A stretch of 45,145 bases of DNA, taken from positions 1 to 45,145 of the forward strand of contig CALLMJ010000022.1 in NCBI GenBank assembly GCA_938006875.1. Reading direction: 5' to 3'. This DNA comes from an uncultured Bacteroidia bacterium (GTDB lineage Bacteria > Bacteroidota > Bacteroidia > J057 > CALLMJ01). The notes below the pieces were generated by a model that saw only the letters and a program-made list of their open reading frames with translations, was not told the origin of the DNA and searched no databases. Position 1 is the stretch's first letter. Every line of letters begins with the position of its first letter. Positions 1 to 45,145 of this stretch are shown piece by piece. The position numbers and the translations under genes were made by a program.

Positions 1-153
1 TAGGTCTGGGGTAGCGCCTACGAGCGAATATTGAACGCAAGTACCATCCAGTGGAGAAACGGGTATCGCGTTCATACAGTCATCATTAGCAGGCTGTGCG
101 ACGACAAAATAAGACCAAATCAAGCTAATAAGAAAAAAATATAACTTTTTCAT
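1..153 (-). CDS. Secreted protein, N-terminal part only (runs off the window)
   Basis: An open frame of 51 codons starts at ATG 153 and is still open at base 1. Its first 20 residues (MKKLYFFLISLIWSYFVVAQ) form a typical signal peptide ending in VAQ. The mature part begins PANDDCMNAIPV. An N-terminal PANDDC..A motif is common in secreted, often T9SS-exported or adhesin-like, Bacteroidota proteins; that is family knowledge and not proof of function here. The start lies 5 bases downstream of the stop of the next gene on the same strand, so the two are probably co-transcribed. The catalytic or binding part of the protein is outside the window, so I name no function. Confidence 0.75.
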   Translation of the reverse strand, partial: MKKLYFFLISLIWSYFVVAQPANDDCMNAIPVSPLDGTCVQYSLVGATPDL

Positions 154-158
154 ATTCA

Positions 159-614
159 TTAGTTTTTGATGGATTTAGTATTGATATTTTCAACGGCTTT
201 AACATTTTGAAAAGGTTTTACATTTTTAGCTATACGGTTCATATTCAAGCGTTCCTGCATAGCTATAAGCGAAATTTCCGCTTGGTCTTTTTCAAAATAA
301 TTGTATTGAAAAGTGATATAATAAGGTTGTCCAGGGGTGAGGTTATCAAATAAAAAATCAGCGTTTTTAGAAGTTTTATTTTTTTCATAATAACTAACCA
401 CTGTTCCTGTTTCAGAACCTGACCTTAAATCTAGATTGTTTAATCCTTCCGTACTAATTTGTAGATAAGGCGTTTTAGCCTCAAAATGTAAAAAAGTGTT
501 CTCTTTTTGATACACTATGGTTGATTTCTCATCATACTGAATAGGAATTCTTTTTTGTGCAAAGCAGATTCCCGATACCCAGAAAAGCAAGGAATATAAA
601 ATTATGTATTTCAT
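159..614 (-). CDS. Small secreted protein of unknown function
   Basis: This is a 151-residue protein if started at ATG 614, which gives a clean signal peptide (MKYIILYSLLFWVSGICFAQ). The frame is open 16 codons further upstream (to 662), but a promoter-like TAAATTTG box at 639-646 lies inside that extension, so the inner ATG is preferred. The mature part is rich in polar residues and mixed beta-type sequence with no motif I recognise. It is followed after 5 bases by the partial secreted protein at 1-153, suggesting a two-gene envelope operon. No function can be assigned from sequence alone. Confidence 0.65.
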   Translation of the reverse strand: MKYIILYSLLFWVSGICFAQKRIPIQYDEKSTIVYQKENTFLHFEAKTPYLQISTEGLNNLDLRSGSETGTVVSYYEKNKTSKNADFLFDNLTPGQPYYITFQYNYFEKDQAEISLIAMQERLNMNRIAKNVKPFQNVKAVENINTKSIKN

Positions 615-638
615 TTTGATAATTTTTATTTTAACCTG

Positions 639-646
639 CAAATTTA
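639..646 (-). promoter_or_regulatory. Bacteroidota -7 box for the secreted-protein pair
   Basis: Read on the minus strand this is TAAATTTG, matching the TAnnTTTG consensus, with a TTTG roughly 18-19 bases upstream that could be the -33 element. It lies 24 bases before ATG 614 and supports that start over the longer frame. Confidence 0.5.
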
Positions 647-807
647 AAATATTTTTTAGCAAAACAAAAAACTATTTTTTTAAGCAAATGTGGAAAATTT
701 TTATAAACTTCAATTAACACGTCTAACAATCTTACAATTCTTAAAAAATTTAAATGTTCTTTGTTTACAAATTTTGTTACTATATTTACCGTCGAAATTT
801 TGAGTTT

Positions 808-2700
808 ATGCAACGGTTTATTAAAACTTTTAAAGATTATGAACAATTTTATAAAGAAAGCATAGAAAATCCGGAGTCTTTTTGGGAAAGTATTGCTAAA
901 GAGTTTTATTGGAGAGAAAATTGGGAAAAAGTATTAGAATGGGAATTCCATACTCCAAATGTCCAATGGTTTGTGAATGGAAAATGTAATTTATCAGAAA
1001 ATTGTTTGGATAGACATTTAGAAAATAAAGCCAACCAAATCGCCTTAATATGGGAATCCAATGACCCTAAAGTAGCTTCCAAAATCATGACCTATCAAGA
1101 GCTTTATGTTCAGGTTTGTAAATTTTCGAATGTATTGAAAAGTCTGGGTATAAAAAAAGGTGATAGAATTTGTATTTACATGCCTATGTCCTTAGAAGTT
1201 GTAATAGCGATGTTAGCCTGCACGAGAATAGGAGCTATCCATTCAGTAGTTTTTGCGGGATTTTCTGCGGCTTCTTTAGCGGATCGTATCAATGATGCAG
1301 AGTGTTCGCTGTTAATTACCGCAGACGGGTTCCACAGAGGTGAAAAATATATATCCCTAAAATCTATCGCAGACGACGCATCATACATTTGCCCAAGTAT
1401 TCAAAAAACGATAGTTTTAAAACATTCCAATACAGAAATTTCATGGAAATCCTCAAAAGATTTATGGTGGCATGAACTAATGCAAAATGTCTCCGAAAAT
1501 TGTCAACCAGAACCTATGGATTCAGAAGACCCTCTCTTTATATTATATACTTCTGGCTCAACAGGTAAACCTAAAGGCGTTCTGCATACTACTGGTGGCT
1601 ATATGGTTTATGTGGGTTATACCTTTAAAAATGTATTCCAGTACGAAGAAGGAGATATTTTTTGGTGTACGGCTGATGTAGGATGGATTACAGGGCATAG
1701 CTATTTAGTGTATGGTCCTTTATTGAATGGAGCTACAACTGTACTTTTTGAAGGGATACCCACTTACCCTGACCACGGCAGATTTTGGGACGTTATAGAT
1801 AAACATAAAGTGAACATTTTGTACACCGCTCCTACTGCGATACGTGCATTAGAACAATTTGGAAATGAAATTTTTAAAACCAAAGATTTATCTTCATTAA
1901 AGGTGTTAGGGACTGTGGGGGAACCTATCAATGAAGACGCTTGGCAATGGTATTACGAAAATGTAGGAAAAAAACGTTGCCCAATTACTGATACTTGGTG
2001 GCAAACCGAAACTGGTGGTATTTTGATTGCCCCTATTCCCGGAGTGACTCCCTTAAAACCTGCTTTTGCTACTTTACCACTGCCCGGTATTCAACCCGTT
2101 TTATTAGACGAAAAAGGAAATGAAATTCATGGAAATGATGTAGAAGGGAATTTATGTATCAAATTTCCATGGCCTTCTATGGCACGTACAGTTTACCGCA
2201 ATCACGAACGATTCAAACAAACCTATTTTTCTACATACCCTAACTATTATTTTACGGGAGATGGTGCGAAAAGAGATAAAGAAGGTTACTATCGTATCAT
2301 AGGCCGAGTAGATGATGTCATCAATGTTTCAGGACATAGAATAGGTACAGGAGAATTGGAAGATGTTATCAATATGCATTCCGCTGTGGTTGAGTCTGCT
2401 GTTGTAGGCTATCCTCACGACATCAAGGGACAAGGAATTTATGCTTTTGTAGTTTGTGTAGGACCCGTTGATGAAGAAGCACTTGTTAGGGAAATTCAAA
2501 CTTTGATTATAGAAAAAATTGGTGTGTTCTCTAAATTAGACAAACTCCAAGTCGTAAAAGGTTTACCCAAAACTCGCTCAGGGAAAATCATGCGTAGAAT
2601 CCTAAGAAAAATTGCAGAGGGAGATACAACAAACTTGGGCGATACCTCTACTTTATTAGACCCAAGCATCGTCGATTTAATCAAAACTGAAGCAAAGTAG
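808..2700 (+). CDS. acsA: Acetyl-CoA synthetase (AMP-forming)
   Basis: This enzyme makes acetyl-CoA from acetate, ATP and CoA through acetyl-AMP, in the cytoplasm. The protein is 630 residues from ATG 808, close to the usual family length of about 630-650. Visible motifs are the phosphate-binding loop YTSGSTGKPKG (247-257), the TDTWWQTETGG adenylate motif, the hinge region GRVDDVINVSGHRIG, and KTRSGKIMRR near the C-terminus, which holds the lysine that is acetylated for control in characterised homologues. An upstream in-frame extension to 754 reads like non-coding sequence and was dropped. The gene stands alone, facing away from the secreted-protein pair, with its promoter in the 615-807 interval. 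The family assignment is very secure; the acetate preference is inferred from overall similarity. Confidence 0.95.
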   Translation: MQRFIKTFKDYEQFYKESIENPESFWESIAKEFYWRENWEKVLEWEFHTPNVQWFVNGKCNLSENCLDRHLENKANQIALIWESNDPKVASKIMTYQELYVQVCKFSNVLKSLGIKKGDRICIYMPMSLEVVIAMLACTRIGAIHSVVFAGFSAASLADRINDAECSLLITADGFHRGEKYISLKSIADDASYICPSIQKTIVLKHSNTEISWKSSKDLWWHELMQNVSENCQPEPMDSEDPLFILYTSGSTGKPKGVLHTTGGYMVYVGYTFKNVFQYEEGDIFWCTADVGWITGHSYLVYGPLLNGATTVLFEGIPTYPDHGRFWDVIDKHKVNILYTAPTAIRALEQFGNEIFKTKDLSSLKVLGTVGEPINEDAWQWYYENVGKKRCPITDTWWQTETGGILIAPIPGVTPLKPAFATLPLPGIQPVLLDEKGNEIHGNDVEGNLCIKFPWPSMARTVYRNHERFKQTYFSTYPNYYFTGDGAKRDKEGYYRIIGRVDDVINVSGHRIGTGELEDVINMHSAVVESAVVGYPHDIKGQGIYAFVVCVGPVDEEALVREIQTLIIEKIGVFSKLDKLQVVKGLPKTRSGKIMRRILRKIAEGDTTNLGDTSTLLDPSIVDLIKTEAK

Positions 2701-2773
2701 TAAAAAGTTTTTGTAGATTAAGAATTTGGTCATAAATAATTCACCTAATTGATTTACAAACTTAAAAAATACT

Positions 2774-2781
2774 TACTTTTG
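2774..2781 (+). promoter_or_regulatory. -7 box for the 2790-6307 operon
   Basis: TACTTTTG matches TAnnTTTG and ends only 8 bases before ATG 2790, so the predicted transcript would have an extremely short leader. Confidence 0.55.
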
Positions 2782-2789
2782 CAGGAAAA

Positions 2790-3341
2790 ATGAATTGGTT
2801 TAAATATTTTGTGGGATTTATGTTTTTGATGTATTTACAAAGCCTTTATGCTCAACAAGATACAACAAAAACCAAAACCAAACAAGAACGCGATAAAAAT
2901 ATAACAAGTTTTCAAGAAAAACAAGACGCTATTATTCAGTTGATTGAACAACAAAAAGCTCCATTAGATAAAATTTTAGTTACTGTTGAACACCACCAAA
3001 AAATTTTGGCTCAATGGTCTGACTTATTGAGAAGCCCCAAGAAAGTTGAACAATATCGTTATGAAGCTCGTGATTCTGTGTATAATATTCGCAAATATGT
3101 TGACAAAGAACTCACTAAACTTAAAGATTTGTATATTAAATGGCAACCATTTTCTTATGATTTAATGGCTGTTTTTACACGTTATGGAGAACTTTTAGTA
3201 CTTGAAAAAGTAGATGAAAAACTCAAAAAAATGATTTTAGCCTATAGAGAACATACCGATAAAATTACCAAAATTTTGAATATTGCTGAAGATATTAATA
3301 ACGAGTGTGGCTATTTATTGGATTCTAAATTAAAACAATGA
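2790..3341 (+). CDS. Secreted helical protein of unknown function
   Basis: This 183-residue protein starts with a signal peptide (about residues 1-21, ending SLYAQ). The rest is strongly charged and likely helical or coiled-coil, rich in Lys, Glu and Gln, with no cysteine-based lipobox and no catalytic motif I recognise. It is the first gene of a five-gene run: its stop overlaps the next start (ATGA at 3338-3341), which implies translational coupling with the FAH-family hydrolase. I do not recognise the family; a periplasmic structural or adaptor role would be a guess. Confidence 0.7.
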   Translation: MNWFKYFVGFMFLMYLQSLYAQQDTTKTKTKQERDKNITSFQEKQDAIIQLIEQQKAPLDKILVTVEHHQKILAQWSDLLRSPKKVEQYRYEARDSVYNIRKYVDKELTKLKDLYIKWQPFSYDLMAVFTRYGELLVLEKVDEKLKKMILAYREHTDKITKILNIAEDINNECGYLLDSKLKQ

Positions 3342-3955
3342 AAATTATTTGTATTGGTAGAAATTACGTTGAACATGCACAAGAATTGAAAAATGCAGTT
3401 CCTGATGAACCCGTAGTATTTTTAAAACCTGATACTGCTTTAATGAAAAATGGAGAAAAATTTTGGATACCTCCTTTTTCCAATGATATTCATTATGAAT
3501 GTGAATTGGTATTAAGAATTGGACGCCAAGGAAAGTTTATACAGCCTAAATTTGCTCATACTTATATTGATAGCGTAAGTTTAGGAATTGATTTCACTGC
3601 TCGTGATTTACAAAATGAACTCAAAAAAAAAGGGTTGCCTTGGGAAAAAGCCAAAGCATTTAATAATTCTGCTTTATGCTCTGATATTTTTATTCCATTT
3701 GAGAACTTTCGTGATATACAAGATGTTCATTTTATATTAAAAGTGAATGGCGAGATGCGTCAAATAGGACATACAAAAAATATGATTTTTCCAGTTATAA
3801 GTATCATTGAACATATCTCCCAATTTTTTGTTATTAAAACAGGTGATTTGATTTATACCGGTACACCAGCAGGTGTAGGAAAAGTTAAACCTGGCGATAA
3901 ATTAGAAGGTTTTTTAGAACATCAAAAAATGTTTGAAGTCATTATTGCAGGTTAA
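3338..3955 (+). CDS. Fumarylacetoacetate hydrolase family protein (acylpyruvase-like)
   Basis: At 205 residues this is the short, single-domain form of the FAH family, which cleaves or decarboxylates acylpyruvate-type 2-oxo acids with a divalent metal. The start MKIICIGRNYVEHAQEL is the classic opening of the family. The expected metal ligands are present in order: ECELVLRIG (Glu-x-Glu near residue 50), LGIDFTARDLQ with its Asp, and the substrate loop KGLPWEKAKAFNNSA. The TGTPAGVG signature lies near the C-terminus. Short members include fumarylpyruvate hydrolases and oxaloacetate decarboxylases, and sequence alone does not separate them. It overlaps the previous gene by 4 bases and is followed after 2 bases by the diiron protein. 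Confidence 0.88.
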   Translation: MKIICIGRNYVEHAQELKNAVPDEPVVFLKPDTALMKNGEKFWIPPFSNDIHYECELVLRIGRQGKFIQPKFAHTYIDSVSLGIDFTARDLQNELKKKGLPWEKAKAFNNSALCSDIFIPFENFRDIQDVHFILKVNGEMRQIGHTKNMIFPVISIIEHISQFFVIKTGDLIYTGTPAGVGKVKPGDKLEGFLEHQKMFEVIIAG

Positions 3956-3957
3956 TT

Positions 3958-4581
3958 ATGAATATATCAGAATTATTTCAAGAAAATCTACAAACTATTG
4001 TCCCAAACACAAAACTTCATGCAAAGTTCTTAAATACATTAAGTTATATGGAACATATTGGTTCCTATAAGATTATAACCACTCAACACAGTGAGAATAT
4101 TAATGAAATGATTTTAAAACATGCCGCAGAAGAAGCTCGGCACGGGTACTATTTAAAAAAACTTTCTCACAAAATATTACCTAACGAAAATCCTGATTAT
4201 ACTCCCAAACATTTGTTAGCACCTATTCATTCCAAACAGTATTTGAATCGTTTGGATATAAGCATCAATAGAATGCTCAAAAAATTTAATTTAAGTTCTA
4301 ACAACAAAAAGTTTGCAGCATACTTGTTAGTTACTTATGGTATTGAACAAAGAGCTGATAGCCTTTACCCATTTTATCAAAAAATCTTAGAAGAAAACCA
4401 AATAAAAATTTCTGTAAAGTCTATTATCTCAGAAGAAATTGGGCATTTAGAAGAAATGAATAAATCCCTAGAAAAATTTGGTAATGTAGCAGAAACTTGG
4501 AAAATTGAAGCTCAAAATATAGAAAATCAATTATTTATTGACTGGAATCAACAAATGGCACATGATTTGAAAAGTCTTTAA
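3958..4581 (+). CDS. Ferritin-like four-helix diiron protein, uncharacterised
   Basis: This 207-residue soluble protein has the metal-ligand pattern of the ferritin-like diiron superfamily: E32, E59-x-x-H62 (in EEARH), E130 and E160-x-x-H163 (in EEIGH). These sit on four predicted long helices, and all six canonical ligands are present. The family includes oxidases, hydroxylases and peroxide reductases; I cannot tell which applies. The EARHGYY context differs from ferritin and from rubrerythrin, and there is no rubredoxin-type Cys site, so it is not a full rubrerythrin. It lies in tight linkage between the FAH-family hydrolase and a small exported protein, so it may act on a small-molecule substrate of the same pathway. 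That is inference. Confidence 0.75.
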   Translation: MNISELFQENLQTIVPNTKLHAKFLNTLSYMEHIGSYKIITTQHSENINEMILKHAAEEARHGYYLKKLSHKILPNENPDYTPKHLLAPIHSKQYLNRLDISINRMLKKFNLSSNNKKFAAYLLVTYGIEQRADSLYPFYQKILEENQIKISVKSIISEEIGHLEEMNKSLEKFGNVAETWKIEAQNIENQLFIDWNQQMAHDLKSL

Positions 4582-4584
4582 ATT

Positions 4585-5109
4585 ATGAAAAACTGGGTTT
4601 ACTTTATGGTTATTTTGTTGAGTTGGGGTTATTCTCAAAATAAAGAAAATATAAAAGAATGGAAAGTTTATAAAAATTCCAACTATGAACTTCAGTACCT
4701 CAACAATTGGCAAGTTGAATTAAATAAACCTTTTGAAGATTTTATTGCTTACTTACGCCCTGCGGGTCAGGGGCTTCCTATGCGAGAAACTATTGTTATG
4801 ACTACAACTCCTATCACTGACCAACCTATTTATAACCTGGATAGTTATCAAAGAATTAAAGAAGAGGAAATTAAAAACCAAATTTTTAGGTCTGAAATAT
4901 TAGAAAGCAGAATCATCAAAAAAGCTGGAGTTTCTATTCATATTATTGTTTATAAAGGTGAAAAAGATGGAATGAAACTAAAATGGAAAGAATGGACTTG
5001 GTATAAAGACAAAAAGCTTTATCAATTGGTTTTTACAGCTCAAGAATCTACTTATGATACCTACATCCGTTCTGCGGAAGTTTTACAAGGAAGTATAAAG
5101 TTTAAATAG
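4585..5109 (+). CDS. Small exported protein, PsbP/DcrB-like
   Basis: This 174-residue protein begins with a short signal peptide (about residues 1-18, ending WGYSQ). The mature sequence opens with the pattern W.VY.NSNYELQYLNNWQVE and ends with LYQLVFTAQESTYDTYIRSAEVLQGSIKF. That layout resembles the PsbP/DcrB-type fold found in many small exported Bacteroidota proteins. The resemblance is by pattern, not by catalytic motif, and no enzymatic activity is implied. It is the fourth gene of the operon, 3 bases after the diiron protein and 10 bases before the amidohydrolase. Confidence 0.7.
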   Translation: MKNWVYFMVILLSWGYSQNKENIKEWKVYKNSNYELQYLNNWQVELNKPFEDFIAYLRPAGQGLPMRETIVMTTTPITDQPIYNLDSYQRIKEEEIKNQIFRSEILESRIIKKAGVSIHIIVYKGEKDGMKLKWKEWTWYKDKKLYQLVFTAQESTYDTYIRSAEVLQGSIKFK

Positions 5110-5119
5110 TTATCTAAAA

Positions 5120-6307
5120 ATGAACGTATTAGAAAAAATCCAAAAAAAATCAGAGGAAATTTTTCCTAAGATAGTTGAAAATAGACGTTTTTTACATGAA
5201 AACCCTGAATTAGCTTTTGAAGAATTCCAAACTTCTGAATTTGTTCAGAAACAATTAGATTTATTGGGTATCCCTTACCAAAAAGGCATTGCAAAAACTG
5301 GTGTTGTAGGAATTATAGAAGGTAAAAAACCAGGAAAAGTTATTGCATTAAGAGCAGATATGGATGCTTTACCTATATGTGAATCTAATAATGTGGACTA
5401 TAAATCCAAAAATGATGGTAAAATGCACGCTTGTGGTCATGATGCACATACAGCCTCTTTGTTGGGTACCGCCGAAATTCTCAATGAAATCAAAGAACAT
5501 TTGCAAGGAACTATAAAATTAATTTTTCAACCTTCAGAAGAAAAAACTCCGGGTGGCGCATCGGTGATGATTAAAGAAGGAGTATTAAAAAACCCTGATG
5601 TACATAGTATTTTTGGGCAACATGTCTCTCCCAATATACCCACAGGAAAAATTGGAGTTCGTTCGGGAATGTATATGGCTTCAGCTGATGAAATCTATTT
5701 GACAATTCAAGGAAAAGGTGGGCATGGTGCTCAACCTCATACTACTATTGACCCCTTAGCTATTGCTGCTCAATTAATCAATAACCTTCAACAAATTGTT
5801 AGTAGAAAAGCAGACCCACGCATTCCATCGGTTTTAACTTTCGGTAAATGTATTGCTAACGGTGCTACCAATATTATTCCAGAAACCGTGTATTTAGAAG
5901 GAACTTTTAGAACCTTTCATGAAAAATGGAGAGCTGAAGCTCATGAATGGATAACCAAAATAGTTCATCAAACTGTTGAAGCTTTTGGAGCAAAAGCAAA
6001 TTTGAATATTGTAAGAGGATATCCTGTTCTTTATAATGACGAAAAACTCACAGGTTTAACCAAAAATTGGATAGCCAATTATGTTGGAGAAAATCAAGTT
6101 TTAGATTTAGATTTATGGACAGCAGCAGAAGATTTTGCTTATTATACTCATGAAATTCCAGGTTGTTTTTATCGTTTAGGAACAGGAAATGAAATCAAAA
6201 AAACTCAATTTGGTTTACATACCCCCCAATTTAATATTGATGAAGATGCCCTAAAAATATCTACGGGATTAATGGCATGGATTGCCTACAAAGAATTATT
6301 GAATTAA
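5120..6307 (+). CDS. M20 family metal-dependent amidohydrolase (N-acyl amino acid type)
   Basis: This 395-residue cytoplasmic enzyme of the M20D group hydrolyses the amide bond of N-acyl amino acids (relatives are hippurate, N-acetyl-amino-acid and IAA-amino-acid hydrolases). The metal site is visible: HACGHDAH at 103-110 and PSEE at 138-141, with later H in FGQHVSP and the C-terminal LHTPQFNIDE. The dimerisation lid contains GKGGHGAQPH. The length matches the family. It closes the five-gene run that starts at 2790; there is no signal peptide, unlike the first and fourth genes. The substrate cannot be read from sequence. Confidence 0.9.
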   Translation: MNVLEKIQKKSEEIFPKIVENRRFLHENPELAFEEFQTSEFVQKQLDLLGIPYQKGIAKTGVVGIIEGKKPGKVIALRADMDALPICESNNVDYKSKNDGKMHACGHDAHTASLLGTAEILNEIKEHLQGTIKLIFQPSEEKTPGGASVMIKEGVLKNPDVHSIFGQHVSPNIPTGKIGVRSGMYMASADEIYLTIQGKGGHGAQPHTTIDPLAIAAQLINNLQQIVSRKADPRIPSVLTFGKCIANGATNIIPETVYLEGTFRTFHEKWRAEAHEWITKIVHQTVEAFGAKANLNIVRGYPVLYNDEKLTGLTKNWIANYVGENQVLDLDLWTAAEDFAYYTHEIPGCFYRLGTGNEIKKTQFGLHTPQFNIDEDALKISTGLMAWIAYKELLN

Positions 6308-6322
6308 GCTTTGCTTATTTAA

Positions 6323-6355
6323 GCGTGAGGGATGCGGCGCAGAAAGAGGCACGCC
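6323..6355 (+). repeat. Short GC-rich fragment related to the dispersed intergenic repeat
   Basis: The convergent gap between the amidohydrolase and the adaptor gene contains GCGTGAGGGATGC followed by AGAAAGAGGCACG. The same opening (GCGTGAGGGAT, then AGAG and GCAC) begins the longer repeat copies at 27102 and 32993. The fragment is far more GC-rich than its surroundings. It looks like a truncated or different-subtype copy; the match is short, so the link is tentative. Confidence 0.45.
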
Positions 6356-6368
6356 CAAATCATTTTAA

Positions 6369-7706
6369 TTAATCCTCTATATCTCTCGTTTTGGTTTTAA
6401 CTTCTTGCGAACTTGTAAATTCAGCAGGTTTTGAAACCACTTTCATGCTATCTTTTAATTCTTTAGAAACAACTATGTAAGGTCCCACCACGATTTCTTC
6501 ATTTTCTTTTAGACCGTCAACAATTTCAATATATTCATCATCACTGATACCTGTTTTTACAGGGGTAAGAAAAACCCTATTGTTATTATAACGATATAAA
6601 ATTTCTTGTGCTTTGGAGTTTTCTTTTTTTTGTTTTAAATTTATGGTTACCGCTTGAATGGGTACTGCTACGACATTTTCTTTTTTATCTGTATAAATAC
6701 TCACATAAGCAGACATTCCAGGACGAAAAGGACTTTGACCAGGACCTGGAATTAAATGTTTTAAATCAGGTGCATATTGATAACTGCTAGGATCAATCAA
6801 AATTTTAACGGTAAAATTGGTGATTTGGTCAGTAGTTCCAATTGCATTTTGAGAGGCAGAATAAGCAATATCTTTAACAAATCCTCTAAATTTTTTTTCT
6901 GGAAAAGCATCAACTTCAACTAAAGCAGAATCACCAATAGTAATATTGACTACATCGTTTTCATTAATTTCTACTTTTACTTCCATTTGGGATAAATCAG
7001 CAATTTTCATTACTTCTGTTCCTTGCATTTGACCCGTTCCTACTACCCTCTGACCTTTTGTTACTGGTAGTTTAGTAACAAAACCATTCATCGTAGAAAA
7101 AACACTGGTTCTTTGAAGATTTTCTTTGGCTTGTTTTAAAGAAGCATTTGCACTTTCTACGCGATAAAAAGCCGCTTGTGCTAATTTTTTATTGGCTTCT
7201 AACCTCGATTTTGAAATTTGATATTTTAACTTTGCGGCTTCATATTCTGTTTGGGAAACTACTTTTTTGTCATATAAGCCTTGTATCCTAAAATAATCTA
7301 CGGAATCTTGAACTAAATTGGTTTCAGATTGAGTTACATTGGAAAGAGCATTTTCATAATCAGATTTTGCAGCATTTAAACTTGCTTGTGCTTGTTCTAA
7401 AAGTGCTTGATAATTATCCGGTTTAATCACAAATAATAATTGCCCTTTTCTAACAAAATCCCCTTCTTTTACTGTAATTTGAATAATTTCTCCTGAAACA
7501 TCGGGTGCTACAGAAAGTTCTGTAACAGGTTGTATAGTACCAGATTCGGATACTTTGGATATTAATGTTTTTCTAACAGATTTTGCAATTTCTACCGTTG
7601 TAACTTTTTCTTTACCCCAAAAACCTAGCCATTTTGTGAGAAAAATTAACGCCAATAAAGTTACTAGTAAAATTCCGTATTTTTTTAGATTATTTTTCTT
7701 TTTCAT
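6369..7706 (-). CDS. Efflux periplasmic adaptor (HlyD/MacA-like membrane fusion protein)
   Basis: This 445-residue adaptor bridges an inner-membrane pump and a TolC-type channel. It has one N-terminal membrane anchor (about residues 9-28), then the split lipoyl half-motif (VAPDVSGEIIQITVKEGDFVRKG), a long coiled-coil hairpin (about 95-200), the second lipoyl half (TVFSTM-type VFSTMNGFVTKLPVTKGQRV) and beta-barrel domains. A C-terminal tail follows. It lies 5 bases downstream of the TolC-family gene on the same strand. No ABC or RND pump gene is next to it: the following gene is convergent, so the pump must be encoded elsewhere. MacA-type adaptors usually have macB adjacent, which makes this arrangement slightly unusual. 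Confidence 0.9.
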   Translation of the reverse strand: MKKKNNLKKYGILLVTLLALIFLTKWLGFWGKEKVTTVEIAKSVRKTLISKVSESGTIQPVTELSVAPDVSGEIIQITVKEGDFVRKGQLLFVIKPDNYQALLEQAQASLNAAKSDYENALSNVTQSETNLVQDSVDYFRIQGLYDKKVVSQTEYEAAKLKYQISKSRLEANKKLAQAAFYRVESANASLKQAKENLQRTSVFSTMNGFVTKLPVTKGQRVVGTGQMQGTEVMKIADLSQMEVKVEINENDVVNITIGDSALVEVDAFPEKKFRGFVKDIAYSASQNAIGTTDQITNFTVKILIDPSSYQYAPDLKHLIPGPGQSPFRPGMSAYVSIYTDKKENVVAVPIQAVTINLKQKKENSKAQEILYRYNNNRVFLTPVKTGISDDEYIEIVDGLKENEEIVVGPYIVVSKELKDSMKVVSKPAEFTSSQEVKTKTRDIED

Positions 7707-7711
7707 ATTTT

Positions 7712-9067
7712 TTACAAAGTTGTAATATTTTTACCTTGATAAACTTCTAAAATTTTTAAACGTAACCAAAACTCGTATTTTGCTTGAATTAAATCCGATT
7801 CTGCTTTATATTTTGAGCCGAAGGTCTCATAAAAAGTATAAAAATCTACACTACCAGCGTTGTAACGTTGTTCCGCAAATTCATAAGCCGCTGACAAAGC
7901 TTTTAGTTGTTCTTGTACTGCATAATAACGATTTTGTGCATTTATAGCATCTAAATAAGCCTGTTGAACTTGTTTAGTTATAGTATTTTTCGTACTTTCT
8001 ACTTCAATTTCGGCATTTTTGATATTTAATTCCGCTATTTTATAGGCTCTAATGTTCTGCCAACGAGAAAATATAGGTATATTCAAGGTTAAACCTACAT
8101 TTTGATTAAAATTATCTTCAACTTGCTCAAAATAAGAAGTTCTTTTTCTTCCTAAAAAACGAAAGGTTAAAGGGTCAAATTCTGCAATACCACCGTTAGA
8201 AGAATAAGAAGAACCTAATCCGCCGTTCATACTTATGCTAGGTAAACGGTTAGCAAAACTTAATTTTTTAGCAAATTTATTAGCTTCTAATCTCATATTA
8301 ACTTGTTTCATTTCAGGTAAATTTTGGATAGCTTTTTGAACTAACTCTTCTAAATTGGGTAATTTTTGATTCATATCCAATTCAGGAAGTGGAGGAAAAA
8401 TAAATTCACCATCAATGTTATTTTCTTCAATTAATTGAAGCAGAGTTAATTTATCTTTTTTTAGTTGATTTTGTAAATTAACAATATTTAGTTTTTCATT
8501 AGCAATTTGGGCATTCAAATTTAAGACTTCATTAGAGTTTCTTAAACCAGCATCTACTAATGCAGTCATTTTTTCTAATTGTTTATTTAAAGATTCTAAG
8601 CGTTTTTCTGCTACTTTTAAATTCTCTGAATCAAAAATGATTAATAAATAAGTTCCAAAAACATTCATTAGAACTGTATTCTTGGTAACTTCAATGGCTT
8701 GTTCAGATGCTGCATAATTATAAAATTGTTGTTTTCTGGTGTAATGATTAGCAAAACCCGAAAAAATCGTCCAAAATAGATTGATACGAGGAGTAGAAAA
8801 TGTGGAAGATCGTTGAATTCTTTGGAAAGTGATTTGGTCAAATGAAGTACCAAACGTTCTTGTCCAATTTAAAGAACTATTTAAATCAGGAAGGTAATTA
8901 TATTTAGTTTGGTCAAAATTTACTTTGGCAATATCTTTAGTAACCTGCGCCTGTTGAATTTGTAAATTTCTTTCTAATGCTAATTGAATACATTGTTCTA
9001 AAGTTAATACTTTTTGAGCATTTAAAGAAAAATTGACCCAAAGAAAAACCGATAATAATCGTAACAT
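7712..9067 (-). CDS. TolC-family outer-membrane efflux protein
   Basis: This 451-residue protein is an outer-membrane channel subunit for tripartite efflux. From ATG 9067 it starts MLRLLSVFLWVNFSLNAQ, a clean signal peptide; the frame extends to a TTG at 9085 but this adds only six residues ahead of the signal. The mature protein opens with VLTLEQCIQLALERN, the standard TolC-family start, and shows the two internally repeated helical hairpins with heptad-like Gln, Asn and Ala patterns. It is upstream of the adaptor gene with a 5-base gap, forming an efflux pair without an inner-membrane component. Confidence 0.9.
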   Translation of the reverse strand: MLRLLSVFLWVNFSLNAQKVLTLEQCIQLALERNLQIQQAQVTKDIAKVNFDQTKYNYLPDLNSSLNWTRTFGTSFDQITFQRIQRSSTFSTPRINLFWTIFSGFANHYTRKQQFYNYAASEQAIEVTKNTVLMNVFGTYLLIIFDSENLKVAEKRLESLNKQLEKMTALVDAGLRNSNEVLNLNAQIANEKLNIVNLQNQLKKDKLTLLQLIEENNIDGEFIFPPLPELDMNQKLPNLEELVQKAIQNLPEMKQVNMRLEANKFAKKLSFANRLPSISMNGGLGSSYSSNGGIAEFDPLTFRFLGRKRTSYFEQVEDNFNQNVGLTLNIPIFSRWQNIRAYKIAELNIKNAEIEVESTKNTITKQVQQAYLDAINAQNRYYAVQEQLKALSAAYEFAEQRYNAGSVDFYTFYETFGSKYKAESDLIQAKYEFWLRLKILEVYQGKNITTL

Positions 9068-9118
9068 TTTCACAAAACAAGACAATAAAGTACAAAGTTC
9101 AATGAAATTCCTTCTTCA

Positions 9119-9126
9119 CAAAATTA
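9119..9126 (-). promoter_or_regulatory. Possible -7 box for the efflux pair
   Basis: The minus strand reads TAATTTTG, a consensus match, 51 bases before ATG 9067. The distance is longer than for other genes here, so this is one of the less certain boxes. Confidence 0.35.
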
Positions 9127-9269
9127 AAATGTTAGGAACGGAATAATAAAGATTTGAAAAGAAAAATGAATAGAAATATTTGGATTTCAAACTAAAATTA
9201 ACCTTGAGGAGATACTAATTTTGATTATTCAAATCCCTGAGGAATAACTTAAAAAATATTAGTAAATCG

Positions 9270-10409
9270 TTATGCTATTACTTTCAATAAACTTTTTACA
9301 GCCATGGCTTTTTCTATGGCTTTAATCAAAGAAGAATCCGTTACAGTAATATGACCCATTTTACGATAGGGTTTTGTTATGAGTTTACCATACAAATGTA
9401 AATAAACACCTTCTTGTTTTAAAACTTCATCAAGTCCTTGATAAACAGCTGTTCCCGTAAATCCTTGTTCACCTAAAACATTAATCATCACTGAAGGAGA
9501 TAAAATTTTGGTTGAGCCTAAAGGCAATCCCGAAATTGCTCTTAACAACATTTCAAATTGAGAACAATCATTGGCTTCCATGCTTTGGTGACCGGAATTG
9601 TGAGGTCTTGGGGCAATTTCATTGATATATAAATTTTCATTTTGGTCTAAGAAAAATTCTACTGCCATGATGCCCACTAAATTTAAAGTTTTTGCTAAAT
9701 GAATACCAATTTCTTCGGCTTGTTTAGCTATATTTTCTGTAATGGCTGCAGGCGAAATTAAGTAATCAACTAAATGATGCTCGGGATGGAAAACTGTTTC
9801 TACAGCAGGATAAACCGCAATTTCATCAAAAATATTTCTTGCAACGATTACGGCTAATTCTTTTTTACAAGCAATTTTCTTTTCTAAAACTGAGGGTTCT
9901 TTAAAAATCTTTGTAACATCAGAAGGTAAATTTTCTAATTTGATAACTCCTCTACCGTCATACCCTCCTTTCCTTAATTTTAAAAATGCTGGTAAAAAAT
10001 CTTGATGTGTTTTAATTTCCTCTTGAGGATTTCCTAATAGTTCAAAAGGAGCCGTTGGATAACCTTGATTTTGAAAAAACTTTTTTTGTACTCCCTTATC
10101 TTGAACCATCTGAACAATTTCTGGTTGAGGATATACTTTTACTCCCCTATCTTGTAACTCAAATAAAGCATCAACGTTAACATGTTCAATTTCAATAGTT
10201 AAAACATCAACTTTTTTTCCAAAATATACCACAGCATCATAATCTTGAAAATTCTCATTTAAAAATTCATGACATATTTTACTACAAGGTGCATTAGGGT
10301 CAGGATCCATTACATGAGTAATGATATTAAAATCAATACAAGATTGAATTAACATTCTTCCTAATTGCCCACCACCTAAAATTCCAATTTTATAATTTTT
10401 TTTATACAT
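9270..10409 (-). CDS. purK: N5-carboxyaminoimidazole ribonucleotide synthase
   Basis: PurK is an ATP-grasp enzyme of purine synthesis that carboxylates AIR to N5-CAIR using ATP and bicarbonate. The 379-residue protein shows the family opening ILGGGQLGRML, the ATP-grasp stretch LRKGGYDGRGV, and the metal and product region NEIAPRPHNSGHQSMEA. The length is normal. Its start overlaps the end of the upstream adenylating enzyme by 8 bases, so the two are likely translationally coupled, an unusual partner since purK usually sits with purE. No purE is in the window. Confidence 0.95.
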   Translation of the reverse strand: MYKKNYKIGILGGGQLGRMLIQSCIDFNIITHVMDPDPNAPCSKICHEFLNENFQDYDAVVYFGKKVDVLTIEIEHVNVDALFELQDRGVKVYPQPEIVQMVQDKGVQKKFFQNQGYPTAPFELLGNPQEEIKTHQDFLPAFLKLRKGGYDGRGVIKLENLPSDVTKIFKEPSVLEKKIACKKELAVIVARNIFDEIAVYPAVETVFHPEHHLVDYLISPAAITENIAKQAEEIGIHLAKTLNLVGIMAVEFFLDQNENLYINEIAPRPHNSGHQSMEANDCSQFEMLLRAISGLPLGSTKILSPSVMINVLGEQGFTGTAVYQGLDEVLKQEGVYLHLYGKLITKPYRKMGHITVTDSSLIKAIEKAMAVKSLLKVIA

Positions 10410-11841
10410 AAGTTTTTGCGATTTCCATTAATTGTTTTCTATCTAATTTACCACTTAAATTGACGGGAAAATGTTCTATTTCATGAATTTGTTTGGGTAA
10501 CATATAAGGTGGTAAATATTTTTCAAAATGTTTTTGAAGCGTAATTTTATCCGTTCCTTTTTTTACAAAATAATGTAAACTAAATGAATTTTGAGCATTT
10601 AAAACGGCTACTGCTACGCTTTCCTCTTTTAATAATTCATAAGCTACTTTTTCTATTTCCGATAACTCTACCCGATAACCATCAATTTTAACCTGAAAAT
10701 CTTTCCTTTCAATATACAAAAAATTTTCATTTTCATTGATTTTACAAATATCACCTGTTTTATAATGAAAAGTTCCGTCTTTTTCAAAAAAAACCTCTTG
10801 AGATTTTTGAGGATTATTCCAATAACCTGATGTAACTTGCCCTCCGGAAATAATCAACTCTTCATTTAATAAATACAAATAAGTATGAGGTAAGGGTTTC
10901 CCAATAGGTACAATATCATTCCAACATTCTTGTTCTGTTTTATCTGAAATGGGATAGTAACTTACAAAAATCGTTGCTTCTGTGGGTCCGTAAACATTTT
11001 CAATATAAGCATTAGGAATACATGGTTTCCATTCTTTCAAAACGTTCCATTTCAAAGGCTCTCCACAAAAAAGGTTATAGCGTAATTGCGGCAAGTGAAT
11101 TTCGTCAAAATAAGGTTTTAGATAATTCAATACAGAAGGAACCATCAATGCAATGGTAACATTTTGTTCTTCTAGAACTTGTGCAATATTAAAAGCGGCT
11201 ATCCCTTCATTAGGAAGTAAATGAGTAGAAGCACCAAAACATAATGGAAAAAATGTACTAAAAACCGATAAATCAAACGTAAATTCAAACATTTGTAAAA
11301 ACTTATCCTTTTCAGAAAAGTTTACGGGATGATGTAAAATCATAGCATCTACAAAGGTTGCTAATTGAGTATGATAAATAGGAACTCCTTTGGGTTTGCC
11401 TGTTGAACCTGAAGTAAACAATAAATATGCAGGGTTTTTTAAATCTAAAGGAATAGAAATCTGAATTTCTTCAAAAGTTTTTAGATTTTTCCAATGAATT
11501 AAGGTGTTACTATGCACAATCGTTTGATTTTGAGGGTCAATAACCGTTTGGGCTTGACAATCTTTTAAAATAAATTGAACTCTTTCAGTAGGATAAGTGG
11601 GGTGTATCGGTACATAACCTTTTCCTGCAATCCAACAACCTAACAAAGCGGGCAATAAATCCACACATTTATAAACTTTCACAGCAACCCATTGAGAATT
11701 ATCGTTTTTTAAAGAATGTGCAATTTCAATCGCTTGATTCCAGATTTGTTGATATGATAAAAATCTTTCATTTTGTTGAATAGCAATATTTTGAGGATAA
11801 TTTTCTACTGATTGTTGGATATACTCTAAAATGGGTTTCAT
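10402..11841 (-). CDS. Stand-alone amino-acid-type adenylating enzyme (DltA/NRPS A-domain-like)
   Basis: This 479-residue protein of the ANL superfamily consists of an adenylation domain only. It shows the A3 loop LLFTSGSTGKPKG (140-152), the A4 motif FTFDLSVF with Asp190 (the residue that normally binds the substrate amino group), the A5 motif ENVYGPTEATI, and the A10 lysine in NLSGKLDRKQ at the C-terminus. The intact FDLS and A10 motifs suggest an active enzyme for an amino acid; DltA (D-alanine carrier-protein ligase) is the nearest well-known type. There is no carrier protein, condensation domain or dltBCD gene nearby, and its only operon partner is purK. The substrate and acceptor are therefore unknown. 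Confidence 0.85.
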   Translation of the reverse strand: MKPILEYIQQSVENYPQNIAIQQNERFLSYQQIWNQAIEIAHSLKNDNSQWVAVKVYKCVDLLPALLGCWIAGKGYVPIHPTYPTERVQFILKDCQAQTVIDPQNQTIVHSNTLIHWKNLKTFEEIQISIPLDLKNPAYLLFTSGSTGKPKGVPIYHTQLATFVDAMILHHPVNFSEKDKFLQMFEFTFDLSVFSTFFPLCFGASTHLLPNEGIAAFNIAQVLEEQNVTIALMVPSVLNYLKPYFDEIHLPQLRYNLFCGEPLKWNVLKEWKPCIPNAYIENVYGPTEATIFVSYYPISDKTEQECWNDIVPIGKPLPHTYLYLLNEELIISGGQVTSGYWNNPQKSQEVFFEKDGTFHYKTGDICKINENENFLYIERKDFQVKIDGYRVELSEIEKVAYELLKEESVAVAVLNAQNSFSLHYFVKKGTDKITLQKHFEKYLPPYMLPKQIHEIEHFPVNLSGKLDRKQLMEIAKTYV

Positions 11842-11860
11842 TTAAGCCGTTTTTGAACTG

Positions 11861-11868
11861 CAAAAATA
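11861..11868 (-). promoter_or_regulatory. -7 box for the adenylating enzyme and purK
   Basis: The minus strand reads TATTTTTG, 19 bases before ATG 11841. This gives a short but normal leader. Confidence 0.5.
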
Positions 11869-11951
11869 ATGAATTTTTAGGCTTTTTCTTTTTTAACTTG
11901 CATAACAGAATAAAAATTTCTTAATATTGCATCAATAAACTTAAACCGAAA

Positions 11952-13217
11952 ATGGCACACGAAATTTTAAAAAGGTACTTACGTTCAGGACAAAGAATTT
12001 TTGTTCATGGCGTTGCAGCAAATCCCAGATATTTAGGTTCTGTACTCAATGAAGTCATTTTAGAACAAGACTTGAAAAATATAGATATAATTACTTTATG
12101 CCCGTTTGGAGAAGTTGCTTACAATCAAGCGGCTATGAATGGAAATGTATTTATCAATTCATTATTTGTCTCGGAACCTATTCGTAAAACGATTCAATCA
12201 GGTCATGGTTCTTATGTACCTGTTTTTTTAAGTGAAATACCTGAACTTTTTTCTTTTGGTATTTTACCATTAGATTTAGCCATTTTCCAAGTTTCACCTC
12301 CTGATGATCATGGATATTGTACGCTAGGCGTTTCGGTAGATATAGCATTAACTGCCTTAAAAATGGCAAAAGTTTGTATAGCTCAAATTAATCCAAGAAT
12401 GCCCAGAACCCATGGTGATGGTTTTGTACATATTTCCAAATTTGATGCAACCATTGAATTCCAAGAAGAATTACCTGAAATTTTATCTTCAGAACCAACC
12501 GATATAGAAAAAAAAATTGGAGAATATTGTGCTAGTTTAGTGGAAGATGGGGCTACTTTACAAATGGGAATTGGCGGCATTCCTAATGCGGCTTTAGCTT
12601 GTTTGCATAATCATAAAAATTTAGGCATCCATACTGAGATGTTTTCCGATGGGGTTATTTCTTTAGTTGAAGAAGGAGTGGTTAATGGAATTTACAAAAA
12701 TAAGCATCCTCAAAAAGTTGTAGCAGGTTTTGTGATTGGTTCTAGAAAAGTTTATGATTTTATAGATGATAATCCCTCAGTAGTTCTATTGGATTCCAAT
12801 TATGTAAATGATGATGCTGTAATTAGGTCTAATCCCAAAGTAGTTGCCATAAACTCAGCTATAGAAATTGATTTATTAGGGCAAGTTGCGGCTGATACTA
12901 TTGGCATGAAACAATTTTCAGGCATTGGAGGTCAAATGGATTTTATTAGAGGGGCTTCCTTATCTCCCGGCGGAAAACCTATTATTGCTTTACCTTCTAC
13001 CACCAACAAAGGAGTTTCTCGAATTGTACCCTTCTTAAATCAAGGAGCTTCCGTAACCACTACGCGTGCACACGTCCATTACGTTGTTACAGAATATGGA
13101 ATTGCTCAATTATTTGGAAAAAATATCCAGCAACGTATGAAAGCTTTAATAGAAATTGCTCACCCAGACCATAGAGAAACCCTAGAAAAAGCTGCTTTTG
13201 AAAGATTAAAAGGCTAA
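11952..13217 (+). CDS. Acetyl-CoA hydrolase/transferase family (family I CoA-transferase)
   Basis: This 421-residue cytoplasmic enzyme moves CoA between carboxylic acids through a glutamyl-CoA thioester. The likely catalytic residue is E229 in GIHTEMFSDG, matching the position in 4-hydroxybutyrate CoA-transferase-type enzymes. GIGGIPNAA (206-214) and the C-terminal SGIGGQMDFIRGA are the other family signatures. The length matches bacterial 4-hydroxybutyrate or acetate CoA-transferases; the exact acyl donor is not readable. It may work with the acetyl-CoA synthetase upstream in acetate handling, but they are far apart. A weak box (TAATATTG, 11922-11929) lies ahead of the start. It is followed by the trp leader. 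Confidence 0.88.
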   Translation: MAHEILKRYLRSGQRIFVHGVAANPRYLGSVLNEVILEQDLKNIDIITLCPFGEVAYNQAAMNGNVFINSLFVSEPIRKTIQSGHGSYVPVFLSEIPELFSFGILPLDLAIFQVSPPDDHGYCTLGVSVDIALTALKMAKVCIAQINPRMPRTHGDGFVHISKFDATIEFQEELPEILSSEPTDIEKKIGEYCASLVEDGATLQMGIGGIPNAALACLHNHKNLGIHTEMFSDGVISLVEEGVVNGIYKNKHPQKVVAGFVIGSRKVYDFIDDNPSVVLLDSNYVNDDAVIRSNPKVVAINSAIEIDLLGQVAADTIGMKQFSGIGGQMDFIRGASLSPGGKPIIALPSTTNKGVSRIVPFLNQGASVTTTRAHVHYVVTEYGIAQLFGKNIQQRMKALIEIAHPDHRETLEKAAFERLKG

Positions 13218-13368
13218 ATTCTTTGAGTGTTTTTATTTGAAATCCTTATTTCATAAAAATATTACAATTATTTTTGCGTCTTTTATTACCAAAATGAAAT
13301 TTTATAATTGATTATCAACTATTTACATAAAATTTTAAAAAAAATTTTTTACATTTAAAAAAACTCAC
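13218..13368. other. Gap upstream of the trp promoter
   Basis: Together with the leader region this makes a 318-base stretch without an ordinary gene. This first half is AT-rich with poly-A and poly-T runs and no credible open frame. It may carry the terminator of the CoA-transferase gene and the upstream part of the trp promoter, though I see no clear -33 TTTG element at the usual distance. Confidence 0.5.
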
Positions 13369-13376
13369 TAATTTTG
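13369..13376 (+). promoter_or_regulatory. -7 box of the trp operon
   Basis: TAATTTTG matches TAnnTTTG. It ends 5 bases before the leader-peptide ATG, so transcription should begin at or within a few bases of that ATG and the leader peptide would be translated from an essentially leaderless RNA. Confidence 0.6.
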
Positions 13377-13381
13377 CAACC

Positions 13382-13447
13382 ATGATAAAAAATTCGTTAG
13401 TATTAACTGCATGGTGGTGGCATTTCAACGACTACGACAGTAGGTAA
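13382..13447 (+). CDS. trpL: trp operon leader peptide (21 residues, three tandem Trp)
   Basis: The frame reads MIKNSLVLTAWWWHFNDYDS followed by R and a TAA stop. Codons 11-13 (13412-13420) are three successive TGG codons, far beyond chance for a 21-residue peptide just upstream of trpE. There is no Shine-Dalgarno sequence, as expected in this phylum. The last codons and the stop overlap ACAGTAGG (13437-13444), the 5' arm of the antiterminator. A ribosome that finishes translation would cover this arm, while one stalled at the Trp codons would leave it free. This is the sensor of a classical translation-coupled attenuator. Confidence 0.92.
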   Translation: MIKNSLVLTAWWWHFNDYDSR

Positions 13448-13494
13448 TGTCATTGCTATTAGTTTTTATTACCAAATTTTAACGTGCCTACTGT
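13437..13494 (+). promoter_or_regulatory. trp attenuator: antiterminator hairpin
   Basis: ACAGTAGG at 13437-13444 is perfectly complementary to CCTACTGT at 13487-13494, an 8-base stem with about 42 bases between the arms. The 3' arm is also the 5' arm of the terminator, so the two structures exclude each other. A weaker competing pairing, GGTAAT (13443-13448) with ATTACC (13468-13473), could act as a pause hairpin and takes two bases of the first arm. Stalling at the Trp codons frees the first arm and favours read-through. Confidence 0.85.
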
Positions 13495-13512
13495 TTTACA
13501 GTAGGTTTTTTT
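13486..13512 (+). terminator. trp attenuator: intrinsic terminator
   Basis: CCTACTGT, a TTT loop and ACAGTAGG form a perfect 8-base-pair hairpin, followed at once by seven T residues (13506-13512). It is 23 bases upstream of trpE. Completion of the leader peptide when Trp is plentiful should let it form and stop transcription. Confidence 0.9.
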
Positions 13513-13535
13513 ATTTTAAAAAAATTGATAAATTT

Positions 13536-14930
13536 ATGAAAAAAGAAAGTTATAAAGTTCACGTAGCCAAAATATTAGGAGATGAAATTACACCCGTAGA
13601 AGCTTACCAAAAAATACGGGCATTGTATCCAGTTAGTTTCCTTTTAGAAAGTTCTGATTACAAATCCAAAGAAAATAGTTTTTCTTATATCGTTTTTGAA
13701 CCGATTGGAAACTTAAAAGTTTTTACAAATAGTTATCAGTTTCGGTTGGGTAAAGAAATCCATAAATCCGAATACAATGGTTCTATACCCTTATCGGAAT
13801 TAATCCAAATCTTTTTAAATATTTTTGAAGTAGAAACAGAGAATCAAAAAGATTTTATTTTAAGTGGAATTTTTGGTTATATTGCCTACGATTCAATTCC
13901 TTTTTTTGAAAAAATTCAGATAGAACAAGATAAGCGTTTTCCACTTGTAAGTTATTATTTTTTCAAAAACCTTTTAATTTTTGACCATTTCCATAACCAA
14001 ATTTTTTTAGTAGAACATTTACAAGCCCATCAAACCTCACAAAAAAACAAGTTATTGAGGATTTTAGCACAAATGAGAAAACAATCGTTTGCATTTCAAT
14101 TAATTGGAAACGAAACTTCTAACTTTACTGATGATAAGTTTTTAGATGCTATTCACCAAGTTCAACACCATTGTAAAATGGGTAATGTATTTCAATTAGT
14201 ATTATCAAGGCAATTTTACCAATCCTATCAAGGTGATGATTTTCAAGTATATAGAGCTTTACGTTCTATTAACCCTTCTCCTTATTTATTTTATTTTGAT
14301 TTTGGAAATTTTAAATTGATGGGTTCTTCACCAGAAGCTCAAATTCGTGTAAAAAATAATATTGCCGCTACTTTTCCTATTGCAGGTACTTATCCTAGAA
14401 ATCATACTAATTTAACAGAACTTTCACAAAAATTATTAGCTGATATTAAAGAAAATGCAGAACATAACATGTTAGTAGATTTAGCAAGAAATGATTTGTC
14501 CAAACATGCAAAAAATATAACCGTTGAAAAACTAAAAGAAGTAGAAGTGTATTCTCATGTCATTCATTTGGTTTCTAAAATTCAAGCTGAACTAAATGAT
14601 TATCAAGACACTACCAAAGTATTATTAGATACTATACCTGCTGGTACTTTAAGTGGAGCACCTAAATATAAAGCGATGCAAATTATCAATGAATTAGAAA
14701 AACAGCCCAGAGGGCTTTATGGTGGTGCAGTGGGTTATATCGGTTTTAACGGAAATATTAATCATGCTATTTGCATACGTTCTTTTTTAGCCTATCAAAA
14801 TGTTTTACAATACCAAGCAGGCTGTGGTGTAGTTTATCTCTCCAAACCTGAAAATGAATTGAATGAAGTTTATCATAAAATATCTGCATTAAGAAAATCA
14901 TTACAAATTGCTCATGCTTATGAATACTAA
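13536..14930 (+). CDS. trpE: Anthranilate synthase component I
   Basis: TrpE converts chorismate and ammonia (delivered by TrpG) to anthranilate, the first committed step of Trp synthesis. The protein is 464 residues. The N-terminal LLESS motif at 36-40 is the Trp feedback-inhibition site found in TrpE but not in PabB, which argues for the Trp pathway. Catalytic signatures are present: MGSSPEAQ, FPIAGTYPRN, DLARNDLSK, and GTLSGAPKYKAMQII. It is the first structural gene after the attenuator and overlaps trpG by 11 bases. The enzyme is therefore probably controlled twice: by attenuation and by Trp binding. Confidence 0.96.
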   Translation: MKKESYKVHVAKILGDEITPVEAYQKIRALYPVSFLLESSDYKSKENSFSYIVFEPIGNLKVFTNSYQFRLGKEIHKSEYNGSIPLSELIQIFLNIFEVETENQKDFILSGIFGYIAYDSIPFFEKIQIEQDKRFPLVSYYFFKNLLIFDHFHNQIFLVEHLQAHQTSQKNKLLRILAQMRKQSFAFQLIGNETSNFTDDKFLDAIHQVQHHCKMGNVFQLVLSRQFYQSYQGDDFQVYRALRSINPSPYLFYFDFGNFKLMGSSPEAQIRVKNNIAATFPIAGTYPRNHTNLTELSQKLLADIKENAEHNMLVDLARNDLSKHAKNITVEKLKEVEVYSHVIHLVSKIQAELNDYQDTTKVLLDTIPAGTLSGAPKYKAMQIINELEKQPRGLYGGAVGYIGFNGNINHAICIRSFLAYQNVLQYQAGCGVVYLSKPENELNEVYHKISALRKSLQIAHAYEY

Positions 14931-15504
14931 AATTATCGTTATTGATAACTATGACTCGTTTACCTATAATTTAGTAAACTTACTCTACGAAGTCGGTGCA
15001 ACAGATTTAGAAGTAAAAAGAAATGATGAAATTTCCTTAGAATATATCCAAAATTTTGATAAAATTCTTATATCACCGGGTCCTGGATTGCCTCATGAAG
15101 CGGGTTTTACCATTCCTATAATTCAAACTTATAGTTCAACCAAAAGTATTTTGGGAGTATGTCTAGGACACCAATCTATTGGTGAGGCTTTTCATTCTCA
15201 TTTAAAAAATTTAGATTACCCTTTACATGGTGTAAGTTCTAAAATTAAAATCTTACAACAAGATTATTTGTTTCATCAATGCCCAAAAGAATTCCTGATT
15301 GGTCATTATCATTCTTGGGTGATAGGAGAATTAAGCGAAGAATTAGAACTTTTAGCAGTAGATGAAAAAGGAAATAATATGGCTATTCGTCATAAGTATT
15401 TGGATATTAGAGGATTACAATTTCATCCTGAATCTATATTAACAGAATACGGGTATCAAATCATTTACAATTGGGTTCATCATCAAAAAGAACAATCATT
15501 ATGA
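14920..15504 (+). CDS. trpG: Anthranilate synthase glutamine amidotransferase component
   Basis: This class I glutamine amidotransferase supplies ammonia to TrpE. The protein is 194 residues from ATG 14920 (MNTKIIVIDNYDSFTYNLV), the standard family opening; ATG 14914 and TTG 14908 are possible but add non-homologous residues. The catalytic Cys is C81 in GVCLGHQSIGEAF, and the His/Glu pair is in QFHPESIL. SPGPGLP is the oxyanion-strand motif. Its start lies inside the end of trpE and its stop overlaps the trpD start as ATGA, so the three are translationally coupled. It could also serve p-aminobenzoate synthase, as many TrpG proteins do. Confidence 0.95.
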   Translation: MNTKIIVIDNYDSFTYNLVNLLYEVGATDLEVKRNDEISLEYIQNFDKILISPGPGLPHEAGFTIPIIQTYSSTKSILGVCLGHQSIGEAFHSHLKNLDYPLHGVSSKIKILQQDYLFHQCPKEFLIGHYHSWVIGELSEELELLAVDEKGNNMAIRHKYLDIRGLQFHPESILTEYGYQIIYNWVHHQKEQSL

Positions 15505-16493
15505 AAAAAATCTTACAATCTTTATTGGATTACGAAAGTTTTGATAAAGAAAAAGCTAAACAAGTGTTAATAGATTTAACACAAAATGAATATCCAGCAT
15601 CACAAGTTGCCTCATTTTTAACGGTTTTTATGATGCGTGGCATCACTTTAGAAGAGCTAAAAGGATTTCGTGAAGCCCTTTTAGAACTTTGCATTCCTAT
15701 TGATTTAGGAACTAATCAAATCATTGATGTCTGTGGCACGGGTGGTGATTCTAAAAATACTTTTAACATTTCTACCTTAACAGCATTTGTGTTAGCAGGA
15801 GCTGGAATTCCTGTAGCTAAACATGGTAATTACGGAGTAACCTCCATATCAGGTTCTTCTACTGTGCTTCAAAATTTGGGGATTCATTTTACAAATTCAC
15901 AAGATTTACTTCGTAAGCAGTTAGAGAAAGCCAATATTTGCTTTATGCATGCTCCTTTATTCCATCCAGCATTAAAATCAGTAGCTAATATTCGTAAAGA
16001 ATTGCAAATAAAAACATTTTTTAACGTTTTAGGTCCTCTCATTAATCCTGCTCAACCTTTGTACCAATTCAATGGTGTTTTTAGCTTAGAATTAGCAAGA
16101 ATGTATCACTTTTTGCTTCAACAAGAAAATAAAAAATATTTTGTTTATCATACCTTAGATGGCTACGATGAAATTTCTTTGACCTCTGACTTTAAACTTT
16201 TTTCTTATTATCACGAAGATTTAATAAACCCTATGGATTTAGGATTTGATTGTTTACCACCTGAGGCACTTCAAGGCGGTAATACCGTTCAAGAAAGTAC
16301 AGAAATTTTTATGAATATTTTAAAAGGAAAAGGCAATAATGCTCAAAATCAAGTTCTTATAGCCAATGCAGCATTAGCAATCCAGTTATTCCATTCTTAT
16401 GATTTAGATACCGCTAAAAATTTAGCAGAAGATAGTTTATTGAACTTAAAAGCATTAAAATGTTTTGAAACCCTTAAATCTTTAAATGTATGA
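15501..16493 (+). CDS. trpD: Anthranilate phosphoribosyltransferase
   Basis: TrpD joins anthranilate to PRPP. At 330 residues from ATG 15501, it has the PRPP-binding signature DVCGTGGDSKNTFNIST, the KHGNYGVTS segment, the FMHAPLFHPALKSVANIRKEL anthranilate-site region and the FNVLGPLINPA motif. The open frame extends ten codons upstream but the ATGA overlap with the trpG stop (15501-15504) fixes the start. It is a stand-alone TrpD, not fused to TrpG. It overlaps trpC by 4 bases. Confidence 0.95.
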   Translation: MKKILQSLLDYESFDKEKAKQVLIDLTQNEYPASQVASFLTVFMMRGITLEELKGFREALLELCIPIDLGTNQIIDVCGTGGDSKNTFNISTLTAFVLAGAGIPVAKHGNYGVTSISGSSTVLQNLGIHFTNSQDLLRKQLEKANICFMHAPLFHPALKSVANIRKELQIKTFFNVLGPLINPAQPLYQFNGVFSLELARMYHFLLQQENKKYFVYHTLDGYDEISLTSDFKLFSYYHEDLINPMDLGFDCLPPEALQGGNTVQESTEIFMNILKGKGNNAQNQVLIANAALAIQLFHSYDLDTAKNLAEDSLLNLKALKCFETLKSLNV

Positions 16494-17299
16494 ATGTATT
16501 AGAAAAAATTGTTTTGGACAAACGCAAAGAAATTGAAGAAAAAAAATCTTTATATCCCATAAAATATTTGGAAAAGTCCATCTACTTTTCAACGGAGTGC
16601 GTTTCCTTAAAGAAATATTTACAAAAATTTGAAAATCAATTTTCTATTATAGCAGAGTTCAAACGAAAATCTCCATCCAAAGGAGTTATTAATGAATATG
16701 CAAAAGTAGAAGAAGTTACTTTAAGCTATATGCAGTCAGGAGCTTGTGCACTTTCCATTTTAACAGATGAAAAATATTTTGGTGCTAAATCCGAAGACTT
16801 ATCCATTGCACGGAATTGGCATTACTGCCCCATTTTACGTAAAGACTTTATTTTAGAGGAGTATCAAATCCTTGAAGCCAAATCTTTTGGTGCTGATGTT
16901 ATTCTGCTAATTGTAAGAATTTTAGATTTACCTCAAATTCAAAAACTTTCACATTTTGCTAAAAGCCATGGTTTAGAAGTACTTTTAGAATTTCATGATA
17001 AAAACGACATTTATAAATGTTCTCATTTTACTGATTTTGATATTGCTGGAATCAATCACCGTAATTTAGATACTCTTCAATTTGACTATCAAAATAGTAT
17101 TGAACTTTTAGAAAAATTACCTAAAGAAAAGTTCAAAATTGCAGAAAGCGGTATTCATTCACCTGATACTTTAGTTAACCTAAAAAAGTCAGGATATGAT
17201 GGTTTTCTGATTGGTGAATATTTTATGAAGTCGCACAATCCAGGTTTAGCTTGTAAAGAATTGATTGAAAAAGCACTAGAAATATGGAAAAAAACCTAA
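16490..17299 (+). CDS. trpC: Indole-3-glycerol phosphate synthase
   Basis: TrpC converts CdRP to indole-3-glycerol phosphate with loss of CO2 and water. The protein is 269 residues, the size of the monofunctional enzyme. Signatures are IIAEFKRKSPSKG (with catalytic Lys), ILTDEKYFGAK, PILRKDFILEEYQI, GINHRNLDT and the phosphate-binding IAESGIHSP. A (beta/alpha)8 barrel follows a short helical N-terminus. Its end overlaps trpF by 16 bases. Confidence 0.95.
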   Translation: MNVLEKIVLDKRKEIEEKKSLYPIKYLEKSIYFSTECVSLKKYLQKFENQFSIIAEFKRKSPSKGVINEYAKVEEVTLSYMQSGACALSILTDEKYFGAKSEDLSIARNWHYCPILRKDFILEEYQILEAKSFGADVILLIVRILDLPQIQKLSHFAKSHGLEVLLEFHDKNDIYKCSHFTDFDIAGINHRNLDTLQFDYQNSIELLEKLPKEKFKIAESGIHSPDTLVNLKKSGYDGFLIGEYFMKSHNPGLACKELIEKALEIWKKT

Positions 17300-17913
17300 A
17301 AATTAAAGTATGTGGTCTGAATGATTATGTTAATATTCAGGAAGTTGTACAACTTCAACCAGATTTTTTGGGCTTTATTTTTTATTCACTTTCTAAAAGA
17401 AATTTTACCTTAAAAGCATTGCCTCCCATTCCAGAGGAAGTAAAGAAAGTAGGAGTTTTTGTAAACCCATCTTTTGATGAAGTAATAAGAAAAGTTAAAT
17501 TTTATAATTTGGATTTTGTTCAACTACATGGACAAGAAAGTCCTGATTTCTGCGAACAATTAAAATACAAAGGAATTGAAATCATCAAAGCATTTGGAAT
17601 TAACGAAAAATTTGATTTTCATATCCTTAAATCCTACGAACCCTACTGTATTTATTTTTTATTAGATGCAGAAAAGGGCGGAAGTGGTAAATCTTTTGAT
17701 TGGAAATTGTTAAAAAAATATAAAAATCAAACGTCTTTTTTGCTGGCAGGAGGCATAAGTTTAGAAAATTTAAACGAAGTTTTAAACCTTAATCATCCAC
17801 AAATGATAGGATTAGATTGGAACAGCCAATGGGAAATTCTCCCTGGGATTAAAGATATTTCATTACTCAAACAAGGATTTCAAAACATTAGAAAATATGA
17901 TAAGACCCAATAA
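17284..17913 (+). CDS. trpF: Phosphoribosylanthranilate isomerase
   Basis: TrpF isomerises PRA to CdRP between the TrpD and TrpC steps. The 209-residue protein has the family opening [12 protein letters not shown] (catalytic Cys), [39 protein letters not shown] (with catalytic Asp) and the phosphate-binding [11 protein letters not shown]. It overlaps trpC at its start and trpB at its end (17 bases), unusually tight packing that suggests strong translational coupling. Confidence 0.95.
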
Positions 17914-19075
17914 AAATGGATATTACGGTGAATATGGAGGAGCTTTTGTTCCTGAAATGTTGTATCAGAATGTCAATGAACTTCAAGAGAATTATGAAAA
18001 AATTATTTTCTCTGAAAATTTTCAAAAAGAATATAAAAATTACTTAAAAAATTACGTAGGAAGGCCTACTCCTTTATACGAAGCAAGGAATTTATCACAA
18101 AAGTATGGAACCAAAATTTATTTAAAACGGGAAGATTTATGCCATACAGGAGCCCATAAAATCAACAATGCTATAGGGCAAGTTTTGTTAGCCAAGTATA
18201 TGGGAAAGAAAAAAATCATCGCAGAAACCGGTGCAGGACAACATGGAGTAGCCACAGCAACAGCTTGTGCCTTATTAAATATGCCTTGCGAAATTTTTAT
18301 GGGTGAAAAAGATATGGAAAGACAAAAACTGAATGTTTTGAGAATGAAAATGTTAGGTTCAAAAGTTACCCCTGCTGTATCAGGAAGTAAAACCCTCAAA
18401 GATGCTACCAATGAAGCCATAAGAGCATGGATTCAAGATCCCCAAAATACTTATTACGTTATTGGTTCAGTTGTAGGTCCGCATCCTTATCCCGATATAG
18501 TTACACTTTTCCAATCCATTATTAGCCAAGAAATTAACTCACAACTTCATGAATATGGCTATGAATTACCGAATTATGTAATTGCGTGCGTAGGTGGTGG
18601 AAGTAACGCCATTGGAGCATTTTATCAATTTATAAGTAATAGTTTCACAAAACTTATTGCCGTTGAAGCCGCAGGAGAAGGAATTCATACCCCAAAAACC
18701 GCTGCAACCATTGCACTGGGTAAAAAAGGAATTTTACATGGCTCTTTGAGTTATTTAATCCAAACCGAAGACGGACAAATCTTTGAGCCTCATTCCATTT
18801 CTGCAGGTCTAGATTATCCCGGTATTGGTCCTATTCATAGCTATTTACATGACGCTAAGTTATCCCAAGTACTTTCTGCAACTGACCAAGAAGCTTTAGA
18901 AGCGGCTTTAGAACTCACTCAATTAGAAGGAATTATTCCAGCATTAGAATCTGCTCATGCGATTGCGGCTTTAAAAAAATTGACTTTTCAACCTAATGAA
19001 ATTGTGGTAATTAATCTTTCTGGACGTGGCGATAAAGATATGAACACTTATCAACAAGTATTTCAATATGAATAA
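17897..19075 (+). CDS. trpB: Tryptophan synthase beta chain
   Basis: TrpB condenses indole with serine to make Trp, using PLP. The 392-residue protein has the opening [14 protein letters not shown], the PLP lysine K88 in [13 protein letters not shown], the [11 protein letters not shown] segment, the PLP-phosphate loop [12 protein letters not shown], and the [11 protein letters not shown] and SGRGDKDM signatures. Its pattern is that of the standard TrpB1 that partners TrpA. It overlaps the trpA start by 8 bases. Confidence 0.96.
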
Positions 19076-19835
19076 ACTACAAAAAATTTTCCAAAATAAA
19101 AATCAAAAATTATTGTCCATTTATTACATGGCTGGTTACCCTCAATTATCAGACACTGTGCCTTTGATTAGTTATTTATCTAAAAATGAAGTTGATTTAA
19201 TAGAAATTGGATTTCCTTTTTCTGACCCATTAGCAGATGGACCTGTAATCCAATCGGCAAGCCAAAAAGCTATTCAAAATGGTATGAATTTAAAAGTTCT
19301 TTTTCAACAACTTACACTACTTCCTCCTGTATCAACTCCTTTAATTTTAATGGGTTATTTGAATCCTATTTTACAAATGGGGATACCTCAATTTTTAGAA
19401 CAATGTTCTCAAAACCAAATTGATGGGCTCATTATACCCGATATGCCCTTAGAATTTTATGAAAAATATTTTCAATCGGAAATGCAATCACGCAACATCA
19501 GCAGCATTTTTTTGGTAACACCTTCTACATCATTTCATAGAATGCAAAAAATCAAAGAATTAACTACAGGATTTGTTTATGTAGTTTCTGACCATTCCAT
19601 TACAGGTCAAAATGTTCATTTTGAAAAACAAAAAAGTTATTACGAAAATATACAAATGCATTTTCAAGATTTACCTAAAATGATTGGTTTTGGAATACGA
19701 GATAAACAGACCTTTCAGATGGCTTGTGAATATGCAAACGGTGCAATTATTGGTACTGAATTTTTAAAATTCATTGAAAAACATAGTATTACATTAGAAA
19801 ATATAAAAAACTTTATTCAAAGCATAAAATCATGA
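19068..19835 (+). CDS. trpA: Tryptophan synthase alpha chain
   Basis: TrpA cleaves indole-3-glycerol phosphate to indole, which passes through a tunnel to TrpB. The 255-residue TIM barrel keeps the catalytic pair, E46 in [11 protein letters not shown] and D57 in LADGPVIQ, and the phosphate-binding GFGIRDKQT region. The length is slightly short but normal for the family. Its stop overlaps the next start as ATGA, linking it to the DAHP synthase. Confidence 0.95.
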
Positions 19836-20845
19836 TTTTAATACAGTTACAACCATTCATCAGCGAAGACAACAAAGAAGAATTAAAATCCATTTTCATA
19901 GAACAAAAAGGAAAAATTTCAGAAGTTCAAACAGGATTACAGCGTTTTTGGGTAGTGCAAATAGCACAAAAAATGGATATTCGTGTTATTGGTAATAAAG
20001 ATTATGTCAAAGATGTACATTATGTACCAGAACCTTATCCGTTGGTATCCAACAAATGGAGAGTTGAACCCTCAGTTTATGATTTAGGAAATGGGGTTTT
20101 TATAGGTGGTAAAAATGGAGAAAAAATTATAGCCGGTCCTTGTTCCATAGAAAATGAACAACAAGTTGAAAAAATTTGCCAATTTTTACATAATAACGGA
20201 GTAAGTTTGATGCGTGGAGGTATTTTTAAACCCAGAAGTTCACCGTATTCTTTTAGAGGTCTTGGAATTGAAGGTTTAAAAATGTTTTACCAAATAGCCC
20301 AAAGCTACAATATCAAAATAGTTACCGAAGTAATGGAAATTAATCAAATAGAAGCTATGTATCCTTATGTAGATGTTTTTCAAGTTGGTGCAAGGAACTC
20401 TCAGAATTTCAATTTATTAGACGCACTTGGCAAAATAGATAAACCTGTATTACTCAAAAGAGGAATTTCTGGTACGATTGAAGAACTTTTATATTCTGCT
20501 GAATACATTTTCTCTGCAGGGAATCCCAAAATTATTTTATGCGAAAGAGGTATCCGAACCTATGAAACAGCTTATAGAAATTGTTTTGATGTCAATGCTA
20601 TAGCAATTTTAAAAGATAAATCTCATTTACCTGTTTTTGGAGACCCTTCTCATGGAATTGGTATTAGAAAATATGTTCCCAACATAGCATTGGCTGCATT
20701 AGCCGCAGGCGCTGACGGTATCTTAATAGAAGTTCATCCAGAACCTGAAAAATCGGTTTCAGACGCTCAGCAAACTTTGAGTTTTGAAGAACTTAAAAAA
20801 ATTATAAATTTTACAAAGAGTTTGATATATAAGAAGTTTTCATAA
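19832..20845 (+). CDS. aroF: DAHP synthase, type I-beta with N-terminal ferredoxin-like domain
   Basis: 3-Deoxy-7-phosphoheptulonate synthase joins PEP and erythrose 4-phosphate at the start of the shikimate pathway. In the 337-residue protein about 75 N-terminal residues resemble the ferredoxin-like regulatory domain seen in type I-beta enzymes. The barrel follows, with IIAGPCSIE, LMRGGIFKPRSSPYSF, FQVGARNSQNF, LLKRG, ILCERGIRTYE and PVFGDPSHGIG, the metal and substrate motifs. In characterised relatives this N-terminal domain mediates feedback inhibition by aromatic amino acids; the effector here is unknown. It is the last gene of the trp operon and is coupled to trpA by a 4-base overlap, so the attenuator also controls flux into the shikimate pathway. 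Confidence 0.92.
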   Translation: MILIQLQPFISEDNKEELKSIFIEQKGKISEVQTGLQRFWVVQIAQKMDIRVIGNKDYVKDVHYVPEPYPLVSNKWRVEPSVYDLGNGVFIGGKNGEKIIAGPCSIENEQQVEKICQFLHNNGVSLMRGGIFKPRSSPYSFRGLGIEGLKMFYQIAQSYNIKIVTEVMEINQIEAMYPYVDVFQVGARNSQNFNLLDALGKIDKPVLLKRGISGTIEELLYSAEYIFSAGNPKIILCERGIRTYETAYRNCFDVNAIAILKDKSHLPVFGDPSHGIGIRKYVPNIALAALAAGADGILIEVHPEPEKSVSDAQQTLSFEELKKIINFTKSLIYKKFS

Positions 20846-20882
20846 AATAATTATTTTTTATTTCAACAAAAAAATAAATCAT

Positions 20883-20890
20883 TATTTTTG
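20883..20890 (+). promoter_or_regulatory. -7 box for the NRDE protein and nuclease
   Basis: TATTTTTG, 12 bases before ATG 20903. Because the box ends at the TTG that would give a longer frame, it supports the ATG as the start. Confidence 0.55.
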
Positions 20891-20902
20891 CAATGTCAAT
20901 CC

Positions 20903-21604
20903 ATGTGTACAGTTTCATTCTATCCAAAAAAAAATGGTTACATTTTAACTCACAATCGTGATGAAAAAATTTGGCGACCTATTGCGGCCCCCCCAAAAAT
21001 ATATAAAAATCAATTTATTTATCCAACCGACCCCCAAGGAAATGGAACTTGGATTTTAGATTATTCTCATGGAACTATTTCTTTATTAAATGGTGGTTTT
21101 ATTAAGCATAAACCTAATCCACCTTACAAAAAAAGTCGTGGGCTCATCTTAAAAGAATTTTCTTTGCAATCTTTAAATTTCCATCAATTTATTACCCATT
21201 ATGATTTAGAGGGTATAGAACCCTTTACCATTATTTCAGTAAGTTTAGTAAATCAATTAGAACTGAATGTATATGTTTGGGATAGCCAAGAATTACATTA
21301 TTTACCCAAAAATCCTGAAATCCCTTTAATTTGGTCTGCGGTTACGGTTTATCCCGTAGAAATCATTAAAGAAAGAGAAATCTGGTGGTCTGAATGGATA
21401 GAAGGACACCAAGAGGCAAGTCCTGAACAAATTTTATCTTTTCATTTACATGGTGGAAATGGAAACCCTCGCTCTAATATGGCTATGATTGTACATGGGG
21501 AAGGGCAAACTGTCAGCATTTCTCAATCTGTTCATTTACAAAATCAAAGAATCTTTGAATATAAAGACCTTTTAAAAACTCAATATCAAAAAATTATATT
21601 ATGA
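20903..21604 (+). CDS. NRDE/TANGO2 family protein
   Basis: This protein is 233 residues from ATG 20903, starting MCTVSFYPKK and reaching the name-giving motif THNRDEK. In this family Met is thought to be removed to expose Cys2, as in N-terminal nucleophile hydrolases, so the start matters: the upstream TTG at 20888 would bury the cysteine and is rejected. Other family features are GTWILDYSHG and LNGGFIKH. The biological role is poorly known; eukaryotic TANGO2 is linked to mitochondrial and lipid or heme metabolism. It is followed by the secreted nuclease-like gene with an ATGA overlap. Confidence 0.85.
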   Translation: MCTVSFYPKKNGYILTHNRDEKIWRPIAAPPKIYKNQFIYPTDPQGNGTWILDYSHGTISLLNGGFIKHKPNPPYKKSRGLILKEFSLQSLNFHQFITHYDLEGIEPFTIISVSLVNQLELNVYVWDSQELHYLPKNPEIPLIWSAVTVYPVEIIKEREIWWSEWIEGHQEASPEQILSFHLHGGNGNPRSNMAMIVHGEGQTVSISQSVHLQNQRIFEYKDLLKTQYQKIIL

Positions 21605-22848
21605 AAAAAATTACACTTCTTTCAGTATTCATCTTTTTATTCTTGCAATTAAAATCGCAAGATACATTAACCGTAATGAATTATAATTTATTACAGTATG
21701 GTGCAACAGGGCATAGTTCTTTATCGCCCTCTGTAAAAAATCCTTACCTGAAAACCATTGTAAACCAAATTTTACCCGATATTTTTGGGGTTAATGAAGT
21801 TTCTAATAATTCAGCTTATTGCGATAATATTTTAGTAAATGTCTTAAATCAAGATGGAAGAAATTATTATAAACGTGCAATTTATTCCAATCAAACCAAT
21901 TCTTCTTTAGTGAACATGTTATTCTACAATTCCAATAAAGTAGAATTATCTAACCAATATTTTATTAATGGCGGTATTAGGGACATGATGTTATACAAAT
22001 TATATTATAAAGACCCGAACCAAAACCCAATTATAGATTCTACATTTATTTATGTTTGTGTGGTTCATTTAAAAGCAGGAAACACTTCTAATGATATTTC
22101 ATCAAGAAATAATGAAACCCAAGCAGTCATGAACTATTTGAATAACATGAATTTACCTTCCAATACCAATTTAATCATCATGGGAGATATGAATTTATAT
22201 ACTTCCTCAGAAGTTGCTTACCAAAATTTAATTACTCATACCAATACAACTATTCGTTTTTATGACCCTATCAATAGACCTGGTGGTTGGAGTAATGATT
22301 CTAATTTTAAGGATATTCATACCCAGTCTACGAGAATTAACTCTGAGCCTGATGGCGGTAGTGGTGGTGGTTTAGATGATAGATTTGACCATATCCTTAT
22401 GAACCTAAATGTAATTAATGGAAATAACAAAGTAAAATATGTTTCTGGTTCTTATAAAGCTTTTGGTAATGATGGAAATCGTTTTAATGGCGCTATTAAT
22501 TCTTCTAATTCCATTGTAAGCCAATCTGTTGCAAATGCACTTTACGCTATGTCTGACCATTTGCCTGTTATTGCTAAAATTTCTTTAAACACTTTAACCT
22601 CAAGTACCTCTGTAAACCATAATTTTTATTGGACTATTACTCCTTCTTATCTCTCCATTCAGAACAATAATCTTTTAAATGGCAAATTATGTATCTACGA
22701 CCTTTTAGGTCAGGAAATCTATCAACAAAATTTAACCAATGAAAATAATTTTTCACTAGATTTAGACATATTCAAAGAAGGAGTCTATTTCGTGAAATGG
22801 TTAGAGAATTCTGGTGAAGTTCAAGTTAAAAAAATTATAAAATTTTAA
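21601..22848 (+). CDS. Secreted endonuclease/exonuclease/phosphatase-fold protein with T9SS sorting domain
   Basis: This 415-residue protein has a signal peptide (1-20), a catalytic EEP domain (about 20-330) and a C-terminal type A sorting domain (about 340-415, with YDLLGQEIYQ and FKEGVYFVKW and a KKIIKF end). EEP residues are present: E66 in VNEVSN, GDMN at 195-198, and SDH at 318-320, so it should be an active metal-dependent hydrolase. Whether it cuts DNA, RNA or a phosphoester such as a phospholipid head group is unclear. It is coupled to the NRDE gene by a 4-base overlap, an odd pairing of a cytoplasmic and an exported protein. Confidence 0.88.
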   Translation: MKKITLLSVFIFLFLQLKSQDTLTVMNYNLLQYGATGHSSLSPSVKNPYLKTIVNQILPDIFGVNEVSNNSAYCDNILVNVLNQDGRNYYKRAIYSNQTNSSLVNMLFYNSNKVELSNQYFINGGIRDMMLYKLYYKDPNQNPIIDSTFIYVCVVHLKAGNTSNDISSRNNETQAVMNYLNNMNLPSNTNLIIMGDMNLYTSSEVAYQNLITHTNTTIRFYDPINRPGGWSNDSNFKDIHTQSTRINSEPDGGSGGGLDDRFDHILMNLNVINGNNKVKYVSGSYKAFGNDGNRFNGAINSSNSIVSQSVANALYAMSDHLPVIAKISLNTLTSSTSVNHNFYWTITPSYLSIQNNNLLNGKLCIYDLLGQEIYQQNLTNENNFSLDLDIFKEGVYFVKWLENSGEVQVKKIIKF

Positions 22849-22849
22849 A

Positions 22850-22879
22850 AGAATAAAAAAGTTAATTTGGTTTTATTCT
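22850..22879. terminator. Possible bidirectional terminator hairpin
   Basis: AGAATAAAA (22850-22858) pairs perfectly with TTTTATTCT (22871-22879) around a 12-base loop, just after the stop of the T9SS nuclease gene and before the convergent esterase. The stem is AT-rich and no clean T tract follows, so termination is only plausible. Confidence 0.35.
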
Positions 22880-23031
22880 GTTAGGTTCTTTACTTTCAAA
22901 GGCACAAATTTCAGTAGATAATTCTGACAGTTTTTAATTTTGAAAAGTTAGAAATGAATAAAATCATAAATTCTTTGTAAAGTTTCCTAACAAAACAAAA
23001 GTTTTACGTGCATATCAAAACCTTTGTCTGT

Positions 23032-24885
23032 TTACTCCTTAATAACCTTTACAATCTTATAGTTACCATTTTGAAATTTTATGTTTAATAGATACGTTCC
23101 GTTATCCCAATTAACCAAAGATATTAGACCCTTATGGGTATACATTTCATAAATTTCTAATAACTGACCATAAAGGTTGAATATCTCTACTTTTTCAATA
23201 ATAAAATCGGAATGAATCCATAATTCATTGTTTGTAGGATTAGGATACAAATGTACAGTAGGGTCTAAAAGAGAATTTTGATTTGCATGAGAAGTTGAAA
23301 TACAAGGAGAGAAATTGATTACGGAGTCCCAAAAATTGGATTTTATAGTTCTAATTCCGCAAGAATCACCATTGGAAGTAGCTTGAATTTCTAAATAACA
23401 GTCTGAATTTGTATCATATTGAACCCAGTTCACTAATCCATTACCATTAGGATTTCCTGTTTTAGCAAAGTTTGTCCAATAAGTTAACATACTTTTTTGA
23501 ACAGAATCATCAGCAGGTTTAAAAAGGGGTCCAGTTGCTAAATTATGATTTTCCCAAGTATTAAAAACATAAAATAACTCCATACCATGATAAGCTCCAT
23601 AAGATGAGAGTTGTGGTATTGTATGTTTAAAAGTAAAAAAATAACGCCAAACAGGTTCAGGAGAATTTGTACTTACACACTGCGCAACTCTTCTCGTAGT
23701 AGATGTAAATTGAGCATCAGTCAAAAAAGCAACATAAGATTGTTTGGCATCCGTATTATTAGTTCCAGGAGGATATAAAATGTTAGCTTGCGGACGATGT
23801 ATCGGAGATAAATAAGCATTAATTAATGCAGTTACCATTGCTGGAGTTACCGTTTGAGGAACACTTAAACTCATTTCTTCAGAATTAGAGCCAATCATAA
23901 AAGGGACTTTATGAAAGCTCCCATTTCTAATTGCATCTAAAGGATATTCACTAAAAACTACGTTATCTTTAACAGGTTTCCAGTCTGAACGTACAATTCC
24001 TCCTTGTAAAGGACTTTCCATCATAAAAAGTAAAGAATCCGCTGGTAATGCCCTCATATAAGCAATTTTTTGTGTAGAAGTACCGCTATTGATAAAAGTA
24101 TCTACAAAAGCAATTCCTCTGTTTTTTGCAATATTATAATCATCAATTGCAGGAACAGCACTTTGAATGCAAGCCCTATGAAATAAGCCAGCACTTAATG
24201 GAGTAACTAATAAATTTCCAACATTCAATCCGCCAGCACTTTCTCCAAAAATCATAATTTTTGTTGTATCACCACCAAAGTTTTTGATATTATTTTTGAC
24301 CCATTGCAATGCTAATATTTGGTCTAAAACACCATAATTACCTGATTGATTATTTACGTTTTCTGCTTCAAGACCTGGATGAACCAAAAAGCCAAAAGGA
24401 CCAAGTCTATATTGAATAGTAACTACAACTACATCTCCTCTTTGAGATAAGTTTTTACCAAAATACATAGGCATACCACCAGAAGAATCACTTGCAGAAC
24501 CTTGCTGATTTCCTCCCCCATGAATAAATACCATAACAGCTTTATTCGCTGATGTACCTAACTGGGGCGTCCAAATATTCAAATATAAACAATCTTCATT
24601 CCCTTTTAAAGTAAACGTTCCATCAGGTTTAAAATCTTTTTGAGGGCATGCGGGTTTAAAAGCATTAGTAATTAATGTTATAGACCAGTTATCAGGATTT
24701 TCTGGTGCTTTCCAACGCAAATTGCCAACTGGAGGTTTTGCAAAAGGGATTCCTAAAAATTGATAAACACCTCCATTAACACTACCTTGAACCTGCCCAA
24801 ATTGAGTACTTACAACCGTCTGAGAATACAAAACAAAACTATCCAGAATGAAGAACCATAAAGCAAAAAATAAAAAAGGTTTCAT
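23032..24885 (-). CDS. Secreted carboxylesterase type B with T9SS sorting domain
   Basis: This 617-residue protein of the carboxylesterase B family has a signal peptide (1-22), an alpha/beta hydrolase body and a C-terminal sorting domain (about 540-617, with EIFNLYGQLLEIYE, NWDNGTYLLNI and a final KVIKE). The nucleophile is S216 in GESAGG; EDCLYLN (97-103) and the oxyanion loop IHGGGNQQG are also present. A Glu in SNSEEMS and a His in GAYHGMELFYVF complete the expected triad. The substrate is unknown; exported homologues hydrolyse a range of carboxylic esters. The sorting domain shows export to the cell surface or medium. It has its own promoter box downstream of the Nudix gene. Confidence 0.92.
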   Translation of the reverse strand: MKPFLFFALWFFILDSFVLYSQTVVSTQFGQVQGSVNGGVYQFLGIPFAKPPVGNLRWKAPENPDNWSITLITNAFKPACPQKDFKPDGTFTLKGNEDCLYLNIWTPQLGTSANKAVMVFIHGGGNQQGSASDSSGGMPMYFGKNLSQRGDVVVVTIQYRLGPFGFLVHPGLEAENVNNQSGNYGVLDQILALQWVKNNIKNFGGDTTKIMIFGESAGGLNVGNLLVTPLSAGLFHRACIQSAVPAIDDYNIAKNRGIAFVDTFINSGTSTQKIAYMRALPADSLLFMMESPLQGGIVRSDWKPVKDNVVFSEYPLDAIRNGSFHKVPFMIGSNSEEMSLSVPQTVTPAMVTALINAYLSPIHRPQANILYPPGTNNTDAKQSYVAFLTDAQFTSTTRRVAQCVSTNSPEPVWRYFFTFKHTIPQLSSYGAYHGMELFYVFNTWENHNLATGPLFKPADDSVQKSMLTYWTNFAKTGNPNGNGLVNWVQYDTNSDCYLEIQATSNGDSCGIRTIKSNFWDSVINFSPCISTSHANQNSLLDPTVHLYPNPTNNELWIHSDFIIEKVEIFNLYGQLLEIYEMYTHKGLISLVNWDNGTYLLNIKFQNGNYKIVKVIKE

Positions 24886-24899
24886 AAAATGATTTAATA

Positions 24900-24907
24900 C
24901 AAAGATA
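24900..24907 (-). promoter_or_regulatory. -7 box for the esterase
   Basis: The minus strand reads TATCTTTG, 14 bases before ATG 24885. Confidence 0.5.
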
Positions 24908-24939
24908 AGAAATTTTTTGCTTAATTTATGGCTTTAAAA

Positions 24940-25608
24940 TTAAAATTCTTTCATTTCTAAAAGACCTTTTTCTTGCAAATACAAATAAATTTGAAGCATA
25001 GAGTGAGCATTTGCCATCTTGTTCATAGCATCTTTTAAGGAACAGACTTGAGTTTCTATAAATTCGGATTCCTCTTTTGCACCTGCAATCCTAGATTTTA
25101 ATTCTTCAATTTCTTTGGGAGACATTACTAGCTCACAATAAAAATAATATGCACCTTCATCAATTAATCCTGGAGAAGAAAAATACATTTTTTGGGAAGA
25201 TAATGGAAAAATTTGATTTTCAGAAACTTCAATACCAGTTTCTTCTTTAATTTCTTTTACACAAACCTTTATAGGGTCAGTTTCTGAATCACACATGCCC
25301 GCAGGGTGTTCCCAAAAATTATCACCATTAGCAACACGTCTTTGCTTTACTAATAACAAGTTCTTTTCTCCTGTTTGTTGATTAATTAAAACAGTTAGAA
25401 TAGAAACAAAATGACCTCTTAATAGCACAACTGGCAGAAGTTTTTCTCCTTCTTGGGTATTTGCATCTATTTTTAACATAGTAAACAAAATACTTCCATC
25501 AGGTTTACGAACAGAATGAAGTTCTTCTAAATTTTTTATCGTAATATTACGACTTTCCATTTCTTTTTTCCATAATTGGAATTTAAGAGCTTCTTGAAAA
25601 TTTTCCAT
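24940..25608 (-). CDS. Nudix hydrolase with a divergent Nudix box
   Basis: This 222-residue protein resembles ADP-sugar pyrophosphatases, which cleave nucleoside diphosphates linked to another group. The core catalytic helix is present (KEIKEETGI), preceded by HPAGMCDSETDP. Compared with the consensus G-x5-E-x7-REUxEExGU, the first Glu falls on Thr (the Glu is one residue earlier) and the Arg is Lys. The two key Glu residues are intact, so activity is likely but altered specificity is possible. It follows rseP after 20 bases on the same strand and probably shares its transcript. Confidence 0.8.
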   Translation of the reverse strand: MENFQEALKFQLWKKEMESRNITIKNLEELHSVRKPDGSILFTMLKIDANTQEGEKLLPVVLLRGHFVSILTVLINQQTGEKNLLLVKQRRVANGDNFWEHPAGMCDSETDPIKVCVKEIKEETGIEVSENQIFPLSSQKMYFSSPGLIDEGAYYFYCELVMSPKEIEELKSRIAGAKEESEFIETQVCSLKDAMNKMANAHSMLQIYLYLQEKGLLEMKEF

Positions 25609-25628
25609 GATTTAAAAAAATATTGATT

Positions 25629-26954
25629 TTAGTTAAAAAAGTCATTCAGTAGCACAAGAATCATCAAACCTAGTAACAAATACATACCAATTTGTTGTGC
25701 AATCATACGAACTTTAAGGGAAGGTTCTTTGCCTGTAATGGCTTCAATTAATAAAAATACTACATGACCACCATCTAGGGCAGGAATAGGTAAAATATTA
25801 ATGAGTGCAAGCCACATACTCAAACTTCCTGTTATCACCCAAAAACCTAACCAACCCACTTTTTCTACTTGTTCACTTAAAATCGCTCCAATTTTTAAAG
25901 GACCTGCTACACTTTTTGAAGCATCAGCCTCTCCTTTAAATACCTTGGAGATTCCTTTAATATTGTCGCCGAGTGTACCAAAAGCAGCTTGAGTGCCGGG
26001 TTTAAAAGAACTTAATACATCATATTTAGAACGTTCAACAGGAATATTTTCATTAGGAGTTACACCTAAAACAGGTTTTTTATCTAACTGAACTTTAAAA
26101 TTTATAATTTCTTCTCCTCTTTTTACTTTTACATTTACTTCTTTCTCCGCATAATTTTTGATAGTTTCACGAATTTGAGAAAATAAAGAAATATTAATAG
26201 TATCAATTTCAAGAATTTCATCACCAGATTTTAAACCTGCTTTTTCAGCAGCGGTTTTGGGCATTACATTTACAATGCTGCGATATGCTGGTAAAAATAA
26301 AGTAGGATTTTCTTTCTTTTTGTTAATAAATTTTTGGAGTGCATCATTAGGAACTTGAATTTTTAAGGTTTCATCATTACGAACTACTTCAAAAAAAGCA
26401 TCAGAATTCAAAAAAATTGATGGATTAGCCACATCTTCTAAATATTTTATGGGTTGTCCGTTAAAGGTTAATAAAATGTCACCAGTTTTAAAACCCATTT
26501 CTTCCGTTATACTACCTTTGGGAACTTCTATACCATTTTTTAATCCTTGAACTGGAACTTTTGCTTCTCCATAATAAAATTTTATAAAGGAAAAAATTAA
26601 AATTCCTAAAATCAGGTTCATAGTAACCCCACCAATCATTACAATAAAACGTTGCCAAACAGGTTTTGCTCTGAATTCCCAGGGTTCAGCGGGTTTGCCA
26701 ATAAAATCAGTATCCATGGATTCATCAATAATTCCTGCAATTTTTACATATCCACCTAATGGAATTAATCCAAATCCGTATTCTGTATCTTTGTAATTAA
26801 AACTAAATAATTTTCTTGGCCAATCAAAAAATAAATAAAACTTTTCTACCTTCATACCAAACCATTTAGCAGGAAGAAAATGCCCTAACTCATGTATAAA
26901 AACCAAAATGCTTAACGAAGCAATTAGTAAAAAAACTTGAAAAATAATGTCCAT
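25629..26954 (-). CDS. rseP: Site-2 intramembrane zinc protease
   Basis: RseP-type M50 proteases cleave transmembrane segments, typically releasing anti-sigma factors or clearing signal-peptide remnants. The 441-residue protein has the zinc motif HELGH (21-25) in its first membrane helix, two periplasmic PDZ-like domains (about 120-300, with VMPKTAAEKAGLKSGDEIL in the second), and the second metal motif ALDGGH near the C-terminus between further membrane helices. The length fits the family. It heads a short operon with the Nudix gene; the -7 box is 10 bases from the start. Confidence 0.95.
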   Translation of the reverse strand: MDIIFQVFLLIASLSILVFIHELGHFLPAKWFGMKVEKFYLFFDWPRKLFSFNYKDTEYGFGLIPLGGYVKIAGIIDESMDTDFIGKPAEPWEFRAKPVWQRFIVMIGGVTMNLILGILIFSFIKFYYGEAKVPVQGLKNGIEVPKGSITEEMGFKTGDILLTFNGQPIKYLEDVANPSIFLNSDAFFEVVRNDETLKIQVPNDALQKFINKKKENPTLFLPAYRSIVNVMPKTAAEKAGLKSGDEILEIDTINISLFSQIRETIKNYAEKEVNVKVKRGEEIINFKVQLDKKPVLGVTPNENIPVERSKYDVLSSFKPGTQAAFGTLGDNIKGISKVFKGEADASKSVAGPLKIGAILSEQVEKVGWLGFWVITGSLSMWLALINILPIPALDGGHVVFLLIEAITGKEPSLKVRMIAQQIGMYLLLGLMILVLLNDFFN

Positions 26955-26964
26955 ATAAGAAATG

Positions 26965-26972
26965 CAAAGTTA
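26965..26972 (-). promoter_or_regulatory. -7 box for rseP
   Basis: The minus strand reads TAACTTTG, 10 bases before ATG 26954, giving a very short predicted leader. Confidence 0.55.
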
Positions 26973-27052
26973 GGGTTTTTTTTACCAAATAGATAAATTC
27001 CATTGAAAAAAATTTATTTTTGAAATTATTGGGAATCCTAGAATTTCTCAAC

Positions 27053-27094
27053 TTCATTCATTAAAGTTAATTATTTTTTAACTCAATGAATGAA
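27053..27094. repeat. Long perfect-arm hairpin beside the dispersed repeat
   Basis: TTCATTCATT (27053-27062) is the exact reverse complement of AATGAATGAA (27085-27094), with inner arms GTTAA (27066-27070) and TTAAC (27078-27082). It lies between two divergent promoters, so it is not an ordinary terminator for either gene. It abuts the repeat copy at 27102 and could be a target or end structure. No similar hairpin flanks the second copy. Confidence 0.6.
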
Positions 27095-27101
27095 TAACAG
27101 T

Positions 27102-27264
27102 GCGTGAGGGATTCATAGAGCACAATTCGATAATACTCATTGACCACGAAGTGGCACTGGCTTTGAGCCAAGCGAAAAGGATTGAGATACATTGATTTCA
27201 CCCATATGCCGAAGCGACAGAGAAGCTCAAAGCAGCCTGCTCCGTAGCGTAACGAAGGGTTTCC
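27102..27264 (+). repeat. Dispersed intergenic repeat, copy A
   Basis: The segment starting GCGTGAGGGATTC aligns without effort to the reverse complement of 32870-32993 over about 117 bases. Shared blocks include CATTGACC, TGGCACTG, GAAAAGGATTG, GATACATTGA, TTCACC and CCGAAGCGA. It is much more GC-rich than flanking sequence and has many short inverted elements (CCACGAAGTGG, GGCTTTGAGCC). It has no open frame. Homology to copy B ends near 27218, and the remainder to 27264 is similarly GC-rich. Confidence 0.8.
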
Positions 27265-27386
27265 ACTATTAATACAGTTTTAGAGGGGTAAAAAGTTAGC
27301 GAAATAAAAAAAATTGAAATTTTTCTATAAAATTTAGGTTCTTAATAAAAAAAAACTAAAGTTTTAGAAGTGAACAAAAATGATTG

Positions 27387-27394
27387 TATTTTTG
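27387..27394 (+). promoter_or_regulatory. -7 box for the ferritin gene
   Basis: TATTTTTG, 18 bases before ATG 27413. I see no Fur-like palindrome beside it. Confidence 0.5.
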
Positions 27395-27412
27395 TAGTAT
27401 TAAATAAAAAAG

Positions 27413-27925
27413 ATGAGAATTAGCGAAAAAATGGAATTAGCTTTGATTGAACAGATACACGTAGAATTTTTATCTATCAATCAATATTTAGTGATGGCTT
27501 CGTACTTTTTAAAAGATGATTTAAATGGTTTTGCAAATTTCTTTTTGGTTCAAGCACAAGAAGAAAATTTTCATGCAATGAAACAATTTCAATACTTGCA
27601 CGACGTAGGTGGTAGTATTAAAATTGGGCAAATTCCTGCACCTGTGTCCGAATTTAATTCTTTAAAACATGTGTTTGAAATGTCTTTAGCCCATGAAAGG
27701 AAAGTAACCAAGTCAATTAGTAACATTATGAAGTTAGCATTAGAAGAAAATGATTATGCTACCCATACATTTTTTCAATGGTTTATCACTGAGCAAGTAG
27801 AAGAGGAAGCTTTAGTAGAAAATATCATAAAAAAAATCGATATGATTGGAGATAATTCTTCGGCATTGTATTTGTTAAATGATGAATTAGCCAAAAGAAC
27901 TTTCAATCCAAACACAAATGTATGA
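27413..27925 (+). CDS. ftnA: Ferritin (bacterial non-heme type)
   Basis: This 170-residue iron-storage protein oxidises Fe(II) and stores Fe(III) in a 24-subunit shell. The ferroxidase ligands known from bacterial FtnA are present: E18, the QEENFH Glu/His pair near 51-54, the Glu in HERKV and the Gln/Glu set in EQVEEE. There is no heme-binding Met typical of bacterioferritin. The stop overlaps the start of the next gene (ATGA at 27922-27925), so it is linked to a small secreted protein. Confidence 0.93.
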   Translation: MRISEKMELALIEQIHVEFLSINQYLVMASYFLKDDLNGFANFFLVQAQEENFHAMKQFQYLHDVGGSIKIGQIPAPVSEFNSLKHVFEMSLAHERKVTKSISNIMKLALEENDYATHTFFQWFITEQVEEEALVENIIKKIDMIGDNSSALYLLNDELAKRTFNPNTNV

Positions 27926-28350
27926 AAATGAAGGTACTCACTTGTATTTTTTTTATTTTAGCATTGAGTTTAAAATTGCTGGGTCAAAATTTAAAAGAAG
28001 TACCGGGAACTTACGTTTTTCATGAGCATTCTGATGATACTTATCAAATTATTGTGATTGATAAAAATCTAACCTTTTGGTTCACAGATGGAAAAAATCG
28101 ATTTATTGCTTTAAAAACCATTTCAGCAGATTGGAAAAAAAATCATTTAATGTTACAATTTGCTAATTCAAAAGATATTTATCATGTAGACTATGAATTT
28201 GAACCTATGCATTCATTTGAATGGATTAATCCTGATAAAAGTATTCAATCTTTTTTTTACAAAGACACAGAAAGTAATCCCCAAAATATTCATATTCAAA
28301 ATTATATCACAAAACTAAAAAAAGAAGATTTAGAACTTCAGGGAAAATAA
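27922..28350 (+). CDS. Small secreted protein of unknown function
   Basis: This 142-residue protein begins with a signal peptide (about 1-21, ending LKLLGQ). The mature part starts LKEVPGTYVF and looks like a small beta-rich domain with YQIIVIDKNLTFWF and HVDYEFEPMHSFEW. I do not recognise the family. It is wedged between ferritin (4-base overlap) and cdaA, whose ATG follows its TAA stop immediately, so all three are probably co-transcribed. A role in iron handling is possible but only by position. Confidence 0.65.
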   Translation: MKMKVLTCIFFILALSLKLLGQNLKEVPGTYVFHEHSDDTYQIIVIDKNLTFWFTDGKNRFIALKTISADWKKNHLMLQFANSKDIYHVDYEFEPMHSFEWINPDKSIQSFFYKDTESNPQNIHIQNYITKLKKEDLELQGK

Positions 28351-29184
28351 ATGGAATTATTTCGGTATGAATTCATAGTTGTTAGGTGGATAGACATCAT
28401 AGATATGCTGATTATGAGCATAATTATTTATGAAATTCGTGAAGTATTTCGAAAAAATGTATCTACTCAATTGGTTTTCGCTGGTATATTTTTATTTATT
28501 ATATGGAAGTTAGTGGATTTTCTTGGTCTAAAAATGCTTAAAACATTTTTAGATGCATTTGTGGGTTTAGGTTCTTTAGCAATTGTTGTAATATTTGCTC
28601 CTGAAATACGAAAATTGCTGATTAATATGAGCAATAGATCATGGTTTTATAGTATTTTGAGGCTTCAAAATAAAGGTGAAAATTTATTGGACTATCATGC
28701 AGTAATTGAAGCAGTATATGAATTAGCCCGTAACAAAACGGGTGCTACTATTGTAATAAAAGGTTCTAATCAACTTTTAGAAATAGAAAAAACAGGTGAA
28801 GTTTTAGAAGCTAATTTAACAAAAAGGCTATTAGTTTCAATTTTTAATAAAAATTCTCCTTTACATGATGGAGCAGTTTTAATTAAAGGAAATAAAATTA
28901 CTGCTGTTAGATGTATTTTACCTATTAGTGAAAGTGTAACACTACCCCCAGAATTTGGTTTGAGGCACCGCTCTGCTATGGGCGTCTCTGAAATTTCTGA
29001 TGCTCTGGTAATTGTAGTTTCCGAAGAAAGAGGTACTATTTCTGTTATCCATCAAAATAAAATTATGGCTAATCTTGAAGAAAATGAATTATTAGATTGC
29101 TTAGTGAATTTTTCTAAATTAGGAATGGTTCCTTTCCTTCCTGTAAAAAATGTAAAAAAAACAGACGTGAGAAGATTAGATTGA
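28351..29184 (+). CDS. cdaA: Membrane diadenylate cyclase
   Basis: CdaA (DacA) makes the second messenger c-di-AMP from two ATP. The 277-residue protein has three N-terminal membrane helices (about 14-30, 42-60 and 66-82), a short linker, and the DAC domain. The catalytic motifs are DGA at 173-175 (in LHDGAVL) and RHR at 205-207 (in LRHRSAMG). It starts directly after the stop of the preceding gene. The c-di-AMP pathway often controls potassium and osmolyte transport; here the cyclase is followed by two calcium exporters, though a 58-base gap separates them. Confidence 0.94.
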   Translation: MELFRYEFIVVRWIDIIDMLIMSIIIYEIREVFRKNVSTQLVFAGIFLFIIWKLVDFLGLKMLKTFLDAFVGLGSLAIVVIFAPEIRKLLINMSNRSWFYSILRLQNKGENLLDYHAVIEAVYELARNKTGATIVIKGSNQLLEIEKTGEVLEANLTKRLLVSIFNKNSPLHDGAVLIKGNKITAVRCILPISESVTLPPEFGLRHRSAMGVSEISDALVIVVSEERGTISVIHQNKIMANLEENELLDCLVNFSKLGMVPFLPVKNVKKTDVRRLD

Positions 29185-29242
29185 ATATAGTAATTATAAT
29201 TTTTTCTTGACAAAAGATACTTTTATACATTAATTTGCTTTC

Positions 29243-30232
29243 ATGTTGGCTTCTATTTTGGGTTTTTTAATTTGTTCCATTATAATTTTGTATGCTGGGC
29301 AAAAACTATCTTATTATGGAGATTTAATTTCAGAAATTATTGGTTTAGATAAAGGGTGGATAGGATTAGTTTTGATGGCTTCAGTAACTTCATTACCAGA
29401 AGTGATTGTAGGTATTTCTGCTGTGAGTTATGTGGGTTCTGCTGATTTAGCAGTAGGTAATGTACTAGGAAGTTGTGCTTGTAATCTAGCGCTACTCTCT
29501 ATTATTGATTTTTATTTACCCAGAAATAGACCACTATTCGGTGAAGCTACTCAATCTCATATTCTCTCAACATCTTTAGGAATGATATTAATTACTCTTG
29601 CTGGGTTGGGTATTTTCTTAAAACAAGAATGGCAAATTTTACCTGAAATCGGTTTAATTAGTCTTTCATTTATGGTGATTTATTTACTTTCTGTTAGAAT
29701 TGTTTATGAATACAACCAAAAACAAAATCATGATAATGAAAATCCTAAACCACAAAATTTACCGAGTTTAAAAAAAGTAGCATTTTATTATATTTTGTTT
29801 GCTATTGTCATAATAATTTCTGCAATATTTTTACCAGACTTTGCTGACCAAATAGCGGAACAAGCTCAATTTGGAAAAACTTTTGTAGGTACTTTATTTT
29901 TAGCAGTTTCTACTAATTTGCCAGAAATTGCTGTTTCTATTGCTGCTGTGAGAATGGGTATTGTAGATATGGCTATCGGTAATTTATTAGGAAGTAACAT
30001 TTTTAATATTTTTATACTTTTTATTGAAGATTTGTTTTTTAAAGGTCCTTTACTTTTGGAGGTTTCCTCAAATCATTTGATTTCTGTATTTTTTTCTATT
30101 GTTATGGGCTGTATTGTAATTATCAGTCTTATGTTTCAGCCTAATCAAAAAAGATTTATTCTGGGTTTAGATACGTTCTTAATTTTTGTTCTTTATGTTT
30201 TAAACTTGTTTTTATTATATCAATTAGGTTAA
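29243..30232 (+). CDS. Calcium/sodium antiporter (CaCA family, YrbG-like)
   Basis: This 329-residue membrane protein of about ten helices exchanges cations, in family members Ca2+ for Na+ or H+. Both alpha-repeat motifs are visible: SVTSLPEVIVG with GNVLGSCACNLALLS in the first half, and STNLPEIAVS with GNLLGSNIFNIFIL in the second. The two acidic residues (Glu in each PE pair) that bind Ca2+ in this family are present. It is followed 4 bases later by the P-type ATPase. Confidence 0.9.
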   Translation: MLASILGFLICSIIILYAGQKLSYYGDLISEIIGLDKGWIGLVLMASVTSLPEVIVGISAVSYVGSADLAVGNVLGSCACNLALLSIIDFYLPRNRPLFGEATQSHILSTSLGMILITLAGLGIFLKQEWQILPEIGLISLSFMVIYLLSVRIVYEYNQKQNHDNENPKPQNLPSLKKVAFYYILFAIVIIISAIFLPDFADQIAEQAQFGKTFVGTLFLAVSTNLPEIAVSIAAVRMGIVDMAIGNLLGSNIFNIFILFIEDLFFKGPLLLEVSSNHLISVFFSIVMGCIVIISLMFQPNQKRFILGLDTFLIFVLYVLNLFLLYQLG

Positions 30233-30236
30233 ATAT

Positions 30237-32786
30237 ATGCATTATTTCAATATTCAAGAAACCTTAAAGGAATTAAATGTACCACAAAATGGACTTAGTA
30301 AATTAGAAGTTCAAAAAAGGATTTCTGAATTTGGGAGAAATGAACTTCAAGAAAAAAAGAAAAAAACAGCTTTGCAAATACTTATAAGCCAATTCATGGA
30401 TTTCATGATATTGATTTTAGGCGCAGCTGCGGTTTTATCTATTTTTCTGGGTGATTACATGGACTCTATTATTATCTTGATAATTGTTGTACTCAATGCT
30501 TTGATTGGATTTTATCAAGAATATAAAGCAGAACAAGCCTTAGAATCCTTAAAAAAATTAGCAAGAACCCAAACTCAGGTTTTAAGGGAAGGTAAATGGG
30601 AATTAGTAGATTCCACAGATTTAGTTCCTGGTGATACAATCATGTTAGAAGCAGGTAATTCTGTGCCTGCCGATGTTCGTTGGATTGAAACGCATTCCGT
30701 AAAAGTGAATGAATCTGCACTAACAGGAGAGTCTTTAAGCGTTGATAAAATTGCTGAAAATATCCATCTTAAAGATACCCCGCTTGGAGACCGTTCTAAC
30801 ATGAGTTACAAAGGAACATTAGTTACCAACGGAAGAGGATTAGCAATCATCTACAAAACTGGTATGAATACCGAAATTGGAAAAATTGCTTCTATGTTAC
30901 AAATGGAGGAAGGTGATACCCCACTTAAAAAACGTATGACAGATTTTTCCAAAAAACTTACTTACCTAATTATTCTCGTTTGTTTACTAATTATTGGTTT
31001 GGGATACCTAAGAAATGAAGATTTATTTAAAATGCTTATGGTTGGAGTGAGCCTTGCTGTTGCGGCTATTCCAGAAGCACTACCCGCCTTAATTACTATT
31101 TCTCTTGCCATTGGTGCTAAAAGAATGGTCAAAAAAAATTCTTTAATTCGTAAACTTCATGCAGTTGAGACCTTAGGTTCTGTTTCTATTATTTGTTCTG
31201 ATAAAACTGGTACACTTACCGTTAATAAAATGAAAGTAGTGAATTATCAAGACTTTTCTAAAATTCATTTTCATAATTACTCTCCTTTAATTTTAAATTT
31301 AGCTTTGAATCATGAAGTAAAAATTCAAGAAAATAAAGAATGGATTGGAGACCCGACAGAAATTGCTCTCGTTGAAAAAGCTATTGAATTACTTCAAATT
31401 CATGATTACACTAAAATTGTTCATGATTTTCCACGAGTTTCCGAAATCCCCTTTGATTCTGTAAGAAAATGTATGACCACTGTGCATGCTCTCGGAAATC
31501 AATTTTTAGTTCTTACAAAAGGTGCAACAGAATCCATCACCCAAAGATTAAATCCTTCCTATTCAATATCAGAAATCGAAAAAATTTCAGAACAGTGGGC
31601 AAACGAAGGAAACAGAGTTTTAGCTTTTGCTTACAAAATTGTTGAACAATTACCTTCTTCTGAACAATTACAAGAATTAGAAAAACAATTAGAATTTGCT
31701 GGATTAGTTGCAATGATTGATCCACCTCGTGAAGAAGTTTTTGATGCTATTCAAGAATGTTTACAAGCAGGTATAAAACCAGTTATGATTACAGGAGACC
31801 ATCCCGCAACTGCTATTGCTATTGGAAAATCTATTGGAATTTTTAAAGAAGGGGATTTGGCTTGGACAGGCTCTCAAATAAATAAAATGCCTGAATCTGA
31901 ATTTATCAAAAAGGTACATAAAGTGAGTATATTTGCAAGAGTTTCTCCAGAACAAAAACTCAAAATTGTAAATGCTTTAAAAAATAATGGCTTTTATGTA
32001 GCTATGACCGGTGACGGAGTTAATGATGCTCCTTCCTTAAAAGCCGCTGATATTGGCATAGCTATGGGAATTAACGGTACTGACGTAAGCAAGGAAGCCT
32101 CTGATATGGTGCTTTTAGATGATAATTTTGCAACTATTGTTAAAGCGGTTCGGGAAGGTAGAAGAATTTTTGATAATATCCGTAAATTCGTAAAATATAT
32201 CATGACCTGCAATAGTGCAGAAATTATGACCATTTTATTTGCTCCTTTATTAGGTTTACCTTTACCTCTCCTTCCCATTCATATTTTGTGGATTAATTTA
32301 GTTACTGATGGTTTTCCCGGTTTAGCTTTAGCTTATGAAAAAGAAGACCCAGACATCATGAATAGACCGCCTAGACCTTCCAATGAAAGTTTATTTGCTC
32401 ATGGTAACGGTTACCATATTCTTTGGGTAGGTTTTCTTATGGCTAGTATTACTTTACTCACTCAATATCTTTCCTTGCAAAACTTTGGTACTCATTGGCA
32501 AACTATGGTTTTTTCTGTTTTAGCTTTCTCTCAATTAGGGCATGTTCTTGCTATACGTTCAGAAAAACAATTCTTATTCCAAAAAGGAATCTTTTCTAAT
32601 CCTTTCCTTATTAAAACTATTATTTCTACTTCCATTTTACAACTTTTAGTCATTTATACACCTATTGGAAATCAATTATTTAAAACTGAACCTCTTACCA
32701 TCTCTGAGCTAGGATTTTGTATTGCTATGTCTGCTATCGTATTTCATGCTGTTGAGTTAGAAAAATGGATAAAATCCAAAATTTAG
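30237..32786 (+). CDS. Ca2+-type P-ATPase (P2A-like)
   Basis: This 849-residue P-type ATPase has a TGES motif at 163-166, the phosphorylated D322 in CSDKTGTLT, and MTGDGVNDAPSLK near the C-terminal third. The transport-site residues match calcium pumps: E280 in AAIPEALPA (TM4), the N and E in NSAEIM (TM5), and N-x-x-TD in WINLVTDG (TM6). It is therefore most likely a Ca2+ exporter, though some P2A relatives move Mn2+. It sits 4 bases after the antiporter, so the cell has two different calcium exporters in one transcript. Hairpin-like CCAAAATTT / AAATTTGG around 32776-32807 may help terminate it. Confidence 0.93.
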   Translation: MHYFNIQETLKELNVPQNGLSKLEVQKRISEFGRNELQEKKKKTALQILISQFMDFMILILGAAAVLSIFLGDYMDSIIILIIVVLNALIGFYQEYKAEQALESLKKLARTQTQVLREGKWELVDSTDLVPGDTIMLEAGNSVPADVRWIETHSVKVNESALTGESLSVDKIAENIHLKDTPLGDRSNMSYKGTLVTNGRGLAIIYKTGMNTEIGKIASMLQMEEGDTPLKKRMTDFSKKLTYLIILVCLLIIGLGYLRNEDLFKMLMVGVSLAVAAIPEALPALITISLAIGAKRMVKKNSLIRKLHAVETLGSVSIICSDKTGTLTVNKMKVVNYQDFSKIHFHNYSPLILNLALNHEVKIQENKEWIGDPTEIALVEKAIELLQIHDYTKIVHDFPRVSEIPFDSVRKCMTTVHALGNQFLVLTKGATESITQRLNPSYSISEIEKISEQWANEGNRVLAFAYKIVEQLPSSEQLQELEKQLEFAGLVAMIDPPREEVFDAIQECLQAGIKPVMITGDHPATAIAIGKSIGIFKEGDLAWTGSQINKMPESEFIKKVHKVSIFARVSPEQKLKIVNALKNNGFYVAMTGDGVNDAPSLKAADIGIAMGINGTDVSKEASDMVLLDDNFATIVKAVREGRRIFDNIRKFVKYIMTCNSAEIMTILFAPLLGLPLPLLPIHILWINLVTDGFPGLALAYEKEDPDIMNRPPRPSNESLFAHGNGYHILWVGFLMASITLLTQYLSLQNFGTHWQTMVFSVLAFSQLGHVLAIRSEKQFLFQKGIFSNPFLIKTIISTSILQLLVIYTPIGNQLFKTEPLTISELGFCIAMSAIVFHAVELEKWIKSKI

Positions 32787-32807
32787 AATTTTTAGAATAA
32801 AATTTGG
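32776..32807 (+). terminator. Possible terminator at the end of the P-ATPase gene
   Basis: CCAAAATTT and AAAATTTGG can pair with one mismatch around about 14 bases and span the stop codon. There is no strong T tract after it, so confidence is low. Confidence 0.3.
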
Positions 32808-32869
32808 GCTCACCACCTTCGATTAGGGCTGCAGGTCGGGATAGTTGAGTTTACACTGAGCAGGTCGAA

Positions 32870-32993
32870 GTGGGATTCGCTATCGCTTCGGTATTTCGGT
32901 GAATTCAATGTATCACAATCCTTTTCTCTTCAATCAAAGGCAGTGCCAATGGTCAATGATTATTATCATATGTGCCCTCTGCATCCATCACGC
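32870..32993 (-). repeat. Dispersed intergenic repeat, copy B (inverted)
   Basis: Read on the minus strand it starts GCGTGATGGATGC and matches copy A at 27102-27218 along its length with one 5-base gap. It lies between the convergent ends of the P-ATPase and uvrC. Just to its left, at 32853-32871, is CACTGAGCAGGTCGAAGTG, an inverted-repeat element of a kind often seen between genes in bacteria. No open frame runs through it. Confidence 0.8.
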
Positions 32994-33024
32994 ATATCTC
33001 GCAATAAAATTGAAAGATACTATA

Positions 33025-34914
33025 TCATTCTCTTTCTGAATGAAAATATTCATATACTGATTCCGCTTTTGACTTACCAATAACAGAAGCTAATTCTTCT
33101 ATGTTAGCGTTTTTGATTTTCTTTAAAGACTTAAATTCTTGTAATAATTTTTGTGCTAAATTTTCACCAATTCCTTGAATATTAGTAAGTTCTGTGTGTA
33201 TAGTTTTTTTATCACGAGTTTTTCTATGAAATTTGACTCCATTATCATGTGCTTCATTTCTTAAATGCTGAATTAATTTTAAGGAACTACTTTTTTTGTC
33301 TATATGTAAAGGCACTGAGTCATGAGGAAAATAAATTTCTTCTAACCTTTTTGCGATGCTGATTAATGCAATTTTATGTTCTAAATTCAAAGAAGAAAGA
33401 GCTTCATAGGCTTTAGAAAGCTGTCCTTTACCTCCATCTATAATCACTAATTGAGGTAATTCTTTTTCTTCTTCTAAAAGTCTTTTGTAACGTCTATAAA
33501 CGGCTTCATACATGGTTGCAAAATCATCAGGACCTTCTACGGTTTTAACATGAAAACAGCGATATTCTTTTTTGGAGGGTTTTCCGTTTCTAAAAACCAC
33601 AATAGAGGAGACGGGTGCATAACCTTGTATGTTAGAATTATCAAAACATTCAATATAAACGGGTAATTGCTCTAAATTTAAATCTTTTTGTAATTGTTTA
33701 AGGATTTCTTCCTGAGGATTTTTCTTTTTTTCTTTATATAAAAGAATTTTTTCTTGAAGTAAAGTTTCTGCATTTTTTAAAGCTAAACCTAAAACTTTAG
33801 CTTTATCACCTTGTTTGGGAGTAATAAATTTATAATTTTCAAAAAATTCTCGTTTTTTATCAATGGAAATGTTGGTTATGATTTCTTGGTAAATCAATCC
33901 CTCATCAAAAAGTAATTTTTCTAAAGAAGCAAAAAGTAAGTCTTCAAGATTTTCTTCATAAATTTTAGTATCAAAAACTCTTGTAGAAACAATAGAACCA
34001 TTGGTTACTTTAAAATGTACAATTACTGCTATGTCTTCAAAAGATTTTATAGCAATTACTTCAATGTTGGCAGTACTTCCTGTAACAATGGTATTTTTTT
34101 GTTGAAAGGTATTAATTTTTTCAATTTTCTGTTTGATTTGATGGGCTTTTTCAAAGTCTAAACCTGTAATAGCTTTTTGTAAATTATGGTTCCAATAATC
34201 TATTAGAGGTTCAAAATTTCCTTTTAAAAGGCTTCTGATTTGTTGAATTTGGTCATTATAATCTTCTTCTTCTTGGTAACCAATACAAGGAGCTAAACAA
34301 TTCCCAATTTGAAATTCTAAACAAGGTTTAAACTTTTGTTTTTGTATATTTTCTGGTGTTAAAGCATAATTACAATTTCTGAGCTTAAAGTTTTTTTGAA
34401 TAAAATTCATGAAAAAGCCCATAGTTCCTGAAATAGCAAATGGACCAAAATACTCAGAACCATCAGCTATTTTATTGCGTGTAGTAAAAACCCTTGGAAA
34501 AGGTTCTTTTTTAATACAAATATAAGGATAACTCTTACCATCACGCATTAAAATGTTGTATTTAGGTTGATATTCTTTAATAAAATTGCATTCTAACATT
34601 AAAGCTTCCATATCGGAATGAACAACGGTATATTGAATATCCCGAATTTTATTTACCATTTCGTAAATTCTGCGAGAGTGATTAGCCGATGAATGAAAAT
34701 ATGAATTTACTCGATGTTTTAAATTCACCGATTTCCCTACATATAATAAATTTTGTTGATGGTCATAAAAACGATAAACGCCCGGACTTTCTGGTAAATT
34801 ACTACGAATTTTTTTTAATTTTTCTTCGATAACTTCGTAATCCGGTGATTTGAGTTTTTCAGAAAATTTTTTTTGGATTTCTTTAATTTTTTTTTGTTTC
34901 TCTTCAAAATCCAT
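33025..34914 (-). CDS. uvrC: UvrABC excinuclease subunit C
   Basis: UvrC makes both incisions during nucleotide excision repair. The 629-residue protein opens with the GIY-YIG nuclease domain (GVYRF and LLYVGKSVNLKHRVNSYF), then a UVR motif (about 230-260, FEKAHQIKQKIEKIN), then the RNase H-like endonuclease domain (ECFDNSNIQG, VIIDGGKGQL), and ends with helix-hairpin-helix repeats (LTNIQGIGENLAQKLL). The length is typical. It is single-gene, with a -7 box 15 bases upstream, divergent from the MlaE permease. Confidence 0.96.
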   Translation of the reverse strand: MDFEEKQKKIKEIQKKFSEKLKSPDYEVIEEKLKKIRSNLPESPGVYRFYDHQQNLLYVGKSVNLKHRVNSYFHSSANHSRRIYEMVNKIRDIQYTVVHSDMEALMLECNFIKEYQPKYNILMRDGKSYPYICIKKEPFPRVFTTRNKIADGSEYFGPFAISGTMGFFMNFIQKNFKLRNCNYALTPENIQKQKFKPCLEFQIGNCLAPCIGYQEEEDYNDQIQQIRSLLKGNFEPLIDYWNHNLQKAITGLDFEKAHQIKQKIEKINTFQQKNTIVTGSTANIEVIAIKSFEDIAVIVHFKVTNGSIVSTRVFDTKIYEENLEDLLFASLEKLLFDEGLIYQEIITNISIDKKREFFENYKFITPKQGDKAKVLGLALKNAETLLQEKILLYKEKKKNPQEEILKQLQKDLNLEQLPVYIECFDNSNIQGYAPVSSIVVFRNGKPSKKEYRCFHVKTVEGPDDFATMYEAVYRRYKRLLEEEKELPQLVIIDGGKGQLSKAYEALSSLNLEHKIALISIAKRLEEIYFPHDSVPLHIDKKSSSLKLIQHLRNEAHDNGVKFHRKTRDKKTIHTELTNIQGIGENLAQKLLQEFKSLKKIKNANIEELASVIGKSKAESVYEYFHSERE

Positions 34915-34929
34915 GATTTAATAACATAA

Positions 34930-34937
34930 CAAAAATA
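34930..34937 (-). promoter_or_regulatory. -7 box for uvrC
   Basis: The minus strand reads TATTTTTG, 15 bases before ATG 34914. I see no obvious SOS box. Confidence 0.5.
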
Positions 34938-34996
34938 AGAAAAATTCTTTTGAAGCCAATAAATTCAAAGGAGAGTTCATGATGATGACTAAAAAA

Positions 34997-35004
34997 TATT
35001 TTTG
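34997..35004 (+). promoter_or_regulatory. -7 box for the MlaE-type permease
   Basis: TATTTTTG, 11 bases before ATG 35016. The longer TTG start at 35010 would lie 5 bases from the box. Confidence 0.5.
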
Positions 35005-35015
35005 TAATTTTGTTT

Positions 35016-35744
35016 ATGCTAAAAAACATTGGAGAATATGGGTATTTTTTATGGAGATTAATTCAACTATTGACTATTATTCATTGGGAAAAAAGAAATG
35101 TTTTAAAACAACTTTATAGAACGGGTTATGAGTCTTTTATATTGGTAATTTTTATAGGTTTATTTGCAGGAGCCATTATTGCTTGGCAAGCAGCTTATCA
35201 ATTTAAAGATTTAGTACCTATGAGTTTACTGGGAGGGCAAGCATTTAGAGTAATTGTTATGGAAATGGGTCCTGTTTTAACAGCTATGATTTTATCAGGA
35301 AGGTTAGGTTCAGGGTTTTGTGCTGAAATTGCTTCTATGGTTGTAACAGAACAGTTTGATGCTCTAAAAACCTTATCCATTGACCCTGTTCGTTTTGTGG
35401 CTTTGCCTCGCTTTTTTAGTTTAGTAATTATGATGCCTATTTTAACAATATATTCCAATTTTATTGGTGTTTTCGGTGCTTTTTTAGTATCAATCCTTTT
35501 TATGGATATAACTTTACCCATATTTATAGGCTCTATTCAAAATTTTTTTTATACCTATGATTTACTCATCGGTATTTTTAAATCGTTTTTATTTGGTATT
35601 TGGATTGGTTCAATTTCTTGTTACTTGGGATTTCAAGCCAAAAGAAATACAGAAAGTATTGGAAACGTAACTATAGAATCTTTTGTTTATTGCACGATGG
35701 GAATTTTAGTTCTTGATTTACTTTTGTGGGTTTTATTTTTTTAA
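35016..35744 (+). CDS. mlaE: MlaE-family ABC transporter permease
   Basis: This 242-residue inner-membrane protein with five or six helices is the permease of a phospholipid (Mla-type) ABC transporter for outer-membrane lipid asymmetry. The family signature is the cytoplasmic coupling region VVTEQFDALKTLSIDPVRFVALPR, with MEMGPVLTAMILSGRLGSGFCAEIASM before it. I chose ATG 35016 (MLKNIGEYGYFLWRL) over TTG 35010. No ATPase (mlaF) or MCE-domain (mlaD) gene follows, since the next gene is convergent udk, so the partners are elsewhere. Confidence 0.9.
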   Translation: MLKNIGEYGYFLWRLIQLLTIIHWEKRNVLKQLYRTGYESFILVIFIGLFAGAIIAWQAAYQFKDLVPMSLLGGQAFRVIVMEMGPVLTAMILSGRLGSGFCAEIASMVVTEQFDALKTLSIDPVRFVALPRFFSLVIMMPILTIYSNFIGVFGAFLVSILFMDITLPIFIGSIQNFFYTYDLLIGIFKSFLFGIWIGSISCYLGFQAKRNTESIGNVTIESFVYCTMGILVLDLLLWVLFF

Positions 35745-35800
35745 ATCATCATAAATTTTACCTCATTCATTTTTTCTCTTTGCTTTTTAGATTGATAAAG

Positions 35801-35830
35801 TTTTTTGATAGTAATTTTTTACTAAAAAAA
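35801..35830. terminator. Possible shared terminator between mlaE and udk
   Basis: TAGTAA and TTACTA pair around a TTTT loop, extended by T and A runs on either side with a GA bulge. It lies between two convergent genes, fitting a bidirectional terminator, though the stem has few GC pairs. Confidence 0.35.
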
Positions 35831-35851
35831 TGGGCTTAAATTAATTTAAAT

Positions 35852-36493
35852 TCATTCAAAATTTTGAGAATTAAGATAATATTTCAAGTGATTTACCACA
35901 ACTTCTACTCCGTAAGGAATTTCTTTGGTGTTATTTTGGATAATTATATCAGCAAATTGTTTAGTAGGCTCAACAAATTGACGATACATAGGAACAACGT
36001 GGTTTTCGTATTGTTCTAAAATATTATCTAGCGAGTAACCTCTGTCTTGATGGTCTCTTGCAATACGTCTAATCAATTTAATGTGCTCTTCTGCTTCTAC
36101 AAAAACTTTTAAATTTAATAATTTGCGGATTTCTTTTTTATAAAAAACAAATAAACCTTCCAATACTACAATAGGAGCTATTTTGTAGGAAATCCAAGTT
36201 TCTGGTTTATTAGGATTATTAAAGTGATATTCTTTAATTTTTAATTCATTACCTTCCAAAAGATGGAGCAAATCATGATAAAATTTATCTAAGTCTAGGG
36301 CATTAGGATGGTCAAAGTTAATAGATCCATCGGGTTGAACAGTTTGTTGTTCTTTGGGCTTATAATAATTATCTAGAGATATAATAGTAACTTGCTGATT
36401 ACTAAATGATTTAGCAATACTATTCAAAAGAAAAGTTTTTCCGGAGGCAGACCCACCAGCTATTCCCACTACTAACGGCTTAATCAGTTGCAT
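35852..36493 (-). CDS. udk: Uridine kinase
   Basis: Udk phosphorylates uridine and cytidine with ATP or GTP in pyrimidine salvage. The 213-residue protein has the P-loop GIAGGSASGKTF, the substrate region LDNYYKPKEQQ and FDHPNALD, the EGLFVFY motif and the lid RRIARDHQDRGYS. It is 4 bases downstream of rdgB, on the same strand, so the two nucleotide-metabolism genes form an operon. Confidence 0.95.
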   Translation of the reverse strand: MQLIKPLVVGIAGGSASGKTFLLNSIAKSFSNQQVTIISLDNYYKPKEQQTVQPDGSINFDHPNALDLDKFYHDLLHLLEGNELKIKEYHFNNPNKPETWISYKIAPIVVLEGLFVFYKKEIRKLLNLKVFVEAEEHIKLIRRIARDHQDRGYSLDNILEQYENHVVPMYRQFVEPTKQFADIIIQNNTKEIPYGVEVVVNHLKYYLNSQNFE

Positions 36494-36497
36494 TTTT

Positions 36498-37094
36498 TTA
36501 GGAATGCAAAGTTAAAAAATTTTTTAATTTTTGTAAGGCTAATCCTCTATGAGAAATTTTATTTTTTTGATGAGGCTCCATTTCCGCAAAAGTTTGTGAA
36601 TATCCTTCAGGAACAAAAATAGGGTCATAACCCAATCCGTAATTTCCTTTAGGTTCTAAGGAAATAAATCCTTTAATTACACCTTCAAAAGTATAAATAT
36701 TTTTGCCATCAAAAAAGGCGATAATGGTTCTAAATTGAGCTTTTCTTTGTTCTATTGCGAATGCCTTTTTTTCTTGAAGCTTAAAAATAAGTTTTTCAAT
36801 ATTTTTTTGACTATTAGAGGGATATCCTGCATATCTAGCACTAAAAACTCCGGGTTCACCATTCAAAATTTCCACTTCTAAACCGGTATCATCAGCAATA
36901 CAAGGAATTTTCACTTGCTCAAAATAGGATCTTGCTTTTAAAATAGCATTGCCTTCTAAAGTAAGTTCGGTTTCTTCTACATCTTTAACAGGAATATCTA
37001 AAAAACTTAATAGTTCAACAGAATTCCCCAGAATTTGAGTGAGTTCTTGAAGCTTTTTAGGATTTTGAGTGGCAATAAAGATTTTTTTAAGCAT
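36498..37094 (-). CDS. rdgB: dITP/XTP pyrophosphatase (Ham1/RdgB)
   Basis: RdgB cleaves ITP, dITP and XTP to keep deaminated purines out of DNA and RNA. The 198-residue protein has IFIATQNPKKLQEL, the metal-site Glu in DVEETELTLEGNA, the DDTGLEV motif, GVFSARYAG, and NYGLGYDPIFVP. I chose ATG 37094; a TTG one codon earlier is weaker and sits too near the -7 box (37099-37106). With that box only 4 bases from the ATG, the mRNA is predicted to be leaderless. Confidence 0.94.
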   Translation of the reverse strand: MLKKIFIATQNPKKLQELTQILGNSVELLSFLDIPVKDVEETELTLEGNAILKARSYFEQVKIPCIADDTGLEVEILNGEPGVFSARYAGYPSNSQKNIEKLIFKLQEKKAFAIEQRKAQFRTIIAFFDGKNIYTFEGVIKGFISLEPKGNYGLGYDPIFVPEGYSQTFAEMEPHQKNKISHRGLALQKLKNFLTLHS

Positions 37095-37098
37095 CAAG

Positions 37099-37106
37099 CA
37101 AAATTA
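37099..37106 (-). promoter_or_regulatory. -7 box for rdgB and udk
   Basis: The minus strand reads TAATTTTG, 4 bases before ATG 37094. Transcription starting at the usual distance would begin at the start codon. Confidence 0.5.
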
Positions 37107-37169
37107 TAGAAATTTTACATCCAAAGTAAATTATGTGTATTAAAAATTCACTAAGAGTATTAATAAACT

Positions 37170-37196
37170 AAAAACAGGGTTTGAAACCCCGTTTTT
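37170..37196 (-). terminator. Intrinsic terminator after rny
   Basis: On the minus strand AAAACGGGGTTT and AAACCCTGTTTT form a long stem (one mismatch) followed by T residues, 4 bases after the rny stop. The stem itself starts with A and ends with T runs, so it could act in both directions. Confidence 0.6.
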
Positions 37197-37199
37197 AAT

Positions 37200-38753
37200 T
37201 TATTTTGCGTAAGAAATTGAGCGTTTTTCTCTAATTAAAGTTACTTTAATTTGCCCGGGGTATTGTAATTCTGTTTGGATACGTTTAGCAATATCAAAAG
37301 CCATTATATCGGCTTGATCATCAGTTACTTTATCACTTTCAACGATAACACGTAATTCTCTACCAGCTTGAATGGCATAAGATTTAGAGACACCATTATA
37401 AGAAGAAGCAATAGCTTCTAAATCTTTTAAACGCTTAATGTAGGTTTCTACCATTTCTCTTCTTGCACCGGGTCTAGAACCAGAGATAGCATCACAAGCT
37501 TGAACAATAGCAGAAATGGGAGAAGTCATTTCTATTTCATCATGGTGGGCACCAATTGCATTACAAACTTCAGCATTTTCTTTAAATTTTTGAGCTAATT
37601 GCATACCCAAAATAGCATGAGGAATTTCTGTTTGGTCATCAGGAACTTTTCCTATATCATGAAGTAATCCAGCTCTTTTTGCTAATTTAGGATTAAGTCC
37701 TAATTCAGATGCCATAATTGCACATAAATTAGCAACTTCGCGGCTATGTTGTAATAAATTTTGACCATAAGAAGAACGGTATTTCATTTTACCAACCATA
37801 CGTATCAACTCAGAATGTAAGCCATGAATCCCTAAATCTAATACGGTTCTTTCACCTACTTCCATGATTTCCTCATTGAGTTGTTTAGTAGTTTTTGCAA
37901 CTACTTCTTCAATCCTAGCAGGGTGAATTCTACCATCAGCTACTAATTTATGTAAAGATAAACGAGCAATTTCTCTACGAATAGGATCAAAACCTGATAA
38001 AATAATTGCATCTGGGGTATCATCAACGATGATTTCTATACCTGTTGCAGCTTCTAATGCACGAATATTTCTTCCTTCTCTTCCGATTATTCTACCTTTA
38101 ATTTCATCACTTTCTAAATTAAATACGGTTACGGAGTTTTCAATGGCGTGTTCAGCAGCAGTTCTTTGAATAGTTTGAATAACAATACGTTTTGCTTCTT
38201 TGTTGGCAGTTAATTTAGCATTTTCAATTACTTCTTTCATTTGTGATTGAGCTTCTAGTTTAGCTTCTTCAACTATATGGAAAATTAACTCATTTTTAGC
38301 TTCTTCTTGGGTCATACCTGCAATTTTTTCTAATTGCGTTTTGATTTGAGAATTCAGTAACTTGAGCTCTTCTTCTTTAGATTTATTGTTTTCTAAAAGA
38401 ACCGTTAATTCTTTTTTGGCTAATTCAACCTGAGCCTGATCTTTTTTATATTGCTCATATTTTAGATTTAACGAAGATTCTTTTTGTTTTATACGATTTT
38501 CAGCAGATTGAATTTTTTCTTTTCGTTCTAGTTCATCAGCATCAAATTGAGCTTTCAACTCCTGAATTTTTTCTTTTGCTTCTAAAAGTTTTTCTTTTTT
38601 TAGATTTTCAGCATGGGTTTCAGCTTCTTTAATTATGCTATTAGCTTTTTCTGCTGCTTTTAATTCTAAATCTTGAAATATTTTATTTAATACATATCTT
38701 CCTACAATAAAGCCTATAATAAGCCCAATAATTCCTGTAACGATTTCCATCAT
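37200..38753 (-). CDS. rny: Ribonuclease Y
   Basis: RNase Y is a membrane-anchored endoribonuclease that starts mRNA decay. The 517-residue protein has an N-terminal membrane helix (about 3-22), a long coiled-coil (about 28-190), a KH RNA-binding domain ([19 protein letters not shown]) and an HD domain (HSREVANL and HDIGK). The length is standard. It is the third gene of an operon with the coiled-coil protein and zapA. Two adjacent ATGs are possible starts. Confidence 0.96.
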
Positions 38754-38772
38754 TTTCTAATTTAATTTAAGT

Positions 38773-39120
38773 TTATTCAGTATTTTCCTGAATATCAACT
38801 TCATTACCACCAGTTAAATTTTGATGATGAAGGTTTAAGATTAAGGCTTGTTCTAATTCAAAAGATAAACTCTCTAAATGGCTTTGATATAATTTCAATT
38901 CATTTTCACATTGAATCAAATCAGTTACAAAGTCTAGACAAATCATTAAGTAAAATGTAGATTCGTCATTTATATTATATTTTTTTTTGTAATAATCCAT
39001 TTTCTGGTTTATCCTTGCTTCTGCTTGCCGAAACAATAAAGTATGATTTTCATCACGAGCTTTTAAGGATAAAACTTTTTTTCCTAAATTTAATTCCATT
39101 AAAAACTCATTAGGATTCAT
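38773..39120 (-). CDS. zapA: Cell division protein ZapA
   Basis: ZapA stabilises FtsZ bundles at the division ring. The 115-residue protein has the family's N-terminal globular part and a helical C-terminus: FLMELNLGKKVLSLKA, ARINQKMDYYKKKY, and YLMICLDFVTDLIQCENEL. The C-terminal tail is polar. The gene lies between the coiled-coil gene and rny, an arrangement known from other Bacteroidota. Confidence 0.88.
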   Translation of the reverse strand: MNPNEFLMELNLGKKVLSLKARDENHTLLFRQAEARINQKMDYYKKKYNINDESTFYLMICLDFVTDLIQCENELKLYQSHLESLSFELEQALILNLHHQNLTGGNEVDIQENTE

Positions 39121-39127
39121 AATTTAT

Positions 39128-39421
39128 TTATTCAGAATTTTCCAACAAACTTAAACAAGCATCTATTTCCCTCAACAATTCACTAATGTATTGTTGTTGA
39201 TTTTCAGATACACCTGATTGAGGTGCCAAATTACGAACTTTTAGTTCACTTTCTAATTTTTTTGAATAATTTTTTTGATTTTCCAATTCTCGTTCCTTTT
39301 CTTCTAATTTCATTTTTAGCAATCTATTTTCATCAACTAGTTCTAAATAATTGGTTTTTAAGTGATTAACTTTTTTTATTAATTTCTGGAAATGAACAAG
39401 CTTTGTTTCATAATTTTCCAT
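39128..39421 (-). CDS. Small coiled-coil protein upstream of zapA
   Basis: This 97-residue protein is nearly all coiled-coil (about residues 10-66, Leu-rich heptads such as LVDENRLLKMKLEEKERELE), with a short C-terminal helix ending in EIDACLSLLENSE. It has no signal peptide. Its position 7 bases before zapA suggests a division role, perhaps like ZapB, but this is inferred from context and coiled-coil character only. Confidence 0.75.
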   Translation of the reverse strand: MENYETKLVHFQKLIKKVNHLKTNYLELVDENRLLKMKLEEKERELENQKNYSKKLESELKVRNLAPQSGVSENQQQYISELLREIDACLSLLENSE

Positions 39422-39451
39422 AAAAATTGTTCACTTGTTAAAAAAAATTGA

Positions 39452-39459
39452 CAAAAATA
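39452..39459 (-). promoter_or_regulatory. -7 box for the zapA/rny operon
   Basis: The minus strand reads TATTTTTG, 30 bases before ATG 39421. Confidence 0.5.
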
Positions 39460-39510
39460 AATGTGGAAGATTACTTTCTAAAAACTCATAGAAGAAAAGT
39501 ATTTAGAAAT

Positions 39511-39990
39511 TTATTTTTTAACTTCTCCTTTAAACTTTAAAGTATGGACTTCTGGATCTGTATTAGCAAATACTTCAACAGATTTATTTTGAATTCCTGT
39601 TCTTCCCTGAGAATCAAAAGAAACTTCAATTTTTCCTTCACCACCGGGAGGCACAGGGTCTTTAGTCCAATCGGGGGTTGTGCAACCACAAGCAGGTTTC
39701 ACATTTTTAATTACTAAAGGCTCAGTACCAACATTTTTAAATTTGAATACATGACTCACTTTTTCACCTTCTTTGATTAATCCAAAATCATGATTATCTT
39801 TTTCAAACTCAATTTTCGTTACCTTAGATCCTGCATCTTCGGTTTTTGCTTCTGGGTTGCTATTTGTTGCATTGTTAACTTCTTTTTCACTTTGTATTAA
39901 GGATTGATTATTTTGTTGTTCTTCAACTTTTTGGCAACCTGTAATAACGATAAATGAAAACAATATAAATACTATAGAATGTTTGACCAT
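39511..39990 (-). CDS. DUF1573 lipoprotein
   Basis: This 159-residue lipoprotein has a lipobox VITGC (Cys at about residue 19) after a hydrophobic signal. A low-complexity acidic and Asn-rich linker (about 20-55) follows, then one DUF1573 domain with HDFGLIKEGEKVSHVFKFKNVG and VKPACGCTTPDWTKDPVPPGGEG. This immunoglobulin-like domain is very common on exported Bacteroidota proteins, and its function is unknown. It has its own promoter and appears monocistronic. Confidence 0.9.
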   Translation of the reverse strand: MVKHSIVFILFSFIVITGCQKVEEQQNNQSLIQSEKEVNNATNSNPEAKTEDAGSKVTKIEFEKDNHDFGLIKEGEKVSHVFKFKNVGTEPLVIKNVKPACGCTTPDWTKDPVPPGGEGKIEVSFDSQGRTGIQNKSVEVFANTDPEVHTLKFKGEVKK

Positions 39991-40008
39991 TTTTTTCTAA
40001 TTTTCTTG

Positions 40009-40016
40009 CAAAGATA
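40009..40016 (-). promoter_or_regulatory. -7 box for the DUF1573 lipoprotein
   Basis: The minus strand reads TATCTTTG, 18 bases before ATG 39990. Confidence 0.5.
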
Positions 40017-40080
40017 AAAGTTTTTTGAAAATCAATTCCAAAAATTATTTCTAAATTTTTTTCAAAAATTATAGGTAATA

Positions 40081-41907
40081 TTACTGTCCTATCCAGATTT
40101 TTCTATAATGAATTTCTTCTTCAGTGGCTTTAGGATTTTTTTGAAATCCAAAATTTCCTTGAGCTGTTTTGACTTTAAATTCTACCTTCTCTTCTTTACC
40201 TTTTCTAATCACTTTTACAAATGTTGAACTTCCATCCGGTAATAAATTTCCATTTTTATCATAACAAGCTTCATTAATCGATTGCCTTGAAACTTGGTCA
40301 CCTTCTTGAAACATTTCATATTCTTTGCTTTCTACTTTTAGAATTTCACCATTTTGAATTACTATCGGAATTTTAGGATATTTCACTTTATCATAAATGA
40401 TCCCCACTTTCTTTAAATAATTTTCAAAATCAGGATATTCTTTACCCAGAATATGTTTATCAAAAAACTTTTGCAAGTCAGGATGAACTAAATCTACAAA
40501 TTCTTTGATAAGACCTTCTTCAGAGGCATTTTGATTTTTCCCGTATTTGTTTAATAGTTCTAGAATAACAGTTTTGAGCGTTTTTTGCCCTTTGGTTAAA
40601 TAGATAATTTCTATATCCAATGCCATACATAACATAGCTCCCAATTCATACACTTGAGTGTATTGTTTTTGATATTTGGGTAACATGACGTTTTCACTCA
40701 TTTCCGCAAAACTCATTTTCTTTATGGGAAATTTTTTAGCATTTAATAATTTACTTTGAACATATTCGTCAAAATAATCTTCAAAAGTTATTAAATTATT
40801 TTGAATTTGAACAATTCCAGAATGGTATTCTGTAGAACCTTCAAATAACCATAAATGCTTAGAAAATTTGGGTTGAATATAATTAAAATTACCAATAGGT
40901 TCAGTATGTAAACTTAGTGGTGTAAGAATATGTAAAAATTCATGAATAGCTACGCCTTGAAGTTCTTGTATAAATTCTTGATTTCCACCATCAAATAAAT
41001 AATAAACTGAAGAAGTTCCATGTTCTAAAGCACCAAATCCAAGACCTTGTAATTTGAAAAATATACTTAATTTTTTAAAGAATTTTCCTTTGGAACGCAG
41101 TAAAGTCATTTCATTTTCAAAATCTCTTAAATAAATCAAAAATACATATTGATTTACAGGAAGTTGTGGCAAAAAACTACCGATAGCTTTAAGGGATTTT
41201 TCTAATTGATTTTTTGTATTTTTAGCAACTTTGAAACCTTTTTCATGATAACAAGCTATCACCACTTTTGTATTATTAACATAAAATTCAGCAGTATCAG
41301 GAGCCGCTATAAGAATAGGATGGTCAATAAATTCGTGATAATTTTTGTATTCAAAGAGATACATTTTGTCTTTTTTTGAATTTAATTTTTGAAAGGGATA
41401 TGCACTAAAAGCATCTAAAGAGTCTGGTAAATTCATAGTAAAAGTAAAATTTTGATTTTCTTCTTTATCAAAAAAACCTAAAAAACCGCCGCCGTTAATC
41501 AAAAAGTTTTTTCCTTCTAATATATTTGTTCCAGCAGGTTCAAAAATTTTATTTTCTTTTACCAAAGTATCATAGGTATCATTTACTTTGTAAACAATTT
41601 CTTTCAAGTTTTCTGGTTGGTAAATTCTATAAGTATTAATATTAATTTTCTTGACTTTCAAATTTTGAATTTCATGATTTAAAGCAGTAAAACCTTCAAT
41701 ATATTTTCCATAGTTTAGAATATCATAAGTTCCGGGGATAGTCATCGGGAAATGGAAATCAATACTATCTTTATAGGATTTTTTTATTTCGCATTTTACA
41801 GTAAGTTGATCATTATGAACCTGCGTAAAATCTATAAAGAAATGATGTTGGGCTTGAATATTGTAAAAAATACAAAAACTAATCAAAAAGAAAAAAATGA
41901 ATTTCAT
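40081..41907 (-). CDS. Secreted M61-like zinc aminopeptidase
   Basis: This 608-residue protein from ATG 41907 has a clean signal peptide (1-20, ending IQAQ). The body matches the M61 glycyl aminopeptidase layout: a beta-rich N-terminal domain, FGALEHGTSS, the zinc motif HEFLH (322-326) and the downstream Glu in WLFEGSTEYHSG. The C-terminal part has a PDZ-like character. The frame extends to ATG 41970, but a consensus TATTTTTG box (41912-41919) sits inside this extension and no signal peptide would be exposed there, so the inner ATG is chosen. Confidence 0.85.
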   Translation of the reverse strand: MKFIFFFLISFCIFYNIQAQHHFFIDFTQVHNDQLTVKCEIKKSYKDSIDFHFPMTIPGTYDILNYGKYIEGFTALNHEIQNLKVKKININTYRIYQPENLKEIVYKVNDTYDTLVKENKIFEPAGTNILEGKNFLINGGGFLGFFDKEENQNFTFTMNLPDSLDAFSAYPFQKLNSKKDKMYLFEYKNYHEFIDHPILIAAPDTAEFYVNNTKVVIACYHEKGFKVAKNTKNQLEKSLKAIGSFLPQLPVNQYVFLIYLRDFENEMTLLRSKGKFFKKLSIFFKLQGLGFGALEHGTSSVYYLFDGGNQEFIQELQGVAIHEFLHILTPLSLHTEPIGNFNYIQPKFSKHLWLFEGSTEYHSGIVQIQNNLITFEDYFDEYVQSKLLNAKKFPIKKMSFAEMSENVMLPKYQKQYTQVYELGAMLCMALDIEIIYLTKGQKTLKTVILELLNKYGKNQNASEEGLIKEFVDLVHPDLQKFFDKHILGKEYPDFENYLKKVGIIYDKVKYPKIPIVIQNGEILKVESKEYEMFQEGDQVSRQSINEACYDKNGNLLPDGSSTFVKVIRKGKEEKVEFKVKTAQGNFGFQKNPKATEEEIHYRKIWIGQ

Positions 41908-42120
41908 TCTGCAAAAATAATTTTTTTGAATTAAAGTTGTTCTCCGTAGTGAGTTTTTTACCTTCTTCATTTTCTTTTACTAAAACAGTAATTTTTGCAG
42001 AGAACCTCTTTTAAGTTTCCAATCGTAAGGTACATCGCTTTTACAATCATTTAAATCAAACCCTAATTCAGAAATACCTGCTTGAATAACTTCTTTTGCT
42101 TGATCAAATAAATTATTCAT
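41879..42120 (-). pseudogene. Small gene with an apparent 2-base frameshift
   Basis: From ATG 42120 the minus strand encodes 46 residues (MNNLFDQAKEVIQAGISELG ... DWKLKRGSLQKLLF) and stops at 41980. Removing one CT from the CTCT near 41997-42004 gives an uninterrupted frame to 41879 that continues GSAKITVLVKENEEGKK and LTTENNF, a much more protein-like run. The gene follows the LysM gene by 11 bases. The tail of the repaired frame overlaps the peptidase promoter and start, so the natural end may be lost. It could be a real 46-residue protein, a recent frameshift, or a sequencing error. Confidence 0.5.
41912..41919 (-). promoter_or_regulatory. -7 box for the M61-like peptidase
   Basis: The minus strand reads TATTTTTG, only 4 bases before ATG 41907. 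It decides the start and predicts a leaderless mRNA. Confidence 0.55.
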
Positions 42121-42131
42121 GGTTAAAAAAT

Positions 42132-42971
42132 TTATTTGAATTTATATCCTTCAAATTCTTTGGTAAATTCTTTTTCTGGGAATTTTGGGTTAATTTCCAA
42201 GTCATAATATTCATATTGTTCAAACAAACCTATTTCATCATAAACAAATTGAACAATGGGTAAAAAATTATTTTTATTAATATAAAGCACAATTCTTTTT
42301 CCATAATCAGAGGGAACTTTAATGGTTTTACCGGGTGCTTTACTAAGGGGGTCAGAGACTATACCTTTGTTAAGTTCTACAATTTTGTATTCTGAGATAT
42401 ATAATTTTTTAGCAACTTGTAGAACAGTTTCATTGGGTTGCATTGTGTAAGATTGTATTTCATAACGAGTATTTTCCATAACTACTTTGTAACAATCTTG
42501 GTTATTCCATTTAATAGTGCCTTCTAGTTTCAAATTTTTATCTATATCATTAGCAAATTTTTTTTTGGCATTGATTAAAAGCTCTGCCATATAATCAAAA
42601 CCTGATGTAATAACATTATGATGTTGTTTATCTCTTAAAAGCGAACCATCAATATCTAAATTCAAGTTTATAAATGGAAATTTATTGGGATTCACTAAAG
42701 CGGTTTTATTGCCTTCAATATACAGAACTTCTGCTCCAGGATTTGGGGTATAGTTATAAATGTAAATTTTTAAGGGATTTCTTTGAAGTTTACACATTAA
42801 ATAGCCATATTCCATTTTTCCATCAATTCGTTCCCATTTTTTCATGGAATATTTTAAGGTTTTTATCTGCTGGGAAGCCTGAATCATTTTGTCAATTACT
42901 TCACGATTATTAAGTTGTGCTTTTAAAGAAAATGCAACAATGAATAAAAGTGTAACAAGAATTTTAATCAT
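42132..42971 (-). CDS. Secreted DUF1571-like protein with a LysM insert
   Basis: This 279-residue protein has a signal peptide (1-19). The N-terminal part (about 20-170) resembles DUF1571/LolA-like outer-membrane sensor folds: LKYSMKKWERIDGKM and NPGAEVLYIEGNKTALVNPN. A LysM-like segment lies at about 174-220 (YTMQPNETVLQVAKKLYISEYKIVELNKG and PGKTIKVP), followed by the end of the first domain (FVYDEIGLFEQYEYYDLEIN). LysM binds peptidoglycan-type glycans, so the protein may sit against the cell wall. An internal LysM within this domain is unusual. Confidence 0.75.
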   Translation of the reverse strand: MIKILVTLLFIVAFSLKAQLNNREVIDKMIQASQQIKTLKYSMKKWERIDGKMEYGYLMCKLQRNPLKIYIYNYTPNPGAEVLYIEGNKTALVNPNKFPFINLNLDIDGSLLRDKQHHNVITSGFDYMAELLINAKKKFANDIDKNLKLEGTIKWNNQDCYKVVMENTRYEIQSYTMQPNETVLQVAKKLYISEYKIVELNKGIVSDPLSKAPGKTIKVPSDYGKRIVLYINKNNFLPIVQFVYDEIGLFEQYEYYDLEINPKFPEKEFTKEFEGYKFK

Positions 42972-42985
42972 AATAAGTTTTTTTG

Positions 42986-42993
42986 CAAATTTA
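42986..42993 (-). promoter_or_regulatory. -7 box for the LysM gene
   Basis: The minus strand reads TAAATTTG, 14 bases before ATG 42971. Confidence 0.5.
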
Positions 42994-43008
42994 AACTCAA
43001 AAATAAGA

Positions 43009-43060
43009 CCAAAATTTTTTTGAGTTTTTTATTACCAAAATTTTTTTGAGTTTTTTATTA
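43009..43060. repeat. Perfect tandem duplication of a 26-base unit
   Basis: Two identical copies (43009-43034 and 43035-43060) of an AT-rich unit beginning CCAAAATTTTTTTGAG lie upstream of the LysM gene promoter. They probably arose by slippage in T-rich sequence. The rest of the 42972-43193 gap has no open frame of note. Confidence 0.85.
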
Positions 43061-43193
43061 ATTTTTTTATGTAAACAGTTTCTAAAAAAAGAATTCTCAA
43101 AATTTGAAAATTTTCCAAAAGTATAAATTGTCCAACTACATTTAGCAAAATCGTATGAATACAAATTATTTTCTAAAACTTTGAAAAAAGTTG

Positions 43194-43437
43194 TTATTCA
43201 AGTTCTTTATAATAAAGACTTTTTTCTTGTTCTGTCAAATCAGAACCTACATAAAAATCTCTTGCGATAGAAGTTATTTCTGCATAATTCTGATTATCTG
43301 TATTCTATGGATAAAAAACGAATAATATGACTAACAACTTCTTGATTTTCGTTCTAATTTTCTAAAAGTTTATCCACAACAAACAAACAACATGAATTAC
43401 GTTGCCAAAAGAAAGCAATTAAAAATAATTTCTTCAC
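43194..43437 (-). pseudogene. Decayed small gene of about 80 codons
   Basis: On the minus strand a frame starts at GTG 43437 (VKKLFLIAFFWQRN) and reads to DKLLEN, then meets TAG (43354-43356). It resumes NENQEVVSHIIRFLSIE, and after a 1-base shift near 43303-43308 continues NTDNQNYAEITSIARDFYVG and SDLTEQEKSLYYKELE to a TAA at 43194. The pieces together read as one protein, with one stop and one frameshift. The family is unknown. The 43061-43193 part of the gap shows nothing. Confidence 0.55.
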
Positions 43438-43446
43438 AAATTTAGG

Positions 43447-43965
43447 TTATTCAACCTCAATATTAACTTCTTCTAAAGATTGATAAAAGTTCATTGCTTG
43501 GTTACGAAAATCAATCATTTGAAGAGCGGCATAAGCAGCTTCTTCACCTTTGTTACCATATTTTCCACCAGCTCTTTCTATAGCTTGTTCTAAGTTATTG
43601 GGAGTTAAAACTCCAAATATAATGGGAACATCATTATCTTGAGAAGCTTTAGTGATACCATTGGCTACTGCTTGACAAATAAAATCAAAATGCTTGGTTT
43701 CACCTTGAATCACAACACCAATACAAATAATTGCATCGTAACAACCATAAGAAGCTAGATGATTAGCAGCATAAGATAATTCAAAAGAACCAGAAACATC
43801 AAACCTTTTTATAGTTTGAACATGATGTTTTTCTAAAACATTATAAGCACCTTGATAAAGTTTATTGGTAATATCGTTATGCCAATTTGATACTATGATT
43901 GCAACAGTTGTACTATCATAATTGCTAAGAGGCTGATATGTTGCCTGTAAATGAGCTAATGACAT
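43447..43965 (-). CDS. ribH: 6,7-dimethyl-8-ribityllumazine synthase
   Basis: RibH makes the lumazine precursor of riboflavin. The 172-residue protein has the family motifs VAIIVSNWHNDIT, VSGSFELSYAANHLA, CIGVVIQGETKHFDF (with catalytic His) and IIFGVLTPNNLEQAIERAG. The length is slightly above the family norm (about 155) because of N- and C-terminal tails. It is 7 bases downstream of the TPR gene, a pairing that is common in this phylum. Other rib genes are not in the window. Confidence 0.96.
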   Translation of the reverse strand: MSLAHLQATYQPLSNYDSTTVAIIVSNWHNDITNKLYQGAYNVLEKHHVQTIKRFDVSGSFELSYAANHLASYGCYDAIICIGVVIQGETKHFDFICQAVANGITKASQDNDVPIIFGVLTPNNLEQAIERAGGKYGNKGEEAAYAALQMIDFRNQAMNFYQSLEEVNIEVE

Positions 43966-43972
43966 ACCAATA

Positions 43973-44695
43973 TTAATTAGATAATTTTTCTGCCATTCTT
44001 TCGGCTCTTACTTTTTCTTGAGAACTAGGAAACCTTTTTAAAATTTCTTTATAAATTGCTAAGGCAGCATTATTTTGACCAGCAGCCTCATAGTTTTCAG
44101 CAGCTAATTGTAAATAAAATGGAGTAGTTTGATTATTTTCAATGATTCTGGCAGCTTGTTCATAAAATCCAGCGGCTTTTAAAGGTTCATTTAATTCTTC
44201 ATAACCATAAGCAATGGAAGCATAAGCAGATGCCGAAATTAAATTATTTGAGGGTTTAGAAAAAGACTCTAAATATTCAATACCTTCTTGAAATTGACCT
44301 TTTTTTAAAGCAATGATTCCGAGATAATATTTTGCTTGATTAGCACTATAAGTACCAGAATAATCATCAAGAATAGCTTTAAATCCTAAATTTTTTCCAT
44401 CACCATTTATAGCTTTATCAAGAGAATCTTTTTCAAAAAGTGCAACAGCACCTAACATTTTTACTTCTGCTTCTTCATTTAACCAATTTAAGTAGTAATT
44501 ATAACCAAAGTATCCAGAAATGATTACTACTAAACCTATTCCAAAGTAAGAAATTTGTTTTTTATAATTTTCAAAAAACAATTTTAACTTCGTTAAAATT
44601 GTTTCAGAATTAAGGTTATCATCTGTATTGTTTAACGTTGTTTTTGCAACCACCTCATTTTTAATTTGGTAAACCTCGTTATTTTGTTTACTCAT
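43973..44695 (-). CDS. Membrane-anchored TPR protein
   Basis: This 240-residue protein from ATG 44695 has a polar N-terminus (about 45 residues), one membrane helix (about 52-70, ISYFGIGLVVIISGYFGY) and three or four TPR-like helical repeats to the C-terminus. It is similar in layout to YfgM-like proteins, which assist envelope protein handling; the function here is unproven. The frame is open to 44746, but a TAACTTTG box at 44717-44724 falls inside that extension, so the inner ATG is chosen. It is co-transcribed with ribH. Confidence 0.8.
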   Translation of the reverse strand: MSKQNNEVYQIKNEVVAKTTLNNTDDNLNSETILTKLKLFFENYKKQISYFGIGLVVIISGYFGYNYYLNWLNEEAEVKMLGAVALFEKDSLDKAINGDGKNLGFKAILDDYSGTYSANQAKYYLGIIALKKGQFQEGIEYLESFSKPSNNLISASAYASIAYGYEELNEPLKAAGFYEQAARIIENNQTTPFYLQLAAENYEAAGQNNAALAIYKEILKRFPSSQEKVRAERMAEKLSN

Positions 44696-44716
44696 ATTCT
44701 TCCTCAAATAAGCACG

Positions 44717-44724
44717 CAAAGTTA
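44717..44724 (-). promoter_or_regulatory. -7 box for the TPR gene and ribH
   Basis: The minus strand reads TAACTTTG, 21 bases before ATG 44695. Confidence 0.5.
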
Positions 44725-44873
44725 GCACTTTTTTTTTATATCCCAAAAATTAATGCTTTTATTTTTTGGGTTTTTGTGATTATTTTTATTCCAAATTAAA
44801 CAATACGGATTTTGTTAGATTGATATGTGTGGAACCCATACTTAATAAAACAGTAATTTTGATAAAATAAATT

Positions 44874-45145
44874 TTAAAAATTATTCTCTAACTCAATAAT
44901 AATTTCACATAATACTTGATTATCAAGGGATTGCTGAATTTTAAATTGGGCTTTTTTTCCGTACAATAAGTTCAATCTTTCTTGGGTATTTCTTAAACCT
45001 ATTCCGCTTTCTGATACTAAACTTAAATCAAGAATCCCAGAAGAAAAAATCTGTATAATCCAAAATTTTTCTTTTAAAATGGAATGTATTTGTATAGAAC
45101 CCCCATTTCTTAATTTGGAGATTCCGTGTTTAATACCATTTTCTA
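44874..45145 (-). CDS. LytS/YehU-type sensor histidine kinase, C-terminus only
   Basis: The frame enters from the right edge and ends at TAA 44874, giving 90 full codons. The N box ENGIKHGI and the G-box region ESGIGLRNTQERLNLLYG define the ATPase domain of histidine kinases of the LytS family, which usually pair with a LytTR response regulator. The usual Asn-Ala-Ile-Lys-His is Asn-Gly-Ile-Lys-His here, and the D-box (DNG) reads SSG, a substitution seen in this family. The sensor and dimerisation parts are outside the window. Confidence 0.85.
   Translation of the reverse strand, partial: ENGIKHGISKLRNGGSIQIHSILKEKFWIIQIFSSGILDLSLVSESGIGLRNTQERLNLLYGKKAQFKIQQSLDNQVLCEIIIELENNF

Follow-up and report, generated by a model that had tools for sequence, protein, structure and literature searches.

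A predicted ribosome-mediated attenuator ahead of the trp genes of an uncultured Bacteroidia bacterium, with a near-leaderless start suggested by its promoter box

How might the tryptophan biosynthesis genes of an uncultured Bacteroidia bacterium be controlled? In the window analysed here (the whole stretch of DNA, 45,145 nucleotides long), a short ORF containing consecutive Trp codons sits directly upstream of the trp genes, and an intrinsic terminator lies between this ORF and trpE (Table 1). Judged from sequence, the element is very probably a ribosome-mediated transcription attenuator that acts on trpEGDCFBA and on a gene for DAHP synthase; the leader-peptide ORF on which it is built would be leaderless or nearly so. 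The DAHP synthase gene (window 19832-20845) overlaps the end of trpA, so a Trp attenuator would also control the entry into the shared aromatic pathway. A CoA-transferase gene (window 11952-13217) lies upstream, with 164 nt between its end and the leader ATG; it is closest to the butyryl-CoA:acetate type, with a score under the curated threshold. In the genome the pattern ATG..TGGTGGTGG has 37 matches, unscreened for reading frame or context, and a His-run leader pattern has one.

Table 1. Features of the putative trp attenuator and the genes downstream of it (window positions)
Feature	Position	Strand	Remarks
TAATTTTG, match to the Bacteroidota sigma-A -7 box TAnnTTTG	13369..13376	+	exact; 5 nt before the leader ATG
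Leader peptide ORF, MIKNSLVLTAWWWHFNDYDSR plus stop (MIKNSLVLTA-WWW-HFNDYDSR)	13382..13447	+	21 codons + stop; ATG 13382, TAA 13445-13447
Helix P1, 5' side: Trp-codon stretch	13402..13425	+	counterpart of enteric segment 1; fold and conserved pairing
Three tandem Trp codons TGGTGGTGG (TGG x3), predicted sensor	13412..13420	+	
Antiterminator arm ACAGTAGG, end of the leader ORF	13437..13444	+	extended pairing 13436-13446
Helix P1, 3' side: stop codon onward	13446..13466	+	fold and conserved pairing
Shared arm CCTACTGT: antiterminator 3' side and terminator 5' side	13487..13494	+	
Terminator 3' arm ACAGTAGG	13498..13505	+	exact copy of the antiterminator arm
U7 tract (seven T)	13506..13512	+	predicted termination site
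trpE, anthranilate synthase component I	13536..14930	+	first controlled gene (predicted)
trpG, trpD, trpC, trpF, trpB, trpA and DAHP synthase gene	14908..20845	+	overlapping or nearly so; predicted attenuator control

The positions that the first-pass annotation gave for the ORF, the Trp codons, the arms and the T tract all proved exact, and its central observation was confirmed: the arm at 13437-13444 pairs with 13487-13494, which can alternatively form a terminator followed by seven T. The shared arm CCTACTGT is complementary to both copies of ACAGTAGG, those beginning at 13437 and at 13498. When the leader segment was shuffled 20,000 times, the exact 8-mer pairing turned up 3 times and arm-terminator pairing of at least the observed strength 17 times. 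The hairpin at 13487-13512 is the sole terminator that the terminator scan found in the stretch (0.1 expected in shuffles), and the folding energy of the leader RNA is -38.5 kcal/mol (z = -4.8), a value that none of 200 shuffles equalled.

The description of this leader as a simple two-structure design proved incomplete. In the minimum-energy fold the Trp-codon stretch pairs with the bases after the stop codon in a strong helix, P1, which is conserved and encloses the antiterminator arm in its loop. P1 is the counterpart of the enteric Trp-codon helix, and a reading with two structures therefore leaves out a component. The stop codon had also been placed on the regulatory arm itself. This is true of the extended helix, in which U13445 (G.U) and A13446 (A-U) carry the pairing past 13444 into the stop codon, but not of the 8-nt arm, whose end is one base before it.

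The working of the window attenuator, from the start of transcription through translation of the ORF to termination and the response to Trp, is predicted from these features as follows. RNA polymerase would start at about 13381, and a ribosome would load on the 5'-terminal AUG and then trail the polymerase. With charged tRNA-Trp plentiful, the ribosome would reach the stop codon (13445) and cover the arm at 13437-13444; CCTACTGT would then pair with the downstream copy, and transcription would end near 13512. With Trp scarce, a ribosome stalled at 13412-13420 would open P1 and leave the arm free to capture CCTACTGT ahead of synthesis of the terminator 3' arm, giving readthrough into trpE. Without translation, P1 would form, the arm would be looped out and the terminator would win.

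Folds computed with ribosome footprints assumed from general knowledge are consistent with each of these states. A ribosome placed on the Trp codons, once RNA polymerase has reached 13494, allows the antiterminator to form (-13.3 kcal/mol). Moving the ribosome to the stop codon leaves the terminator alone, and the naked full-length RNA favours P1 together with the terminator. On the complete transcript the terminator state is the more stable (-18.7 vs -14.8), so that antitermination would hinge, as it generally does, on which segments are synthesised first. The proposal that ribosome position decides the outcome thus keeps its core, the competing arms being strongly supported across the phylum, but has to accommodate a third helix.

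Sensors other than the ribosome, namely TRAP, TrpR and T-box elements, regulate trp genes elsewhere among bacteria. That such a protein or tRNA sensor takes the place of the ribosome here is nevertheless extremely unlikely, since the genome contains no match to the TrpR or TRAP families in searches whose controls were positive, and the window contains no match to the T-box family. With the regulator genes absent from the genome and the T-box family unmatched in the window, we rejected these three forms of control.

Conservation was assessed in two sets of loci. A TrpE search gave a first set of 55 loci, 49 of which are from Bacteroidota and have enough upstream sequence; a second set comprised 57 further trpE loci from 198 genomes of the phylum, and a few species may be common to both sets. 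A Trp-rich leader ORF precedes trpE in 46 of the 49 loci, followed in every case (46/46) by a U-tailed hairpin. The second set has leader and terminator in 55 of 57 loci, including all 44 from the same class; the two in which no Trp-rich leader with terminator was found upstream of trpE are L113 and L118. Among the phylum members outside the class (L110-L122), 11 of 13 have Trp-rich leaders, which are often longer and in some cases contain four Trp codons, so the device reaches beyond the class. The first-pass annotation had named homologous loci lacking the Trp run or the hairpins as evidence that would count against it; both sets together give 101 related loci with a Trp-codon leader and a terminator before trpE.

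These loci also bear on an alternative, a constitutive terminator next to a fortuitous ORF, in which the hairpin merely lowers trp transcription and the ORF senses nothing. In its favour, the terminator is recognisable on its own. The Trp codons, however, are kept in more than 100 loci while the remainder of the peptide drifts, and the alternative helices are partner-specific, as described below; we consider a constitutive terminator very improbable.

In a MAFFT alignment of 29 relatives the leaders align only around TGGTGGTGG, which made the alignment unusable for a covariance model. Because the leaders drift too much to be aligned, we used a partner-swap permutation in its place, in which the summed pairing energy of each leader end with its own terminator was compared with that obtained with the terminators of other species (20,000 permutations). 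The target in the arm test was widened beyond the terminator 5' arm and loop, as the pairing of some arms extends past the loop to the 3' arm. Arm-terminator pairing summed to -628.8 kcal/mol with own partners against -407 ± 18 kcal/mol with swapped ones in the first set (47 loci), and to -895.5 against -571 ± 24 in the second (55 loci); the corresponding values for P1 were -534 against -429 ± 15 and -628 against -515 ± 16. The observed sum was reached in 0 of 20,000 permutations in all four comparisons, counts that are not strict probabilities because the loci have common ancestry. The arm pairing of several relatives (e.g. L016, L018 and L022) scores unremarkably when taken individually.

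The median distance between the first Trp codon and the start of the arm is 25 nt in the second set, where the arm finishes in the vicinity of the stop codon. This placement, beyond a stalled ribosome and under a finishing one, is what the mechanism needs. Comparison of the window with a congener (L005) illustrates how the pairing is kept: arms 1 and 3 are altered in parallel in the same two places (ACAGTAGGT vs GCAGTAGGC in both), and the shared arm is unchanged (GCCTACTGT). Across species, the alternative antiterminator helix, which is exclusive with the terminator, is kept by such matching changes. The anatomy, its conservation and the partner-specific pairing of both alternative helices are direct observations.

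The sigma-A -7 box opens the range 13369-13535 covered by the first-pass annotation but goes unmentioned there. The -7 box lies 4-5 nt from the transcription start (PMC6847099), and in the published maps of Flavobacterium psychrophilum it occupies -12 to -5 (PMC9723704). With this published spacing, a box at 13369-13376 gives an expected start at about 13381-13382, and we infer a near-leaderless transcript whose 5' end lies 0-1 nt before the leader AUG. An exact box lies 3-12 nt before the ATG in 24 of 47 loci of the first set (0.55 in shuffles) and in 21 of 55 of the second, in which 14 more loci, mostly of the family that matches RF01692 (see below), have it at 13-20 nt. The box position implies a 5' leader of 0-8 nt for almost half of the loci and of 12-14 nt for most Flavobacteriaceae-like genomes of the second set; in about a third of the loci the 40 nt nearest the leader ATG contain no exact box. 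The predicted near-leaderless design contrasts with F. johnsoniae, where 87% of the leaders calculated from probable promoters are longer than 10 nt (PMC6847099), and with F. psychrophilum, where just 5.5% of mRNAs are leaderless (PMC9723704). Among open papers, a literature search returned nothing on leaderless attenuators of Bacteroidota in titles or abstracts.

A leaderless start would have a further consequence, as termination would free a leaderless mRNA of about 130 nt. In Sinorhizobium meliloti the trpL RNA begins at the leader AUG, i.e. is leaderless, and the terminated leader RNA (rnTrpL) and its peptide (peTrpL) act in trans (PMC7298713). The likeness raises the possibility that the window element acts mainly in this way, with attenuation secondary. 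We give this only the slightest probability, as the peptide outside the Trp run is not conserved among the relatives.

Ribosome-mediated attenuation thus remains the preferred reading, and the two sets of loci suggest a broader proposal to which we assign an even chance. In Bacteroidota, whose mRNAs are without Shine-Dalgarno sites, trp attenuation may be ancestral and class-wide, with a promoter that characteristically puts the leader AUG on the RNA 5' end or no more than a few bases from it, so that the first ribosome would load without delay behind the polymerase; in some lineages serial attenuators would have been added, or the leader placed right after a gene for the ribosomal protein bTHX.

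Tandem Trp-rich leader ORFs, each with its own terminator hairpin, precede trpE in L011 (2190, 2324), L037 (2184, 2323), L045 (2199, 2336) and L054 (2178, 2358); these four are mostly from Bacteroidales MAGs, and in none of them does an exact -7 box lie directly before the second leader. In L013, L021, L066, L069 and L082 the leader ATG comes a few bases at most after the stop codon of a bTHX-like small ribosomal protein gene (L021, for example, has GCTGAATAAATG), and the trp leader is not preceded by a TAnnTTTG box; these leaders may be translated by coupling. Other RNA elements in the trpE-flanking loci are a SAM riboswitch (L009, 2077-2183, minus strand) and small SRP RNA genes (L021, L031 and L039).

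Overall, the window element appears to be a real attenuator, ordinary in kind, whose predicted near-leaderless design is slightly unusual. What is new is the class-wide antiterminator/terminator anatomy and a sigma-A -7 box set for a probable start 0-1 nt before the leader AUG. If that start is true, these leaders offer a natural test of the coupling between ribosome and RNA polymerase without Shine-Dalgarno sites.

The lineage, which had been thought to stand out, does not. The trp leaders of Bacteroidota are already described by Rfam family RF01692, Bacteroid-trp (Weinberg et al. 2010, PMC2864571), and the kind is therefore known; leader-peptide attenuation has also been reported in F. psychrophilum (PMC9723704). 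Both RF01692 and the window element lie upstream of Bacteroidota trp genes, and in both the 5' strand of a helix contains consecutive UGG codons; the RF01692 model further shares an AUG near the 5' end and UGGUGGUG in its consensus. Unlike the window element, the alignments of the model end at GGCUUGUC and lack both the antiterminator and the terminator helix, which are supplied here. RF01692 does not match the window even at E <= 10 (gathering score 49 bits), and a scan of the genome gave no match on the window's contig. It scores above the cut-off in 3 of the 40 relatives scanned and in 15 of the 198 phylum genomes, all of one family, a count from which stricter filters may have lost some. 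The Trp attenuator thus spans the class, well past the reach of the model, because its arms drift freely while the pairing is kept. In its predicted working the window element resembles Bacteroid-trp, of which it is probably a homologue, though it falls below the RF01692 score.

In F. psychrophilum, structured leaders with short peptides precede amino-acid operons, and Bacteroid-trp lies upstream of trp; the system is of the same phylum, and the available text of the two reports treats one species, without an arm-by-arm comparison across the phylum (PMC9723704; PMC6414381). S. meliloti resembles the window in having trp genes without transcriptional repression and Trp attenuation upstream of trpE (PMC7298713); it differs in phylum and in sequence, and the leaderless start in the window is deduced from the promoter box.

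No covariance-model match to the Trp_leader family (RF00513) was found in the window. The trp leader of Escherichia coli contains a pair of Trp codons and a Shine-Dalgarno site. Its trpL and the window element are alike in the Trp codons of the leader ORF, in the competing antiterminator and terminator, and in a helix that sequesters the Trp codons; unlike in E. coli, the antiterminator arm of the window is a separate segment in the P1 loop, identical in sequence to the terminator arm.
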